From positions 2,232,001 through 2,296,000 of the forward strand of contig NZ_CP107254.1 in the NCBI RefSeq assembly GCF_029229925.1: DNA of 64,000 nucleotides. The letters are read 5' to 3'. Under the pieces are notes generated by a model. The model worked only from the letters and a program-made list of their open reading frames with translations, did no database searches and was not told the origin of the DNA. The position numbers and the translations under genes were made by a program. Within the stretch, counting starts at the first letter, position 1, and each line of letters starts with the position of its first letter. The DNA comes from Halorhabdus sp. BNX81. Its GTDB lineage: Archaea > Halobacteriota > Halobacteria > Halobacteriales > Haloarculaceae. Below are positions 1 through 64,000 of this stretch, piece after piece.

Positions 1-900
1 ACTCGCGACCGCCATCACGACGACGCCCTCACAGGCCACGTCGAACGGTTCGATGCCGAGTACTTCGCCGGCCGAGGAGACCGGCCCCGAGACGGGGACG
101 GATTGCTCCTCGACGTCGATGCCCACGTCTGCCTTGCTCGCCATTTCGTTGAGGACCGTCGCGAGGCCGCCACGAGTGGGGTCCTTCATCGCCGTCACCT
201 CGCCGGCGTCCATCGCCGCCCGGACGAGGTCGTTGACCGGCTGGACGTCGCTCTCAAGGTCGCCGCCGAAGTCGAAGCCCTCGCGTTCCGAAAGCAGCGA
301 GATGCCGTGGTCGCCGACCGTCCCCGAGACGATGAGCTTGTCGCCGACGGAGAGTCCGGCGTCCGGGACGTGGCCGCCCTTCGGGACGACGGCGACGCCA
401 GTTGTGTTGATCGCGAGCGTGTCCATCTCGCCGCTTCCCATGACCTTCGTATCGCCGGTGGTGACCGTCGCGCCGGCTTCCTCGCAGGCCTCGCGCATCG
501 ACTCGGTGACCCGCTCGACGGTCGACTGTGGCGTGCCGGCCTCGATGATGAGGGAACTCGTCAGCGCCAGGGGCTCGGTCGCGCCCATCATCGCCAGGTC
601 GTTGACCGTCCCCGAGACCGCCAGCCGGCCGATGTCGCCGCCGCGGAAAAACAGCGGGGTAACGACGTGACTGTCCGTCGTGACGACCACCGAATGCTCG
701 TCGTCGATCGGCTGGACGCTGCCGTCGTCCAGTGCAGCGAGGCCGACATCCGCGTCAGTCTCGGCGAATCGGGAGACAGCCAGGCTCTCGATCAGCTCGG
801 CCATCTGACTGCCGCCCGCGCCGTGGGCGTGAGTGATGACCTCGTCGTCACTGTTGTCCTCGCTCGACTCCGCCTCGCCGACGTCGTCTGTGTCGCTCAT
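1..900 (-). CDS. hypE: Hydrogenase maturation protein HypE (partial, C-terminus outside window)
   Basis: Reading from an ATG at 900 gives a protein with the HypE/AIR-synthase signatures: HAHGAGGSQM near the N-terminus, an Asp-rich DDGS segment, TTDSHVVTPLFFRGGDIG, GTVNDLAMMGA and KDPTRGGLATVLNEMA. HypE makes the thiocyanate/cyanide ligand of the [NiFe] centre from carbamoyl groups delivered by HypF, and passes it to the HypC-HypD complex. The acidic leader before the first motif is typical of a halophile. The frame is still open at base 1, so the C-terminal Cys that carries the carbamoyl group is not seen. It lies 9 bases after hypD, evidently in one operon. Confidence 0.95.
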   Translation of the reverse strand, partial: MSDTDDVGEAESSEDNSDDEVITHAHGAGGSQMAELIESLAVSRFAETDADVGLAALDDGSVQPIDDEHSVVVTTDSHVVTPLFFRGGDIGRLAVSGTVNDLAMMGATEPLALTSSLIIEAGTPQSTVERVTESMREACEEAGATVTTGDTKVMGSGEMDTLAINTTGVAVVPKGGHVPDAGLSVGDKLIVSGTVGDHGISLLSEREGFDFGGDLESDVQPVNDLVRAAMDAGEVTAMKDPTRGGLATVLNEMASKADVGIDVEEQSVPVSGPVSSAGEVLGIEPFDVACEGVVVMAVAS

Positions 901-909
901 TCGATCACC

Positions 910-2031
910 TTAGAGGTCCGGCTGGCCGCCGTATTCGAGCCAGATCTTGCAGGTCCCCTCGCTGGAAACCATACACGCCCCGACGGGGTCCTGGGGCGTA
1001 CACTCCTCGCCGAAGAGGTCACATTCGTCGGGATCGGCCTTCCCGGCCATGATATCCCCACAAATGCACTCCTCGGTGAGCGGGTCGGCCGCGCCCGGAT
1101 CGACCGCGATGTCGAAGCGCTCGCGGGCGTCGAAGTGGGCGTAGTCCTCTGAGAGGACCAGGTTCGCGTCGGGGATTTCGGCGATCCCGCGCCACTCGCC
1201 GCTCGTGGTGTCGAAGACCTCCCAGAGTTGCTGTTTGGCCGGGACGTTGCCCTCCCGTGAGACACACCGGGGATAGGCGTTCTCCAGGCCGGCCTCGTCG
1301 TCGCGGATGAACTCCAGCAGGCGCGCGAGGGCGTACAGCACGTCGATCGGTTCGAAGCCACCGACCACGGCCGGGGTGTCGTACTCCTCGACGAAGTCCT
1401 CGAAGAGCCCGTAGCCCGTGATCGTCGCGGCGTGGCCCGCCGCGAGGAAGCCGTCGACGTCGGTGTCGGGCATCTCTGCGACGACCTCCATCGCCGGCGG
1501 GACGTACTTGTGGGCCGAGAGGACCGAGAAGTTCTCGGGCGGGTCCGAGGTGAGCACGGCCGCCGTGGGTGCGGCGGTCGTCTCGAAGCCCGTCGCGAAG
1601 AAGATGACCTCCCGATCGGGTTCCTCCTCGGCGATCTCGGCTGCCTCGCTGGCGCTGTAAACCACACGAACGTCCGCACCCTCGTCTCTGGCGTCGGCGA
1701 GGCTCTTCTCGGTCCCAGGCACGCGGAACATGTCACCGTAGGTGGTGACGATCTTTCCCTCCTCGGCCAGCGCGACGGCCTCGTCGACCTCGGGCATGTT
1801 GGTCACGCAGACCGGACAGCCCGGCCCCATCCGGACCGTCAGATCATCGGGCAGGATCGACCGCAGGCCGAACTTCGCGATGGCCTGCTCGTGGGAGCCA
1901 CAGACGTGCATCACGTTGACCGGCTCGCCGATCTCGGCCATCAGCGCTTCGAGTTCGTCGGTCAGCTGTTCGGCCTTCTCTGGGTCCCGAAACTGGAGTT
2001 CGTCGTCCCCGCTTTCGGCGTTCGTCGCCAT
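910..2031 (-). CDS. hypD: Hydrogenase maturation protein HypD
   Basis: 373 residues, normal HypD length. Conserved motifs are visible: MHVCGSHE, MGPGCPVC, FFATGFETT, and the C-terminal cysteine-rich segment (ECICGDIM ... DECDLFGEECTP ... GACMVSSEGTC), part of which binds the [4Fe-4S] cluster. HypD is the scaffold on which the Fe(CN)2CO group of [NiFe] hydrogenase is assembled with HypC and HypE. The ATG directly abuts the hypC stop (TAG-ATG) and hypE follows after 9 bases, so translation is probably coupled. No hydrogenase structural gene is in the window; these should lie beyond base 1 or elsewhere. Confidence 0.97.
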   Translation of the reverse strand: MATNAESGDDELQFRDPEKAEQLTDELEALMAEIGEPVNVMHVCGSHEQAIAKFGLRSILPDDLTVRMGPGCPVCVTNMPEVDEAVALAEEGKIVTTYGDMFRVPGTEKSLADARDEGADVRVVYSASEAAEIAEEEPDREVIFFATGFETTAAPTAAVLTSDPPENFSVLSAHKYVPPAMEVVAEMPDTDVDGFLAAGHAATITGYGLFEDFVEEYDTPAVVGGFEPIDVLYALARLLEFIRDDEAGLENAYPRCVSREGNVPAKQQLWEVFDTTSGEWRGIAEIPDANLVLSEDYAHFDARERFDIAVDPGAADPLTEECICGDIMAGKADPDECDLFGEECTPQDPVGACMVSSEGTCKIWLEYGGQPDL

Positions 2032-2316
2032 CTATCGGCCCTCGATCCCAAGCTGTTCGCCCTCGCCGGCACCGATCTCTTCGAGGGCTTCGTCCTCGTC
2101 ACCTTCGAGGAACGACTCGTAGATCTCCATGGTCTCTTCGACCTCCTCGTCGGGTATCTTCCGGATGGCGAAGCCGGCGTGGTTGAGGATGTGATCACCC
2201 ACCTCGACCGCCTCGTCGACGACGTCGATCCGGACGGTCTTCTCGACGTCCCAGAACTCGGCGCGCGCTTCCTGTCCGTCTATTTCGATTATCTCTCCCG
2301 GGATTCCTAGACACAT
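2032..2316 (-). CDS. hypC: Hydrogenase maturation chaperone HypC
   Basis: 94 residues starting MCLGIPG, the diagnostic HypC/HybG N-terminus whose Cys2 holds the iron precursor; the conserved NHAGFAI histidine segment is also present. The C-terminal third is an acidic extension (EGDEDEALEEIGAGEGE), as expected in a halophile. A GGTGAT element sits just before ATACCATATG and can serve as ribosome binding site. First gene of hypCDE as seen here. Confidence 0.96.
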   Translation of the reverse strand: MCLGIPGEIIEIDGQEARAEFWDVEKTVRIDVVDEAVEVGDHILNHAGFAIRKIPDEEVEETMEIYESFLEGDEDEALEEIGAGEGEQLGIEGR

Positions 2317-2620
2317 ATGGTATCACCTGTTTCCGTTGTGTTCGCGCTTTCGGCATGGTTCCGTCGGAACCGGTCGATCCAGCCGCCCAGCGTCCGATCG
2401 TCTCACTCCCCGGTCGATGGGGGACTGCACCGGTATAGCTGGATCCTATACGAAAAGACAGGGTATCAGGCTACTTGAGGGTGCGCCCTGTTGTAGCCCG
2501 CTGAAAACTGCGATGATCATCGATTGGGGATTCGAGGAGTGGGGCTCCTCAGCGCTCGTCGGTACACGACACCCGGAGCCCCTACTCTCTTGGCAATTGC
2601 CTGTGTAGGCGGAGACGAAT
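2317..2620. other. Intergenic region between divergent hypC and the DUF1508 gene
   Basis: 304 bases without a convincing gene. It must carry the promoter of the minus-strand hyp operon and that of the plus-strand DUF1508 gene. An inverted pair GTATAG (2433-2438) / CTATAC (2446-2451) could hold promoter or operator elements for either direction. No tRNA or repeat was recognised. Confidence 0.5.
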
Positions 2621-2815
2621 ATGCCAGCCCAAGCACGCTTTGAGTTGTTCCTCGATCGCGCTGAGGAGTGGCGATGGCGACTGGTCGCATCGAACGGCGA
2701 GATCATTGCAGATAGCGCCGAAGGCTACACCTCGAAACAGGGGGCCAAACGTGGAATCGAGAGTGTCAAACGGGTGGCTGGGGACGCGGCCGTCGTCGAC
2801 ACCGCCGGGGAGTGA
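2621..2815 (+). CDS. DUF1508 (YegP/HVO_2922-type) small protein
   Basis: 64 residues, one YegP-like repeat: FELFLDRAEEWRWRLVASNG, then IIADSAEGY, then SKQGAKRGIESVK. This pattern is characteristic of DUF1508 proteins, which are very common as single-repeat forms in haloarchaea. The fold is known from structural genomics but the function is not established. GGCGGAGACGAAT before the ATG contains a weak ribosome binding site. It stands alone, divergent from hypC and upstream of the P-type ATPase with a 341-base gap. Confidence 0.9.
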   Translation: MPAQARFELFLDRAEEWRWRLVASNGEIIADSAEGYTSKQGAKRGIESVKRVAGDAAVVDTAGE

Positions 2816-2986
2816 GCCGCCTCGACCTGCGCTGTGTAGACCGCCGACAAGATATCGCTATACCCGTCGAATTCTTGATTTTGGGAGCGTCTCGCTGGGG
2901 AATCGCCGATATCTCGCCTGCGACGATCATCCCGGGGAAGAGCGCCTCTGGCTGTCGAATCACGCAGTCTCGGGTGAATTGTGTGG

Positions 2987-2993
2987 TTTATTA
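2987..2993 (+). promoter_or_regulatory. Probable TATA box of the uORF/P-type ATPase transcript
   Basis: TTTATTA in a locally AT-rich stretch. Archaeal transcription usually starts about 25-27 bases downstream, here near 3016, just before the ATG of the small ORF at 3026. This would place that ORF, not the ATPase, first on the mRNA. Confidence 0.5.
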
Positions 2994-3025
2994 CCCCAAC
3001 CGCCATTGGTGTGGACGATTGCCGC

Positions 3026-3156
3026 ATGTACGAGACGGGTCCACCGACGAACCGTGAATCGAGACGTGCCATTGTGCAGTCGACGCTCGATGCGTCGGCG
3101 GGCAAACGCAGGCCGGCCGCAATCACGGGCCGGACGGCCCGCGCTCGGGAGGGACA

Positions 3157-3160
<4 letters not shown>
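3026..3160 (+). CDS. Candidate upstream small ORF overlapping the P-type ATPase start
   Basis: ATG at 3026 opens a 44-residue basic ORF (starts MYETGPPTNRESRR, ends RTARAREGQ) whose TGA at 3158-3160 overlaps the ATPase ATG at 3157 in an ATGA arrangement. The overlap and the TATA box 33-39 bases upstream are visible in sequence. A role as a leader peptide or in translational coupling is inference. Its composition (Arg/Ala-rich, basic) is unlike typical acidic haloarchaeal proteins, so it may be a regulatory ORF rather than a stable protein, or may be fortuitous. Confidence 0.35.
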
Positions 3161-5862
<2,702 letters not shown>

Positions 5863-6019
5863 GCGCGATCGAACAGTTTTCCCCGCTGGGTCGGCTTCGA
5901 AAGCACACCCTGCAAGCCGACATTGGTAGGGCACTGTGAAGCGATCGTCGGGTTTCTCCGTCGCTGATTTGGGGAGGTGAGACGCGGTACTCGCATCGTG
6001 AAACGGCAGGAGCGCCGAG

Positions 6020-7195
6020 TCAGACCGTCCCGGCGATCGGCAGGACGACGAACGTGGCGTAGGACATGGCCGTCGCGACCGTCGGGCCGATGATCCAGAA
6101 GGCGACGAACCGGACGACGACCGACGGATCGAACAGTTCACCAGGCTCCTGTAATTCCTCGCCCGATTCCTCACCGATGGCCGGCACGTCGTCGCCGGTT
6201 TCGGCCGCGAGAGCGTCGACGGAGGGCGTCGTATCGATATCCCCGCGGGCGAGTTCAGTCGCCGTCGCCGGGCGCGTCGCCCGCCCCCACCCGAGGCCGA
6301 CGATCGTCATGACCGTCGACAGCGCCAGGCTGATCGGGATCCCCATCGCCGAGGCGACCGTGGTGATCGTCGCGCCGATGACCATCACGACCATCGCCGC
6401 CAGCAGGGGGAGGTCAGTGATCCCGTTGCCGACGGACTCCATCGTCCGCCGGGCGATAGTGAACGACCCGAGCCCGATCGTGGCCGTGCCGAGAATGACG
6501 GCCGGACCCGGCTCGAGCAGGCCACCGCCGACCAGCGGCGCGACGGCGTTGGCCACGTTCGACGCGCCCGCACTGAAGGCCATGTAACACGCGATGAGAA
6601 GGACGACGATCGTACTCACGAACTCACGTGTCGTGGTTCCCGGCCCGAGTCGCGGCATCGGAACGAGGCCGGATCGCTCGACGGTGACGAGAGGGCCCTC
6701 GGACTGCTCGAGGGCAAAGTACTGGTCGAGATACGGATAGACGTATCGGCCGACGATCGAGCCGAGCCAGAAGCCGACGACGGGGGCGATGAGCCACCAG
6801 ACAGCGATCTCGCCCAGGACGGCCCAGTCGAGCGTTTGGGTCGCGAGGCCGAGACCGGCGATCGCGCCGACCGCCGTCATCGAGGTCGAAACGGGCACGC
6901 CGTAGAGATTCGCCACGAGCATCCCGAGCCCGATGAACGTGAGGACGACGATGCTGGCTTCGATCGAGAATGCGGCCTCCGGGACGATATCACCGCCCAG
7001 TGTCTCGATGACTTTCCGACCCACCGTCCAGCCGCCGAGGAAGACGAAGCCGGTCATCAGCGCCGCTGCGCCCGTTTTGCTGACGACGTTCGCGCCGACC
7101 GAAGGCCCCCAGGCCACGCCGGTCGAGGACCCGCCGATGTTGAATCCGACGAACCCCGCTGCCGCGAGTCCGACGAACAAGAGGAGAGAAATCAT
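6020..7195 (-). CDS. pit: Inorganic phosphate transporter, PiT family
   Basis: 391 residues from the ATG at 7195 (MISLLLFVG). The family repeat appears twice: GFNIGGSSTGVAWGPSVG near the N-terminus and FSAGASNVANAVAPLVGG in the second half, each followed by a run of hydrophobic helices. A hydrophilic loop separates the halves and an acidic cytosolic segment lies near residues 330-365. PiT carriers import phosphate with a cation. The start was chosen over an upstream in-frame Met because of family length and a TATA box 29 bases upstream, implying a leaderless message. Divergent from the stress protein gene. Confidence 0.92.
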   Translation of the reverse strand: MISLLLFVGLAAAGFVGFNIGGSSTGVAWGPSVGANVVSKTGAAALMTGFVFLGGWTVGRKVIETLGGDIVPEAAFSIEASIVVLTFIGLGMLVANLYGVPVSTSMTAVGAIAGLGLATQTLDWAVLGEIAVWWLIAPVVGFWLGSIVGRYVYPYLDQYFALEQSEGPLVTVERSGLVPMPRLGPGTTTREFVSTIVVLLIACYMAFSAGASNVANAVAPLVGGGLLEPGPAVILGTATIGLGSFTIARRTMESVGNGITDLPLLAAMVVMVIGATITTVASAMGIPISLALSTVMTIVGLGWGRATRPATATELARGDIDTTPSVDALAAETGDDVPAIGEESGEELQEPGELFDPSVVVRFVAFWIIGPTVATAMSYATFVVLPIAGTV

Positions 7196-7220
7196 ATGGA
7201 ACTGTTCCCGCGTAAGCAGT

Positions 7221-7227
7221 GTATATG
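7221..7227 (-). promoter_or_regulatory. TATA box for the phosphate permease gene
   Basis: CATATAC on the minus strand, centred about 29 bases before the pit ATG at 7195, as expected for a leaderless archaeal transcript. Confidence 0.5.
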
Positions 7228-7254
7228 TTCTGGAACGGAGAGCGGAGATCGACG

Positions 7255-7262
7255 TTATAGTT
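7255..7262 (+). promoter_or_regulatory. TATA box for the universal stress protein gene
   Basis: TTATAGTT within TTATAGTTTTAT, centred about 33 bases before the ATG at 7291. The two divergent promoters of pit and the stress gene lie within 100 bases and could be co-regulated. Confidence 0.5.
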
Positions 7263-7290
7263 TTATCACGCTGTCGACCGTATTGAGCGT

Positions 7291-7710
7291 ATGATCTCCC
7301 GCGTTCTCGTCCCGATGGACGACTCCGAGATGGGCGAGAGAGCACTCAGATACGCCCTCGAATCCCATCCCGATGCTGAGGTGACGGTCCTCCACGTCGT
7401 CGGCGAGCCATCGCCGATGATGGGCCAGGCGGTCCGACTGGCGCTGGAAGACGACATCCAGGAGACCGCCGAGGAACTCGCCGAATCCCTGCTCGATCGC
7501 GCTCGCGAGATCGCCGCCGAGTACGACGCCGAGATCGAGACCCAGGTTGGCTGGGGGAACCCGGCGAAGGTGATCGTCGCCCGGGCCGAGAACTTCGATA
7601 CCGTCGTCATCGGCAGCCACGGCGGGTCGCTAACCGAGCAACTGTTCGTGGGCAACATCGCCCAGAAAGTGTTCCGCCGGTCGCCCGTCCCCGTGACGAC
7701 GGTTCGATGA
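7291..7710 (+). CDS. Universal stress protein, UspA family
   Basis: 139 residues, normal single-domain UspA length. N-terminal ISRVLVPMDDSEMGERAL and the C-terminal nucleotide-binding signature GSHGGSLTEQLFVGNIAQKV followed by SPVPVTTVR are diagnostic. The G-2x-G-9x-G(S/T)-type loop is present in modified form (S replaced by N in VGN), suggesting an ATP-binding type protein. Divergent from the phosphate permease gene. Precise role unknown. Confidence 0.95.
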   Translation: MISRVLVPMDDSEMGERALRYALESHPDAEVTVLHVVGEPSPMMGQAVRLALEDDIQETAEELAESLLDRAREIAAEYDAEIETQVGWGNPAKVIVARAENFDTVVIGSHGGSLTEQLFVGNIAQKVFRRSPVPVTTVR

Positions 7711-7797
7711 GCCGCCGAAAGGGAAGTTTCCCAAGAGGACGGTCCAGCGTGCGTCCGGCAAGGATAGGTCCACACGGGGATACAGGCCCCACCCGAA

Positions 7798-8883
7798 TCA
7801 CTCCGGCGTGACGTCGAAAACGACCTCGAAGGCGACGGTCCGCTCCCCGTTCGTGGCCAGCCGAAGGTCGGCGTAGGCGTCGATCGATCGTTCGGCGAGA
7901 TAGAGTTTCAACCCGCTCTTGCGCGTGACCGGCTCGAAGAGTGCCGCCTCGACTTCAGGCGGAAGGGTGGCCGGCGTAGCCGTAAACCGGACGACGACTC
8001 GACCATTGTCCGGCTCGCATGCGCAGTCGATCCGTCCACCCTCCTCGGTGACACTGCCAAGGGCTTCCAGCAGCAACGCGAGATCCTGCTCGACGGACTC
8101 GCCGGCCAGCACGTCGGGGCCCGCCTCAAGCGTGGCCACGGTGACGGCCGCGTCCACCGCAGCCAACCGGCTCGCCCGCTCGGTCACATTACAGACGTTG
8201 GCGACCGGCGAGGGGTGATCGATCCCGGCTGCCGGGCCGAGCCGATCGACGTGCTCGGCGACTGTTTCGATCGTGCGAACGCGATCAGCGACCGTCTCGA
8301 TGTTGGCGCTGGCGGTGTCAAGCTCGACGGCGTCCCCGTCCACAGTACTCCGGAGTTCGTCCAGCGCGAAATTGATGACTGTGACCGAGTTGTTGACGTA
8401 ATGGCGAAAGACAGTCGTCAACTCACTCCAGCGTTCGCGTTCGTCCTCCAAGGCCGTGAGTCGTGATTCGGCACGGGTCGCCTCCTCGGCGCGGGTGAGC
8501 GCTCGCGCCTCGAAGGCCCCGACCGCGGCCCCGAGAGCCGAACCCATGCCGAGGGAAACTTGCACGATGTGGAGCAGTTCCTCCGCCGTGACCTGTTCCT
8601 GGGCGAGCGGCTGGGTGATGACGAACACTGCCAGCAGCGTCACGGCACCGAAGGCAGTCAACACGAGGATGCGTCGGTTTCGGGCCGGGGAAAACGACTG
8701 GTCGGACAGCCAGTACCCGACGTACACCAGCCCGATACCCCCACCGCCGGCGACGGCGAGGTTGCTCGCGATGTGGAGGGTCGGGACGGTGTTGATCTCG
8801 TGGGTGAGAAAGTGGACCACGGCGAAGCTAACGAGACCCGCACCGCCGACTGCGAGGACGGCCGCTACCTGTCTCGTTTGCAT
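7798..8883 (-). CDS. Membrane sensor histidine kinase (haloarchaeal type)
   Basis: 361 residues from the ATG at 8883 (MQTRQVAAV). The N-terminal about 110 residues hold four hydrophobic helices. A short coiled linker (EEATRAESRLTALEDERERW) leads to an atypical H-box, FRHYVNNSVTVINFALDEL, in which the His would be phosphorylated. The C-terminal ATPase domain is degenerate: the glycine boxes are hard to see, although VRFTATPATLPPEVEAALFEPVTRKSG keeps the overall shape. No response regulator gene lies next to it. Signal unknown. Confidence 0.8.
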   Translation of the reverse strand: MQTRQVAAVLAVGGAGLVSFAVVHFLTHEINTVPTLHIASNLAVAGGGGIGLVYVGYWLSDQSFSPARNRRILVLTAFGAVTLLAVFVITQPLAQEQVTAEELLHIVQVSLGMGSALGAAVGAFEARALTRAEEATRAESRLTALEDERERWSELTTVFRHYVNNSVTVINFALDELRSTVDGDAVELDTASANIETVADRVRTIETVAEHVDRLGPAAGIDHPSPVANVCNVTERASRLAAVDAAVTVATLEAGPDVLAGESVEQDLALLLEALGSVTEEGGRIDCACEPDNGRVVVRFTATPATLPPEVEAALFEPVTRKSGLKLYLAERSIDAYADLRLATNGERTVAFEVVFDVTPE

Positions 8884-9319
8884 TATCACTGAATGGTTCG
8901 TCCCGGCCAACAAAAAGACACACCACGGTTTTCTACCGGACTGGACTCTGTATCGGACGCTTCCAGCTCCCGTACTCCATCTCAGAGGCGTTCGTACCCG
9001 TAGTAAGTCCCGGTCGTGATGTCGTTCGCCACGGGGCCGATGCTGAGGGTATCAACCGGTATCCCCCAAGGCAACGAGGACGGTGAGCAGCACCATCAGC
9101 GTCCGATACGGAGGGGTTTGATGAGACCGCGCGACAGCCGCTGCTGTGGGGACCGCGTGACGATACCGGCCGCTAGCCGCTTGCGTCGGTCGAAGACACC
9201 CATGGCCCCGACATCAAAGCGGAGCCAACCGAAATGTTATGCAGAAGGCGTTCGCGTTGGGAAAGCCTGGCCGACGGAATCGGTCGCCGTTCCTCGCGCG
9301 ACAGGAAGGCCGGTGGCCG
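8884..9319. other. Region without an intact gene; possible gene remnant
   Basis: 436 bases between the histidine kinase and the zinc-ribbon gene. The only thing resembling coding sequence is the possible frameshifted remnant at 8982-9203. The segment next to 8884 should hold the kinase promoter. Confidence 0.4.
8982..9203 (-). pseudogene. Possible frameshifted small membrane protein remnant
   Basis: From an ATG at 9203 the frame reads MGVFDRRKRLAAG ... RGLIKPL and then meets TGA at 9098-9096. A second frame in the middle reads YRTLMVLLTVLVALGDTG, a plausible membrane helix. The original frame then resumes as LSIGPVANDITTGTYYGYERL before a stop at 8982. Two compensating frameshifts would join these into one roughly 73-residue protein. 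This is interpretation from composition only; I do not recognise a family. Confidence 0.25.
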
Positions 9320-9466
9320 TTACCGCGTCCGCTCGGACGGGTTCGCCAACATGCGACCGCCACAGACCGCACAGGCGACCGGGCGGCGGTCGGCTGTTGT
9401 TTCCCACCCGCATTTCGCACACTGGAACGTGTACGCCGGCTCCGCGGCATCGTCGTCAGTTCCCAT
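9320..9466 (-). CDS. Small zinc-ribbon protein
   Basis: 48 residues starting MGTDDDAAEPAYTF, with two Cys pairs CAKC and CAVC that look like a rubredoxin/rubrerythrin-type zinc ribbon (QCAKCGWET ... PVACAVCGGRM). The start is supported by a near-perfect ribosome binding site, AGGAGG, five bases before the ATG. Such tiny zinc proteins are abundant in haloarchaea and may bind nucleic acid or partner proteins; the specific role is unknown. Divergent from the 50-residue ORF at 9661. Confidence 0.75.
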   Translation of the reverse strand: MGTDDDAAEPAYTFQCAKCGWETTADRRPVACAVCGGRMLANPSERTR

Positions 9467-9660
9467 TGTCCTCCTGTGTCTCTCTCGCGATGGAAACCGA
9501 TTTCGGAAATTATTGCTGGGATACCGCCGGGGCCCGACACCTTGATCCGTGACTGTGGCTGGATTGATCCGCAAGAGCAGTCACGTTCCAGTCGTCCATT
9601 TATAAACCGCGAAATATATCGAGGGAAACGCTATACTGGGTTCGTCCCCTACCTCTCCCC

Positions 9661-9813
9661 ATGGACAGTGAGCGTGAAGAGTCGATCACGCCAGCGGGCA
9701 AGAAATCGGCCGTCACCGTGGAAGATCACCTCCGGAACGCACTCAACGCGACTGAGGACGAAAACGTCGAGTACCACATCCACACCGCGCTGGAGATGCT
9801 GACTGGCGATTGA
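9661..9813 (+). CDS. Short haloarchaeal protein, function unknown
   Basis: 50 residues (MDSEREESITPAGKKSA ... EYHIHTALEMLTGD), acidic and with an alpha-helical C-terminal part (VEDHLRNALNATEDENVEYHIHTALEML). An AT-rich element (AAATATAT at 9611-9618) lies about 45 bases upstream. Codon use and acidity fit the host. I do not recognise a family. The gene is divergent from the zinc-ribbon gene. Confidence 0.65.
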   Translation: MDSEREESITPAGKKSAVTVEDHLRNALNATEDENVEYHIHTALEMLTGD

Positions 9814-10204
9814 GCGAGGGAGTAGATCGGTATCTGGAAGGGTGTGTGGGGGCGCTTCCACCGGAGACAGGAGGCCGGTCGTGGGTCGGGGCGACGATCC
9901 CGGGAGGTGATTGTGGGGGCCCCGCCGGTGTCGCATGCTCGGTCCCCGATCGTCCAGCGGGTGGTGGTTTTGGTTTCGTATCTGGCGAAAACGATGGCTA
10001 TCGCCGTGGCACCACGACGCGATACTGGACGCCCACAGCGAGTGAGTGCTCGCCCGGAGTGCAACGCACGATGGCCGCCCGTCGACAGCGTCTATGGGTC
10101 GAAATGTGAACGCACGCGGCACAAACTATCGAGATGTTCACATATGGCAAAAGTACGCAGTTAGGAGCGTGTGAAAGGAGGGGGGTTGGGGGTGCCGCGC
10201 TGGG
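9814..10204. other. Intergenic region, nothing recognised
   Basis: 391 bases between two genes whose 3' ends face each other. Frames on both strands are open in places but show no family likeness or haloarchaeal acidity. A G-rich run at 10171-10191 lies just past the pilin stop. Confidence 0.4.
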
Positions 10205-10687
10205 TCACTTCGGTGTGGTACTCTTGACGATGTGCCGTTCGCCAGTGTCCGGGTTCTCCCACACGAGATGGATCGTCGTGCCACTGAATTCGTTGGTGAC
10301 GTTACCAGGACCCGCGTAGCCGCTTGCGGAGATCCGGATCTTCGCGCCGGGCTTCAGTTCGCTCTGAAGGGAGCTCCCGGTCGACGTCTTGAAGTCAGCC
10401 AACGCATACTCGGTCCCACCGATATCGACGACGAACTCGGAAACTGTGATCGCGGCACCGCCGTCATGCACCAGGGAGATTCGATCTTCCGTAATGGATC
10501 CGGGGGACGTGGTGTCCTGGGAATACATTTCCCAGTAGGTCTTGGGCGGACTATTCGAGTCCGCCCCCATGTTCAGCACGAACAGCCCGATGACCACAGC
10601 GAGAATGACGGTGATCCCCATCACGAGGACGACCTCAACTGACGATAGATCGCGATCTTCGCCCAAGAATAATTTTTTCAGTGTCAT
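10205..10687 (-). CDS. Type IV pilin-like protein (archaeal pilin/flagellin N-terminal)
   Basis: 160 residues from the ATG at 10687 (MTLKKLFLGEDRDLSS). A charged leader precedes a single hydrophobic helix, VVLVMGITVILAVVIGLFVL, then an extracellular domain with Gly- and Ser/Thr-rich beta segments (IRISASGYAGPGNV, TIHLVWENPDTGERHIVKST). This matches haloarchaeal pilins processed by PibD. Oddly, the usual SPVIG-like cleavage context is replaced by DLSSVEVV, so processing may differ. The C-terminal domain should be exposed outside the cell. A strong TATA box lies about 30 bases upstream, indicating an almost leaderless message. Confidence 0.85.
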   Translation of the reverse strand: MTLKKLFLGEDRDLSSVEVVLVMGITVILAVVIGLFVLNMGADSNSPPKTYWEMYSQDTTSPGSITEDRISLVHDGGAAITVSEFVVDIGGTEYALADFKTSTGSSLQSELKPGAKIRISASGYAGPGNVTNEFSGTTIHLVWENPDTGERHIVKSTTPK

Positions 10688-10710
10688 GAACACACTATAT
10701 AGGACCCGGG

Positions 10711-10726
10711 AGTATATAATATAGAT
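10711..10726 (-). promoter_or_regulatory. Strong TATA region of the pilin gene
   Basis: An all but uninterrupted AT stretch reading ATATTATATACT on the minus strand, centred about 30 bases before the ATG at 10687. Confidence 0.6.
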
Positions 10727-11071
10727 CAATCGTTCTCACCCAGTGAACACCGGTTTTAGACGGTTTACTGCCTACTCTCTCCGAACATCCCCTCAAATAT
10801 CGAATATATAGTCGGCCCGCGCCAAATTCGATCGCTGATTGCGCAAGGAGGGGCTGGCGGCCGTTCGTGCTGGTTCCGTCGCTCGTCGGCTGCCTGGGAT
10901 ATCACTGCGCGCCGTCGGCCCGCTCGCTTGATACGATATTTCGACTTTCGATGGCCAGATACGCAAATTAGTACGCTAATCTCGGAGCGTAGTATCTGGG
11001 GCTTCACTGAACGGCTCACAACCGCGATAAGCGCTTGTCGAACCGTTCAAGACAGTTGAACAGACTACCGC
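10727..11071. other. Intergenic region, nothing recognised
   Basis: About 345 bases upstream of the pilin gene. No coding frame with family likeness was found. A weak inverted similarity around CGAACCGTTCAAGACAG (near 11039) and CTGAACGGCTCACAACC (near 11007) may be regulatory. Confidence 0.35.
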
Positions 11072-11287
11072 TTATCTTTCCTGAAGGCCTTCGAAAAAGA
11101 GCGAGAGTATCCAGTAGCCTGTTCCAAGTGTAACGATCACACCGATAATACCGATCAGGTAATCCCCTACCAGAAGTTCCCTTGCCATCCCAATAGCAAA
11201 TATACCAACTATTCCGAGAAGCAGTCCTAAGAGCCCACGGTGAAGTGATGACGCTAATTGGTCAGTCTTGGATTCTGGGGAGGGCAT
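11072..11287 (-). CDS. Small membrane protein, function unknown
   Basis: 71 residues from the ATG at 11287 (MPSPESKTDQLASSL). Two hydrophobic helices are evident: GLLGLLLGIVGIFAIGMA and IGIIGVIVTLGTGYWILSLF, joined by a short RELLVGDY loop. The gene is noticeably more AT-rich than its neighbours, which may indicate recent acquisition. No family recognised. It sits beside the repeat-rich tRNA-Pro region. Confidence 0.6.
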   Translation of the reverse strand: MPSPESKTDQLASSLHRGLLGLLLGIVGIFAIGMARELLVGDYLIGIIGVIVTLGTGYWILSLFFEGLQER

Positions 11288-11650
11288 GTCAGTGTAAAAT
11301 ACTACACACGACTTGTTGAGCATTTCGGTGCTTGGTCAAAGCTTCAATGGGCAATACGCAGACCTCCAGAACGGGTATCTCACTACACAGGGGGCTAAAT
11401 CAAGTCGCTCGCTCCGGGCGCTCCGCTCCCGATGGTCGCTCCGCTTCGATCGCCGTGCTCGTACGATCTCCGCCTTCCGGGTTCTCCTCGCTCAGTCCGG
11501 CTTGCCGGTCCGGGCTGCCTGGCTCGACTTGAGGTTCGATCGGGGCCGCTCCGCTTGCGCGTCGAGCAAGTAGGGGCTGCCGGCTCGCTACGCCTGCGGC
11601 TGCCGCGACAAAATATCGCTATGGTAGGCTTTCCATTTTCTTGTTAGCGT

Positions 11651-11673
11651 ACGCGCTCGCTTCGCGAGCGCGT
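11651..11673. repeat. Perfect 10-bp hairpin
   Basis: ACGCGCTCGC at 11651-11660, TTC spacer, GCGAGCGCGT at 11664-11673. A second short hairpin, GCGAGCC-GAA-GGCTCGC, follows at 11684-11700. GCGAAGCGAGC-type palindromes are common between genes in haloarchaea. Confidence 0.8.
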
Positions 11674-11708
11674 TTCACTGCGAGCGAGCCGAAGGCTCGC
11701 GAGCAGAT

Positions 11709-11772
11709 GTTTTTGGTCCAGCTTTTTGCAAGGAGGGGTGCCGACAGGCACCCCTCCGCAGTAAAAAGGTGG
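11709..11772. repeat. Dispersed hairpin element, copy 1
   Basis: Consists of TTTTTGGTCCAG, a second T-run TTTTTGC, an 11-bp hairpin GGAGGGGTGCC-GACA-GGCACCCCTCC (11732-11757), then AAAAAGGTGG. A diverged copy with the same frame of T-runs, hairpin and AAAAAGGTG lies at 21742-21803 just after secY. On the minus strand both begin with CACCTTTTT, which could terminate transcription of the gene upstream. Confidence 0.65.
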
Positions 11773-11816
11773 TTGTAGTGGGGCCACCGACAACTCGCTT
11801 CGCTCGTTGTCGAGCA

Positions 11817-11857
11817 CTCAGTTTTCGTCGCTCGCGTTGCTCGCTCCGAAAACTGAG
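11817..11857. repeat. 11-bp inverted repeat
   Basis: CTCAGTTTTCG (11817-11827) and CGAAAACTGAG (11847-11857) enclose a 19-base GC-rich centre. It lies between two fragments copied from the tRNA-Pro 3' half. Confidence 0.75.
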
Positions 11858-11860
11858 AAC

Positions 11861-11964
11861 GCCGAGATTCGAACGAAGGAAGACGGTCCTGCGCTCGTCG
11901 TTTGGTCTCACTCCGTTCGACCTCACGACGAGTCGCGGGCTGCGACTTCCAGGCTCGAATCTCG
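11861..11964. repeat. Foldback element with tRNA-Pro T-arm ends
   Basis: CGAGATTCGA (11863-11872) and its inverted copy TCGAATCTCG (11955-11964) bound the element; both match the T-arm of the neighbouring tRNA-Pro at 12020-12029. On the minus strand its interior has AGTCGCAGC, CGAACGGAGTGAG and GACCGTCT, which recur in the element after tRNA-Gly (36852-36920). The two are therefore homologous, with ends specific to each tRNA. Confidence 0.6.
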
Positions 11965-12010
11965 CCGGATCCAGCAATTGCTGCTCACGTATTTGTTCGC
12001 AGCAAATGGA

Positions 12011-12081
12011 TGGGGCCGCCGAGATTCGAACTCGGGTCCGACGCACCCCATGCGCCGAGGATACCGCTACCCTACGGTCCC
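12011..12081 (-). tRNA. tRNA-Pro (anticodon GGG)
   Basis: On the minus strand the sequence folds as a cloverleaf: acceptor 5' GGGACCG with 3' CGGCCCC, discriminator A, D-arm from GGGUAGCGG, anticodon loop AUGGGGU (anticodon GGG), and T-arm CCGAG-UUCGAAU-CUCGG. CCA is not encoded. Acceptor pair 4-69 is A opposite C, a mismatch. A TTAAC element about 27 bases upstream (near 12110) is a possible promoter. It lies directly after cbf5 on the same strand. Confidence 0.93.
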
Positions 12082-12133
12082 GTGATTCGAAGAATGACTG
12101 AGCCGGAGTTAAGGCCTTCGTTTCGTCGCGGAG

Positions 12134-13021
12134 TTAGACGAGCACGCGTTCCAGTTCGACAACGGTCCCCTCGTCGGCGTCCGGGTCCCCCGCGAGGGTC
12201 CCCAGACACACCGCAGCGCCGTTGGGAATGTAGCAGGCGACGAGCGGTTCGGCGGCGGGATCGAGGCCGTCGTCGGCGTCGATGACGCCCGGCGCGTAGA
12301 CGGGGGCACCCTCCGCCACGGATTCCGCGGCACTCGGGGCAATCGTGACCGACGGGAGATCAACCAGCGCGCGTTCGGCGGGCTGGACCACCTCCCGTAG
12401 TGGGTCGGGGTCGTCGTCCTCGCGCCACCACGCCAGGGCGTCGACGAAGTCGTGCATCGTCACCAGATCGCTATCGTCGAAGGGGTCGGTCGCCGTCCGG
12501 CGGAGATCGCCCATGTGCGCGCCGGTGCCCAGCGCCAGCCCCATGTCGTGACAGAGTTTCCGGATGTAGGTGCCACTCTCACACCGGATCGAGATGAGTG
12601 CGCGGCGATCCTCGGCTTCGAGGACGTCCAGGCTGTGGATCTTCCGGGAGCGCAGCCGACGGACGACGGCGCTTTTCTTCGGCGGTTTCTGGTAGAGTTC
12701 GCCCTCGAACTCGTCGGCGACGGCTTCGAGGGTGGCGGGGTCGGCCAGTCGTTCGTGGAGTTCGAGCACGGCGATGTACGCCTTGTCGCTATCGTCGAAG
12801 ACCTGGGCCATGCGGGTGGCGTCGCCGAGCAACATCGGGAGACAGCCGGTGACTTTTGGGTCGAGCGTCCCGGCGTGGGCCGCCCGCTCGACGGTCGCAA
12901 GATCGCGCACCCAGGCGGCGACCTGGTGGGCAGAAGGACCGGGGGGCTTATCGAGGTTCAACACGCCGAAAGATAGGAGTTCGGCCGGCGATCGGTCCGC
13001 GGGTGGCCCTCGGAGTGTCAT
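12134..13021 (-). CDS. cbf5: Pseudouridine synthase Cbf5 (TruB family)
   Basis: 295 residues, typical of archaeal Cbf5. The TruB catalytic motif AAHAGTLDPKVTGCLP contains the essential Asp; YQKPPKKSAVVRRLR and SGTYIRKLCHDMG are conserved substrate-contact regions; the C-terminal part is a PUA domain (VVQPAERALVDLPSVTIAPSAAESVAEGAPVYAPGV). Cbf5 is the catalytic subunit of H/ACA guide RNPs with Nop10, Gar1 and L7Ae, and can modify tRNA U55. The order cbf5-cmk-DUF106-adk matches the group found near secY in archaea. Confidence 0.96.
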   Translation of the reverse strand: MTLRGPPADRSPAELLSFGVLNLDKPPGPSAHQVAAWVRDLATVERAAHAGTLDPKVTGCLPMLLGDATRMAQVFDDSDKAYIAVLELHERLADPATLEAVADEFEGELYQKPPKKSAVVRRLRSRKIHSLDVLEAEDRRALISIRCESGTYIRKLCHDMGLALGTGAHMGDLRRTATDPFDDSDLVTMHDFVDALAWWREDDDPDPLREVVQPAERALVDLPSVTIAPSAAESVAEGAPVYAPGVIDADDGLDPAAEPLVACYIPNGAAVCLGTLAGDPDADEGTVVELERVLV

Positions 13022-13022
13022 A

Positions 13023-13601
13023 TTAGAAATCGTACTCGATGCCTTCGATGGGGGCTTTGCCCTCGTCGCCGTTGGCTTCGTAGGACTCGACGGCGTGGAG
13101 CACGACGCTCAACATCCCCTGGGGGCTCCATCGGGCGGTGTTGATCGCCAGGTCGTAGATGGAGAGGTCCTCGATGTCGATGTCGTAATACTCCCGATAG
13201 CGGTGGGCTTCACTTTCGGCGCGTTCACGAGTTTCAGTACGGGCCTGTTCGACCGGTTTGTTCTCCCGTTGGGAGATCCGTTCGGCACGAACGTCGAGTG
13301 GGGCATCGAGCCAGAGTTTGAGATCGGCGTACTCGCCGGCCATCCAGCCGGCAAGTCGGGATTCGAGCACCATATCTTCCCGATCGCGGGCGACATCTCG
13401 GAGTCGCCGATCCAGATCGCGATCGATCTCGTCGTCCTCTTCGGCCTGCTTGTTGAGTTCCAGCGGCGTCATGCCGCGTTCCTCGGCGAGCGAGCGGAAA
13501 ATGTCGCCACCGCTGACGTGATCGTGGTCCAGTGCGTCAGCGAGGCTCACGGCGAGCGTACTCTTTCCGCTCCCGGCCGGCCCGGAGACGGTGATCAACA
13601 T
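13023..13601 (-). CDS. cmk: Cytidylate kinase (archaeal CMP kinase)
   Basis: 192 residues. Begins [15 protein letters not shown], a P-loop followed by a short archaeal-type NMP kinase ([24 protein letters not shown], then [18 protein letters not shown] and [14 protein letters not shown]). It phosphorylates CMP and dCMP using ATP. Only one base separates its stop from the cbf5 start, so the two are surely co-transcribed. Confidence 0.94.
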
Positions 13602-13681
13602 ACCTGACGTGGGACAGTGAAGCTAAAAGAGGTTGCGTCTCGCCGGCGAGAAAGACCGAACTGTCCGGGTGGCCCTGGCAA

Positions 13682-14569
13682 TCACGTCGGCGATGTCTGG
13701 ACGTTCAGGGCCTTGCGGATGATCTGGGTGAAACTGAGCGAGCAGATGAAATACCAGAACAGCCACGCCGGCCACGGACCGAGCGTCCCGGCACCCCAGC
13801 TCTCTTTCGCGCCGAAGAAGGGCATGACGATGGCGATCCCGTCGACCGAGAGCTTCGGAACCTGCCAGTACATCCACAGGAACACCGGGATTGTCAGCAG
13901 CATGATCCAGACCATCGGGCGGAACTGCTTGGTAAACGCCCCCAACTGATCGCTCATCATCTCCATCTGTTCCTGCTGGATGCGATCGAGTTCCTCCTGA
14001 TCGTCGCGCTCTTTGGCAGCCTCACGGCGCTCTTTGAGCTCCTCCATCTTTTCCTGGTGCTGGCTCATCCCGCTCATGTCCATGAGGTTGTCCTGCAACA
14101 GCGTCGACCACAGTCCCGTTAGCGTCGCCAGTACCAGAATTGTGAGATAGAACATCCCCTCGCCGCCGAGTACCGTTATGAGGTTCCCAAGCAGGAGGTC
14201 GAGCGTCCCGCCGACCACGTTCCGGACTGACGTCAGCGAGTAACCCAGAAACAGGGCGATGACGCCGACACCTGCGAGTTTGTCCCAGGTCGACCACCCG
14301 CCATCGTCGTCATCACTGTCGGGGTCAGCTGCTGCAAGGGCGTCGTGGACGCCGTCGGGGTCGTCGATGACGAATCCGTCACCGTCGGCGTCGACGAGTA
14401 AGCCGGTCTCGATGAGGCGGCCCCACTGGCCGCTGGTCAACTCGTCACTAACGTCACCCCACGCAACGGTTCCCTGCTCTTCGGCTGTTGCCAGCACCGT
14501 CTCGATCGCTGCCTCCATGCTGGCGTCTTCGGCCACGAGCCGATCTATCTTCTCGCCTGTACGTGCCAT
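13682..14569 (-). CDS. DUF106 membrane protein, archaeal EMC3/YidC-like insertase
   Basis: 295 residues. An N-terminal cytosolic region of about 85 residues looks like a winged-helix domain (EQGTVAWGDVSDELTSGQWGRLIETGLLV). After it come a first helix (AGVGVIALFLGYSLTSV), the core helix MFYLTILVLATLTGLWSTLLQ, a Met- and Glu-rich coiled coil (MSGMSQHQEKMEELKERR ... MEMMSDQLGAF), then two helices (VWIMLLTIPVFLWMYW, PAWLFWYFICSLSFTQII). The methionine-rich coiled coil between helices is the hallmark of archaeal DUF106 proteins related to Oxa1/YidC/EMC3 insertases. It lies between cmk and adk. Confidence 0.9.
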   Translation of the reverse strand: MARTGEKIDRLVAEDASMEAAIETVLATAEEQGTVAWGDVSDELTSGQWGRLIETGLLVDADGDGFVIDDPDGVHDALAAADPDSDDDDGGWSTWDKLAGVGVIALFLGYSLTSVRNVVGGTLDLLLGNLITVLGGEGMFYLTILVLATLTGLWSTLLQDNLMDMSGMSQHQEKMEELKERREAAKERDDQEELDRIQQEQMEMMSDQLGAFTKQFRPMVWIMLLTIPVFLWMYWQVPKLSVDGIAIVMPFFGAKESWGAGTLGPWPAWLFWYFICSLSFTQIIRKALNVQTSPT

Positions 14570-14597
14570 TATATTCCCTCTTTGGACTGGGGGTAAA

Positions 14598-15251
14598 TCA
14601 ACGTTTTAGTTCGTCTTCGACAGCGGCCTCGAGGTCAGCCCAGACGGCATCGAGGGACTGTTCGCCGTCGATCTCGACGAACGCCTCGCGGTCGCTGTAG
14701 TAGTCGATGACGGGTTCGGTGTTCTCGGCGAAGACCTCCAGTCGATTTCGAACGGCGTCTTCCTGATCGTCCTCCCGTTGGATCAACTCGCCGCCACAGT
14801 CGTCACAGACACCCGCATTTTCGGGCTGATCGAACTCGACGTGGTAGTTCTCGCCACAGTCCGAACAGACCCGGCGACCGGTGAGCCGATCGACGAGTGC
14901 CGACTCACTGACTGACAGCGAGGCGATCACGTCCAGGTCGGTCATCGATTCGAGTTCCTCGGCCTGCTCGAGGTTGCGGGGATACCCGTCCAGCACGAAC
15001 CCGTCAGCGCTGGTCAACGCTTCCTCGACGATAGCGGTGACGACCTCGTCGGGGACGAGTTCGCCTCGGTCCATGTACTCGCCGGGCGTGTCGTACGCCA
15101 GGCCGAGGTCGGAGATGTCCATCTCCTTGTTCGACCGAAGCGCGTCACCGGTCGTGACATGTTCGACGTCGAACGCGGAGACGAGGTTTGAACTCTGCGT
15201 ACCCTTGCCTGCGCCTGGTGGCCCCAGGAGCAAAATCTTCGGATTGCGCAT
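14598..15251 (-). CDS. adk: Adenylate kinase
   Basis: 217 residues. P-loop [10 protein letters not shown] near residue 9, NMP-binding segment [26 protein letters not shown], and a long-form LID with four cysteines ([12 protein letters not shown] ... CDDCGGEL), which bind zinc in Gram-positive and archaeal enzymes. Converts AMP and ATP to two ADP. Precedes the DUF106 gene by 28 bases and is probably the first gene of this operon. Confidence 0.97.
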
Positions 15252-15323
15252 AGTCGCCGGTTTGCGACGGGTGGTTAACTAAGTGACGTTCTCTCGCCAC
15301 CCCGCGTCGATCAACGGCCGTCA

Positions 15324-17345
15324 CTACGCGCTGTCGAGTTCGTGGACCGTCACGTCCTCGAAGCGGGCTTCGGTCGTCAGGTCCTCAGAGTGGCTACAGA
15401 CGGCAAGCCCCACGTAGTAGGGGGCGTCGAGTTCGATCGGCAACTGATCGAGTGGTTGCCACTCCTTGCCGTCCGTCGAGAACGATAACGTCACACCCCG
15501 CTCGTCCACCACGAGCTGATACCACTGGAAGGCATCGTAGGGCTCCTCGTACTGGGTACTCTCGGCGTTGGCGCCGGTACTGGTCCGCCAGAGCGTCTCG
15601 CTTCCGTAGTCACGGGTCGCCCCGATAAACGCGAGGGCATCGTCGTGGCCCAGCCCGTCACGGACCATCAGGCCGGCTTTGCTGTACTCGTGGACCCCCT
15701 CGAGGTCAGCCAGGCGGCCCTGGATGCGAACGGGCTCGGACGTCCTCGCGTGGACGAAATGGAACTCGTCGATATCCTGCCAGATATCCCGACCGTCGCC
15801 GACGACGGTCCAGACATCGGTTGGAGCATCGTACTCCGCCTTCCCGGGAAGGGAGACATCCCCGATGTCCTCGTTGGTCGTGAGCGAGATGGATGCGCCC
15901 GGCGTTGTCGTCGACGGTTCGATGATCGGACAGTCGGTGATCTCGAAGCGTGCACCACCCGCCTCGCTCTCGGTGACGTCCAACTCCCATCCCTGCTGTG
16001 CGACTGTCTCACTGACGATCGTGAGACCAGTCCCGCTCCCCTCCTCGGCCGTGGTGTAGCCCTCTTCGAAGATACGGTCGCGCTCCTCGGACGGGATGCC
16101 GGGGCCGTCATCAGCCACGAAGAACCCACGCCCCATCGTGCCGACCCGAACGGTCACCTCGGGACCGGCGTGATCGACAGCGTTTTTCAGCAGGTTTTCG
16201 ACGAGCGGCCGGACGGTCTCGGTCTCGGCGACCACTTCTGTGCCGTCGGCCATGTCGATTTCGACCGTCGCCGAGTCCGGACTGTCGAGTTGCCAGACAC
16301 TCTCGACGAGCGAGGGGAGTTCGGTCGTCGAGACACCGATGTCGAGTGCGTCGAGCACTTCCTCGGAGAAGGAGCTGTTGTCTCGATCGCCCCGCGAGAG
16401 CGAGCTCAGGTCGTCGATGATCTCACCGACGCGATCGGTAGCACGCTCGATCCGGTCGAGGGCTTCGGTCTCGCCCTCGCGGGCACGTTCCAGGGCGCCG
16501 ACGATGATCTGCAGCGGGGTCCGAAGATCGTGTGAGACGTAACTCGCAAACTTGTCGAACCGGCGGCGCTCTTCCTCGAACCGTTTCTTGTACTGCATCC
16601 GTTTGGTGACGTCCTTGGCGTACCCAACCAGGCCGACGATCTCGCCGTTTTCCCGCCACGGGATCTTCGTCGACTCCGACCAGTAATCCCCCCCGGTCCC
16701 ACTGAACTTTTCTAGCTTGTCGCGGATCGGCTCCCCCGTCTCGACAACGCGAACATCGTCGGCAAGCGCCGCCTCGGAAACCTCTCGCTGGTTGAAGATT
16801 TCCGGATCGGTCTTTCCCCTCGCCTCCTCCGGGTCGACCGTATACGGCACGTCGGCAAATCGGACATACCGTCCGTGGGTGTCCTTGGCGAACATCGACA
16901 TCTTGCCTTCCGCGAGCAACGTCCGGAGAATGCTGCTGTTTGCTGCCTCGTTACGACGTCGCTCGTAGGTAGCGAGCGCGTCCTCGACTGTCTCACGAAG
17001 GGCGTCCTCACCGACCTCGATCGGGGTAAGTCGACAGCCACAGCGTTGGCTGACTGCAGCGGCAAGGGACTCATCGATGCCAGCGTAGACGACGATCGGC
17101 AAAACATCGTCGACGGCCCGTACAGCGTCGTAGAGTTCGACAAACGTCGACGCCTCGGCATCGAGTGCAAGGACGCAGCCGGCATCATCGCGAGCCGCAA
17201 GCGTCGACTCGATCTCGGATAGTCCATCCACCTTGACGACATCGTCCACACCCGCCCCAGCGAGTGCTGATCGGGCAGCATCGAGTTCGGTAGATGATCC
17301 ACCCACGGTCAGCACCGTCGTCGGATCTGTAAGGAGACAACTCAT
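15324..17345 (-). CDS. Soluble PAS histidine kinase with C-terminal lectin-like (DUF1349/LamG-type) domain
   Basis: 673 residues from the ATG at 17345 (MSCLLTDPTT). Residues 1-130 resemble a degenerate receiver; 135-250 a PAS domain ending GLVGYAKDVTKRM; H272 lies in SHDLRTPL; N-box ENLLKNAVDHA about 383; G1 DDGPGIP about 412; G2 GSGTGL about 436. Residues about 494-670 form an extra domain, with IWQDIDEFHFVHA, GRLADLEGVHEYSKAGLMVRD, WYQLVVDERGVTLSFSTDGKEW and YYVGLAVCSHS. That pattern belongs to a carbohydrate-binding-like beta-sandwich family normally found in secreted proteins. No membrane helix or signal peptide is evident, so the fusion should be cytosolic. TATTATTTA lies about 35 bases upstream. 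Confidence 0.88.
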   Translation of the reverse strand: MSCLLTDPTTVLTVGGSSTELDAARSALAGAGVDDVVKVDGLSEIESTLAARDDAGCVLALDAEASTFVELYDAVRAVDDVLPIVVYAGIDESLAAAVSQRCGCRLTPIEVGEDALRETVEDALATYERRRNEAANSSILRTLLAEGKMSMFAKDTHGRYVRFADVPYTVDPEEARGKTDPEIFNQREVSEAALADDVRVVETGEPIRDKLEKFSGTGGDYWSESTKIPWRENGEIVGLVGYAKDVTKRMQYKKRFEEERRRFDKFASYVSHDLRTPLQIIVGALERAREGETEALDRIERATDRVGEIIDDLSSLSRGDRDNSSFSEEVLDALDIGVSTTELPSLVESVWQLDSPDSATVEIDMADGTEVVAETETVRPLVENLLKNAVDHAGPEVTVRVGTMGRGFFVADDGPGIPSEERDRIFEEGYTTAEEGSGTGLTIVSETVAQQGWELDVTESEAGGARFEITDCPIIEPSTTTPGASISLTTNEDIGDVSLPGKAEYDAPTDVWTVVGDGRDIWQDIDEFHFVHARTSEPVRIQGRLADLEGVHEYSKAGLMVRDGLGHDDALAFIGATRDYGSETLWRTSTGANAESTQYEEPYDAFQWYQLVVDERGVTLSFSTDGKEWQPLDQLPIELDAPYYVGLAVCSHSEDLTTEARFEDVTVHELDSA

Positions 17346-17525
17346 CCGGTCTTGACGGACGGCTACGCAATGCAAGTAAATAATACCCCGGGCTTTTTGT
17401 TATCCGGCGTGGCGATCGGCGGCGGGCCACTGCCAATCGTCCGAAAGCGGTATTCAGGACGAGCCGGTTGCCCCGTGAAACGACGAGGGAATGCTTAACC
17501 ACGCACGCGATCAAATGCCCTGACG

Positions 17526-18533
17526 ATGAACGATCTACTCCGCCGGGCGGCTCGCGGGGAGCGCACCGAGCGACCCCCGGTCTGGCTGATGCGACAGGCC
17601 GGTCGCCACCTCCCCGAGTATCGGGAGGTTCGTAAAGAATACGACTTCCTCGAAGCGGTCACCACACCGGAGATTGCCGCCAAGATTACACTCCAGCCAT
17701 GGGATCGATACCGTCCCGACGGGGTGGTGATGTTCTCGGACATCCTGACGATCCTCGAACCACTCGGGTTCGACTATCACATCGAATCGGGGACGGGTCC
17801 GGTCGTCGAATCACCCATCACCGACCCGGCTGACGTCCCGGAAACCTACGACGTGATCGAATCGACGCTTTCGTACGTCGGCGAGTTGCTCGACCGGCTC
17901 GATACGCGGGTCGGCAACGAAACCGGACTTATCGGCTTTGCCGGCGGTCCATTCACCCTCGCGTCATACGCCATTGCCGGCCATCCGACCCGGAATCACT
18001 ATCCAGTCCGGCAGTTCAAGGCTCGTCATCCCGAGGCCTTCGCGGACCTTCTCTCGGTGTTTGCCGACGCCGTTCGGGAGTTTCTCCAGTACCAAATCGA
18101 CCACGGCGCGGACGTCGTCCAGCTGTTTGACACCTACGCCGGCGTGTTGCCACCGGCGGCCTATCAGGCGTTCATCCAACCGCTTCATCGCGAGATCCTG
18201 ACAGACATCGATGCCCCGACAATCCTCTTTGTCCGAAACATGGGCGGCCGTCTCGACCAGCTGGCGGCGACGGGCGCGGATGTGGTCAGCCTCGACTGGA
18301 CGGTCGAGATGGCAACTGCTCGCGAACAGTTGGGAGATCGTCCTGTGCAGGGAAACCTCGATCCGTCCGTCCTCTTCGCCGGTCCGGAAACCGTCCGCGA
18401 GCGAACGCGTGAGGTGATCGAAGCGGCCGGGGATCAGGGCCACATTCTCAATCTCGGCCACGGCGTCCACCAGGACACACCGATCGAGAGCGTCGAGGCG
18501 TTCGTCGAGACGGCCAAATCGATCGAGCGGTAA
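17526..18533 (+). CDS. hemE: Uroporphyrinogen decarboxylase
   Basis: 335 residues, normal HemE length. PPVWLMRQAGRHLPEYRE carries the substrate-binding Arg motif; KITLQPWDRYRPDGVVMFSDIL, GFAGGPFTLASY, VVQLFDTYAGVLPP and NLDPSVLFAG are conserved. It decarboxylates uroporphyrinogen III to coproporphyrinogen III. With the ferrochelatase gene at 20570 it suggests a coproporphyrin route to haem, though the oxidase and HemQ-like gene are not in the window. Divergent from the histidine kinase gene. The two haem genes are split by an unrelated divergent pair. Confidence 0.97.
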   Translation: MNDLLRRAARGERTERPPVWLMRQAGRHLPEYREVRKEYDFLEAVTTPEIAAKITLQPWDRYRPDGVVMFSDILTILEPLGFDYHIESGTGPVVESPITDPADVPETYDVIESTLSYVGELLDRLDTRVGNETGLIGFAGGPFTLASYAIAGHPTRNHYPVRQFKARHPEAFADLLSVFADAVREFLQYQIDHGADVVQLFDTYAGVLPPAAYQAFIQPLHREILTDIDAPTILFVRNMGGRLDQLAATGADVVSLDWTVEMATAREQLGDRPVQGNLDPSVLFAGPETVRERTREVIEAAGDQGHILNLGHGVHQDTPIESVEAFVETAKSIER

Positions 18534-18569
18534 GTCCGTTCAGACGGACAGAACGAATCGTGAGTCCTA

Positions 18570-19310
18570 CTAGGGGATTCGATCCACCGCCGATCGTAAA
18601 TCCGCCGGTTCCGACCACGGAAAACAACGGCCATGGAGTTCGAACAACCGGAACTCGTTCAGGTGAACCCAGCTGTAGGACGCAACGTCCGAGTCACGTT
18701 GTTCGATGCTGTCGTTGATCTCATCAAGTGAGATAGCAATTCCGTTCGATCGAGCGTTTTCGACGACCGTTTCTAGTTCCGCTTGCACGCCATCATCGTC
18801 GAGGTCGGCGTTACCGGCAATCCGGTTAGCTGCCGCAAATGCGTCCGTCTTTGTTTCCAGTCGACGGTCGGTCATCCAGGCGTAGTCACGCGGGAACACG
18901 TAGGTATCCTCGAAGAACGGCGTCTCGCTGATCTTTCCGAGTTCAGTCACCTCGCCGCCGGCGTCCTGTTCGTAGACAGCTGCGATGGCATCGGCATAGG
19001 AGGCGATGATGTAAAACCGAATACGGAACACCGGCAGTCGTTCACTATCGATCTCACGCAAATCACCGAGAACAAACGCGTACGAACCGATTCGCTTGTT
19101 CAATTCGTTTTCGATCAAACGAAGCCGACGGATATACGGCGATCGAAAGCTGCCAAGAACGAGATACGAGGTTTCGGGCGTCTGCAGATGCGGAACTTCC
19201 TCGTTGGCGAACCCGAGGATTGCAGCCGTCTCCTCGGGTTCGAGTTCGATCCCATGGAGTGCCTCGTCGATGTGAGATTTGAGCTCGGCGACATCCGGCG
19301 GGGCTGGCAT
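18570..19310 (-). CDS. Haloarchaeal protein with predicted nucleotide-hydrolase-like (NDT/TIR-like) fold
   Basis: 246 residues. After an N-terminal helical part (SHIDEALHGIELEPEE), the core begins SYLVLGSFRSPYIRRL and includes RFYIIASYADAIAAVYEQ and GGEVTELGKIS. The scheme of a first-strand LGSF, a later strand ending in AIAAVYE, and a Glu-containing Gly-rich segment is like nucleoside deoxyribosyltransferase or TIR-type domains, though divergent. That assignment is inference; haloarchaeal proteins of this look are catalogued only as uncharacterised (DUF7509-like). A TATA element (TTTATGAT, near 19338) lies 28 bases upstream, so the message is leaderless. Divergent from the winged-helix gene at 19433, with which it shares a short motif. 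Confidence 0.6.
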   Translation of the reverse strand: MPAPPDVAELKSHIDEALHGIELEPEETAAILGFANEEVPHLQTPETSYLVLGSFRSPYIRRLRLIENELNKRIGSYAFVLGDLREIDSERLPVFRIRFYIIASYADAIAAVYEQDAGGEVTELGKISETPFFEDTYVFPRDYAWMTDRRLETKTDAFAAANRIAGNADLDDDGVQAELETVVENARSNGIAISLDEINDSIEQRDSDVASYSWVHLNEFRLFELHGRCFPWSEPADLRSAVDRIP

Positions 19311-19350
19311 CGATAACGTGTTCCTGTGACTATCATAAAGGCTCTTCGAT

Positions 19351-19393
19351 TAGTTTGGTGTATGCCTGAATTACCAAACTAGTTCACCCAAAC
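19351..19393. promoter_or_regulatory. Candidate operator between divergent promoters
   Basis: TAGTTTGGT (19351-19359) and its perfect inverse ACCAAACTA (19373-19381) lie between the TATA elements of the two divergent genes. A third half-site, CCCAAACC (19387-19394), overlaps the upstream side of the plus-strand TATA (ATTAAC). The placement upstream of both promoters suggests a binding site for a regulator, perhaps the winged-helix protein encoded at 19433. Binding is inference. Confidence 0.55.
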
Positions 19394-19432
19394 CATTAAC
19401 TGTCAGCTGGGGCTACTAGCAAACGAGAAGAG

Positions 19433-20551
19433 ATGAGTGACGCCACGAGGACGAACGCGAATGCTCCGTTCGAGGAACAGCGGGAGATGTACGAATTACT
19501 CTCCCAGGAGACGCGCCACCTCGTGTTGCAGTACGTCCTCGCACATCCCGATCATCTGCCGTCGCTGGCCGAACTCGCGTATCTGATACCGAAGAACAAG
19601 GCCGCGATCCGCGATCAAATCCATCGGTTGTGTGAGGAGGAGATCCTCTCGCGATACGACCACCCACCCAACGAGGATTCGCGCGATCTGCCCTCGCAAT
19701 TCTACGGGCTGACGACAGAGGGCGTCGAGATCCTCGAACAGTACAACTATCTCCGTGGACTGGGGATGGCCCGGGCGCTGTACGACAATACACGCCTTTC
19801 CGAAAGGGCTCGGCGACACCGAGATGCACCGCGACCGGAGTTGCCCGAAGCTGTCGACCAGGCACTCCGAATCGACTCCACTGGGAAGTCCGGGGATTTC
19901 GAGCGACTGGAAGCGTACATCCGGGATCGGAACGCCCGTATGCCCAGCGTTGACGATCAGGTCGAGGTCGCGACGGCCCTTGCCCGGGACGATATTGGAC
20001 CGGATCACGACGGGATCAAACGGGCCGGTATCGTCGAGCAGTTCGATATCGATCTGGATTTCCAACCGAATACGGTTCTGAAAAACCTCCTCGACATCGA
20101 CATTCTGGAGGAACAGCGACCGCCTGGTCCGGACATTTTTGCGATCAGCGAACGGAAAGACGAGATTGTCAACGGGAACGTAACAGGGGAGGCGAAAGAA
20201 AGCCTCGAGGCACTCATCGAGCACATCGACGACGAACTTCACGGCGTCGAACTCGACGACGGGGCAGCGGAGTGGTCTGGTCGTGACACGGACTCGAGTG
20301 CACCGTCTGTAGCTCTCGCCGACGGCGCAGGACGGACTGTCCGAAGTATCCTCGCCACCACGTTCAACATCGACCCCGAACGCGTCGTCGAACACCTCCG
20401 TTCCGGCAATCCGGTGGAACGACTTAACACGGCCGTCGAGGCCATCGAAAGCTCGGAAGCAGTAACGAAGTCCGAAGAGTACGGACGCATCGTCTTCGTT
20501 TATCCGACCTATCGATATCGACTCAGTCAAACGGCCATGGAGCTACTGTAA
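19433..20551 (+). CDS. Winged-helix (ArsR-like) regulator-type protein
   Basis: 372 residues. Residues about 18-100 form a winged helix: LLSQETRHLVLQYVLAHP, SLAELAYLIPKNKAAIRDQIHRLCEEEIL, and FYGLTTEGVEIL. A second helical region follows (RDDIGPDHDGIKRAGIVEQ and so on) which may be another HTH. The segment EHIDDELHGVELDD, about residue 265, resembles the N-terminal SHIDEALHGIELEP of the divergent neighbour. Likely a transcription factor acting on the shared promoter region. Ligand unknown. Confidence 0.75.
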   Translation: MSDATRTNANAPFEEQREMYELLSQETRHLVLQYVLAHPDHLPSLAELAYLIPKNKAAIRDQIHRLCEEEILSRYDHPPNEDSRDLPSQFYGLTTEGVEILEQYNYLRGLGMARALYDNTRLSERARRHRDAPRPELPEAVDQALRIDSTGKSGDFERLEAYIRDRNARMPSVDDQVEVATALARDDIGPDHDGIKRAGIVEQFDIDLDFQPNTVLKNLLDIDILEEQRPPGPDIFAISERKDEIVNGNVTGEAKESLEALIEHIDDELHGVELDDGAAEWSGRDTDSSAPSVALADGAGRTVRSILATTFNIDPERVVEHLRSGNPVERLNTAVEAIESSEAVTKSEEYGRIVFVYPTYRYRLSQTAMELL

Positions 20552-20569
20552 GCACTACAGTTGAACTCG

Positions 20570-21616
20570 TCAGGAATCTAGTGGCGCGTTCAGACACATC
20601 GTTCCCGGTTCGTCCCGACACTGACACTGCCGAAGCTGGTAGACCGCAGGATCGAAATCAGCGATAAATGGTTCGACGAGATCCTCCAGCACGCCGACGA
20701 ACCGCTCGTCATCGTGCGGGATGGGGACACGGTGGAACTCCAAGCCCGCCTCCTCGGCTTCCTCCCGCAATTCCACGTCGAGTTCCGAGAGCGTCTCGCT
20801 CTGTTCGTGCATGAAGCTGATCGGCTCGACGACGACACGCTCGGCATCGGCCGTTTCGATGACGTCTTCGATCTCGGGTTCGGTCCACGGGATGCCCCGA
20901 TTCTCGTGGTTCTGATAGCCGAGTTCGTACTCGTCGATCCCGAGCAGCCCCGCAACGGTCTCGACGTATTCGGTGACGTAGATGTCGTAGCGACTGCCCT
21001 CTTCGAGATAGTGCTGTGGTGTGCCGTGGGCCGAGAACACGAGGGCCGTGTCGGGATCAGTCAGGTCGACGCCCCGCTCCTCGGCCAAGGCCTCAATCCG
21101 ATCGGCTCGCAGGCGTGGATAGTCAGGATGGCGATGCCACCCCGACAGTTCCTGGAGCGCGGCGAAGTCGCGCTCGTCGGCGGCCGCACGGAGTTCCTCG
21201 AGAGCGTCGACGGTCGTCGAGGGACCACACAGCGGATAGATCGGGAGCCCGATGATCCGGTCGTGGCCGTCGGCGATGGCACTGTCGAGCGCCTCGTCGA
21301 TGAACGGCTCGGTGAACTGCATCCCGATGTAGGTCTCGACCTCGCGGCCACGCTCGCGGAGTCGATCTTCCAGGGCCTGGGCCTGCTTGCGGGCCTGTTC
21401 GTTCAGCGGCGACCCGCCGATGGCCTCGTACTCCTCGATAAGCGGGCCGGCCCGGCGCTCGGCCAGTTCGCGGGAGCGCTCGCGTGCCTCGGCCTCGGTC
21501 GTATCGCCCTCGATCTCTCGGTTGTTGAAGAAGATGCGTTCGAGATACGAGACGACAGCCTCGCGTTCCGGCGTCGCTGGTTCGCCGAAGTTCAACAGCA
21601 GGATTCCGGTCGACAT
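20570..21616 (-). CDS. hemH: Ferrochelatase
   Basis: 348 residues from the ATG at 21616 (MSTGILLLNFGEPATPE). GILLLNFGEP, YIGMQFTEPFIDEAL, LPIYPLCGPSTT, LVFSAHGTPQHYL (with the metal-site His) and VVVEPISFMHEQSETL (with the catalytic-region Glu) identify a class I chelatase inserting Fe(II) into coproporphyrin or protoporphyrin. The C-terminus carries CQCRDEPGTMC, a Cys cluster that could bind a [2Fe-2S] centre as in some bacterial ferrochelatases; this is inference. The upstream in-frame extension was rejected because LLLNF should lie near the N-terminus. Confidence 0.93.
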   Translation of the reverse strand: MSTGILLLNFGEPATPEREAVVSYLERIFFNNREIEGDTTEAEARERSRELAERRAGPLIEEYEAIGGSPLNEQARKQAQALEDRLRERGREVETYIGMQFTEPFIDEALDSAIADGHDRIIGLPIYPLCGPSTTVDALEELRAAADERDFAALQELSGWHRHPDYPRLRADRIEALAEERGVDLTDPDTALVFSAHGTPQHYLEEGSRYDIYVTEYVETVAGLLGIDEYELGYQNHENRGIPWTEPEIEDVIETADAERVVVEPISFMHEQSETLSELDVELREEAEEAGLEFHRVPIPHDDERFVGVLEDLVEPFIADFDPAVYQLRQCQCRDEPGTMCLNAPLDS

Positions 21617-21741
21617 GATCCGTCCTAAGCGCTGGATCGGAAAAGAGGTTTGCCTGCCGGCGGATCGATCGAGTAACACTCGCCGTCCGCGAACGAAGTG
21701 AGCGTCTCGAATGCGAGCGGTCGAACCGCGAGTCGTCGGCC

Positions 21742-21803
21742 TTTTTTGGTGCAGATTTTTGCGCCGAGAGGTGCGCGTTGGGCACCCGAGGCGGAAAAAG
21801 GTG
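21742..21803. repeat. Dispersed hairpin element, copy 2
   Basis: TTTTTTGGTGCAG, a second T-run TTTTTGC, an imperfect GC hairpin, then GCGGAAAAAGGTG, ending at the secY stop codon. It matches the element at 11709-11772 in order and spacing. On the minus strand secY is followed directly by CACCTTTTTCC, a plausible archaeal U-run terminator for the ribosomal operon. Confidence 0.6.
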
Positions 21804-23279
21804 CTAGCCGAACATCTGGCGCATCATGGGATGCATCTCCATGAGTTGCTCCTCGGCGATCTCCTCGTAGAGCTTGTAGGTGATACTCACCGTCAGCAGC
21901 AGGCCCGTCCCAGTGACGCCACCAACGGTACCCAGCATGTTTGCCATCACGGCGAGCAGGCCGACCAGGGCCCCGCCGATGACCGTCACCTGTGGGATGT
22001 AGCGGCCGAGCACCTTCTCGAGGACGCCGGGGCTCTGGCGGAACCCGGGGATCTGCATCCCGGAGTTCTGGATCTGCTGGGCCGTGGCTTCAGGCCCCAT
22101 GTCGGTGGTTTCGACCCAGAAGACAGCGAAGATAGCGCCGCCGATGATCATGAACGTCAGGTCGACGCCGATCCGGATCAGGATCTGCCAGACGTCCTGG
22201 GTGATCTGACCCCCGAAGACGAACCATGCCCATTCCTGGGGACTCTGGATCGGGGCAAGGTAGTAAAACAGCCCGCTCACCGCCTGCCCGTTTTCGTAAG
22301 CCCCCAGCCAGGCAGGCAAGCCACCGAGCTGGGAGTTGAGCAGTCGACCCATGAACTGGATGTTCATCTGCAGCGCCCGGACGAGGATCATCGGCAGGAC
22401 GCTCGCATAGATGAGCTTCACCGGGAATCGACCACGTGCGCCCTTCACCCGAGCGTGGCTGAGTGGGATCTCGACGCGAACGGACTCGGCGTAGACGACG
22501 ATCACGAAGATCGAAACCGTCGTGAGAATGGCGATGAGCCCGATGTAGTTCTGTCCACTCGTATGGAACAGCAGTTGACCCATCCCTCGAGCTGTCAGCG
22601 GTGACGGGATGTCGACGATCCCAAAGATCGCACCGGTCCAGTAGGGAATGAAGCCCCAGTTCCCGGAGATCTGTGGGATACTGATGAGGCCGCCGACGAG
22701 ACTCTGACTGACGCCGGCGACGATGAACAGCCCGATCCCGCTGCCGACGCCCCATTTGCTGATCACCTCGTCCATGTAGAGGATGAGGACACCGCCGACG
22801 GCGATCTGGGCGAACATGAGCCACTTTACCGCCCCAGTGGGCAGTCCCATGACGGATTCGGCCGGCAGGAATTCCGCGGCAAACACCATCGGAAAGCCCG
22901 TCAGGACGATCATCACGAGCACCAGCACCTTCTGGAGGCCCTGATACAGGATCTGATCGCGCGGATTGTTCTGGGTGTCCAGCCCGAGCAGATCGGCACC
23001 GCCAAGCAGTTGCAGAACGATGCTCGCCGTGACGATCGGCCCGATCCCCAGTTGCATGATCGAGCCCTGCTGGGTGGCAAGGATCGATGAGAACCGACCG
23101 AACGCACTCGATCCCCCGGTGCCACTGAGCCCGTAGAGGTTGATATTTCTCAGGAAGAAAAACAGGACCAGCACGCCGGCCGTCCAGCCCAGCTTCCGCT
23201 TGAAGGGGACGTGGCCCTCGGGGCGGGCGACCGACGGCATCCGCGTGAGTAGTGGTTCGGCGGTGTCCTTCCAGCTCAT
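21804..23279 (-). CDS. secY: Protein translocase subunit SecY
   Basis: 491 residues with about ten hydrophobic helices. RPEGHVPFKRKLGWT near the N-terminus, GIGPIVTASIVLQLLGGADLLGLD, VISKWGVGSGIGLFIVAGVSQ, VEIPLSHARVKGARGRFPVKLIYASVLPMILVRALQMN (cytosolic ribosome-binding loop and following helix) and FRQSPGVLEKVLGRYIP are typical. It forms the membrane channel with SecE and SecG/Sec61beta. Last gene of the ribosomal operon; starts 3 bases after uL15 ends. Confidence 0.98.
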   Translation of the reverse strand: MSWKDTAEPLLTRMPSVARPEGHVPFKRKLGWTAGVLVLFFFLRNINLYGLSGTGGSSAFGRFSSILATQQGSIMQLGIGPIVTASIVLQLLGGADLLGLDTQNNPRDQILYQGLQKVLVLVMIVLTGFPMVFAAEFLPAESVMGLPTGAVKWLMFAQIAVGGVLILYMDEVISKWGVGSGIGLFIVAGVSQSLVGGLISIPQISGNWGFIPYWTGAIFGIVDIPSPLTARGMGQLLFHTSGQNYIGLIAILTTVSIFVIVVYAESVRVEIPLSHARVKGARGRFPVKLIYASVLPMILVRALQMNIQFMGRLLNSQLGGLPAWLGAYENGQAVSGLFYYLAPIQSPQEWAWFVFGGQITQDVWQILIRIGVDLTFMIIGGAIFAVFWVETTDMGPEATAQQIQNSGMQIPGFRQSPGVLEKVLGRYIPQVTVIGGALVGLLAVMANMLGTVGGVTGTGLLLTVSITYKLYEEIAEEQLMEMHPMMRQMFG

Positions 23280-23282
23280 GTG

Positions 23283-23768
23283 TTACTCTGAGTCGGCGTC
23301 GGCGTCCTCTTTATCCTGTCGCTGTTCGCCGCGGTCGCTCAGCTCCGTGGTGCCGCCCGCGGCTTCGATCTTCTCGCGTGCCGCATCGGAGAAAGCGTCG
23401 GCGACGATGGTCAACTCGTTGCGGACCTGTCCGCCACCGAGCACCTTCACGACATCGACCTCGTAGCCGTCCTCGACGACGTCACGGGCGTCGATCTCGT
23501 AGCCGCCATCGGTCTCCTCGGCGACCCCGTCGGCAGCCAGCAAGGCCGCATCCTCGTCGAGCGTCTTGACCTCGACCGTCGAAACGTCGTCCTGGGCCTT
23601 CTCCGGTCGCGTGAACCCGCTCTTGCCGATCGGCGGGTAGTTGTGCATCTCGTGTTTATCACGACCGGCCGCTCCGCGACCGCCGCGATGACCGGCACCG
23701 CGCCGGTTCTTGTGCGTGCCACCGCCGTGCGTTCGCGAGCCGCGCTGGCGTTTGCTCTTGTCTGTCAT
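23283..23768 (-). CDS. rpl15: Ribosomal protein uL15
   Basis: 161 residues from the ATG at 23768 (MTDKSKRQRGSRTHGGG). The basic Gly/Arg-rich N-terminus (GGTHKNRRGAGHRGGRG) that threads into the large subunit and the KVLGGGQVRNELTIVADAFS region are conserved. The ATG overlaps the uL30 stop by one base (TAATG). An acidic C-terminal tail is present. Confidence 0.97.
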   Translation of the reverse strand: MTDKSKRQRGSRTHGGGTHKNRRGAGHRGGRGAAGRDKHEMHNYPPIGKSGFTRPEKAQDDVSTVEVKTLDEDAALLAADGVAEETDGGYEIDARDVVEDGYEVDVVKVLGGGQVRNELTIVADAFSDAAREKIEAAGGTTELSDRGEQRQDKEDADADSE

Positions 23769-24232
23769 TATCGCATCGCCTCCAGCAGTGCGTCGATCTC
23801 TTCGGTCGAGTGATCGCCGAGTTGGCCACCCTCTTTGGTGGGGTGTTTGATGCCGTCGTGACCCTTCCGGGGCGGATGCAGACGTAGCGTCGGCGAGAGA
23901 CCGGCTTCCTGCAGCGTCGTCTCCTCGTCTACGAGCGCCTCGGCAAGCGCCGAGACGTCGTCGTAGTTGGTGTTCCAGCCGACCCAATCGTCGTCTACGT
24001 CTTCGCCGCCCTCGGCGGGTTCGGCCCGGCTTTCGAGGAGCAATTCGACCGTCTCCACGGACGGTTCGCCGTGGGCGACCACGTCGTGAACCTTCGTGAT
24101 CATGCCACGGTAGGCGTCGGTCTCGGGCACGAACGTCGCGTGGTTGACGCGGCCGAGGTTGAGCATCTCTAAGGTGTCGACGACGTCGCCGCTGACGTCG
24201 ACCTCGCCGCGAAGCTGGACGAGCGCTTCCAT
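23768..24232 (-). CDS. rpl30: Ribosomal protein uL30
   Basis: 154 residues from the ATG at 24232 ([14 protein letters not shown]), which overlaps the uS5 stop by one base (TGATG). NLGRVNHATFVPET, GMITKVHD and LRLHPPRKGHDGIKHPTKEGGQLGDHS match the long archaeal/eukaryotic L7-type form of uL30. A GTG one codon upstream was not chosen. Confidence 0.96.
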   Translation of the reverse strand: MEALVQLRGEVDVSGDVVDTLEMLNLGRVNHATFVPETDAYRGMITKVHDVVAHGEPSVETVELLLESRAEPAEGGEDVDDDWVGWNTNYDDVSALAEALVDEETTLQEAGLSPTLRLHPPRKGHDGIKHPTKEGGQLGDHSTEEIDALLEAMR

Positions 24233-24864
24233 CACTCGATCACCTCGCGCTCCTCGAAGGCCCGCTCGGGGACGCGTGCCTCGGCCGTGTTCCGCAGGGC
24301 GTTGAACGTCGCCTTCGCGAAGTTGACCGTCGTGCGCGTGTTCCCGCTACTGCGCGTCCAGATGTCCTCGATGCCGGCGAGTTCGAGGACGTGCCGGACG
24401 GTCTCTCCGCCCGCCAGCCCCAGACCGCGCGGGGCGGGCTGGAGTTCGACCTCGACGCTGCCGGCCTTGCCCGTGGCGCGGAGCGCGACCGTGTGGGGTC
24501 GACCGCAGCCACACTCCCACGAGCCACACCCGCGGGAGACGTCGATGAGGTTCAGCTTGGCGACCTCGATGGCCTTCTGGATCGCGCCGCCGACCTGGTC
24601 GTCACGCCCCTCGGCGTAGCCGACGAGGCCGTCGCGGTTGCCCACGACGACGACACACCGGAACTTCACCCGGCGGCCAGAGTCGGTCATGCGCTGGACC
24701 ATGTTGATGTCCAGTACTTCGTCTTCGAGCCCGGGGACGAGCTGGTCGACGATCTCCGGTTCCTTCAGTGGCAGCCCGGCGTTCAGCGCGTCGCCCATCG
24801 AGTCGATCTCGCCGTCGGCGACCTGCTGGCCGAGCCGCGTTCGTGGTTCCCATCCGTCGCTCAT
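24232..24864 (-). CDS. rps5: Ribosomal protein uS5
   Basis: 210 residues. [41 protein letters not shown] is the S5 double-stranded RNA-binding domain; [13 protein letters not shown] and [33 protein letters not shown] follow. Small-subunit protein near the decoding centre and mRNA entry. Overlaps uL18 by 4 bases. Confidence 0.97.
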
Positions 24865-25424
24865 AGTTCGATGTCACCTTCGAGTAGCGTCTCCCGCAGC
24901 TCTGTGAAGTGTGCGGGCAATTCTGTCGCGTCGAAATCCCTGCTGTAGAGATCCTCGTCGAGGGTCTCGGCGTACTCGGCGATGTGTTCGCCGCTGGTCC
25001 GTTCCCAGTCGGCGAGCACGTCGTCGTTGTGGGGGATCTCCAGGCCCGCGTCGATCGCGCCCTCCTGGATCGCGAATACTTTACTTCCTGGCGTCGGCGT
25101 GTTGAGTCCGATGTCCAGCACGGCCTCATCGTAGCCGTCCTCGATCGCCCGAAGCCCGGCGAGCAGGCCGGTGAGGTACGCGGCGGGCAGGTTGCCCGTC
25201 GGCGCCTCCCAGCCGTACTCGGCGAGGTCGTTCGATTCGGCGGCTGCAACTGTCTCGTCGCCGTTCGGCCCGGTCGTCACCAGCTGCGCCCTGGCCTGGC
25301 TGTTCGAGAGCCGCGCAACGAGGCGGGGCTTGCCGGATTTCAGCAGGCGCAACCGCTGATGGTAGTCCGTCCGGGATTCGCGGCGCCGACGCATCGGCAC
25401 CTTGTATCGTGGTCCTGTCGCCAT
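24861..25424 (-). CDS. rpl18: Ribosomal protein uL18
   Basis: 187 residues. [41 protein letters not shown] is the canonical archaeal N-terminus that contacts 5S rRNA. The C-terminal half is helical and acidic. Starts at the base next to the eL19 stop. Confidence 0.97.
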
Positions 25425-25874
25425 TCACTGATCACCGTATTGGTCGTCGATAAATCGATCCAGGTCACCGACGTCGTCGAATTCGCCGCCACTGGCCTGG
25501 TCGTACAGTTCGCGATACTCCGTCGGCGAGAGGTCGCCGGAATCACGGAGTTCGCGCAGGCGCTCGCGCTGTGCACGGATGCGCGACACCCAGTCGTCCT
25601 TCTCGTTCTGTCGGGCACCCGCGGCACCCTTCCGGGAGCCGTGTCCCTTCTGGTGGCCGTAGGCGCGTTTCTCGGCGCGCTCTCTGGCCTGGCTGCGGGA
25701 ATTGCCCTGCGTTTCCTTCTCGCGGACGAGACCCTGATCGATCAGGTCGCGAACGTCCTCGCGCGTGATCGCGTCGGCTATCTCGCCCTGGGCCTCGGGG
25801 TCGAACCAGACGCGGTTCTTCCCGATGTCGAGCACGTCAGCCGCAAGTCGCTTCTGTGCGCTCAGATCAGTCAT
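25425..25874 (-). CDS. rpl19e: Ribosomal protein eL19
   Basis: 149 residues. [37 protein letters not shown] and [35 protein letters not shown] are typical of archaeal L19e. The start overlaps the eL32 3' end by 8 bases. Confidence 0.97.
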
Positions 25875-26862
25875 CGTTCACCTCGACTTCGACGTAGGTG
25901 GGGTTGAGGACACGAATGCCCTCGCTCTCGGCTTGTTCCTCGATGCGCTCGCGTTTGCGCGCACCGACTTTCGAGGCGATCCGCACTGCCTGACTGTCGC
26001 CGTCCACGCCCTCGAGATCGTCGACGTTGTGGACGCGGACTTCCTCGAACCCGGACGGGTGGAGCCCGCGAATCGCGTTCGGGGTCCGGAATCCAGCCTC
26101 GACGGTGTCGCCCTTGCCCTTGATGCCGCGGCGCTGCTTCGAGAGGCCGCCCCGCGGGCGTCGCCAGGATGTCGAGACACGCTTTTTCTTGTGGTGGTCC
26201 TGCCGGTTGAACTGCGGCTTGCCCTCGCGTCGACGCTGGACGAGCAAGCGTGCTTCCTCGTCGCTCAACTCGGGCGTCTTTGCGGCGTGACCGCGTGCCT
26301 GCAGTTCGGTCTCGACTTCTTCCTCGGTTTCGGCCGCTTCGCCGGCTTCCTCGACCTCGGCCGTCTCGGCTGCCGAAACGTCGAGTTCGCCGACGTCTGC
26401 CTGAATCCGGGCGGCGAGGGCGTTACCGATGCCCTCGACCTCGGTCAGATCGGACTGCTCGGCACGGGCGACGTCCTCGACCGTCTCGAAGCCGGCGTCG
26501 CGAAGGTTCTCGGCCGTCCCCTCGCCGACGCCGCTGATGTCCGTCAGGCCCTCGTAGGACGAGGCGTCGTCCTCGTCTGTGTCGGCAGCGTCGTCGGAGG
26601 CGTCAGTATCTGCACCGTCAGCCGACGCCTCACTCTCTTCGACGTCGGCGTCTTCGACGTCTTCGTCGACCTCGACGTCGCCGACGTCAGCCTTGATGCG
26701 GGCGGCCAGCGCGTTGCCGATGCCCGTCACCTCAGTGAGAGCATCCTCGTCAGCTTCACGCAGGTCGTCGATCGTCTCGAAGCCGCTTTCCCGCAGGGCT
26801 CCGGCCGTCTCGTCGCCGATACCGCTGACCTCGTTCAGTTCCGTTGGTTCCTCGTCGGCCAT
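25867..26862 (-). CDS. rpl32e: Ribosomal protein eL32 with two N-terminal helix-hairpin-helix domains
   Basis: 331 residues, long for this family. The eL32 core starts about residue 190 ([67 protein letters not shown]). Before it lie two homologous helix-hairpin-helix units, about residues 9-62 and 106-160; each has a G-[IV]-G-x-x-T-A motif and ends [18 protein letters not shown]. They are separated by an acidic linker. Haloarchaeal eL32 proteins are known to carry one such extension; two tandem units are unusual. Role of the extension unknown. Confidence 0.96.
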
Positions 26863-27398
26863 CAGGCCTCACCTCGATTCGGCTTTTCCGTGATGTAGAC
26901 GCCGTCCTGGAACACCCGGACGTCCTTGCCCGGGACACGGGTGAGTTGCTCGATGTCGGCCGCCGTCTGGCCGACGTCCTCGATACTTGGCCCGCGCAGC
27001 GTGAGCAGCTCCTCGTCGATCTCGACCTCGGTGTCCCCGTGGATCGGGGTCGTCCGCGGCGCTCGCTCGCCGAGGAAGTTCTCGATGACGATCTCTTCGC
27101 CCTCGGCACGCACCTGCATCGGGAAGTGAGAGTAGAAGACTTCCATCTCGTACTCCCAGCCCTCGGTGACGCCGTGGAACATGTTCTGCACGTGGCTCTC
27201 GAAGGTCCCGATCGTCGACATCGTCTTCGCATCGTCCTCGTCGGACTCGATGACGACGGCGTCGTCGGTCACCTCGACGGTGATGTCCGGATACCACAAC
27301 CGGCGCGTGACGCTGCCTTCGGGCCCTTCGACGGTGAGCTCGAGATGGTCCATCTCGGCGCTCGCGTCTTCCGGTAGCTGTAGTTCTGTTCGTGGCAT
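26862..27398 (-). CDS. rpl6: Ribosomal protein uL6
   Basis: 178 residues. Two-fold L6 architecture: first half [21 protein letters not shown], second half containing [37 protein letters not shown]. Binds near the sarcin-ricin loop. ATG of eL32 overlaps its stop by one base. Confidence 0.97.
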
Positions 27399-27400
27399 TG

Positions 27401-27793
27401 TCAGTAGACGTACGCGATCACCTGGCCACCGACGCCCGCCTCGCGGGCCTCGTAGTGGCTCATGATGCCGTGGCTGGTCGTGACGACGAGCGTCCCGTAG
27501 TCACGGGCGGGGAGGAACCGCTTCTCCCACTGCTCGAACTCGTCGGCTCCCACTGAATAGCGGGGCTTGACCGAGCCACATTCGTTGATCGCACCGCTCA
27601 ATTCGACCTCGAACCGACCGGCCTTGCCGTCTTCAACGCGCTCGAAGCCGTCGATGTAGCCGCGATCGTACAGCACTTCGAGGACGCTGCCGGTCTCGTT
27701 CGAGGCGGGCTCGACTGTGTGTGTCAGCTGACCGACGCTCTCGGCGTTGTCGAGCCCCGAGAGCGCGGCGCTGAGTGGATCGTTACCCGTCAT
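27401..27793 (-). CDS. rps8: Ribosomal protein uS8
   Basis: 130 residues. NDPLSAALSGLDNAESVG and the conserved C-terminal GTLVVTTSHGIMSHYEAREAGVGGQVIAYVY identify uS8, a primary binder of 16S rRNA. Confidence 0.97.
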   Translation of the reverse strand: MTGNDPLSAALSGLDNAESVGQLTHTVEPASNETGSVLEVLYDRGYIDGFERVEDGKAGRFEVELSGAINECGSVKPRYSVGADEFEQWEKRFLPARDYGTLVVTTSHGIMSHYEAREAGVGGQVIAYVY

Positions 27794-27794
27794 G

Positions 27795-27989
27795 TTATCG
27801 ATACTTCCTGAATCCCATGTCGCGGGAGATCTCCCGGAAACACTGCCGGCAGAGCCAGATGTCGTACTTGCCGATCAGGCCCTGCTCGCGTCCGCATCGC
27901 TGGCAGGCTTCGAGCTGGCCGGTCCGCTTTGCGGCCTGCTCGCCGGTCGCTTCCGCGCCCGCGTCGTTGTCTGTCTCACTCTCGCTCAT
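27795..27989 (-). CDS. rps14: Ribosomal protein uS14 (zinc-binding)
   Basis: 64 residues. The C-terminal core [27 protein letters not shown] carries the CxxC-x12-CxxC zinc site of archaeal uS14; the N-terminal 25 residues are an acidic extension. Overlaps uL5 by 4 bases. Confidence 0.97.
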
Positions 27990-28516
27990 GCGCTCACCTC
28001 CACGTCGAAGGTCGACTCGACGAACGCGATGGCGTCCGCGGGGTCGAGTCGATGGTTCGAAGGGATCGACCGGGAGGCCTTATCGCGCTTGGTCACGCGA
28101 TAGCCCGGCCGCGTCAGGTTCACCGTCACGTCCAGCCCGTAGATCCCGATCGTCGGGTCGTACTCCTGGCTGGGGAAGTCGGTGTGTTCCTCGACGCCGA
28201 AGCTGAAGTTGCCGGTCTCGTCGAACTGATCCGCGTCGAGGTCGACCAGCGCAAGCGCCGTCTCGAGGAACTCCTCGGCGGCGTCGTCACGAAGCGTGAC
28301 TTTCGTCCCGACCGGATCGCCCTGCCGGATCTCGAACTCGCCGACCGTCGCCTTCGCGGTCGTCCGCACCGGCTGTTGGCCGACGATCTCCTCTAGGATC
28401 TCCTCGGCGTCGGCGAGTTCCTGGCCACCCTGGCCGATACCCATGTGGACGACGACCTTCTCGACGGAAGGCTCACGCATGTCGTGGAAGTCAGCGTCAC
28501 GACTCTCGGAGCTCAT
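27986..28516 (-). CDS. rpl5: Ribosomal protein uL5
   Basis: 176 residues. [52 protein letters not shown] and [28 protein letters not shown] are conserved. Binds 5S rRNA and the P-site tRNA. The ATG overlaps the end of eS4. Confidence 0.97.
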
Positions 28517-29355
28517 TCGTCGTCACCTCCGTCAGCTTCTTCGTCAGTCTCGTCGTCGGCCTCCGCAGCCTCGTCGTCTGCTTCGGCCGCGTCGTCTTCG
28601 TCCGCCTCATCCGCAGCTTCGTCAGCCTCGTCGGCTTCCTCGGCCTCCACGCCCTCGTCATCTGCAACGAAGTTCTCGTCGATGACGACGACGTACTCCT
28701 CGATCGTCTCGATGATCGAGCCGTCCTCACGTTCGATGCGGACGTTGTTCTCGGCGCTGCCGGGCGTGACCTGGATCTCCTCGATCGTCCCGATCTCGCC
28801 GGCGTGCTGACCGTCGACGGCCGTCACGAGTGCGCCCTCTTCGTATTCGAAGTGGGCGATGATCTCCTCGCTGTCGTTCTCGACGACGACCGAGTCGTTG
28901 CCCTCGTAGGGCGCGTCCTCGGAGACCAGCAGCGACTCGCCGTCGTGCAGCGTCAGCTGGAGGTCCCCGCCGGGGACGAACTGCTTTTGGACGATTTTCC
29001 CGAGCTTCGACTGGGCGGAATCCTCGTCGATCGGCGTCAGCGCGAGGCGACCGCCCTCGCCGGGGAACACGCGGTAGAACTCCTCGCGTTCCGTGAAGGC
29101 GAGGATGTCGAACATCCCCACCGGGCGGGTCTCGTCGCTTTCGGGGTCGCCGTTGATCAGGACCTGGTCCTGATCGAGCGCGAAGCGAGCCTCCTTGCGG
29201 CTGTCGACGTAGCCCAGGACGTCCCGAAGGACGATCAGCAGGGGCACGCCGGCCTCGCCGTGGGGGCCGGCGTCGGCCTTCACGGTGAAGGTCTCGGTCT
29301 TGCGCTCGATCGGCCAGCTGTTCGGTACCGAGAGTCGTTTCTGGTGGTTACTCAT
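28513..29355 (-). CDS. rps4e: Ribosomal protein eS4 with long acidic tail
   Basis: 280 residues. [26 protein letters not shown], an S4-like RNA-binding domain ([24 protein letters not shown]) and the central and C-terminal KOW-type region ([21 protein letters not shown]) are present. The last about 45 residues are almost only Glu, Asp and Ala, an extension beyond the usual family length seen also in uS3 of this operon. Confidence 0.96.
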
Positions 29356-29711
29356 TGGCTATCCTCCGATTCGAGTCGTTGCTCGCGCACGTCGTCGGAG
29401 AGATCGAGGTCGATCACGCGGACGTTGCTCGCCTCGAGTCGCCGGGGCACTTCCTCGCCGTCGGCGGTCTCGAGGGTGACGTCCTCGACGCTGATCGTCG
29501 CGTCCCGGAGATCCACGTCGAGCACTTCGCCCTCCTCGCCGGCGAAGTCCCCGCGCATAACCTCGACCGTATCGCCCGCGTTGACGCGGACGCGGCGCTG
29601 TCCGTACTCCTCGCGGAGATCCTCGGTCAGCGTCGCGTGCACCTGATCGTGTCGCTCGTGCAGCGGCGCGTTCTCCGTCTGCGTGCGCTGTTTGGATGGT
29701 TGTTCACTCAT
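29352..29711 (-). CDS. rpl24: Ribosomal protein uL24
   Basis: 119 residues. [35 protein letters not shown] is the KOW motif region; [22 protein letters not shown] follows. An assembly initiator of the large subunit. Overlaps eS4 by 4 bases. Confidence 0.97.
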
Positions 29712-29713
29712 GT

Positions 29714-30112
29714 CTAGACGATCATCGTTGCGGCCGAGGCGATGGAGCCGAAGCGTTCGGCCACCTCGCGGGCGATCGGCCCGCGGAGTTCGGTGCCCCG
29801 GGGATCCTCGTTCTCGTCGACGATGACGGCCGCGTTGTCCTCGAACTTCACGCGCGTGCCGTCGGGTCGTCGGATCGGCTTGCGCTGGCGGACGACGACC
29901 GCCTCCAGCACCTGCCGTCGCATCTCCGGGGTGCCCTTGGTCACCGAAACGGTGATCTTGTCGCCCAGGCCCGCCTTCGGGTGGCGGTTCTTCGTGCCCG
30001 AGTAGCCGGCGACGCTGATTACCTTGAGTTCACGCGCGCCGGAGTTGTCGGCACACGTGACCAGCGAGCCCTTCTCGAGGCCCTGGGTGACGTCTGCGTT
30101 GAGGGCTTCCAT
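29714..30112 (-). CDS. rpl14: Ribosomal protein uL14
   Basis: 132 residues from the ATG at 30112 ([16 protein letters not shown]). [42 protein letters not shown] and [28 protein letters not shown] are canonical. Its ATG overlaps the uS17 stop by one base. The longer in-frame extension upstream lies inside uS17 and was rejected. Confidence 0.97.
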
Positions 30113-30438
30113 CAGTCCGCACCTCCGTGTTTCGCGACCACTGCGTGGGATTTCGTCTTCGACAGTGGTCGGGTCTCTGCGATCGTGACCGTGTCGCCTT
30201 CCTCGACGTCCATGCACGGGGGTGCATGGGCCGGAATCCGGCTCCGCCGTTTCATGAGGCGGTCGTATTTCGGGACGGTTACGTCGTACTCTCGCTCGAC
30301 GACGACGGTCTTCTGCATGTCGGTGGACGCGACTGTGCCTTCGAGCGTCTGCCCGCGCACCGAAAGGGTGCCGTGGAACGGGCAGTTCTCGTCGTCGCAG
30401 GTCGCGTCCGGTTGCTGTACGTTCAGTCCTAGCGCCAT
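30112..30438 (-). CDS. rps17: Ribosomal protein uS17
   Basis: 108 residues. [57 protein letters not shown] is the OB-fold core of archaeal S17 (S11 in eukaryotes). The start overlaps the RNase P protein gene by 10 bases. Confidence 0.97.
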
Positions 30439-30740
30439 GTTGAGTCACCTCTGCGTTCGGTCCGTCTGGCCGGCGGGGCCACGAGTCGGTTGCCGTCGAC
30501 AGTGACGACCAGCTCGCCGTCCGTGGCGGCCGGATCGTCACTCGACAACGTGAACTCGACGGTCGCCGTCGCCTTCGGGACCTGCCACGTCCGACCCCCT
30601 CGCTCGATCGACAGCGTCTTGGCCGTCTCGTCGACGACTGTGCCGTCGATCCCGACCAGGTCCGCGTTGGTCGCGGCGCTCACGCGGGCAGGTAGCCCGA
30701 TGAGTTCGTGCCGCGCAAGGGTGTCGGGGGTGAGTGGCAT
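30429..30740 (-). CDS. rnp1: Ribonuclease P protein component 1 (Rpp29/Pop4)
   Basis: 103 residues. [39 protein letters not shown] is the Rpp29 Sm-like barrel. It assists RNase P RNA in cleaving tRNA 5' leaders. Its place between uL29 and uS17 is a conserved archaeal arrangement. Confidence 0.95.
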
Positions 30741-30742
30741 CG

Positions 30743-30949
30743 TTATTCGTTTGCCGCGTCCTCAGCGTCGATCGTCTTGATCCGCGCGATCGCCTTCCGG
30801 ATCTCCTTGATGCGGCCGGGGTTGTCCGGCGCACCACCCGTCGCCTGGACGGCGCGGGCGTTCAGCAGCTCCGTCTGGAGCTCCTCGAGTTCGCTCTCGC
30901 GTTCGGCGGCGGTCATGTCGCGGATCTCTTCGGGATGGAGGATCGTCAT
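30743..30949 (-). CDS. rpl29: Ribosomal protein uL29
   Basis: 68 residues. [57 protein letters not shown] is the two-helix uL29 hairpin near the exit tunnel. Overlaps uS3 by 4 bases. Confidence 0.97.
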
Positions 30950-31902
30950 TCGGCCTCACCCTCCTCGTCTCCGTCGTCCGCGTCAGCTTCTTCTTCGTCC
31001 ATCTCGTCGAGAAGCTCCTCGGCTTCCGCCTCGGTCTCCTCGTCGAGTTCCTCGTCGACGGACTCCTCGAGTTCGTCGAGTTCGTCCTCGACACCCGCGT
31101 CGTCCGGGACGTCGACGTCGTCGAACTCCTCGGCCTCGGCGGCCTCCTCGACGACCTCTTCGTCGGGGGCGTCCTCGGCCGCGTCGTCCGCGGCGTCGGC
31201 GGCGTCCGCATCAGCTGCCTCGACAGCGTCGCCCTCCTCGGGCTCGCCGGCCAGCAGCTCCTCGACGGAGCCCTCCTCGACGTCCTCGATATAATCCTCG
31301 ACTTCGACGTCCTCGTAGATCTCGAAGTCGTCGGGCAACTCGGCCTCGGGCGGGATGATCTTGACGTCCACCCCGATCGTGCCGAGCTTCATGACCGCGA
31401 CGCCCTGGCCGTGATCGACGATGTCCTCGGCGGGTTCGCCGTTGTGCTTGATGTAGCCACGGTTGAACTTCTCCACGCGGGAGCGTGCGCCCGTGACCTT
31501 TCCGGAGAGGACGATCTCGGCACCCTTCGCGCCGGACTCCATGATCCGGTCGATCGTGGTGTGACCGGCCTTCCGGAAGTACCAGCCGCGTTCGAGGGCG
31601 TTGGCGAGTCGGTCGGCGACGATCCGAGCGTTGAGGTCGGGTTCCTCGACTTCCTGAACGTCGACCTGGGGATCTTCGAGCCCGAATTCCTCTTCGAGCG
31701 TGGTGGTGATCTTCCGGATGTTCTTCCCACCCTTGCCGATCACCATGCCGGGCTTTTCGGCCTTGAGGACGATCTGGGTCCCCATCGGCGTCTTGGCGAC
31801 TTCCATGCCGCCGTAGCCGGCGCGACCGAGTTCGTCCTCGAAGAACTCGTCGATCTGGGTGCGCTGGAGGCCGTCCTCGATGAACTGCAGTTCGTCCGCC
31901 AT
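30946..31902 (-). CDS. rps3: Ribosomal protein uS3 with very long acidic tail
   Basis: 318 residues, longer than a typical archaeal uS3. The KH domain ([36 protein letters not shown]) and the C-terminal S3 domain ([41 protein letters not shown]) are intact. After about residue 200 the protein is nearly all Glu, Asp and Ala. Its ATG directly overlaps the uL22 stop. Confidence 0.96.
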
Positions 31903-32408
31903 CAGGCATCACCCTCCTGCTCGCGGCTATCGCCGCTCGCACTGTCCGAGGCTGACGCCTCGCTGAGGATGAGTTCGACGTCGACTTCCGGCGTGTTCCA
32001 CTCGTTGGCCCGCCCCATCGCGCGGGGCTGGCGGCCCTGCTGTTCGCCGACCTTGTGGGCGGCGACGTGGACGATCTCCATGGACTCGCCGTCCATCCCC
32101 GCGTATTCGGCGTTACCGATCGCGTTTTCGAGCAGATCGATGAAGGCCTCGCTGGCCTTCTCCGGGTAGCGGCCGGCGTCCCAACCCTCGATGTCGTTTC
32201 GATGGCCGACGCCCGAGTTGTGGGACTTAAAGGGGACCGACTGGTCGCCCTCGATGACGTCCTCTAGGTAGGCGACCGCCGCCTCGGCGGTCATGCCCTT
32301 GATCTCCCGGGCGATGGCCTTGCTGTGCTTGTGGCTCATCTGACGCTCCCGGAGCATCGCTTTCGCCGTGGTGTCCGGATCCGCGTCGACTGAGTAGCTG
32401 ATTCCCAT
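31902..32408 (-). CDS. rpl22: Ribosomal protein uL22
   Basis: 168 residues. KAMLRERQMSHKHSKAIAREIKGMTAEAAVAYLEDVIEG, GRYPEKASEAFIDLLENAIGNAEYAGMD and RAMGRANEWNTPEVDVELIL match archaeal L22, which lines the exit tunnel. Confidence 0.97.
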   Translation of the reverse strand: MGISYSVDADPDTTAKAMLRERQMSHKHSKAIAREIKGMTAEAAVAYLEDVIEGDQSVPFKSHNSGVGHRNDIEGWDAGRYPEKASEAFIDLLENAIGNAEYAGMDGESMEIVHVAAHKVGEQQGRQPRAMGRANEWNTPEVDVELILSEASASDSASGDSREQEGDA

Positions 32409-32411
32409 GGA

Positions 32412-32837
32412 TTACTTGAGTGGCACGAACTTCGAGGAGCGGGTCGCCCCGATCCCGGCCTGTCCGTGCTCGACGCTCGTGCGCGTGAGCTGGAACTCGC
32501 CCAGATAGTGGCCGATCATCTCGGGCTCGACCTTCACGCGCTCGAAGCTCTGGCCGGTGTAGACCGCGAACGTGATCCCGACGAACTCGGGCAGGATCGG
32601 CATATCCCGCAGGTGCGTCCTGATCGGGTCGTTGGCCGTCTCCTCCTCGCCGGCGTCACGGGCCTCTTCGAGCAACTGTCGTTTCTCGTAGGACAGGCCG
32701 CGCTTGATACTTCGCCGCTGGCGTGCGGGCAGCAGTTCCGCGACTTCCTCGACGGACATGTCCTGCAACTCCTCGAGCGTGTGGCCACGATAGGTAAACT
32801 CGCCCTCGTGACCGATCTGGTAATCGTGTGAGCTCAT
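32412..32837 (-). CDS. rps19: Ribosomal protein uS19
   Basis: 141 residues. [34 protein letters not shown] and [43 protein letters not shown] are typical. Binds the small-subunit head. Overlaps uL2 by 4 bases. Confidence 0.97.
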
Positions 32838-33562
32838 TCGTCACCACCTCGGCCAGTCCGGCGCGAGGAAATGTCGCCAACCTTCCGTCCCGGCGGCGCG
32901 TTCCGCGAGATGGACTTGGGCTGGCCGGGGTGCTGGCGGCCACCGCCACCGAACGGGTGGTCGACCGCGTTCATCGCAACCCCACGAACCCGCGGGTACT
33001 TCGTCCCACGGGATTTCATCTTGTGGTATTTGTTGCCGGCCTTCACGAAGGGTTTCTCCGTCCGGCCACCGCCAGCGACCACGCCGATCGTCGCCCGGCA
33101 GTCCGGGTCGAGTCGGCGGACGTCGCCGCTTGGCAACTGGACGACCGTCACGTTGCGGTCGTGGGCCATCAACTGTGCCGAAACGCCGCCAGCCCGGGCG
33201 AACTTCCCGCCGTCGCCGGGGTTGGCCTCGACGTTACAGATCTGGATGCCCTCCGGGATCTCGGCCAGCGGGAGCGTGTTCCCGGGCTCGATCGCCGCAG
33301 TGACGCCGACCTGGATCTCGTCGCCCACGCCGACGCCTTCCGGCGCGAGGACGAGACGCTGATCGCCGTCCTCGAACTCGACGGCGGCAACGGGTGCGCT
33401 CCGGGCAGGGTCGTGTTCGATGTCCACGACCGTCCCCGAGATGACGTCGCCGTCGCGCGCTTCGGTGCTCCGGTGTGAGAGATCGGCCTTGTAGCGATGC
33501 GAGGGGGCCCGGAACGTCGGGGTCCCGCGACCGCGTCGTTGGCCTTGAATCCGTCGTCCCAT
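32834..33562 (-). CDS. rpl2: Ribosomal protein uL2
   Basis: 242 residues. [25 protein letters not shown] at the N-terminus and [24 protein letters not shown], containing the conserved peptidyl-transferase-side His, identify uL2. Confidence 0.97.
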
Positions 33563-33564
33563 GC

Positions 33565-33828
33565 TCAGAACACCCCGATTCGGGAGGCGACTTCCTCGGC
33601 ATCGTCGTCAGCCGAGAGGGTCACCTCTGCCTTTTTGTTGCCGTTCATCGTTACCTGTGCGTTGACGTTCACGACACTCACGTCGAACTGCTGTTCGACG
33701 GCGTCGCGGATGTCGGCTTTCGTCGCATCGGTCTTGACGATGAACTGGAGCTTGTTCTGGAAGTCCATCTTGTCCATCGCCTTCTCGGTGACGTGGGGAT
33801 GGTCGATCACGTCGATCGGATCGGTCAT
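33565..33828 (-). CDS. rpl23: Ribosomal protein uL23
   Basis: 87 residues. VIDHPHVTEKAMDKMDFQNKLQFIVKTDATKADIRDAVEQQFDVSVVNVNAQVTMNGNKKAEVTL is canonical. Docking site for SRP at the exit tunnel. Overlaps uL4 by 4 bases. Confidence 0.97.
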   Translation of the reverse strand: MTDPIDVIDHPHVTEKAMDKMDFQNKLQFIVKTDATKADIRDAVEQQFDVSVVNVNAQVTMNGNKKAEVTLSADDDAEEVASRIGVF

Positions 33829-34568
33829 CGGTCGGCCACCTCCGCGAGTGCGCTCTCGGTCCAGAGGGTGAGTCGGCCGGCGTCGGTCCCCGGCGCGAGA
33901 TCCTCGGCGTTGACCTCCCGGGCGGTGGTTACGTCCGCGCCCGCGAGGTTCCGAGCCGCCTTCGACGGCTCTTCGCTCGTGACAAAGAGGATCGACTTCG
34001 GCGTCCGGTACTTCCGGCCACGGGTCGTTCCCTGGCCGGCCCGGACTGTCCGGTCGTCCGCGCGCTCGATGTCGGCATCGACGCCGAGCGCTTCGAGCAC
34101 ATCGACGACCGCCTGGGTCTTGACCAGGTCCTCGAAGTCATCGGAGACGACCAGCGGCAGGTCGGTCTCGTCGTCGAAGGCGTGTCCGCGCGCTTCGACC
34201 AGTTCGGCGTCCGCCGTCGCGGCGATCGCCGACCGGATCGCGAGTTTGCGTTCCTTGTCGTTCAGTGCCGGTGCAGGGTCGGCCTCGGCCTTGGGCGGGT
34301 GGGCGGCCCGGCCGCCGACGGTCTGTGGGACGCGTCGGCTGCGGCCGTCCTGTTGGGGGACGTGGGCCTGGCCGCGACCACTGCCCTGTGACTCGGCGGG
34401 CGTCCGCAGGCCCGCGTACTCGTCTGCGCCGTAGTCCTGCTTTCGGTTAGCCTGGGCGGCAAGCACCGCGTTCTTGATGAGATCGGGCCGATGGGGCGTC
34501 TCGAAGACGTCCGGCAGCTCGATCTCGTCGTCGGCGTCGCCGTCCAGATCGTGTAGTGTTGCCTGCAT
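33825..34568 (-). CDS. rpl4: Ribosomal protein uL4
   Basis: 247 residues. FETPHRPDLIKNAVLAAQANRKQDYGADEYAGLRTPAESQGSGRGQAHVP and GGRAAHPPKAEADPAPALNDKERKLAIRSAIAAT are archaeal L4 signatures, including the basic loop that reaches the tunnel. Confidence 0.97.
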   Translation of the reverse strand: MQATLHDLDGDADDEIELPDVFETPHRPDLIKNAVLAAQANRKQDYGADEYAGLRTPAESQGSGRGQAHVPQQDGRSRRVPQTVGGRAAHPPKAEADPAPALNDKERKLAIRSAIAATADAELVEARGHAFDDETDLPLVVSDDFEDLVKTQAVVDVLEALGVDADIERADDRTVRAGQGTTRGRKYRTPKSILFVTSEEPSKAARNLAGADVTTAREVNAEDLAPGTDAGRLTLWTESALAEVADR

Positions 34569-34573
34569 TCATC

Positions 34574-35590
34574 TCACCCTTGATTGGATTCGGTGGAGAC
34601 GTAGCGCACCTCGGGATCGAGGCGCGGCTGGTCGTTCGGCCGGACGGCCGGGCGCAGGCGAACCAGGCGCTCGTTCGGCCCGGGGATCGAGCCCTTGATC
34701 AGCGCGTAATTCCCCTCGACTTCGCCGTAGTTGACGAAGCCACCGTCGGGGGTGACGTCGTCCTCGTCGCCGAAGTCGATGAGGCGCTTGTTGAGTTCGG
34801 TGCGCTGGTGGTAGCCGGTCTGGCCCTGCTGGGGCACCGTCGAGCGCACACGGCTGGGATTCCACGGGCCCAGGTTGCCGATCCGGCGTCGCCAGCCCTG
34901 GCGGGCGTGTTTGCCCTTTCGCTTCTGGACACCCCAGCGCTTGACGGGGCCCTGGGTACCCTTGCCCTTGGTGACGCCCGCCACGTCGGCGTACTCGCCG
35001 GCGCGGAAGACGTCGGTCATGGCGTACTCGCCGCCGTCGGCCACGAGCTCGAGGCCGTGCTCGAGGCGATCGGCAAGCGAACCGCCGCCGACGCGTGTCT
35101 CCATCACGTCGGGTTTGTTCTTCGGGACGCTCGGCAGGTCGCCGGGAACGGTGTGCGTAATGAGGCGCACGTCCCCGAGCTGACCCGCATCGAGAGCGTC
35201 TCTGATCTGTGCCTCTGCGCCGTCGCGGTCCTGCTCTTCAGGGAGGTCGATGGCCCGGTCGAGATCCTCGTGGAACTCGTCGGTCCAGACCTCCGTGAGC
35301 GGTCGCAGGCCGTACGGCGTGTCTTCGTAGGCTCGCAGCGCCACTGCCCGCATCGGCGGGGTTTCGACGACAGTGACGGGCACGGTTTCCTCCATGCCCT
35401 CCCGCGGTGAATTGGGCTCGTCGTTGATGACAACGACGTGGCTCATGCCGGCCTTGTAGCCGGCAAAGCCCTGTACGCCCGGCTGGCCCTCATCGTCGGG
35501 CCAACTGTTGAACCGCGGCGTCTCACTGGTCGCCCGCGTGCGCGGACCGTAGCCCAGCGAGCCTTTGCGTGGTCTGCTTGGTTGTGGCAT
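34574..35590 (-). CDS. rpl3: Ribosomal protein uL3
   Basis: 338 residues. MPQPSRPRKGSLGYGPRTRA, GFAGYKAGMSHVVVINDEPNSPREG, KGKGTQGPVKRWGVQKRKGKHARQGWRRRIGNLGPW and GQTGYHQRTELNKRLIDFG mark archaeal uL3, which begins the ribosomal part of the operon. It is separated by only 7 bases from the SPOUT-like gene. Confidence 0.97.
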   Translation of the reverse strand: MPQPSRPRKGSLGYGPRTRATSETPRFNSWPDDEGQPGVQGFAGYKAGMSHVVVINDEPNSPREGMEETVPVTVVETPPMRAVALRAYEDTPYGLRPLTEVWTDEFHEDLDRAIDLPEEQDRDGAEAQIRDALDAGQLGDVRLITHTVPGDLPSVPKNKPDVMETRVGGGSLADRLEHGLELVADGGEYAMTDVFRAGEYADVAGVTKGKGTQGPVKRWGVQKRKGKHARQGWRRRIGNLGPWNPSRVRSTVPQQGQTGYHQRTELNKRLIDFGDEDDVTPDGGFVNYGEVEGNYALIKGSIPGPNERLVRLRPAVRPNDQPRLDPEVRYVSTESNQG

Positions 35591-35597
35591 CGGATTC

Positions 35598-36503
35598 TCA
35601 CTCCGTGAGTGTCAGGGGGCCGAGGGTGGCGAACATCGCTTCTTCTGTTCGCACGACCTCGCTTCCCTGGTTGGGAACCGTATTGAGCCAAAGGTCGAAT
35701 CGGGGTCCGTCCGATCCTGATCCAGTGACCGCGTCTCTGGTTCCGTCCCCGGTGTCGACGGCTGCCGCCAACTCGTCCACGGAGGACGGGTCGACAGCAC
35801 CCGGTTCGACGCCGAGGATGGCCGGCAAGCCGCGCTCAGGCGCGCCAAAGGCGACTGTCATGTCGCCCGCGTCCGCGATTGTCCCGACGAGTCGCCCGAG
35901 TCGCTCGGTCGTGAGCGACTGGCCGTGTCGGGACGCGGCGATCCGTACGCCGGCGTCGGGCCGCGAGAGCGCAGCGTCAAGGTTCGCACGGTCGACCTGA
36001 TAGCCCGGTGGGGGCTGATCGACGATCTTCGCGCGAACCGGTCGTCTCGAAGAGATCCTGACGGTGACGCGTTCCCCCTCCTTTATCGTCCGGTCGCCCG
36101 GAACGGCGAGGGAGATCGGGTGTTGCATGCCGCAATTGACCCGGACGCGCCCATCAGATCCGACCTCGGTCACGATTCCCTGTCTTAACGACCCCGAATC
36201 GTCCGATCCGGAGCCGGTCTGGGTCGCAACGCGGAGCGGCGGCAAGACGCCGACGCACTCCAGTTCGTCCCGCCTGTCCCAGACCTCCTTTCGGAGGTAT
36301 GGGGGTGTGGCGGCGTACCGCAGCACGGTTTCGACGAACCCGTCGCCCCATCTCCCCGCCCCGTCAGGGTCGGGGTAGACGGTGAGTCGATCGACCCGGA
36401 AGACGGTGGCCGCGCGGGCCACGTAGCCGATCTTCCGGGTCGCCTCACGTTTGTCCTCCGCCTCGCGGCAGAGCGACGACGGCACGAGTGCGTTGAGCGT
36501 CAT
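35598..36503 (-). CDS. Putative SPOUT-class RNA methyltransferase (COG2106/SPOUT1-like)
   Basis: 301 residues from the ATG at 36503 (MTLNALVPSSLCREAEDK). VFRVDRLTVYPD, AATPPYLRKEVW, LPPLRVATQ, then an inserted OB-like domain (GIVTEVGSDGRVRVNCGMQHPISLAVPG), then GQSLTTERLGRLVGTIADAGDMTVAFGAPERGLPAILG and LWLNTVPNQGSEVVRTEEAMFATLGPL, which forms the SPOUT knot. Archaeal members usually lie just upstream of rpl3, as here. The human relative SPOUT1 is reported as an RNA m3U methyltransferase; the archaeal substrate is unproven. First gene of the operon. Confidence 0.9.
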   Translation of the reverse strand: MTLNALVPSSLCREAEDKREATRKIGYVARAATVFRVDRLTVYPDPDGAGRWGDGFVETVLRYAATPPYLRKEVWDRRDELECVGVLPPLRVATQTGSGSDDSGSLRQGIVTEVGSDGRVRVNCGMQHPISLAVPGDRTIKEGERVTVRISSRRPVRAKIVDQPPPGYQVDRANLDAALSRPDAGVRIAASRHGQSLTTERLGRLVGTIADAGDMTVAFGAPERGLPAILGVEPGAVDPSSVDELAAAVDTGDGTRDAVTGSGSDGPRFDLWLNTVPNQGSEVVRTEEAMFATLGPLTLTE

Positions 36504-36552
36504 GCCGTGACGCTTCCACGTCACGCCACTAGACTGTGCCGATTACTCGCGG

Positions 36553-36575
36553 GCGGCATCGTAAAAGGATGCCGC
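36553..36575 (-). promoter_or_regulatory. Promoter of the S10/spc operon, flanked by a perfect inverted repeat
   Basis: GCGGCATC (36553-36560) and GATGCCGC (36568-36575) enclose a 7-base spacer that reads CTTTTAC on the minus strand and resembles a TATA element. Transcription would start near 36535, leaving a 5' leader of about 30 bases before the SPOUT gene. The dyad around the TATA could be an operator for a repressor that competes with TBP; this is inference. Confidence 0.45.
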
Positions 36576-36668
36576 TTCCAACCGGTCGTGAGACGCTCTC
36601 GCAAGGGATCGCGCCCCACGCGAGTCGGTGACGCGACGGGGCGCTCCCGTCCACGTGATTCGGAAGCC

Positions 36669-36675
36669 TTATATT
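36669..36675 (+). promoter_or_regulatory. TATA box of tRNA-Gly
   Basis: TTATATT about 34 bases before the mature tRNA 5' end, consistent with a short 5' leader removed by RNase P. Confidence 0.55.
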
Positions 36676-36705
36676 TCTCTCCGGCCCCAGTTTGGAATGC
36701 ACCGT

Positions 36706-36776
36706 GCGACGGTGGTGTAGTGGTATCACAGGACCCTGCCACGGTCCTAACCCGAGTTCAAATCTCGGCCGTCGCA
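36706..36776 (+). tRNA. tRNA-Gly (anticodon GCC)
   Basis: Acceptor GCGACGG pairs with CCGUCGC, discriminator A, D-arm from UGGUGUAGUGGUAUCA, anticodon stem-loop GGACC-CUGCCAC-GGUCC (anticodon GCC), and T-arm CCGAG-UUCAAAU-CUCGG. No encoded CCA. The last 25 bases are repeated downstream, indicating past integration at this gene. Confidence 0.97.
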
Positions 36777-36777
36777 C
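36753..36777 (+). repeat. att-like direct repeat, copy inside tRNA-Gly
   Basis: 25 bases beginning CGAGTTCAAATCTCGG and running to the first base after the tRNA; identical to 36907-36931. tRNA 3' ends duplicated in this way typically mark site-specific integration of mobile DNA. Confidence 0.7.
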
Positions 36778-36851
36778 TTCTACCGAGCGCAAAACCGCGA
36801 GCGACCGCTTTGCGTGTCGCTCGCTTCAGCGCGAGGGTGAATGCGGTAATA

Positions 36852-36920
36852 GAGATTTGAACTACGCGAGTCGCAGCGCGAACGAAGTGAGCGACCGTCT
36901 CGCCATCGAGTTCAAATCTC
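36852..36920. repeat. Foldback element with tRNA-Gly T-arm ends
   Basis: GAGATTTGAAC (36852-36862) is the exact inverse of GTTCAAATCTC (36910-36920), which is the T-arm of tRNA-Gly. The interior has GAGTCGCAGC, CGAACGAAGTGAG and GACCGTCT, also present in the element after tRNA-Pro at 11861-11964. Confidence 0.65.
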
Positions 36921-36931
36921 GGCCGTCGCAC
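36907..36931 (+). repeat. att-like direct repeat, downstream copy
   Basis: Exact 25-base copy of the tRNA-Gly 3' end, 154 bases downstream of the original. It probably marks an old attachment site; the AT-rich two-gene insert follows directly. Confidence 0.7.
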
Positions 36932-37131
36932 CTTCTTCAACCACAATCCGCGCGGAGCTACGTCTCCGCGCAACCCCTGGTTGTGTAGTGCGAGAAGCGA
37001 GATTTGAGCACGCCAGTAGAATCAGTCAGCATGATCCCTACATGACAATGATACAGTATACATATTAAAATAACATTACTTCCGCAAAGGCGGACTAACA
37101 GTTATGTTATGTCAGTGGGTTGCTAGACAAG

Positions 37132-37758
37132 ATGGCTGAGACAATTACGATCACCCCGGACGAGAGAAAGCAGCTCACTACTGGAGACCCAAAGAAAGCT
37201 CCAAAATATACGTTTTTCGCCCTTAACAATGCGGTGAAATATTCATCTGCCAACCAGCGACCCACTGTCGGGAAAATCACTGAAATCTACGAAGAGTTTG
37301 AACAGGAACACCCAAACGGTGACTTCCAAGACTGGCGGAACTACTATTATAACCAGTATAACGGACGGCAACGGATTGATGATGCCACTGACAAGGCCTA
37401 CAATATGTTCCTCACAATCCGGGCCGCGATTGATGATATAGACCGTGAGGACATACGTGACTTCATCGAAGGATTAGTACTCAACGGTACGTACTCTAAT
37501 CAGAACGCGCGAGAGGCTGTAATTCAGAAGCTTCTTGAAAGCCGATCAGAAACCGAGCGGCTTTCACCAGATGAGGGCCCCGATGGATGCGAGCTTCAAT
37601 GGGGAGATAGGTACGTCTCCATTCAACCGGAGGAGATACGGTCAGAAACTTTGTTTGACCGCGAGGACGTGATCGTGTTTTACTTCTCGGAAAATGCGAG
37701 TGATAACGGCTTGAAGATAGACGTTAGTAAGTCGAATATGACGCTTGACGAGTTCTAG
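37132..37758 (+). CDS. MjaI-like type II restriction endonuclease homologue
   Basis: 208 residues from the ATG at 37132 (MAETITITPDERK). Regions resembling the MjaI family (which cuts CTAG): KYTFFALNNAVKYSSANQRPTVGKITE, DIRDFIEGLVLNGTYSNQNAREAVIQKLLE, then PDGCELQWGDRYVSIQPEE about residues 150-168. The last would be the PD-(D/E)xK-like core, with Gln165 where Lys is expected. No methyltransferase gene is adjacent. AT-rich compared with the host, leaderless from a TATA near 37105. A TTG 12 bases upstream is an alternative start. Family assignment rests on pattern recognition and needs a profile search. Confidence 0.65.
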   Translation: MAETITITPDERKQLTTGDPKKAPKYTFFALNNAVKYSSANQRPTVGKITEIYEEFEQEHPNGDFQDWRNYYYNQYNGRQRIDDATDKAYNMFLTIRAAIDDIDREDIRDFIEGLVLNGTYSNQNAREAVIQKLLESRSETERLSPDEGPDGCELQWGDRYVSIQPEEIRSETLFDREDVIVFYFSENASDNGLKIDVSKSNMTLDEF

Positions 37759-37761
37759 TGT

Positions 37762-39126
37762 TTATTTTAGGTTTAGCTCATATTCCTCACCGTCTCGGAC
37801 TTTACGGAGCAATTCTACTGCGGCATCCGAATATCTATGATTCGGTTCTTGTCGGTGGAAGGCAATATCCATGTGGTACTGGTTATCACTTTCTTTTATA
37901 TTTATGCCTCGTTCTTCCTCGATCTCGTTAATTAACTGGTTAGCATTGTGCCACGTGTCCCATCCAAGTTCATTCGCAACATCGGACAGTCTGTATCGAT
38001 ACAAGATATTGAAATCCATTGGATTATCAAGCGTGCTAACCCCGAATAAGGTCCCGAAGGATTCACCAGAGTTCGCAGCACGTTCAAGTGATTCGTAATT
38101 AATTTCAATTTCCTCACGGGGTGCTTTGGTTTTTATTATATCGTAGGTATTGGCCATCACTGTGCGAAGGAGTTTCAAATTGACTCCCTCGATATACCCA
38201 CCTTGGCCAAAGGCGTTGAATACCCAGTCGAATCGCTGAGACTGGATGTAATTCACGCGCATAGAATTACCGTCAATAGTCGGGATGCGTTTCTCCCGCT
38301 CAAAAGTATCGACGCCGGAGATATCCGGTTCCCAGTCAAGGAAGTAGATATTATCAATAAGGCCATCTTCTGGCGACAGTATTTCGTCAATATCAGACAA
38401 CAATCGGCGTACATTTTTGTCCCCAACGCTGTATCCAGCGATTAACACCGGATGCTCGGCAAAGTATGTGAGCAGTTTTGCTGAGAGGTATTTCTTTGTT
38501 TCAGTCCATTCATTGTAGTCGTCATTGGTCAAAATTAGACTCTCTGGTTCTGAAATACATCCGTGGATTTTCAATATTTCGCCGATGCTCTGGTAGTCTG
38601 ATCGTAGGATTTCTTCGCCAATGACGGGTTGGTAGTCCGGGAAGAGAACTTCGAGAAACGGATCATAGTTTGTGGTAATAATGGCATGTGGTTGGATTTG
38701 TTGAAGGAGTTTGATTTCTTCGCGGAGGTTATCGTCCTTGATCTCGTCGATTGATTCAGGAGTGAGTTCTTGGAAGTACTTGGAAATTTTATATTTAAGG
38801 TATATATCGCTGGGGTACTCACGGGAGCGAAGTTCATCTGGGAACTCATCTTTACCGTCTCCCCATGCCCAATCGTAGTAGTACTCTGAAAGAGTAGTAC
38901 CAATCTCAGGGTAAGTATCGCCGCGTTGTAGGTAATAATCGATAGAGTGAGGGACCTCAGGGCAGTCTTCAGCTGCGGTTTCAAGGAGTGATTCCCAACT
39001 GGGACCGTCAAAGTAGCGAATGGAAAGACCAGTCCCGATGAAAAGAATAGGTTGACATTTTAGCTCTTCAACCCGCTCCAAGACGTCTGTTTTCCGGTCT
39101 TCAATGTATTCCCCAAACTCCTTCAT
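37762..39126 (-). CDS. SIR2-family protein, probable NAD-dependent anti-phage effector
   Basis: 454 residues. The SIR2-like fold is marked by FIGTGLSIRYF (31-38 region, NAD-binding Gly), AIITTNYDPFLEV (151-155 TTNYD), ILKIHGC (His188) and VLIAGYSVGDKNV (231-236). About residues 300-454 form a C-terminal domain I cannot assign (ELGWDTWHNANQLINEIEEERGINIKESDN). This architecture is like SIR2 NADases in defence systems (Thoeris ThsA, DSR types) rather than deacylase sirtuins, which need a zinc module not seen here. Convergent with the restriction-like gene, 3 bases between stops. AT-rich. TATA (ATTATAAT) 27 bases upstream. Confidence 0.82.
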   Translation of the reverse strand: MKEFGEYIEDRKTDVLERVEELKCQPILFIGTGLSIRYFDGPSWESLLETAAEDCPEVPHSIDYYLQRGDTYPEIGTTLSEYYYDWAWGDGKDEFPDELRSREYPSDIYLKYKISKYFQELTPESIDEIKDDNLREEIKLLQQIQPHAIITTNYDPFLEVLFPDYQPVIGEEILRSDYQSIGEILKIHGCISEPESLILTNDDYNEWTETKKYLSAKLLTYFAEHPVLIAGYSVGDKNVRRLLSDIDEILSPEDGLIDNIYFLDWEPDISGVDTFEREKRIPTIDGNSMRVNYIQSQRFDWVFNAFGQGGYIEGVNLKLLRTVMANTYDIIKTKAPREEIEINYESLERAANSGESFGTLFGVSTLDNPMDFNILYRYRLSDVANELGWDTWHNANQLINEIEEERGINIKESDNQYHMDIAFHRQEPNHRYSDAAVELLRKVRDGEEYELNLK

Positions 39127-39149
39127 GAGGTTAAAGACATCTACCAGAT

Positions 39150-39157
39150 ATTATAAT
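39150..39157 (-). promoter_or_regulatory. TATA box of the SIR2-family gene
   Basis: ATTATAAT on the minus strand centred 27 bases before the ATG at 39126; the message should be leaderless. Confidence 0.55.
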
Positions 39158-39245
39158 TCTTCGCACGACTTTTTGAGCGGTGTTCAGATACGCACCGAGC
39201 AAAGAGTTTGTTTCTGCTGGCTATCCAGTCGGACCCTGGCGGAAT

Positions 39246-39350
39246 GAAAGGGCGATCCAGTTTCGGGAACCCCGACGAAGTAAGCACTGCAGGGCGTGAA
39301 GCGCCCGAAGCGCGCAGCGAGGCGCGGGACCGAAACTGGCGAGGGCTTTC
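39246..39350. repeat. Long foldback element
   Basis: Starts GAAAG...CCAGTTTCGG (39257-39266) and ends CCGAAACTGG (39330-39339)...CTTTC, with inner short palindromes (GGGCGTGAAGCGCCC, GCGCGCAGCGAGGCGCG). It marks the distal edge of the AT-rich insert. Similar palindromic elements occur between genes in many haloarchaea. Confidence 0.65.
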
Positions 39351-39405
39351 AGAGAAGACTCAAATATTTTCTATTCTGAAAGCAACCAAAGACCAACCAT
39401 GTCGT

Positions 39406-39519
39406 TTATTCAGAGTCCGTATCCGCAAGCATCCGTGCGGCAGTCCGTCGCAGACGGTCCGGATCGCCACCGGTGATCTCGGCGACTTCCTCGGGCGTCT
39501 CTGGCATCTCGTCAGCCAT
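39406..39519 (-). CDS. Small acidic protein (37 aa), function unknown
   Basis: Starts MADEMPETPEEVAEIT and ends AARMLADTDSE; acidic, helical. An ACTTATACCACAATATACAA promoter-like stretch lies about 25-40 bases upstream on the minus strand. Size and charge fit haloarchaeal microproteins; no family recognised. Confidence 0.45.
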   Translation of the reverse strand: MADEMPETPEEVAEITGGDPDRLRRTAARMLADTDSE

Positions 39520-39630
39520 GACCGTATCAGTCCATTGTATATTGTGGTATAAGTTTCTAGGGGCCGATCCCGAAAGAGAGAACTCTCCAATCCACAAGCG
39601 ACGCGTTTCATCGCGTCGCAACAGCCTACA

Positions 39631-40095
39631 TCACTCGATCAGCAGACGATCCCAAATTCTTCTCAGGACCACAATACCACCAGTGAGGACGGAAAGAGCA
39701 CCGCCAAGAAGGACAGCAGCCATGCCGACCAACACCAGCGGGAAGCCCCACGAGGTGCCGTCGAAAGCGAGCAGACTAGAGGAGTAGCGGTCACCCTGGT
39801 ACAGTATCACTTTCCCACTCAGGGTATCTACCAGCTCGGTATCGTTGCAAAACTTCGTCGTGTTACCCGCGAGTGTTTCCCTGAAAAGGTCCTGCTCGGC
39901 AGACGAAAGGTTCTCGAAGGCCACTTCTTCGATAGGCGGGTGCACCGATTCGTCTGCACTCATCTGCTCGATCATTATCATATGTCCCGACGTACAGGCA
40001 CTGGATTCCTGATACATGCCCACACCATAGGCGAGACCACCGCTGAGCAGGAGACCGAGACCGAGCAGCAGACCCAGCCGCGAACTCGAACCCAT
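39631..40095 (-). CDS. Membrane-anchored protein, function unknown
   Basis: 154 residues. An N-terminal helix (LGLLLGLGLLLSGGLAYGVGMY), a roughly 85-residue outer domain containing two Cys (ACTSGH, KFCND), then a C-terminal helix (GFPLVLVGMAAVLLGGALSVLTGGIVVL). The topology suggests an extracellular loop held by two helices, perhaps with a disulphide. Family not recognised. Divergent from the membrane protein at 40247. Confidence 0.7.
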   Translation of the reverse strand: MGSSSRLGLLLGLGLLLSGGLAYGVGMYQESSACTSGHMIMIEQMSADESVHPPIEEVAFENLSSAEQDLFRETLAGNTTKFCNDTELVDTLSGKVILYQGDRYSSSLLAFDGTSWGFPLVLVGMAAVLLGGALSVLTGGIVVLRRIWDRLLIE

Positions 40096-40246
40096 ATGTC
40101 GCCCGTCAATTGGCCCTCATATGTGTTTTCTGGTCAACACACCCCCGTTGAGCCAGTCGATTCTCCCGCCAGAAGACAAATCCAGTTGGAGACGACTGTT
40201 GCGAAGTGACCCCAATGTTCATTCCCGAGCCACCGGAATATCCCGT

Positions 40247-40579
40247 ATGAAACGACGACTCGCCATCGGGATCCTCACCGGCGCGTTCCTCGGCATCTTC
40301 TGCATCGTCGGCGTCGGCCTCCGGATCGGCTTCGCGGGCAACGAACTGTTCCTGTTCTCGATGTGGTACAATCGGGTCGTGATGGGACTCGTGATCGGGC
40401 TGGCGGGTGGGCTCCAGCTCGTCGATTCGAAATACAACGTCTACGTCAGAGGATTGCTGCTGGGACTCATGGTATCCGCGGCGGTCACCTTCACCAGCGA
40501 GTTCCGCGACTGGCCGAGTTTCGCCGCCGGCGTGGCCTACGGCGTGATCATCGACTGGGTCGCAACCAGATACAGTTGA
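40247..40579 (+). CDS. Small multi-span membrane protein, function unknown
   Basis: 110 residues from the ATG at 40247 (MKRRLAIGILTGAFLG). Four probable helices: LAIGILTGAFLGIFCIVGVG, FLFSMWYNRVVMGLVIGLAGG, GLLLGLMVSAAVTFTS and FAAGVAYGVIIDWVA. Upstream in-frame codons were rejected because they would add a hydrophilic segment overlapping the promoter. Resembles uncharacterised haloarchaeal membrane proteins. Confidence 0.7.
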   Translation: MKRRLAIGILTGAFLGIFCIVGVGLRIGFAGNELFLFSMWYNRVVMGLVIGLAGGLQLVDSKYNVYVRGLLLGLMVSAAVTFTSEFRDWPSFAAGVAYGVIIDWVATRYS

Positions 40580-40682
40580 CCGGTTGAGGAATCAAAAGGA
40601 CGACCAAGCGAAGGGTTACATCGTAATTTCGGAACCACTGAGTTCGACGATTGCCGACCCATCCAGGAGAAACAGCTCCCGG

Positions 40683-41072
40683 TCACTCACTGTACGTCTC
40701 GAGGAGTTCCCACTCCTCGCGCATGAGTTCACGAACGCCGTGGGTGAGGACGCCCTCGCCCAGCGACGTCGCTCGATAATACGAGTACAACCCCTGGGAA
40801 TCCGGTTCCTTTCGCTTCCGGTTCTCGACGAGGCCAACATCGACGAGTTCGTCCAGATGATAGTGGAGTGTATTCGATTCGACGTCGAGAGCCCCCCGAA
40901 GTTCCGCCGCACTCTTCGAACCACTCTCGACGAGATGGTTCAGGATCCGAAACCGGGTCTCGTTGCCGATCGCCCGCTGCATGTCGAGATACTGCTCGAC
41001 GGAGAGGAGACTGTGTTCCGGCAGGATGGGATCGCGGTCGTCACCATCCATTGCCCGGCTTGTTTCGGCCAT
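40683..41072 (-). CDS. ArsR-like winged-helix transcriptional regulator
   Basis: 129 residues from the ATG at 41072 (MAETSRAMDGDDRD). AIGNETRFRILNHLVESGSKSAAELRGALDVESNTLHYHLDELVDVGLVENRK is a clear winged helix with recognition helix SNTLHYHLDEL. No metal-binding ELCVCDL motif of classical ArsR. A TATA (CTTATATC) lies about 22-28 bases upstream. Divergent from the gene at 41167, whose promoter it may control. Confidence 0.85.
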   Translation of the reverse strand: MAETSRAMDGDDRDPILPEHSLLSVEQYLDMQRAIGNETRFRILNHLVESGSKSAAELRGALDVESNTLHYHLDELVDVGLVENRKRKEPDSQGLYSYYRATSLGEGVLTHGVRELMREEWELLETYSE

Positions 41073-41166
41073 ACACGTTCTTCGAGTTAGCTCGATATAA
41101 GTGTTCACTGACTCAGCAATAGTAGATATCCTGTTTATTTAAATACTAAGCCGACAGACAACCTGT

Positions 41167-41826
41167 ATGCGAGACAGATTGATCACCGAACTTGGCGATC
41201 TTGCCCATTCCAGATTTCTCGTGTATCTCATGGGTCCTTACGAAGCGTTCGACATTGAGAGGGTGCTTCACAGCGACAAAATCTCCGAAGATCTCAAGCT
41301 GGATACGATCCCGGAATCCATCGATTTCGGGACGCTTGTTGGGTCTGAAGCTGATCTCGATCAAGACGAAGCCGTGCTGGATTTACTCTTAGAAGTCCGC
41401 GACCACCTCCGAACCGATCCAGGAGTGAATGCGTTTCTCGCAATCGATGTTGACGTGCCTCTCGAGGAGATGGACGCCGCAACGCAGAGCATTGAATTCG
41501 CTCTGGCAAGCAACGTAGTCGTCTACATTGTTCCGGAGATTGGAGATAACCTTGGGGTAGGAATCGAGGTCGGGTCCGTTCTCGAAGCCATCTTTCAAGA
41601 GCGAGAGAACAACACAGCAACGCAGCACGAAGAGCGAGTCCTCTTTGTCCATGAATCAGGTGTCCGTAGCGCGATGATCGCGTCTGTACGAGAACGGTGG
41701 GATGCCCGGATTTACGCGTATGATGATCGCGCAGACCTGGTCAAGCAAGTACGCCTTTTCGTTCGAGATATTGCCCGGCGGGAACAATATGGAGACCTGC
41801 CTCACTTGGAAGAAAATAGCGAGTGA
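41167..41826 (+). CDS. Haloarchaeal DUF7509-like protein, predicted nucleotide-hydrolase-like fold
   Basis: 219 residues. SRFLVYLMGPYEAF resembles the first strand and Gly-Pro loop of nucleoside deoxyribosyltransferases; QSIEFALASNVVVYIVPEIGDNLGVGIEVGSVLEAIF resembles the strand and Glu-containing segment that in that superfamily (and TIR-like relatives) attacks the N-glycosidic bond. Function is inference. Leaderless from a TATA in TTTATTTAAATA about 27 bases upstream. Divergent from the ArsR-like regulator, repeating the layout at 18570-20551. Lower GC than its neighbours. Confidence 0.65.
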   Translation: MRDRLITELGDLAHSRFLVYLMGPYEAFDIERVLHSDKISEDLKLDTIPESIDFGTLVGSEADLDQDEAVLDLLLEVRDHLRTDPGVNAFLAIDVDVPLEEMDAATQSIEFALASNVVVYIVPEIGDNLGVGIEVGSVLEAIFQERENNTATQHEERVLFVHESGVRSAMIASVRERWDARIYAYDDRADLVKQVRLFVRDIARREQYGDLPHLEENSE

Positions 41827-41988
41827 GCACAAAATGGCGGCTACAAGCCCCGATTTCGGCCCTCGACTAATCGATACTTGGACTTGCTGGAGAATTCTTC
41901 GACTCCAGAGTTCGAACAAGCACTTCACCACTATAGCGTCACGTGCCGCGATGCAAGGACGTATCCCCGTGTCGCTCCTTTCATACCC

Positions 41989-42462
41989 ATGACGATTGCT
42001 ACAGGCGATTCAGTCAGCATCGAGTATACCGGGCGACTCGAAGACGGGACCGTCTTCGACACCTCCCGAGAGTCAGTCGCCGAGGAGACCGAACTGGCCG
42101 ACGAGCAGCCCGAGCGAGAGTTCACGCCGCTGACCGTCGAAGTCGGCGCGGGGCAGGTCATCGACGGGCTGGAGGACGCACTCATCGGCATGGAGCCGGG
42201 CGATACGCCGACCGTCAGGATCCCGCCGGAGAAAGGCTACGGCGAGTGGTCCGAGGAGCGCGTCCGGACGTTCGATCCGGCCGAACTCAGCCAGCAACTC
42301 GGTGACGAGCAGCCCGAGGAAGGGATGTACCTCCAGACGCAGGATGGCAATCTCGCCGAAATTACCGAAGTAACGGACGAGGTCATCCGCGTCGACTTCA
42401 ATCCGCAACTCGCGGGCGAGACCCTGGAGTTCGACATCGAAGTCGTCTCGGTCGCGAACTGA
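41989..42462 (+). CDS. FKBP-type peptidyl-prolyl isomerase (SlyD-like)
   Basis: 157 residues from the ATG at 41989 (MTIATGDSVSIEYTGRLEDGTVFDTS). VSIEYTGRLEDGTVFDTS, VEVGAGQVIDGLEDALIGMEPGDTPTVRIPPEKGYGEW and the insert-in-flap region with ADEVTD-type strands match archaeal FKBPs that both isomerise prolyl bonds and act as chaperones. Longer upstream reading was rejected for lack of family likeness. Confidence 0.93.
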   Translation: MTIATGDSVSIEYTGRLEDGTVFDTSRESVAEETELADEQPEREFTPLTVEVGAGQVIDGLEDALIGMEPGDTPTVRIPPEKGYGEWSEERVRTFDPAELSQQLGDEQPEEGMYLQTQDGNLAEITEVTDEVIRVDFNPQLAGETLEFDIEVVSVAN

Positions 42463-42476
42463 AGCGGTCGATCCAC

Positions 42477-42722
42477 TCAGTAGAGATACTGGTCAGCTTT
42501 CTTTGCGGTGAGCGAGAAGTCGGCTGTCGAATCTTTGGAGGGTTCTGAGAAGAACGGATCGTCCGGATCGTGTTTTCCATGACGATTCACGTACTCCCTC
42601 ACGGCTTTCCGAAGTGCGTCTTGGAGGGACAGATCGTTCTCTGTTGCCACCCGTCGCAACCGTTCGTATTCGCCCTCTTCGAGTCGTGTCTGAACGACAG
42701 CCGAAGCTTCGTCGTTCGACAT
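42477..42722 (-). CDS. Ribbon-helix-helix protein, orphan antitoxin-like
   Basis: 81 residues from the ATG at 42722 (MSNDEASAVVQTRLEEGEYERLRRVA). SAVVQTRLEEGEYERLRRVATENDLSLQDALRKAVREYVNRH fits a CopG/RHH domain, and the DPFFSEPSK tail is typical of VapB-like antitoxins in haloarchaea. No PIN or RelE toxin lies next to it: the only gene beyond its 3' end is the FKBP gene, convergent and 14 bases away. Confidence 0.75.
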   Translation of the reverse strand: MSNDEASAVVQTRLEEGEYERLRRVATENDLSLQDALRKAVREYVNRHGKHDPDDPFFSEPSKDSTADFSLTAKKADQYLY

Positions 42723-42879
42723 AGTTCGTAAAAGTATATTTACAGGAGCAAGCATTTAGCTCTCTCGGATACGACCACTTACAGAAGTATTCTCTTCCTG
42801 AACTCTCATGGACTCCGTTCCTCGAAAGCGGTTCCCTTCGTCGAACGAGTCGAATCGGAGATTCGCCGGTTCGATCCGG

Positions 42880-44118
42880 TCAGGCCGGATCGAACACCGT
42901 CTCGCCTTCGACCTTGTGCGCCTCGACCGCGTCGAGGTCGAGCGTCAGGCCAAGCCCGGGCTTCTCGGGGATCGCCATCGAACCGTCCTCGATGAGGCCG
43001 TCTTCCTCGACCAGGTCTGCCCACCAGCCGAGTTCGTAGGAGTGGTACTCGACGGCGAGTGCGTTCGGAATCGCCGCGCCGACCTGCGCGGAGGCCATGG
43101 TCGCGATCGGCGAGCCGACGTTGTGCATCGCGACGGGGATGTAGTAGGTGTCGGCCAGGTCGGCGATCTTCCGGGTTTCGCGCATCCCGCCGACGCGGGG
43201 GACGTCAGGTGCGATGATGTCGACGGCCTGCTCCTCGAGCAGGCGGCGCTGGCCGTGCTTGCGGTAGACGTTCTCGCCGACGGCGATCGGCGTCGTCGTC
43301 GACTGGGTGACGTTCTGCTGGACGTCGTGGTTCTCCGGCGGGACGGGATCTTCGAGCCACCAGACGTCATAGTCCTCGATCTCCTCGGCGAGGCGCTTGG
43401 CGCTGCCGCCGGTGTACGTCCAGTGGCAGTCGAAGGCGACCTCGGCGCGCTCGCCGACGCGTTCGGTCGTCGCCCGGACGATCTCGGCCTTGTGCTTGAT
43501 CTCGGGTTGGCTGAGGTGGCGGTTGGCCGAGTCCTTCTCGTGGCCGCTTGGCACGTCCAGATCGAATTTGATCGCGTCGTAGCCCAACTCCTCGACGACG
43601 CGCTCGGCCTCGTCGGCACAGGCCTGCGGGTCGGCCTCGTCTTCTGTGTGGAGATCGCAGTAGACCCGGACGTCGTCGCGGTACTTCCCGCCCAGGAGCT
43701 GATAGGCAGGGATATCCAGAATCTTCCCGGCGAGGTCATGTAAGGCGATTTCGATGCCAGAGATGGCATGGATCGTCACGCCGGCGATCGACCCTTCGCC
43801 GGACATTTTCTGTACCATGTGTTCGTACAGCCGATCGATGTCGAGCGGGTTCTCGCCGAGGATGAAGGGTTTCATTCGCTCGACGAGTTCGGGAACGGCC
43901 GCGCCCCAGTAGGCCTCGCCCGTCCCGACGATACCCGCGTCGGTGTAGACCCGCACGAGTGTCCAGGGGTAGTTGCCGTCGACCATCGTGGTCTGGACAT
44001 CGGTGATCTCGACGTCGCGCGGGCCGCGGTCGGCGGTGACGCCCATCGTCTCCGAAGAGAGGTCCCGCATCGTGTACTCGGCGTTCGGGTCGCTGAGCTG
44101 CGTGTAATCGATTGGCAT
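42880..44118 (-). CDS. gnaD: Sugar-acid dehydratase, mandelate-racemase/enolase superfamily (gluconate or xylonate dehydratase)
   Basis: 412 residues. N-terminal capping domain VEITDVQTTMVDGNYPWTLVRVYTDAGIVGTGE; barrel motifs ALKFDLDVPSG-like AIKFDLDVPSG with Lys, metal ligands in AFDCHWTYTG, WWLEDPVPPENHD and PIAVGENVYRKHG, and late AMHNVGSPI. The pattern matches haloarchaeal gluconate dehydratase of the semi-phosphorylative Entner-Doudoroff pathway; the xylonate dehydratase XacD is a close relative, so the sugar acid is uncertain. Divergent from an HtrA-like gene; KDG kinase and aldolase genes lie nearby. Confidence 0.85.
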   Translation of the reverse strand: MPIDYTQLSDPNAEYTMRDLSSETMGVTADRGPRDVEITDVQTTMVDGNYPWTLVRVYTDAGIVGTGEAYWGAAVPELVERMKPFILGENPLDIDRLYEHMVQKMSGEGSIAGVTIHAISGIEIALHDLAGKILDIPAYQLLGGKYRDDVRVYCDLHTEDEADPQACADEAERVVEELGYDAIKFDLDVPSGHEKDSANRHLSQPEIKHKAEIVRATTERVGERAEVAFDCHWTYTGGSAKRLAEEIEDYDVWWLEDPVPPENHDVQQNVTQSTTTPIAVGENVYRKHGQRRLLEEQAVDIIAPDVPRVGGMRETRKIADLADTYYIPVAMHNVGSPIATMASAQVGAAIPNALAVEYHSYELGWWADLVEEDGLIEDGSMAIPEKPGLGLTLDLDAVEAHKVEGETVFDPA

Positions 44119-44322
44119 GGCGGAAATTCGACAGGCGGGCGGTTAATCCTTTTCAAGCCCGGACTGAGAGAGCGCTCGCTCGGGGGCGCGGATAGCAAAC
44201 CTGGGCGACAGCAACCCCCCGTTCGGGTTACAGTGTTTCGTGGAGCAGGGATCGCGTAACGACATACCACCGTTCGGGTGACCGAACATTCACAAGCGAG
44301 TGAACCGTACACGCGAGCAGAG

Positions 44323-45426
44323 ATGACCACAGAGACATCTACACGGCGGCGATTTCTGGCGCTCGGCGGGACGGCACTCGCGTCCGCGATCGCGGGGTGT
44401 TCGACATCGCTGTCGGCACCCGAGTCGTCGCCAGCGGAGTCGCCGTCGCCCTCCGCGGCCGGGGAGTCTCCCGAGACGGACACAGCCGAGAGTGCCTACA
44501 CCCGGGTGTACCGCGAGACCATCCCATCGGTCACGACCGTTCAGACAGCCGCGGGCCAGGGGACCGGCTTCCAGTACGACGAGGGACACGTCGTCACGAA
44601 CGCCCACGTCGTCGGGACCGCCACCGAGGCCCAAATACGATTCCACGACGGGACGTGGGCGAGTGGCCCAGTGGTCGGGACGGACCCACACAGCGACCTC
44701 GCCGTGATCGAACCCGGGACAGTGCCCGAATCCGCAGCGCCGCTCCCGTTCGGCGACCAGCCGCCGACGATCGGCCGGGAGGTCGTCGTCATCGGCAACC
44801 CGTACAACCTCGACGGGTCGGTCACGTCGGGGATCGTCAGCGGTACCGACCGGCTGATCCCGTCGCCGGCGGGCTATCAGATTCCGGACGCGATCCAGAC
44901 CGACGCGGCGGTGAACCCGGGCAACAGCGGCGGCCCGCTGATGGATCTCGACGGTTCCGTGGTGGGCGTCGTGAATTCGAAGCAGGGCGACAGCATCGCC
45001 TTCGGGATCTCGGCGGCATTGACACAGCGCGTCGTGCCCGAACTCATCGAGTCGGGGACGTACGAGCACGCCTACATGGGCGTCTCGCTGGACGTGGTCA
45101 CGCCGCGGCTCGCAGAGGCGAACGACCTGGCGGAGCCACAGGGCCTGCTGGTCGTCCAGACCGTCCAGGGCGGCCCGGCCGACGGCGTCCTCCGGGCGAG
45201 CAGTCTGGAGTACGTCGGTGGACGCCAGGTCCCCGTCGGCGGTGACGTCATCCGCGCCATCGAGGGGACGCCGATGGAGACCTTCGAGGACCTGGCGAGC
45301 TATCTGGCGCTGGAAACCCGGCCCGGCGATACCATCGCGGTCACGATCCTACGGGACGGTGACGAGCGAACCGTCGAGGTGACGCTCGATGCCCGGCCGG
45401 ACCGCTCGACGTCACCCCTCCGGTGA
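44323..45426 (+). CDS. HtrA/DegP-type serine protease, Tat lipoprotein
   Basis: 367 residues from the ATG at 44323 (MTTETSTRRRFLALGG). A twin-arginine signal RRRFLALGG and lipobox IAGC predict export folded and anchoring by lipid. A Ser/Pro/Glu linker leads to a trypsin-like domain with triad His in VTNAHVV, Asp in HSDLAV and Ser in PGNSGGPL. A C-terminal PDZ domain follows (GGDVIRAIEGTPMETFEDLASYL). Probably handles damaged proteins at the cell surface. Start chosen because the signal sequence begins there. Confidence 0.93.
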   Translation: MTTETSTRRRFLALGGTALASAIAGCSTSLSAPESSPAESPSPSAAGESPETDTAESAYTRVYRETIPSVTTVQTAAGQGTGFQYDEGHVVTNAHVVGTATEAQIRFHDGTWASGPVVGTDPHSDLAVIEPGTVPESAAPLPFGDQPPTIGREVVVIGNPYNLDGSVTSGIVSGTDRLIPSPAGYQIPDAIQTDAAVNPGNSGGPLMDLDGSVVGVVNSKQGDSIAFGISAALTQRVVPELIESGTYEHAYMGVSLDVVTPRLAEANDLAEPQGLLVVQTVQGGPADGVLRASSLEYVGGRQVPVGGDVIRAIEGTPMETFEDLASYLALETRPGDTIAVTILRDGDERTVEVTLDARPDRSTSPLR

Positions 45427-45452
45427 GAAAACGACTGCCACGGGCGGTTCGC

Positions 45453-46418
45453 TCACCGCGAGATTTCCTCGACGTCACCGTCGAGGATCGATTCGACCAT
45501 CTCGGGCCGGATCGTCGCGGCGTCGCCGCCGATCGTCCGCTTGAGCGCCGCGGTCGCCGCCGCCTGTTCGAGCGCGACCGGGATGGACTCCTCAGTCAGC
45601 CACGCCGCGAGGAACCCGCCGACGAAGGCGTCGCCGGTCCCGATCGCGTCGACCGTCTCGGTCTCGAACACCGGCTGGTGCGCGCTCCGTTCGCCGTCAA
45701 AGGCGAGCGCGCCCGCCTCGCCCGTCGTCACGATGACGAGGTCGAGGTCGTAGTCGGCGTGGAGGTCGGCGGCGACGGTCTCGGCGTCGCCGTCGTATTC
45801 GAGTACTGCCTCCGCATCGCGATGGGCGACGAACAGCACGTCGACGTCGGGGAGGAGATCGGTGAGCGTCTCCCGGGCCGATTCTGGGTCCCAGAGGTTC
45901 GACCGGTAGTTGACGTCGAAAACTGTCGTCGCCCCGGAATCCTTGGCCGTCGACAGGACCTCCTTGGTGGTCTCGACCAGCGTCTCCGAGAGTGCCGGCG
46001 TGATCCCGGAGACGTGGACGGCGTCGGCCTCGGTGAACGGGGCCGTGGGAAGTTCGTCGAACGTCGCCGTCGTGATCGACGAGCCGGCCCGGTCGTAGAT
46101 GACCTGCGAGCCGCGGGGGGCCGCGCCCGCTTCGAGGTAGTAGGTCCCGAGTCGGGCGTCGTCACTCTCGTCCCAGACGACGGCCGGGTCGACGTCGTGG
46201 GTCCGGTAGGCGGAGGTTACTTTCTCGCCGACGGGGGTCGCCGGGAGTTTCGAGACCCACGTCGCGTCGAGGCCCAGTCGCTGGGCGGCGACGGCGACGT
46301 TGCCCTCCGCGCCGCCGACGTGAACGTCGAGCGTGTCGGTGGTCTCGATCGGCTCTGCGGTCGGCGTCGCCAGTCGCAGGAGTGATTCCCCGAATGCGGT
46401 GAGTCGCGGCGGAGTCAT
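45453..46418 (-). CDS. kdgK: 2-keto-3-deoxygluconate kinase (PfkB family)
   Basis: 321 residues. TAFGESLLRLAT, DVHVGGAEGNVAVAAQRLGLDATWVSKL at the N-terminus and the C-terminal DAIGTGDAFVGGFLAAWL with the catalytic Asp are PfkB signatures; FDVNYRSNLW is typical of KDG kinases. It phosphorylates KDG to KDPG. The 3' end faces the HtrA gene. Could in principle act on another ketose, but the context of dehydratase and aldolase favours KDG. Confidence 0.88.
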   Translation of the reverse strand: MTPPRLTAFGESLLRLATPTAEPIETTDTLDVHVGGAEGNVAVAAQRLGLDATWVSKLPATPVGEKVTSAYRTHDVDPAVVWDESDDARLGTYYLEAGAAPRGSQVIYDRAGSSITTATFDELPTAPFTEADAVHVSGITPALSETLVETTKEVLSTAKDSGATTVFDVNYRSNLWDPESARETLTDLLPDVDVLFVAHRDAEAVLEYDGDAETVAADLHADYDLDLVIVTTGEAGALAFDGERSAHQPVFETETVDAIGTGDAFVGGFLAAWLTEESIPVALEQAAATAALKRTIGGDAATIRPEMVESILDGDVEEISR

Positions 46419-46529
46419 GGTGAGAGATGGACGGGACGCGGGCTTAAAACGGATGGATTCGATCGATCATAGAATCGCGGTTCTTGTTTGGACGCGTGAT
46501 GCGAGAGGGACGGAATCGGTGAGAACGCC

Positions 46530-47171
46530 TCATTTTGCAGTAGCTTCGTTCCGATGGAACAGGCTCACCAATGCCCCAATAATACAGACACTCCCCAGGG
46601 CATATCCGGTGATTTTCACGAGTGCAAATGGATCTGAAACAAGCTGTGTTTCAACGGGCTGAACCAAGATGTACTGGTCGTCCTGTCTAACGACTGTTGC
46701 GTTCACATGCTTTGATACCGTTTGCTGGCCGTCGAGTACCGTCCGAATGACTGGGTTTGTCCCCGCTGGTCTGACAGCCACGTCCTTGGCAACAGTCTCC
46801 GCTGAGACTCTCGCCGCCCGCAGTTGAAATGTGCTATCAGTTATGGATGCGTGGATGCGGTAATAGTGATCATGGAAATCGTCCGCCAGATATCGGACAT
46901 CGAGAAGATTGATCACCTCCAGTTCGAGAGTCGATTTTGGGCGTGTGAGCGTCTCGTTTCTCGCATCTCGGACGAGATCAATTTGACTCCCGGTTCCGTA
47001 CGGTACACTTGGGACCTTGTAGAGACGTTCAACAGTCTCATCATTTGTGAGATCAAGCTCCGTTACTGAATATGAGTGCTGTGTGTCGGGGCCCGGACCA
47101 TTACCGACAACTGGATGCATAACCAGCAGCACTCCGAGAACCAAGCCAGCGAGTTCTTTCATGGAGGGCAT
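46530..47171 (-). CDS. Secreted or membrane-anchored protein, function unknown
   Basis: 213 residues from the ATG at 47171 (MPSMKELAGLVLGVLLVMHP); an alternative start is 47162. The N-terminal helix looks like a signal peptide or anchor, the middle about 150 residues form an outer domain (IDLVRDARNETLTRPKSTLELEV, VAVRPAGTNPVIRTVLDGQQTVSKHVNATVV), and a C-terminal helix (ITGYALGSVCIIGALVSLF) anchors it. GC content is lower than neighbours. No family recognised. Confidence 0.65.
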   Translation of the reverse strand: MPSMKELAGLVLGVLLVMHPVVGNGPGPDTQHSYSVTELDLTNDETVERLYKVPSVPYGTGSQIDLVRDARNETLTRPKSTLELEVINLLDVRYLADDFHDHYYRIHASITDSTFQLRAARVSAETVAKDVAVRPAGTNPVIRTVLDGQQTVSKHVNATVVRQDDQYILVQPVETQLVSDPFALVKITGYALGSVCIIGALVSLFHRNEATAK

Positions 47172-47370
47172 ATCCGGACACTGTCTCCCGAATGTCATTA
47201 ATCCCATCGCATCAATCACGTGAGGAGTGGTGCTCCCGAAATCAGCGGGGTTAGACCACCGGATATCGGTGTATTCTACAGCGGATAAACAAGGCCCATA
47301 CAGCTAAATACGGCTCAATCGCGTGGATGATCGGTCGTGAGGCCGCAGGGACAGTCAGTCGTGGCATATA

Positions 47371-47404
47371 TACTCCCCGGGCAGGTCAGTCACTGTAGGG
47401 AGTA
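47371..47404 (+). promoter_or_regulatory. Promoter region with inverted repeat upstream of the acidic protein
   Basis: CATATATAC (TATA, 47365-47373) is followed by TACTCCC (47371-47377) and its inverse GGGAGTA (47398-47404). The dyad spans the expected start of transcription and lies directly before the ATG at 47411, so it could act as an operator. Inference only. Confidence 0.35.
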
Positions 47405-47410
47405 CCTACG

Positions 47411-47794
47411 ATGGAACGTCACGACACGAAACTCGAAGACGAGGCGCTGTTGATCGAGTGGGACGACGAGTGGGTCGAGATCGGTCCCCTCGACGCGGTA
47501 CTCGATCTCTTCGACGGGGAGACCTACGAGATCGAGTACGACGACGCCCAGTCGAAGGTCCCGTGGCTCGAAAGCGACCTTGAGGACAACACGCTGTCCT
47601 TCGACGTCGTCGAGACCGTGACGGACATGGACTTCGACGACGAGTTCACCGAGGAGGTCGTCGAAGCGCCACTCGATTCTGAGGGCAACCAGGGCCACCC
47701 GCTCCGGACCGAGACCTTCGTCGCGAAGATGATCGAGATCTGGGAGGCCCAGGGCGCGAGCGGCGAAGGCGAGGCACTGGGCTCCGGGACGTAG
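47411..47794 (+). CDS. Acidic haloarchaeal protein, function unknown
   Basis: 127 residues, very acidic. Contains LLIEWDDEWVEIGPLDAVLDLFDGETYEIEYDD and AKMIEIWEAQGASGEGEALG. It has no membrane segment or known motif. A TATA region lies about 42 bases upstream. Looks like a small cytosolic protein conserved in haloarchaea; I do not recognise the family. Confidence 0.75.
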   Translation: MERHDTKLEDEALLIEWDDEWVEIGPLDAVLDLFDGETYEIEYDDAQSKVPWLESDLEDNTLSFDVVETVTDMDFDDEFTEEVVEAPLDSEGNQGHPLRTETFVAKMIEIWEAQGASGEGEALGSGT

Positions 47795-47854
47795 CTCCAG
47801 CACCGCGACACCGAGCCGTCAGTTTTCTACCGAGCAGTATGACGGAGCGTGCGA

Positions 47855-48733
47855 TCAGATCGCGTCGGGTTCGATCGCCGCCGTCGCGTCCAGCTCATCG
47901 ACACCATCTTCGAGCGTCCACGTCTCGACGTGGGTGACGGTCTCGCCGGGCTCGACAGTCTGAATCGGGGCGAGGGATTCGAGTTCCGTCACGTAGTCGT
48001 CGGTGTAGACCTCGGTGTCGCTGCCCAGATCGGGGTAGGTCGCGTCGGGATCGTGGGCGAAATCCTTCCGGAAGGCGTGGCCGTCGTTGAGGTAGGCGAG
48101 CCAGCCGTCGCCGGCCGCGGTCCCGATCTTGGTCTCGCCAGCGCCGTCGGGATCCTGCTCGAGGTAGAGATACTCCTCGCCGAAGGAGAGGCGGTCGTCG
48201 GCCAGGGTCGCGTAGGGCCACAGCTGGATCGAGCGATCGGGCAACAGCGATTCGGGATCGGCCTGGGGGGTGAAGGGAATGACAGCCGTTCCGTTGCCCT
48301 TCATCACCGTCAGTGCCCAGGGGGCGAACTCGACCGGCCACTGGCCGGCGTTGGTGAGTTCGTGGGTCACCTCGACGGACGCGCCCGTCTCGGCCATCCG
48401 GACGGTCATGGCCTTGGCGACGTTGTCCTCGCCCGGCGACTTTTCGAGTCGGACCCCATCGTCGAGGAGATCGACCGCGACCGGGTCCAGATCCGGGGTG
48501 TAGGTTCGCTCGCGGTCTTCGGGGGCATGCCAGAGGCGATGACCGCCCAGTAGCGGCCACTCGTCGCGGACCTCCTCGAAGAGATGGAACTCGTTGGGGC
48601 CGTCGACGAACCCGAACTCGGTGATCCGCGGGCCGATAGTTGTCGGCGCGAGCAACTCGATCGTGCCGTTGTCGACGGCGACGGCGTCGTCCCAGCGGTC
48701 GTGCGTAACGCGTTCGACGGTTACCTGACTCAT
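47855..48733 (-). CDS. Aldose-epimerase-like protein (galactose mutarotase fold)
   Basis: 292 residues from the ATG at 48733 (MSQVTVERVTHDRWDD). IELLAPTTIGPRITEFGFVDGPNEFHL, LLGGHRLWHAPEDRERTYTPD and VEVTHELTNAGQWPVEFAPWALTVMKGNGTAVIPFTP give the impression of a galactose-mutarotase-like beta-sandwich, as in proteins near sugar genes. Catalytic His/Glu of true aldose 1-epimerase are not clearly placed. The larger upstream frame was rejected because it would run through the promoter and the aldolase gene. It may help interconvert sugar anomers in the sugar catabolic region. Confidence 0.65.
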   Translation of the reverse strand: MSQVTVERVTHDRWDDAVAVDNGTIELLAPTTIGPRITEFGFVDGPNEFHLFEEVRDEWPLLGGHRLWHAPEDRERTYTPDLDPVAVDLLDDGVRLEKSPGEDNVAKAMTVRMAETGASVEVTHELTNAGQWPVEFAPWALTVMKGNGTAVIPFTPQADPESLLPDRSIQLWPYATLADDRLSFGEEYLYLEQDPDGAGETKIGTAAGDGWLAYLNDGHAFRKDFAHDPDATYPDLGSDTEVYTDDYVTELESLAPIQTVEPGETVTHVETWTLEDGVDELDATAAIEPDAI

Positions 48734-48834
48734 GTGATCTCGACGTGTATGGTCCCACGACGGATCCATAATAGTTCTGATAGAGTCCGGGGACTGAGGT
48801 CCCAGGACGCCAGCCGACCGCCGGGCCGCTCGCC

Positions 48835-49755
48835 CTACAGCAACCCGATCGACGCCAGTTCCTCGACGAACGCCGCGGTCTCGGCATCGTCCATCGTCCG
48901 CAGGGGATCCCGAAGCGGCCCGGGGTCGAATCCAACATCGCGTTCGGCCAGCGCCGTCTTGACGCCGGCCATGTACGGCCCGCGATCGAACGCGTTCACG
49001 ACGTCGCGGACGGTCTCCTGAAGCGCCTGGGCACGGGCCGCGTCGCCGTCGTCGAACGCCTCGTAGAGTTCGACGACCAGTTCCGGGAACGCGTTCGAGA
49101 CCGAGCTCACGACCCCGGAACACCCGAGTTCGAGACCAGCATACAGGAGTGCGTTGTGTCCGGCGAGTACCGTCAGGTCGGGGTTGTCCGCCAGCACCTG
49201 TCCGAGCCACGGGACGTCGCCGCTGGTATCCTTCAATCCAGCCACGCCGTCGATGTCGGCGATGTCAGCCATCGCGTCCGTCGAGAGGTGATTGCCAGTC
49301 AGCGGCGGGATGTGATAGACGTACACCGGGCGATCGACCGCGTCGGCGATCCGCCGATAGTGGTCGACGGCCGCCTCGGCCGCAAGCGGGAAATAGAACG
49401 GCGTGACGACGACCAGGCCGTCCGCGCCGGCCGCGACCGCGCGTTCGGCGTGCCGGACCGTCTCCCGGGTGCCCGGCGCACCGACGCCGGCGATGACGGG
49501 CACCTCGTCGCCGACAGCGTCGACGACCGCTTCGACGACCCGCTCGCGTTCGCCCGCCGAAAGCAGCGGGAATTCGCCGTTGGTGCCCAGCGGGAACACG
49601 GCGTGGGCACCGTGTTCGACGACGAACTCGGCGTGGGCCGCCGTCGCGGCCTCGTTTACCGTCTCGTCGTCATGAAACGCCGTGATCGTCGGTGGGATGA
49701 CACCGTGGAGATCAAGTGGATCCGTGGCTCCCGGCGGTGGTGCGTGCGTCGGCAT
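48835..49755 (-). CDS. kdgA: DapA-family aldolase, probable KDG/KDPG aldolase
   Basis: 306 residues from the ATG at 49755 (MPTHAPPPGATDPLDLHG). GVIPPTITAFHDDETVNEAA, PLGTNGEFPLLSAGERERVV, VIAGVGAPGTRETV, VYVYHIPPLTGN (Tyr) and VAGLKDTSGD with the Schiff-base Lys are the DapA/NAL superfamily signatures. With the dehydratase and KDG kinase it would cleave KDPG or KDG to pyruvate and glyceraldehyde (3-phosphate). Start selected over a far upstream Met because the frame before it has no family likeness. Confidence 0.88.
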   Translation of the reverse strand: MPTHAPPPGATDPLDLHGVIPPTITAFHDDETVNEAATAAHAEFVVEHGAHAVFPLGTNGEFPLLSAGERERVVEAVVDAVGDEVPVIAGVGAPGTRETVRHAERAVAAGADGLVVVTPFYFPLAAEAAVDHYRRIADAVDRPVYVYHIPPLTGNHLSTDAMADIADIDGVAGLKDTSGDVPWLGQVLADNPDLTVLAGHNALLYAGLELGCSGVVSSVSNAFPELVVELYEAFDDGDAARAQALQETVRDVVNAFDRGPYMAGVKTALAERDVGFDPGPLRDPLRTMDDAETAAFVEELASIGLL

Positions 49756-50002
49756 GTACCCGGATTCCGGAGGTCCGATAATAAGGCCTGGGATGGAACG
49801 CAGTCGGTCGGCGACGGGTGAGTAGCGACTGGTCAGTCGAGTTCTCGCCAAAGGGTAAACGGGGGGGAACCCCGCGTGTGACACTACGGAGCCGTCTGGC
49901 TCCGGTTGTGCGTATGGTCTACATCACTATAAGCGCACAGGACGTTATCAGGGATGGAAACAAACGGCAAATGGCGCCGGAGATCGACTATAGCGCCCGG
50001 TT

Positions 50003-51070
50003 TCACTCGTCAGTGCCGATGAGGGCGTCGATGTCGGCGTGGTCGTCAAGCAGCGTCCGCATCCGGTCGACGGTAGCCGCACTGCGGGTCGGGCCGGTCT
50101 GGAGGAGGTCTTCGGTGCGGTCGATCACCATACGCGTGTCCGACTGGAGCAACAGGAGCGGGACACCTTCCTCTTCGGCCCGACCGATGATGGCGCTTGA
50201 CGGCCGGAAGCCGCCGCCGAGGATGATCGCTTTGATCCCCGAGGCGTCCAGGGCGGCGGTGACGATCTCCGGGCGGTCACCGCTGGTGATCATTACGGCG
50301 TTTTGCATCCGGCGGAACTGGGTGAGCGCACTTTCAGCGGACATCGCGCCCACAGTAAAGCGCTCGACGAACAGATCAGTCCCGGCATCGGAAGTCAGGA
50401 CCTCCGCGCCGAGTCGCTCGGCCAGGTCGTCGACGGTGAGTCCGGCGAGTTCCTGGACCCGCGGGACGACGCCCAGCACGGGGATGTCGTGGTTCTCGAG
50501 GAACGGGACGACGTCCGTGGTCAGCTGGTCGAACGCCGCGTCGGGGACGGCGTTGAACAGGACGCCGGCCAGCGAATCCCCGAGCGTCTCGGCGGCGGCG
50601 AGGATGTCGTCGACGTCCTCCGGTTCGTCGTATCTCGACAGCAGGACGACCTTGGCATCGATCATCTCGGCGATATCGGCGTCCGTCAGGTCGACGATGC
50701 CGCCAGTGGTGAGTCGGTCGGTTCCCTCGAGGACCATCATGTCCCGTTCACCGGCCATCTTCTCGTAGTTCTCGAGCACACGATCCCGGAGTTCCTCGGG
50801 TTGCTCACGACCCTGGATGGCCTCCTGGACGAAGGTCGGCGTGTAGACGATCGGCTCGAGTTCGTGCATCTCCGAATCGAGCCCGAGCAGTTCCCGAGCC
50901 AGCATCGGATCCTCGTCACGGGTCTTGCCCGTCGCACTCTGGAGACGGGTCCCCTTGGGTTTCATGTAGCCGACGCTGTGACCAGCCGCGTCCGCGAGTT
51001 TCGCGATCGCGAGCGTAACTGCGGTCTTGCCGGTCGCTTCTTCGGTCGAGGTGACCAGGATCGGGTCCAT
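50003..51070 (-). CDS. BioD-like P-loop plus DRTGG-domain protein (PTA N-terminal-like)
   Basis: 355 residues. N-terminal P-loop STEEATGKTAVTLAIAKLA and ATGKTRDEDPMLA, then a BioD-type domain, then a DRTGG domain around residues 215-320 (RFTVGAMSAESALTQFRRMQNAVMITSGDRPEI). This is the two-domain N-terminal half of some phosphotransacetylases, without the catalytic PTA domain. In haloarchaea it often lies next to ADP-forming acetyl-CoA synthetase, as here (96-base gap, same strand). A regulatory role in acetyl-CoA/acetate metabolism is inference. Confidence 0.85.
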   Translation of the reverse strand: MDPILVTSTEEATGKTAVTLAIAKLADAAGHSVGYMKPKGTRLQSATGKTRDEDPMLARELLGLDSEMHELEPIVYTPTFVQEAIQGREQPEELRDRVLENYEKMAGERDMMVLEGTDRLTTGGIVDLTDADIAEMIDAKVVLLSRYDEPEDVDDILAAAETLGDSLAGVLFNAVPDAAFDQLTTDVVPFLENHDIPVLGVVPRVQELAGLTVDDLAERLGAEVLTSDAGTDLFVERFTVGAMSAESALTQFRRMQNAVMITSGDRPEIVTAALDASGIKAIILGGGFRPSSAIIGRAEEEGVPLLLLQSDTRMVIDRTEDLLQTGPTRSAATVDRMRTLLDDHADIDALIGTDE

Positions 51071-51166
51071 GTCAATGCCTTTCGTAGGGCACCGATTTTA
51101 AAGTTCCTCCTAGTCGAGGACCTTGCCACTACTTCGAAAGAAAAGCGATCCCCCGATGGGAGGCGG

Positions 51167-53260
51167 TTACAGCGCTTCCTGGTCGACGGTCGCCCGGATG
51201 TCGACCGCGACGACGCCGTCTGGCGTCGCGACCAGCGGGTTGATATCGAGTTCGAGGATCGCGGGGAAGTCAGTGACGAGTTTCGAGATGCGCTGGATCG
51301 TCTCGACGACACCGGCCTCGTCCACCGGTTCTCGACCACGCGCACCGCGAAGCAGCGGCGCGGAGTCGATCTCGTCGATCATCTCCTCGGCCTCGGGTTC
51401 GGAAACGGGCGCGACCCGGAAGGTGGCGTCTTCGAGCACTTCCACGAAGATGCCGCCGAGCCCGAACATCACCAGCGGGCCGAACTGCGGGTCGCGGTTG
51501 ATCCCGACGATGGTTTCGGTCCCCGCGTCGAGGTCGGCCATCTCCTGGACCTGGACGCCGAGGATGGTCGCGTCGGGCTGGTAGTTTCGCGCGCGGGCGA
51601 TCAGATCATCGTAGGTGCTTGCGACCTCGTCGTCCGGGACGGCGACCTCGACGCCGCCGATGTCGGACTTGTGCAGGATGTCCGGGCTGACGATCTTCAT
51701 CACGACGTCGCCGTCGATTTCCTTTGCGGCTTCGACGGCTGCGTTCTTATCCGAGACGATGGCCCCGTCCGGTGTCGGGATGCCGTAGGCCTCGAGCAGT
51801 TCCATAGCCTCGACGCCGAGCTTGTTGGTGTCCCGTTCCTTCGTACGTTCGAGGATCTCGCGAGCGCGCTCGCGATCGACATCGAACGCTTTGGGCTCGG
51901 CGTACTCGTGTTGCTGGATCTCGGCGTACTCACGGAGCGCATCGAGGCTGTTGACGCCACGAGCGGGGTCGAAGTACGACGGGATCCCGGCCTCGCCGAG
52001 CATCTCGGCGGGCACTTCGGCCGTCTCGCCGCCCATGAGACTTGCGGCCATCGGGACGCCGTACTCCTCGTGTTTCTCGATCATGACCTCCGCAAGGTTC
52101 TCGAAGTCGATCGACTGCGGCGAGGAGACGACGATGACCGAGCCGACGTTCGGGTCGTCGAGGACGATGTCCAGCGCCTGTTCGTAGGTTTCCGCGGAGG
52201 CGTCACCGAGGACGTCGACGGGGTTGAAGATGTTGGCCTCCGACGGCATCGCTTCCTCGAGCTGTTCGAGTGACTCGTCGGTGAACGAAGCCATCTCCAG
52301 GCCCGAGTCGCCGATCGCGTCGGTCGCCATGACACCGGGGCCGCCGGCGTTGGTGACGATGGCGATGTCGTTGCTCTCGGGCATCGGCTGGTCGCCGAGG
52401 ATGGTTGCGTAGTCGAACAGTTCCTGGACGCTGTTGGCCCGGATGACGCCGGCCTGTTCGAGGCCCGCCTCGTATGCGCGTTCGCTCCCGGCGATGGCTC
52501 CCGTGTGGGAGGCCGCGGCCGAGGCCCCGGCTTCCGTCCGCCCGGACTTGACGGCGACGATCGGTGTGTCTTTGGTGACTTCGCGGGCGGTATCGATGAA
52601 CTCCCGGCCGTTCTCGATGTCCTCGAGATACCCGAGAATGACGTCGGTATCGGGATCGTCCCCCCAGTAGTCGATGAACGACCCTTCGTCGAGGACAGCT
52701 TTGTTGCCAAGCGAGACGATGTCGTTGAACCCGACGTTGTGATCGCCGGCCCAGTCGAGGACCGCCGAGATGAACGCGCCGGACTGGCTCATAAAGGAGA
52801 TGTTGCCCGGGATGGCCGATTTCTCGGTGAACGTCGCGTTCATCCCGACCGACGTCGAGATGACGCCCAGGCAGTTCGGCCCGACGAGGTTGATGTCGTA
52901 CTCCTCGGCGATCTCCTTCATCTCGTGCTCGCGCTCGACGCCCTCGCTGCCGGACTCGCCGAAGCCGGCGGTAATCACGGCGGCGTCCCGGATGCCGGCC
53001 TCGCCGGCCTGACGAAGCACGTCGTTGACGATTCCCGGCGGGACGACGACGATCGCCAGTTCGACGCCATCGATCTGTGTGAGGTCGTCATAACAGTCGA
53101 GGCCGAACACTTCCTCGGAACTCGGGTTGACCGGCACGACGTCACCCTCGTATCCGTCGAGGAGATTCTCCATGATAGCACGCCCGACGGCGCCATCGCT
53201 TTCGGTCGCTCCGACGACAGCTACCCGTTCCGGCGCAAATAACGTATCTAACTGGCCCAT
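51167..53260 (-). CDS. acd: ADP-forming acetate-CoA ligase (fused alpha-beta)
   Basis: 697 residues. N-terminal CoA-binding domain (VAVVGATESDGAVGRAIMENLL, VPVNPSSEEVFG), a succinyl-CoA ligase-like domain with the phosphorylated His in AASHTGAIAGSERAYEA, and a C-terminal ATP-grasp domain beginning near PTPDGAIVSDKNAAVEAA and ending EPVDEAGVVETIQRISKL...ELDINPLVATPDGVVAVD. It converts acetyl-CoA, ADP and phosphate to acetate, ATP and CoA, the haloarchaeal route of acetate overflow. Leaderless, TATA (AAATATTT) about 31-38 bases upstream. Confidence 0.96.
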   Translation of the reverse strand: MGQLDTLFAPERVAVVGATESDGAVGRAIMENLLDGYEGDVVPVNPSSEEVFGLDCYDDLTQIDGVELAIVVVPPGIVNDVLRQAGEAGIRDAAVITAGFGESGSEGVEREHEMKEIAEEYDINLVGPNCLGVISTSVGMNATFTEKSAIPGNISFMSQSGAFISAVLDWAGDHNVGFNDIVSLGNKAVLDEGSFIDYWGDDPDTDVILGYLEDIENGREFIDTAREVTKDTPIVAVKSGRTEAGASAAASHTGAIAGSERAYEAGLEQAGVIRANSVQELFDYATILGDQPMPESNDIAIVTNAGGPGVMATDAIGDSGLEMASFTDESLEQLEEAMPSEANIFNPVDVLGDASAETYEQALDIVLDDPNVGSVIVVSSPQSIDFENLAEVMIEKHEEYGVPMAASLMGGETAEVPAEMLGEAGIPSYFDPARGVNSLDALREYAEIQQHEYAEPKAFDVDRERAREILERTKERDTNKLGVEAMELLEAYGIPTPDGAIVSDKNAAVEAAKEIDGDVVMKIVSPDILHKSDIGGVEVAVPDDEVASTYDDLIARARNYQPDATILGVQVQEMADLDAGTETIVGINRDPQFGPLVMFGLGGIFVEVLEDATFRVAPVSEPEAEEMIDEIDSAPLLRGARGREPVDEAGVVETIQRISKLVTDFPAILELDINPLVATPDGVVAVDIRATVDQEAL

Positions 53261-53507
53261 CGTATCTTCTCAGAGTTGGGTATCGCGGGGGAAATATTTA
53301 CCTGAATCGTCGCCGTCTGTGAGTGAGTGACGTGGGAATACATCGCCTAGAGGAGGTCCTACGCCCCGGAATTGCGGGTCCCGCCCAGCCAGTATATCAT
53401 GGTCATTTGTGATCGGGGGTCGACGACTCGGCCCCGACGGCCGTCGTCACGCGGGATCGGCGGTGACAGCTCGCACATTTATGTGACTGACTCCCCAACC
53501 GAGTGGT

Positions 53508-54053
53508 ATGTCAAGTCAGTCCGATCGGGCGGGTCTCCCCCAGCTCTTGAGGGAACTCACGAGGTCGCTTTCGGCCCTCCAGCGTGATCTCAAGGCCGAG
53601 CGGCGGGGCCGAGGTCGGGGGCTCGACCGGCTGCTTCGGTTCACGGCCGACGTGACCATCCCAGCAGCCATTCTGGTACTTGAGACGAACATCAGAACGC
53701 TTCGGCTGTTACAGCGAACGCTCCGGATGGTCGAGGATTCCGAGACGGACGGAGACACAGGGACCACTGCGAGCGAGGACGTCGCGTCCGTCGGCCGGTC
53801 GGTCGTCGATCGGCTCGACGAGGCCCTCGAAGACGTCCAGTCAGCCGTCGAGGACTCGAATCTCGACGACCGGACGCGACAACACCTCTCGGAAGCCCGG
53901 ACGCTCAACCAGCAACTCGAAGACCGCCTCCAGGAGCACTCCGAGAGCGAAGCAAACCCGGAGGCGAGCGTCGACGTCGAGGCCGAACTCCAGTCGATCA
54001 AAGACGAACACGACGACACGAACGGTAACGGGTCCGATCCAGAGGGTGAGTGA
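53508..54053 (+). CDS. Haloarchaeal helical protein, function unknown
   Basis: 181 residues. LPQLLRELTRSLSALQRDLKAERRGR, then FTADVTIPAAILVLETNIRTLRLLQRTLRM, a short hydrophobic amphipathic stretch, then a long acidic coiled-coil tail (SVVDRLDEALEDVQSAVEDSNLDDRTRQHLSEARTLNQQLEDRL). CATTTATG about 25-33 bases upstream serves as TATA. Widely conserved in appearance among haloarchaea but I know no function. It lies before the YchF-like gene on the same strand. Confidence 0.75.
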   Translation: MSSQSDRAGLPQLLRELTRSLSALQRDLKAERRGRGRGLDRLLRFTADVTIPAAILVLETNIRTLRLLQRTLRMVEDSETDGDTGTTASEDVASVGRSVVDRLDEALEDVQSAVEDSNLDDRTRQHLSEARTLNQQLEDRLQEHSESEANPEASVDVEAELQSIKDEHDDTNGNGSDPEGE

Positions 54054-54246
54054 AGATCCGCTTCTGGGACCATTGAACGCATCGCGTTCGAAGGGCCGTA
54101 TCGAGACAGTCCCCGGGCGACCCACTCGACAGCGCGGCGAGGCGGACCGATCGGACCGCGAACCGCCCCGCGACGTTCAGTGTCAGTCGCTACCCACCCA
54201 ACGGGAGACCGAAAGTGGGAAAGTCCCGAGTGGGGTAGCCAGTAGC

Positions 54247-55428
54247 ATGCTCTCGCTCGCACTTGCCGGGAAGCCAAACGCCGGCAAGTCGACGTTCTAC
54301 ACTGCGGCCACGATGGCCGACGTGGACGTCGCCAACTACCCGTTCACGACGATCGACGCCAACCGCGGCGTGAGTCACGCCCGGACACAGTGTCCGTGTC
54401 TCGATCTCGACGAGCGGTGTGGTAACGATCGCTGTCACGACGGCAAGCGATACGTCCCCGTGGAACTGCTGGACGTCGCCGGACTGGTCCCGGGAGCCCA
54501 CGAGGGGCGCGGCCTCGGCAACCAGTTCCTGGACGAACTGACCGACGCCGACGCGATCCTCCACGTCGTCGACGCCTCGGGAGCGACCGACGAGGAGGGC
54601 GAACCCGTCGAGATCGGCGAACACGATCCCGTCGAGGATCTGGACTTCATCGAAGAAGAGATGGATCTGTGGCTCGCCAGCATCATCGAGCGCAACTGGG
54701 AGACCGTCGAGCGTCGCTCCCGGTCGCCGGATTTCGACATCGACGAGGCGCTCTCGGAGTTTCTGACTGGAGTCGGGGCGACGGAACTCGACGTGGCCCG
54801 GACGCTACGCGAGTTGGAGTATCCCGAGGATCCACTCGCCTGGACCGACGAGCATCGTGAATCGCTGGCGAGCGAGATCCGGGCGCGAACCAAGCCGATC
54901 ATCGTCATCGCGAACAAGGCCGACGTCGCCCCGCCGGAGAACATCCAGGCGCTCAAAGAGCGCAACGAGGCGACGATCCCGGTCACCGCCGACGGCGAGC
55001 TCGCGCTCCGGCGGGCCGTCGAGGCGGACATCGTCGAATACGATCCCGGTGATCCGGACTTCGAGATCACCGGCGATATCAGCGACGACCAGGAAGCCGG
55101 CCTCGAGCGCGTCCGCGAGGTGCTGGAAGCCCACGGCGGGACGGGCGTCCAGAAGGCGCTGGACACGGCCGTCTACGAAGTGCTTGACCAGCTCACAGCC
55201 TATCCCGTTCAAGACGAGACCCACTGGACCGACGGTCAGGGTAACGTCCTGCCCGACGCCCATCTCCTGTCGGACGGCTCGACACCGCGAGATCTGGCCT
55301 ACGCGGTCCACTCGGACATCGGGGAGGGCTATCTCCACGCCGTCGACGCCCGCGAAAAGCGCCGGATCAGCGACGATACCGAACTCGAAGAGGGCGACGT
55401 GATCAAGATCGTCTCGACCGCGAAGTGA
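54247..55428 (+). CDS. YchF/OBG-family GTP-binding protein with TGS domain (archaeal)
   Basis: 393 residues from the ATG at 54247 (MLSLALAGKPNAGKSTFYTAATMADVDVANYPFTTIDAN). G1 GKPNAGKST, G2 NYPFTTID, G3 DVAGLVPGAHEGRGLG and G4 IANKAD are present. Between G2 and G3 lies a Cys-rich insert (CPCLDLDERCGNDRC) typical of archaeal members. The C-terminal TGS domain ends DTELEEGDVIKIV. Associated with ribosomes or translation stress in relatives; exact role in archaea is not established. Confidence 0.92.
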   Translation: MLSLALAGKPNAGKSTFYTAATMADVDVANYPFTTIDANRGVSHARTQCPCLDLDERCGNDRCHDGKRYVPVELLDVAGLVPGAHEGRGLGNQFLDELTDADAILHVVDASGATDEEGEPVEIGEHDPVEDLDFIEEEMDLWLASIIERNWETVERRSRSPDFDIDEALSEFLTGVGATELDVARTLRELEYPEDPLAWTDEHRESLASEIRARTKPIIVIANKADVAPPENIQALKERNEATIPVTADGELALRRAVEADIVEYDPGDPDFEITGDISDDQEAGLERVREVLEAHGGTGVQKALDTAVYEVLDQLTAYPVQDETHWTDGQGNVLPDAHLLSDGSTPRDLAYAVHSDIGEGYLHAVDAREKRRISDDTELEEGDVIKIVSTAK

Positions 55429-55440
55429 GCGGTGATTCCG

Positions 55441-55839
55441 ATGGACGTGACGACAGTCCCGCTGACGGCGGTCCGACCCAGTCAGTGTTATCTCAACGCC
55501 GAGAAGGTCGCCGCCGTCGCCGAGCGGGTCGACGGCGAGGTGTTCGATCCGGGGCCGCTGCCCGTCTATAATTTCGATGGCGAGCATTACCTGACCGACG
55601 GGCACACCCGGGCGTTCGTCGCGCATCTGACTGGGCGCGAACGTTTGGGCGTCACCTACGACGTGAACCTCGCCGCTGACGCGTCGCTTCCCGTCTACCG
55701 CGAGTGCATCGAGTGGTGCAACCGGGACGGAATCGAGACGATCACGGACCTCGCCGGACGGGTCGTCGGTCCCGAGACGTATCAAGCGGAGTGGATCGAG
55801 CCCTGTCAGGCGATTGCAGCGCGGATCGAAGCGGAGTGA
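55441..55839 (+). CDS. ParB-N-like small protein, function unknown
   Basis: 132 residues from the ATG at 55441 (MDVTTVPLTAVRPSQCYLN); a GTG at 55432 is a possible alternative. VPLTAVRPSQCYLNAEKV and YLTDGHTRAFVAHLTGRERLGV resemble the ParB/Srx N-terminal nucleotide-binding fold, with the DGHxRxxA element. No HTH follows, so it is not a partition ParB. Follows the YchF-like gene by 12 bases and is probably co-transcribed. Confidence 0.75.
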   Translation: MDVTTVPLTAVRPSQCYLNAEKVAAVAERVDGEVFDPGPLPVYNFDGEHYLTDGHTRAFVAHLTGRERLGVTYDVNLAADASLPVYRECIEWCNRDGIETITDLAGRVVGPETYQAEWIEPCQAIAARIEAE

Positions 55840-56327
55840 GCGAGACACGCCCGACCCACATCAAGACGAGCCACAGAAACGCGCCCGAAGCGACCCGCGA
55901 TCCGATCGCCGAGGACGGCGGTGAATGATTTTTGCGGGACGGCGGTGTACGGAGCCGAATCGATCGGTTCGGTATATGTACGTTTGGCGTCAACTGCTGA
56001 CCTTGAGACTGTCCACTGGGTTTACATGCCACCGATGCGTGATTCGTACCGGGTCGACGACGTGACCCCGTCATCGACCCGGACGGTCACGCCTCGATCG
56101 TCTGTGTGATGCTCACGTCCCACCGTGGCTCGCCCGCCGCGGTGAATCCGAACGAATGTCGTCGTCCGATGCCATCAATTGCCGCCCGCCGGGTCCCCCA
56201 ACCCGGTACGTTCTCACTTCGGGCGTGTGTCTGTACGGAAAGCCGACGCCTCCCGGAAGACTGTCTAACGACGACGGGTCCGTCGTCCAACGACAGCGTA
56301 TTTGCTCGGCCGGCCTGAACAGGGGAT
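55840..56327. other. Intergenic region, nothing recognised
   Basis: 488 bases. GTATATGTA at 55972-55980 is a possible promoter, but only very short frames follow it. A minus-strand frame ending at 56087 has a halophile-like end (FTAAGEPRWDVSITQ) without a good start. CGTATTT at 56299-56305 may be the TATA box of the next gene, which would then be leaderless. Confidence 0.4.
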
Positions 56328-57407
56328 ATGGATCTCACGGAGCACGTTTCGGATTTCGCGCGCCGCGACTGGGAGCGTTACGACGGGGAAGAGACCGTCC
56401 GATTCGCGCTGATCGGGGCCGGCTGGTTCACCCGCGAGTGGGCGCTGCCCGGCATCGAGCGAGCCGACCACACCGAGGCGACGGTCGTGGTCGACGTCGA
56501 TCGCGAGCGGGCAGAGGGACTCGCCGCCGAGCACGGCCTGACCGCGCTCACCCCCGAAGCGTTCCACGACGGCGTCGCCGAGTCCGAATACGACGCCGTC
56601 TACGTCTGTACGCCGAACGCGACCCATCTGGAGTACGTCGAAACCGCGGCGGCGTTCGGCAAGGACGTGCTCTGTGAGAAACCGATGGAAGCCAGTGTCG
56701 ACCGGGCCGCCGAACTCGTCGAAGCAACTCGGGAAGCCGGCGTCTCGCTGATGGTCGGCTACCGGATGCACCTCGATCCGGTCGTCCGCCGCTCGAAGGA
56801 ACTCATCGAATCGGGCGCGATCGGCGACGTTGTGCAAGTCCACTCCAACATGTCCCAGCGGATGGTCGCCGAGTTGGAGGGTGACGCGAGCGACCAGTGG
56901 CGACTCGATCCCAACCTCGCGGGCGGCGGCGCGATGATGGACATCGGGATCTACCCGCTGAACACGACGCGATTCCTGCTCGACGCTGATCCGGTGGAAG
57001 TCTCAGCGGAAACGGGATCGACCCACGAGGCGTTCGCCGATGTCGAGGAGCGCGTCGCCGTCCGGGCGACGTTCGAGGGTGGCGTCCCTGTCGTCTTCAC
57101 CGCCAATCACAACGCCTACCACGACAGCTTCCTCCGGGTGACCGGGACGGCGGGCCAGGTCATCATCGATCCCGCCTATTTCGAGCGTGAGCCCCGCGAC
57201 ATGGAGGTCAGGCTCGACGGCGAGCGCCACGCCATCGACGTGACGGACGTCCACCAGCTCGAGGAGGAGTTCGCCTACTTCGCCGACTGCGTGCTTTCGG
57301 GTCGCGAGCCCGAACCCGACGGCGAGCACGGACTGGTGGACATGCGGGCGATCGAAGCGGTCTACGAATCGGCCGAGACGGGCGAGACGGTACGCGTCGA
57401 GACATAG
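56328..57407 (+). CDS. Gfo/Idh/MocA-family sugar dehydrogenase, probable D-xylose dehydrogenase
   Basis: 359 residues. VRFALIGAGWFTREWALPGIE is the Rossmann Gly motif; YDAVYVCTPNATHLEYVETAAAFGKDVLCEKPMEAS contains the conserved EKP; YRMHLDPVVRRSKELI and GGGAMMDIGIYPLNTTRFLLDADPV form the catalytic and dimer region. It closely follows the haloarchaeal xylose dehydrogenase (Gfo6) pattern, a NADP-dependent enzyme making xylonolactone; glucose is also possible. With the dehydratase at 42880 it suggests oxidative sugar degradation. Confidence 0.85.
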   Translation: MDLTEHVSDFARRDWERYDGEETVRFALIGAGWFTREWALPGIERADHTEATVVVDVDRERAEGLAAEHGLTALTPEAFHDGVAESEYDAVYVCTPNATHLEYVETAAAFGKDVLCEKPMEASVDRAAELVEATREAGVSLMVGYRMHLDPVVRRSKELIESGAIGDVVQVHSNMSQRMVAELEGDASDQWRLDPNLAGGGAMMDIGIYPLNTTRFLLDADPVEVSAETGSTHEAFADVEERVAVRATFEGGVPVVFTANHNAYHDSFLRVTGTAGQVIIDPAYFEREPRDMEVRLDGERHAIDVTDVHQLEEEFAYFADCVLSGREPEPDGEHGLVDMRAIEAVYESAETGETVRVET

Positions 57408-57531
57408 CAGTTCGGACAAGAGTGAAAGAGCCGCGTATGCTGATGTGACTGGTCGGCCCAGTCTCCGTCGATGGCGACAGGAACGTCCCGACTGACGTAA
57501 CGCTTATCCATACACAAATTCAACACAATAT

Positions 57532-57816
57532 ATGGCAAAAACGGAGTCCCCACCCGAGAAGACGACGGTAAACATCCGGATGACGGAATCGTTTCTGGCG
57601 GATGTCGACACGACGTGGGAAGAACAGGGATTCAACAGCCGGAGCGAATTTATCCGGGCGGTGCTCCGTGACGCGCTCAAGCATCCGGAATTCAACCGTG
57701 CAGATCTGAAGGCGATGCTCACGAGCGAGGCAGAGATCCGCGAGGGACGCACCCACAGTAGCGACGAGGTGAAGGCCGAATACGGACTCGACGGGACAGC
57801 ACGCGACGATGAGTGA
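57532..57816 (+). CDS. Ribbon-helix-helix antitoxin
   Basis: 94 residues. TTVNIRMTESFLADVDTTWEEQGFNSRSEFIRAVLRDALKHP is an RHH (CopG/ParD) DNA-binding domain; the C-terminal part (AEIREGRTHSSDEVKAEYGL) should bind the toxin. Overlaps the next gene by 8 bases, so the pair is one operon. Such antitoxins normally repress their own promoter. Confidence 0.9.
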   Translation: MAKTESPPEKTTVNIRMTESFLADVDTTWEEQGFNSRSEFIRAVLRDALKHPEFNRADLKAMLTSEAEIREGRTHSSDEVKAEYGLDGTARDDE

Positions 57817-58090
57817 GTGGGACTGGGAACTTACCGACACGGCGCGACGTGATTTCGACGGACTCGACGAGCACGCACGGGACCGAATCGTCAGCAAACT
57901 CGACGAGATCGTTACTGACCAGTGGCGGGACCCGCCTGAATATCTCGAACCGCTCCACGGCGCACCCAACCAGAAGCTCCGGATCGGTCCGTTCCGTCTC
58001 GGCTGTCGTGCCGACCAGGCCGAAGGAGCCCTCTACGTTTTGCGGATCCGAAAGCGCGGTGGCGACGCCTACCGTAGTGACGACGATTGA
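57809..58090 (+). CDS. RelE/ParE-family toxin
   Basis: 93 residues. WELTDTARRDFDGLDEHARDRIVSKLDEIV and PPEYLEPLHGAPNQKLRIGPFRLGCRADQAEGALYVLRIRKRGGDAYR are typical of the RelE/ParE fold, with the Arg in KLRIGPFRLG and the C-terminal basic patch. Target (mRNA at the ribosome or gyrase) cannot be decided. Encoded directly after its antitoxin. Confidence 0.88.
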   Translation: MSEWDWELTDTARRDFDGLDEHARDRIVSKLDEIVTDQWRDPPEYLEPLHGAPNQKLRIGPFRLGCRADQAEGALYVLRIRKRGGDAYRSDDD

Positions 58091-58193
58091 TCTATTGGTC
58101 TCTGGAGTGAGCGGCCGTTTCAGCACATCAGGGATGAGAGAAGGCAGAACATCGGAGCACAACCGTTAGGACGACGGAACCACAAGCGAGCGC

Positions 58194-60521
58194 GTGGACG
58201 ACCTCCTCGCCTGGCTTCGTGAGCGCCCGTACTACGAGGGACAGATCGTCGACGAGCGACGCTTCCCCGGCCGCGAGGCGACCTACGGCGATCTCGACGT
58301 TTCCGATCGCCTCGCCTCGGCGCTCGAAGACGAGGGCGTCGACCGCTTCTACCGCCATCAGGCCGACGCGATCGCGGCCGTCCGCGGCGGCGAGAACGTG
58401 GTGCTGGCGACGCCGACCGCCAGCGGGAAGAGCCTCGCCTACACCGTCCCCGCGTTCGAGCGGGCGATGGACCACGTCGGGACGACGCTGTATATCGCGC
58501 CGCAGGTCGCACTCATCAACGACCAGGCCGAGACGCTCTCGGAGCTCGCTCATGGACTGGGCTTCGGGTCGCGGGTGACGGTCGATCGCTACACCGGCCG
58601 GCTCTCGAAAGGCGAAAAGGAGACCGTCCGCGAGCGCCAGCCGACGGTCCTGTTGACGACGCCGGACATGCTCCACTACGGGATCATGCCGCACGCCCAT
58701 CGGCTGTGGGACTGGTTCTTCGAGCGCTTAGAGACGATCGTTATCGACGAGGTCCACGCCTACCGCGGCGTCTTCGGCAGTCACGTTTCGCTGGTCTTGC
58801 GGCGGTTGAATAGATTGGCCGAGCGGTTCGATGCCGATCCACAGTACGTCTGCTGTTCGGCCACCATCGGCAACCCGGTCGGCCACGCTGCGACGGTGAC
58901 CAACCAGCCCGAACCCTCGTTTCGGCTGCTCACCGAGGACGACAGCGCGACCGGCCCGCGGCAATGGGTGGTCTGGAACCCGCCCGAGAAACGGGATGGC
59001 GGGGGCCACGGACAGCGTCGGTCCCACCACGTCGAGGCCAAGCGACTGTTCGCCGATCTGGTCCAGCGCGGGTTGCAGACGGCCGTGTTCACGGGTTCCC
59101 GGCAGGTGGCCGAGCGCTACGCGACCGAGAGCGAGCGGGAACTCCGCGAACGCGGCGAAGGGGAGCTGGCGACCCAGATCGGCGCGTACCAGGCCGCACT
59201 GAGGAGCGACCGCCGCCGGGAACTGGAGGCGGGCTTGCACGACGGGTCGATCCGGGGGGTCTGGACGACGAGCGCACTGGAACTCGGGGTTGACGTCGGT
59301 GGGCTGGACGCCGTCATTCTGGACGGCTACCCCGGCACGCGCATGGAAACGTTCCAGCGGGCGGGACGGGCGGGCCGGGGCGAGGACCCCGCGCTGGTCG
59401 CCTTAGTGACCGGCGAGGACCAACTCGACCAGTACGTCGCCCGCCATCCCGAGGCGCTGTTCGACCGCGAGCCCGAGCAGGCGCTGACCAACCCCGAAAA
59501 CGACCAGATTCTCCCGGCACACGTCCGCTCGGCCGCCCGCGAGAACTGGCTGTCGGCGGGCGACGATCGCCACTTCGGCGAGACGTTCCCGGATGTCGTG
59601 GCCGATCTCGAATCTCGGGGCGACCTGGAGCGCCGGACGACCGACGCCGGAATCCGGTGGCTCTACGACGGCGGCGGCAGTCCAGCCCACGAAACCAGCC
59701 TGCGGAGCGCCGACGATCGGGAGATCAAACTGCGCGAACGTGGCTCGAACGACGTGATCGCGTCGCTGCCCTTCGGCGACGCCCTGCGTGACGCCCATCC
59801 GGGGGCGATCTACCACCACCAGGGGACGAAATACGAGGTCGTGGATCTGGATCTGGATCACGACGTGGCGACGCTGGACCGGACCTACGCCGATCAATAC
59901 ACGCGTGTCCTCCACGAGAAGACGATCACCGTCGAGGAGGACCTGCGGGAGAAACCGTTCCCCGGGCGGGCGGACGTGCCGGTCCGGTTCGCCGAGGTGA
60001 CCATGCACAAGCAGATCACCGGCTTCGAGCGTCACGACGCCCGTTCGGGCGAGGCGATCAGCCGGGAATCCCTGGACGTTCCCGAGACGAGCCTGCGGAC
60101 GCGGGCGCTGTACTACGCGCTCGACCCCGACTTGGAGCATGAGTTGCGGGCAGCGGGCGACTTTCCGGGCGGGATCCACGCCGCCGAGCACGCCATGATC
60201 GCGACGATGCCGCTGTCCTTTCTGTGTGATCGTCGGGATATCGGCGGGCTGTCGACGCCCCATCACCCCCACACCGATCGGAGTACGATCTTCATCTACG
60301 ACGGCTATCCGGGGGGCGTCGGGATCGCGGAAGCCGGCTACGAATCGATCGGTGACCTGGCGGCGACGACACAGGAGCTAGTTGCTGACTGTGACTGCGA
60401 GGACGGTTGTCCGGCCTGCGTCCAGTCACCGCACTGCGGGAACGCGAACGATCCGCTTGAGAAGGGACTCGCGATCGAATTGCTTGACGCGTTGGTCGAG
60501 GGAGACAACGCCAGCGAGTAG
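58194..60521 (+). CDS. DEAD/DEAH-box helicase, MrfA/Hrq1-like (DUF1998)
   Basis: 775 residues from a GTG at 58194. Helicase motifs: Q-motif-like YRHQADAIAAVRGGENVVLATPTASGKSLAY (Walker A, residues about 53-80), VIDEVHAYRGVFGSH (DEVH), SATIGNP, and in the second half GVWTTSALELGVDVGGLDAVILDGYPG and QRAGRAGRG. The C-terminus CDCEDGCPACVQSPHCGNAND holds the four-Cys DUF1998 zinc site. Members such as B. subtilis MrfA repair DNA crosslinks from mitomycin-type damage. It stands after the toxin-antitoxin pair, 103 bases away. Confidence 0.93.
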   Translation: MDDLLAWLRERPYYEGQIVDERRFPGREATYGDLDVSDRLASALEDEGVDRFYRHQADAIAAVRGGENVVLATPTASGKSLAYTVPAFERAMDHVGTTLYIAPQVALINDQAETLSELAHGLGFGSRVTVDRYTGRLSKGEKETVRERQPTVLLTTPDMLHYGIMPHAHRLWDWFFERLETIVIDEVHAYRGVFGSHVSLVLRRLNRLAERFDADPQYVCCSATIGNPVGHAATVTNQPEPSFRLLTEDDSATGPRQWVVWNPPEKRDGGGHGQRRSHHVEAKRLFADLVQRGLQTAVFTGSRQVAERYATESERELRERGEGELATQIGAYQAALRSDRRRELEAGLHDGSIRGVWTTSALELGVDVGGLDAVILDGYPGTRMETFQRAGRAGRGEDPALVALVTGEDQLDQYVARHPEALFDREPEQALTNPENDQILPAHVRSAARENWLSAGDDRHFGETFPDVVADLESRGDLERRTTDAGIRWLYDGGGSPAHETSLRSADDREIKLRERGSNDVIASLPFGDALRDAHPGAIYHHQGTKYEVVDLDLDHDVATLDRTYADQYTRVLHEKTITVEEDLREKPFPGRADVPVRFAEVTMHKQITGFERHDARSGEAISRESLDVPETSLRTRALYYALDPDLEHELRAAGDFPGGIHAAEHAMIATMPLSFLCDRRDIGGLSTPHHPHTDRSTIFIYDGYPGGVGIAEAGYESIGDLAATTQELVADCDCEDGCPACVQSPHCGNANDPLEKGLAIELLDALVEGDNASE

Positions 60522-60575
60522 TAATGCGACCGCCGTTTGCAAGCGAGTCGAATTGGCGACAGCGTACGTGTGACG

Positions 60576-60761
60576 CTATCGTTCGTTGTCGATACTATCG
60601 AGGACGAGTGCCAGGATAACGAACGGGAGCAGATACACGAGCAAGAGTGCAAACAGCCCGATCATCCTGACGAACAGCCCGGACCCACCGGACTCCGTTT
60701 GCAGGAAAATCGCGGCGACGAACCAAAGCGTCAACAGCTGGACGATCGGAGCGTCGGCCAT
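60576..60761 (-). CDS. Small membrane protein, function unknown
   Basis: 61 residues from the ATG at 60761 (MADAPIVQLLTLWFVAAIFL). Two hydrophobic stretches: VQLLTLWFVAAIFLQ and LFVRMIGLFALLLVYLLPFVILALVL, separated by TESGGSG. No family recognised. Convergent with the helicase gene. The longer in-frame reading upstream has poor composition and was rejected. Confidence 0.6.
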   Translation of the reverse strand: MADAPIVQLLTLWFVAAIFLQTESGGSGLFVRMIGLFALLLVYLLPFVILALVLDSIDNER

Positions 60762-60996
60762 ACAGCCAGGAACTGTCGACAGCGAATATAAAATTTCTGT
60801 TCTATTGGCGGTGAAGCGACCGATGACGCTCGGTTGGTTGCTCGCGATCGGTGCAGTGCTGAGGTTTGGATCGCTTCCGGGGTGCTCAAGCGCGCTCTCC
60901 AGTAGCCAATCGAGCGCAGCAGCGGGGTCGCTGGTCGACGGACAGGAGGGCCAGGTGAGGCAGGGTTCCAAGTAACTGGCTGCCGTATGGATCCAT

Positions 60997-61161
60997 ATGT
61001 CGACCGGTAACGCACGAAAAGACGTCGAGTGCCGTTGCACGCGGTGTCAGTACAACAACAACGGAAGCTGTGGCTACCAGGGTCGCATCTTGATCAATCA
61101 AAACGGCGAGTGTGAAGTCATGGAGACGGGCTTCGGTGGCGACCGCGGGCCATTTGGGTAG
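60997..61161 (+). CDS. DUF1540 small cysteine-rich protein
   Basis: 54 residues (MSTGNARKDVECRCTRCQYNN ... GDRGPFG). The pattern ECRCTRCQYNNNGSCGYQG with four Cys then NGECEVM matches DUF1540-type zinc-binding repeats. Begins inside ATCCATATG; function unknown. Confidence 0.75.
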   Translation: MSTGNARKDVECRCTRCQYNNNGSCGYQGRILINQNGECEVMETGFGGDRGPFG

Positions 61162-61500
61162 GCCGAAGGGAACGGCACCGTCCAGTCTCCGATGCGGGCC
61201 TGTTGTGGCGTCTCCACTCACAGTCCATCGTTTGTGACTGACCGGCCACGTCAGGTCGAGTACTTAAAAACGGCTTTGGCTATCATGCAAAAGTTGTTTT
61301 ATTGATAGGATAGATGTACAGATGCTGGAGAACAATTCAGGACGGGCATTCGATTGCCCCCACCCGGATGTCCGGCCTGAATTCCATTCCGGACGACGTA
61401 CCCCCACCATTCCACGGCACCCTCACACAGGGTCTACCGCTGTCATCCGTCGTCGGGATCTCTGTCTCCAGCGTTTCAGCTCTCAGATACCCGACCCGAA
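61162..61500. other. Intergenic region with AT-rich promoter-like elements
   Basis: 339 bases. TACTTAAAAACGG (61261-61273) and TTGTTTTATTGAT (61293-61305) look like promoter elements, but the frames following (61314 or 61322 onward) have no recognisable protein likeness. Confidence 0.4.
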
Positions 61501-62154
61501 TCACTCGTTATCGAGTGTCAACAACGTATTCGTGACCAGTGTTGAGATTCCCCGGCGGAGTCGCTCGGTGGCGGCCTGATCCGAGATGTCGAACTCCGCG
61601 GCGAGTTCCTTCGTCGAGATAGTTCGTGGGAGCGAATAGTAGCCTGCCTCGACCGCGTGCGTAAGCGTCTCCCGCTGGACTGGTGTCAGCCCGTACCACG
61701 GCCCTGCGTCAGGTTTCGTCGGATTGTAAATCTTCTCGACGGACACCGGGATGTCCTCCTCGATGTAGTACTCCTGAAACGTAGAGAGCGCATCGTAAGT
61801 GGGAAATCGAAGCTCGATCCGCCATCGATCGGCGGTCCCGGTCGCATCGAGCAAGGCCGCCCCGATATCGGTAAGTCGATCAAACAGCGATCCGTCGGGC
61901 GGCTCCCACTCGAGTGCGTACAGCGTCTCCTCGTCGTGTGTATTGACCGGCGTAATATCACGGACGGATTCGTGTTCCCGAACCGAATTCTCGAAGGACC
62001 GCCGCGCGCCGTCGGAGATCCGAACGAACGGGGTCGGCTTCCCCCCGAGGGGGACCATCGTTTCGAGTGTGACCTGTGTGGCACCTTCGACGCGGAGGAT
62101 CTGCCCCAACTCGAATGCCTCCGAGGGGATTGTGAGCTCGACGATGACACTCAT
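61501..62154 (-). CDS. Bat-type HTH-10 transcriptional regulator
   Basis: 217 residues. N-terminal about 150 residues form the haloarchaeal bacterio-opsin-activator-like domain (VIVELTIPSEAFELGQIL, ITLETMVPLGGKPTPFVRI). The C-terminal HTH-10 domain, GLTPVQRETLTHAVEAGYYSLPRTISTKELAAEFDISDQAATERLRRGISTLVTNTL, is the family hallmark. Probably responds to redox, light or metabolites; its target is unknown. Faces away from the 63-residue gene at 62401. Confidence 0.92.
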   Translation of the reverse strand: MSVIVELTIPSEAFELGQILRVEGATQVTLETMVPLGGKPTPFVRISDGARRSFENSVREHESVRDITPVNTHDEETLYALEWEPPDGSLFDRLTDIGAALLDATGTADRWRIELRFPTYDALSTFQEYYIEEDIPVSVEKIYNPTKPDAGPWYGLTPVQRETLTHAVEAGYYSLPRTISTKELAAEFDISDQAATERLRRGISTLVTNTLLTLDNE

Positions 62155-62400
62155 GGGATATTCGCGTCTTCACTGGCAATACCGTTAAAGTCTCCCCGGT
62201 AGCGACGTGCTCGCCGACGTTCGGGCATGATGCACCATGCTTTTCGGTAGTACTATCCCTCGCGAGGGGCTACCGGGTGGTACAGAGATGACAGTTGGGC
62301 TGGCGAGATCCGCCAGTCAGGCGACGATCCATCGTGACGACCGGTTGCGGCGTCGCCGACCCGAATCGGTCGGCGACTTGCTGTCTTCTGTCCACCGATC

Positions 62401-62592
62401 ATGAACCCCGATCTTCCCGACGACGAACTCACGAATTCCGAGGACTTCGAGCGGACGCTCGGGCGGGTACTGCTCTCGGCACTCGCCGGCGACGTCGACC
62501 CGCGCGGATCCTGGGTGTACCGAACTGACGGGGCCGGCCCTGATCTAGAGGTCATGGTCGTCGAACTCGAAGGGCAAAGCGGGAGCGACTAG
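62401..62592 (+). CDS. Short acidic haloarchaeal protein, function unknown
   Basis: 63 residues (MNPDLPDDELTNSEDFERTLGRVLLSALAGDVDPRGSWVYR...). Acidic, soluble, with one helix and a C-terminal strand pair (GPDLEVMVVELEG). The 246-base stretch before it (62155-62400) includes no gene. Conserved appearance in haloarchaea, no known role. Confidence 0.7.
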   Translation: MNPDLPDDELTNSEDFERTLGRVLLSALAGDVDPRGSWVYRTDGAGPDLEVMVVELEGQSGSD

Positions 62593-62717
62593 CCGGTCCG
62601 ATTCCCGGACAGCCGATCGGGCGCGCATGATTTCTGCCAGAGTTGACAGCCAATCTGTCTTTACTGCCATGGTGTGCCACCTGCTGTCTTCTTGCAATCG
62701 GGCATCGGATCAAACGT

Positions 62718-63857
62718 ATGGGAAACACGCCAGTGGGCCATGAACGGGCCGAGCCGAGCGATGACGTGGCACCAGTCGCCCAGCGCCTCGTCGAGAGTAT
62801 CGACTCACATGCCATATTCATGTTAGACAGCGACGGTGCGATCACGGAATGGCCGCCACCGGCGACAGCAATGTACGGCTACGACGCGGAAAGGGTACTC
62901 GGCGAAGACGTGAGTAGCCTGTTCACTGACGGTGACGGGTCTGAAGCCGGCGATCCGCCGGACGGCTTCCTCGATGACGCGACCGAAGGGACCGTCGAGG
63001 TCGAGCACTGGCACGAACGCGCCGACGAATCCGTGTTCTGGGGAACGCTGACGCTATCGCCGCTTTCGGGCGACGACGAAGGGTTCGCAGCCATCAGTCA
63101 CGACGAGACGACGGCAAAGGAGTACGAGCGGATGCTCGAACGCCAGAACGACCGTCTCAAGGAGTTCACGGACATCCTCGCCCACGACCTCCGGAATCCC
63201 CTTTCTGTCATCGACGGAAACCTGGCACTCTACGAGGAGACCGGCGACGACGCCCACATCGAGACGATCAAGGAGACGACGGACCGGATGGCCCGCCTCG
63301 TCGAAGACTTGCTCCGGGTGGCCCGACAGGGGGATGTCGTCACCGACCCGGAACCGACCGACATCGGCGAAGTGGTCGAGAAGGCCAGACCGGTCGTCGA
63401 CACCACCGCCGGCGGGACCTTCGTCTATCACGAGGTCCCGACGGTGAGTGGCGACGCGGACAGGCTCTGTCAGCTGTTCGAGAACCTCTTCCGGAACGCC
63501 GTGGAACACAGTTCCACGAGCCCTGACTCGCAAGCTCGTCAGAACGCGGTCGAACACGGCTCGGCGAGCCCGGACACCCACACCGGAGGAGGAACACCGG
63601 GCAATAGCGGGACGGTGACGATCACCGTCGGACCGCTCGAAACCGGGTTCTACGTCGAGGACGACGGCCCCGGGATTCCGGACGAACAAAAAGAAGACGT
63701 CTTCGACCACGGGTTCACGACGAGTGGCGACGGCAGCGGCTACGGACTCTCGGTCGTCCGGACGATTGTCAACGCCCACGGGTGGGACATCCTGGTCACG
63801 GACAGCGACACCGGCGGTGCGCGCTTCGAGATCACCGGCATCGACTTTCTGGAGTGA
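62718..63857 (+). CDS. PAS-domain histidine kinase
   Basis: 379 residues from the ATG at 62718 (MGNTPVGHERAE). PAS domain about residues 27-140 (HAIFMLDSDGAITEWPPPATAMYGYDAERVLGED), H-box FTDILAHDLRNPLSVIDGNL with the phosphorylated His, N-box ENLFRNAVEHSS, G1 DDGPGIPDEQ and G2 GSGYGLSVV. Between N-box and G1 lies a duplicated piece: NAVEHSSTSPDSQARQ then NAVEHGSASPDTHTGGG. No membrane helix, so a cytosolic sensor. No adjacent response regulator. An upstream in-frame Met was rejected because of poor composition. Confidence 0.92.
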   Translation: MGNTPVGHERAEPSDDVAPVAQRLVESIDSHAIFMLDSDGAITEWPPPATAMYGYDAERVLGEDVSSLFTDGDGSEAGDPPDGFLDDATEGTVEVEHWHERADESVFWGTLTLSPLSGDDEGFAAISHDETTAKEYERMLERQNDRLKEFTDILAHDLRNPLSVIDGNLALYEETGDDAHIETIKETTDRMARLVEDLLRVARQGDVVTDPEPTDIGEVVEKARPVVDTTAGGTFVYHEVPTVSGDADRLCQLFENLFRNAVEHSSTSPDSQARQNAVEHGSASPDTHTGGGTPGNSGTVTITVGPLETGFYVEDDGPGIPDEQKEDVFDHGFTTSGDGSGYGLSVVRTIVNAHGWDILVTDSDTGGARFEITGIDFLE

Positions 63858-63920
63858 CCGGGACGCGACGAGCGTCGACCGTGGTTGTTTAAGGTCCGCC
63901 CGTCCGCACCGGGAGACGTA

Positions 63921-64000
63921 ATGACTGTACCCAACGACTACGACGTCGAGGGCGAGGTGTGTGTGATCACCGGCGGGGCAGGCGTGCTGTGTTCGGAAAT
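63921..64000 (+). CDS. SDR-family oxidoreductase (partial, N-terminus only)
   Basis: Only 26 codons are in the window: MTVPNDYDVEGEVCVITGGAGVLCSE. The start matches the strand-glycine motif (TGGAGxLxS) of short-chain dehydrogenases that act on sugar acids such as mannonate or KDG-type keto acids. Truncated by the window edge; substrate cannot be told. Confidence 0.8.
   Translation, partial: MTVPNDYDVEGEVCVITGGAGVLCSE

Follow-up and report, generated by a model that had tools for sequence, protein, structure and literature searches.

Histidine kinases nearly always carry their sensors ahead of the catalytic core, and the gene at positions 15324..17345 of the window (here meaning the whole 64,000-nucleotide stretch of Halorhabdus sp. 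BNX81 DNA that was analysed) raises the question of what a lectin-like domain encoded behind the ATPase domain of such a kinase might do. The initial annotation had suggested that this module could sense intracellular sugars. The features of the gene, all on the minus strand, are as follows.

15324..17345 (-), whole gene, 673 aa: pseudo-receiver, PAS, HisKA, HATPase_c and DUF1349 domains
16956..17345 (-), N-terminal receiver-like domain, residues 1-130, assigned from the model fold
16599..16892 (-), PAS_4 domain, residues 152-249, Pfam match above cut-off
16386..16553 (-), HisKA / DHp domain, residues 265-320, Pfam match above cut-off
16530-16532 (-), phospho-acceptor His272, within SHDLRTPLQ
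15936..16217 (-), HATPase_c / CA domain, residues 377-470, Pfam match above cut-off
15870..15935 (-), linker, residues 471-492
15327..15869 (-), DUF1349 concanavalin-like beta-sandwich tail, residues 493-673
15597-15599 (-), E583, part of the kinase-tail signature
15441..15449 (-), kinase-tail signature D633-Q634-R635 (Leu at 635 in the window protein)

The reading frame runs from an ATG at 17345 to a stop at 15324 without internal stops. A TATA-like A/T-rich stretch, TATTATTTA, was read by eye about 30 nt 5' of the ATG, and scans for sigma-70 promoters and terminators came back empty, as expected because the host is an archaeon. The product is predicted from its H, N, G1 and G2 boxes to be a soluble histidine kinase, as had been proposed: SHDLRTPLQ, the N-box ENLLKNAVDH, DDGPGIP and GSGTGL are all intact, as they are in most members of the fusion family described below, the HisKA (50.4 bits) and HATPase_c (63.7 bits) scores are both above the Pfam cut-offs, and a pattern check detected no hydrophobic membrane-spanning run. 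Such runs were likewise absent from all 49 fusions, where the lone pattern match falls in a G-box. No RRxFL-type (twin-arginine) Tat motif is visible at the N-terminus, in agreement with the earlier statement that the protein lacks an export signal. For the N-terminal part of the protein the Pfam search gave no receiver match; in the full-length model, strands alternate with helices over residues 1-130, and the block has a pLDDT of about 82-88 from residue 11. The acidic pair of a receiver is missing from this domain, and a conserved phospho-Asp is absent across the family.

The tail itself matches Pfam DUF1349 (PF07081) over residues 506-669. The score is 31.3 bits for the whole protein, below the cut-off of 32.4, and 34.3 bits for the isolated tail, above it; all 19 of the family tails tested matched at E<=0.1. 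Searches of Pfam and NCBIfam retrieved no known kinase-associated domain in the tail. An AlphaFold2 model of the tail built from four sequences (pLDDT 86.7, pTM 0.88) is almost entirely beta, and its best structural match by Foldseek and VIA-align is 3mep (Z 20.2, rmsd 2.4, 166 aligned), followed by the yeast protein 3o12 (Z 20.0, rmsd 2.5, 170 aligned). Next come GH43 xylosidase C-terminal domains, at a Z of about 15-17, and CBM66, at about 15. A profile of the 19 family tails run against PDB sequences yielded 3o12 as its sole match (E 0.0018). Together, the Foldseek/VIA-align and PDB profile matches settle the fold of the modelled tail as that of DUF1349, and the beta-sandwich after the catalytic core that had been recognised from the sequence is borne out. 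Foldseek matches of the full-length model were kinases and were uninformative about the tail.

To place the fusion, the tail profile was searched against 391 genomes from the class, with matches in 62. Matches at or above about 149 bits are kinase fusions with one exception, an exported 1232-aa protein (L109) that scores 163 bits, and those examined at or below about 135 bits are non-fusion proteins. This gave 46 fusions in 24 of the 391 genomes; with one protein from an incomplete relative and two from Halosimplex salinum added, the survey comprises 49 haloarchaeal kinases. Full-length relatives of the window protein were found in several genera, and PAS, kinase and tail stand in identical order in all 49, nearly all of which also match the receiver-like domain. 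In two fusion kinases, L107 (G302) and L108 (G169), an insert of about 40-60 residues separates the HisKA and ATPase halves. The fusion is missing from two congeners of the window organism (G001 and G005), and the distribution is therefore patchy. In a sample of 295 genomes from the archaeal phylum, tail matches were confined to the same order, and none of the virus and plasmid relatives examined carries a kinase-DUF1349 fusion. An origin of the tail by frameshift or chimerism was considered and is ruled out by the single frame and the 49 collinear relatives.

A phylogeny of 82 kinase cores, of which 49 are fused and 33 tail-less, places all fused cores on one side of a branch with an SH-aLRT of 78 and no bootstrap, and a tree of 72 tails does the same for the fused tails with an SH-aLRT of 96, so that the fusion group is one change in the kinase tree and one in the tail tree. 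The two trees have most close groupings in common. This apparent single origin and co-inheritance would suit one fusion event followed by joint inheritance, the support for the kinase clade being moderate. The sampled tail-less kinases mostly stop within 16 residues after the ATPase domain (one extends 29 residues and another 97), and the tail is thus an addition.

Among close orthologues, conservation of the tail (83-89% identity) is on a par with that of the kinase core (84-87%), whereas the receiver-like part reaches 52-62%; family-wide, mean identity is 52% for the CA domain, 40% for the tail and 26% for the receiver-like domain, which is the most rapidly evolving part. The linker measures 21-30 residues in 48 of 49 fusions, so the distance from tail to ATPase domain is nearly constant. 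Kinase tails also carry residues of their own: E583 is found in 39 of 44 live kinases, D633 in 42, Q634 in 37 and R635 in 35, as against 1 of 18 secreted domains for each of the first three and 0 of 18 for R635. The secreted and standalone DUF1349 relatives have a different motif, D520/W522/D526/H529, with D520 and D526 retained in 17 of 18 secreted and 5 of 5 standalone domains. Only 19 of 44 live kinases have Asp at position 520 and 11 of 44 at position 526, often with N instead, and by these residue counts the motif of the secreted relatives is half-decayed in kinase tails. With E583, D633, Q634 and R635 gained and D520 and D526 partly lost, the conserved surface was altered after the fusion, which would be easier to reconcile with a ligand or partner acquired anew, or with a contact surface for the kinase, than with a retained ancestral glycan site.

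Five fusions have lost the phospho-acceptor His and the G1 Asp together, apparently in three losses, and have kept the tail: L131, the related trio L101, L102 and L132, and the first copy at L110. All five have D633. In four of these cases the dead gene is the first of two in tandem and lies about 55 to 119 bases upstream of an intact sister; two more tandem pairs, in L035 and L104, consist of two live kinases. For the dead trio, a rough dN/dS of 0.13-0.38 in the tail, from those pairs of short and close alignments for which it was computable, suggests that the tail may be under constraint. Loss of the His was seen in 5 of 49 fusions versus 0 of 33 tail-less kinases, a difference that is not significant (p=0.15). 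The dead members are unable to phosphorylate on their own, and what is kept is therefore the receiver-like, PAS or tail parts. We hypothesise that these proteins may act as regulatory partners.

The explanation that we prefer, and to which we would give an even chance, is that the tail was recruited once from the haloarchaeal pool of DUF1349 domains and serves the cytoplasmic kinase as a second, C-terminal input; the module was probably recruited in one event. Joined to the CA domain through the short linker of near-fixed length, the tail would bind a cytoplasmic small molecule or protein and, through its attachment to the CA domain, would alter the ease with which that domain gains access to His272 of its own chain or of the dimer partner. 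The receiver-like and PAS domains would supply other inputs, the His-less sisters would regulate the adjacent active kinase as its partners, and the phosphate acceptor would be an unlinked response regulator. Since the model of the whole protein is poor (pTM 0.32), docking of the tail against the CA domain is offered as a proposal. We consider it doubtful that the family amounts to a new type of soluble two-component sensor whose sensing domain lies after the ATPase domain and acts on it directly, with the His-less sisters as ligand-binding regulatory partners of the active kinase encoded beside them.

Some of the same observations can be read differently. In GH43 beta-xylosidases, the beta-sandwich at the C-terminus is packed onto the catalytic domain and joins in oligomer contacts. 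The structural match of the tail to that domain, the short fixed linker, the new conserved polar signature with its loss of the ancestral motif, and the dead-live tandem pairs would all accord with a module for oligomerisation or stability that dimerises or packs on the kinase, holds the sisters together and senses nothing. HisKA, however, dimerises already, and we judge this alternative somewhat unlikely.

Our preferred reading of a second input leaves the nature of the ligand to be considered, and the relatives of the tail outside the kinases bear on the sugar proposal. Of 14 sampled non-kinase proteins with a tail-like domain, 13 have a Tat motif near the N-terminus, the sole other case being a 379-residue frame of uncertain start position. 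In haloarchaeal exported proteins DUF1349 often directly follows the Tat signal of a long secreted protein, and several plasmid relatives of these proteins are annotated as pectate lyase. The initial annotation had placed the family at the ends of secreted glycosidases; for the haloarchaeal module this placement is only partly right.

The sugar-type genes of the window, which had been cited as fitting a sugar-sensing role, are these.

42880-44118, MR_MLE/enolase superfamily gene
45453-46418, PfkB kinase gene
56328-57407, GFO/IDH/MocA gene

They lie 25-40 kb from the kinase, past a cluster of secY and ribosomal-protein-like genes. Around the 49 fusions contexts are varied and no neighbour family recurs broadly, and linked sugar genes were seen in none of the lineages examined. 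The search for an operon partner through conserved neighbourhood was likewise set aside, as nothing recurs outside near relatives. In the window and two close relatives the kinase gene precedes adk, EMC3-like, cmk-like and truB-like genes, and the His-less fusion L131, from another genus, directly follows secY; other members share neither the adk-side nor the secY-side setting. The interval between secY and adk that holds the kinase also contains genes for uroporphyrinogen decarboxylase (17526-18533) and ferrochelatase (20570-21613), and between these hemE-like and ferrochelatase-like genes are two encoding proteins without a Pfam match (18570-19310 and 19433-20551).

A tail that senses intracellular sugars or glycans and controls sugar catabolism or polysaccharide-degrading enzymes would agree with the match of its fold to CBM66 and GH43 accessory domains, with the secreted and pectate lyase-annotated relatives, and with a weak co-occurrence with Tat-type DUF1349 proteins across the 391 genomes (7 of 24 genomes with fusions versus 38 of 367 without, Fisher p=0.013, kinship ignored). 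Against it stand the distance or absence of sugar genes and the partial loss of the D520/W522/D526/H529 motif; carbohydrate binding by the tail would be argued from fold similarity, and a shared fold shows no ligand. We regard this role as quite improbable, and sugar sensing as a possibility that the present analysis leaves unsupported. That the tail is a tolerated passenger without function, as the patchy occurrence might permit, is already disfavoured and highly improbable given its retention in 49 of 49 fusions, catalytically dead members included, with strong conservation of residues.

Several other features of the window were recorded. At 37132-39126 a gene for an MjaI-type restriction endonuclease (+) and a SIR2-like gene (-) meet end to end, the latter being a strong match (268 bits) to the PADLOC candidate PDC-S25 and a weak one to ThsA; third-position G+C at this locus is low (0.47-0.55), thus suggesting a foreign defence island. 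A complete DUF7509 protein (41167-41826, 295.6 bits) is found inside a low-GC3 stretch. Positions 57532-58090 hold a probable toxin-antitoxin pair, with a weak ribbon-helix-helix match followed by a ParE-type protein above cut-off. A second soluble PAS-HisKA-HATPase kinase, at 62718-63857, stops directly after its ATPase domain.

The window protein combines a soluble kinase of ordinary build with a C-terminal domain that is unusual, and its relatives form a long-lived family in which a conserved globular domain, of a fold known mainly from exported proteins, stands behind the catalytic core. The family thereby offers a natural system for C-terminal control of a histidine kinase, and its tandem pairs of one dead and one live kinase lend themselves readily to genetic testing. 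It also bears on what DUF1349, a domain of undefined function present from archaea to yeast, binds inside cells. The fusion had been called unusual, and no description of one was found in the literature searched, which misses most subscription journals.

A review puts archaeal kinases without membrane segments at 62% of the total (PMC6944256), and a census of two-component systems in archaea includes kinases with a receiver-PAS-HisKA-HATPase layout, the REC-HisK class, none of them characterised experimentally (Galperin et al. 2018, PMC5847659); the searchable text of that census does not name DUF1349 or lectin domains. The window protein resembles the REC-HisK class in having PAS, HisKA and HATPase domains and no membrane segment, and its N-terminal domain looks receiver-like in the model. 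It differs in that the class stops at HATPase, whereas the window protein adds about 190-200 residues past residue 470, and in that its receiver-like domain has no Pfam match, with no phospho-Asp conserved across the family. With CBM66 and the GH43 beta-xylosidase C-terminal domain the tail shares a concanavalin-like beta-sandwich (Z about 15-17), although the GH43_C2 profile (PF17851) is sub-threshold in the window protein (16.0 bits versus a cut-off of 22.7). The closest relatives of the tail by profile, kinases excepted, are the haloarchaeal Tat-exported DUF1349 proteins, which are exported and usually carry the domain near the N-terminus or repeated, whereas the window kinase has no Tat signal; they conserve the motif D-I-W...D-x-F-H, of which the kinases retain only part. 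The fold is common over the whole domain to yeast Ree1/YJL217W (3o12) and Erwinia ECA2234 (3mep), with Z of about 20 and a Pfam match, but those two proteins are DUF1349 alone, whereas the tail in the window is fused to a kinase and bears a family-specific signature.
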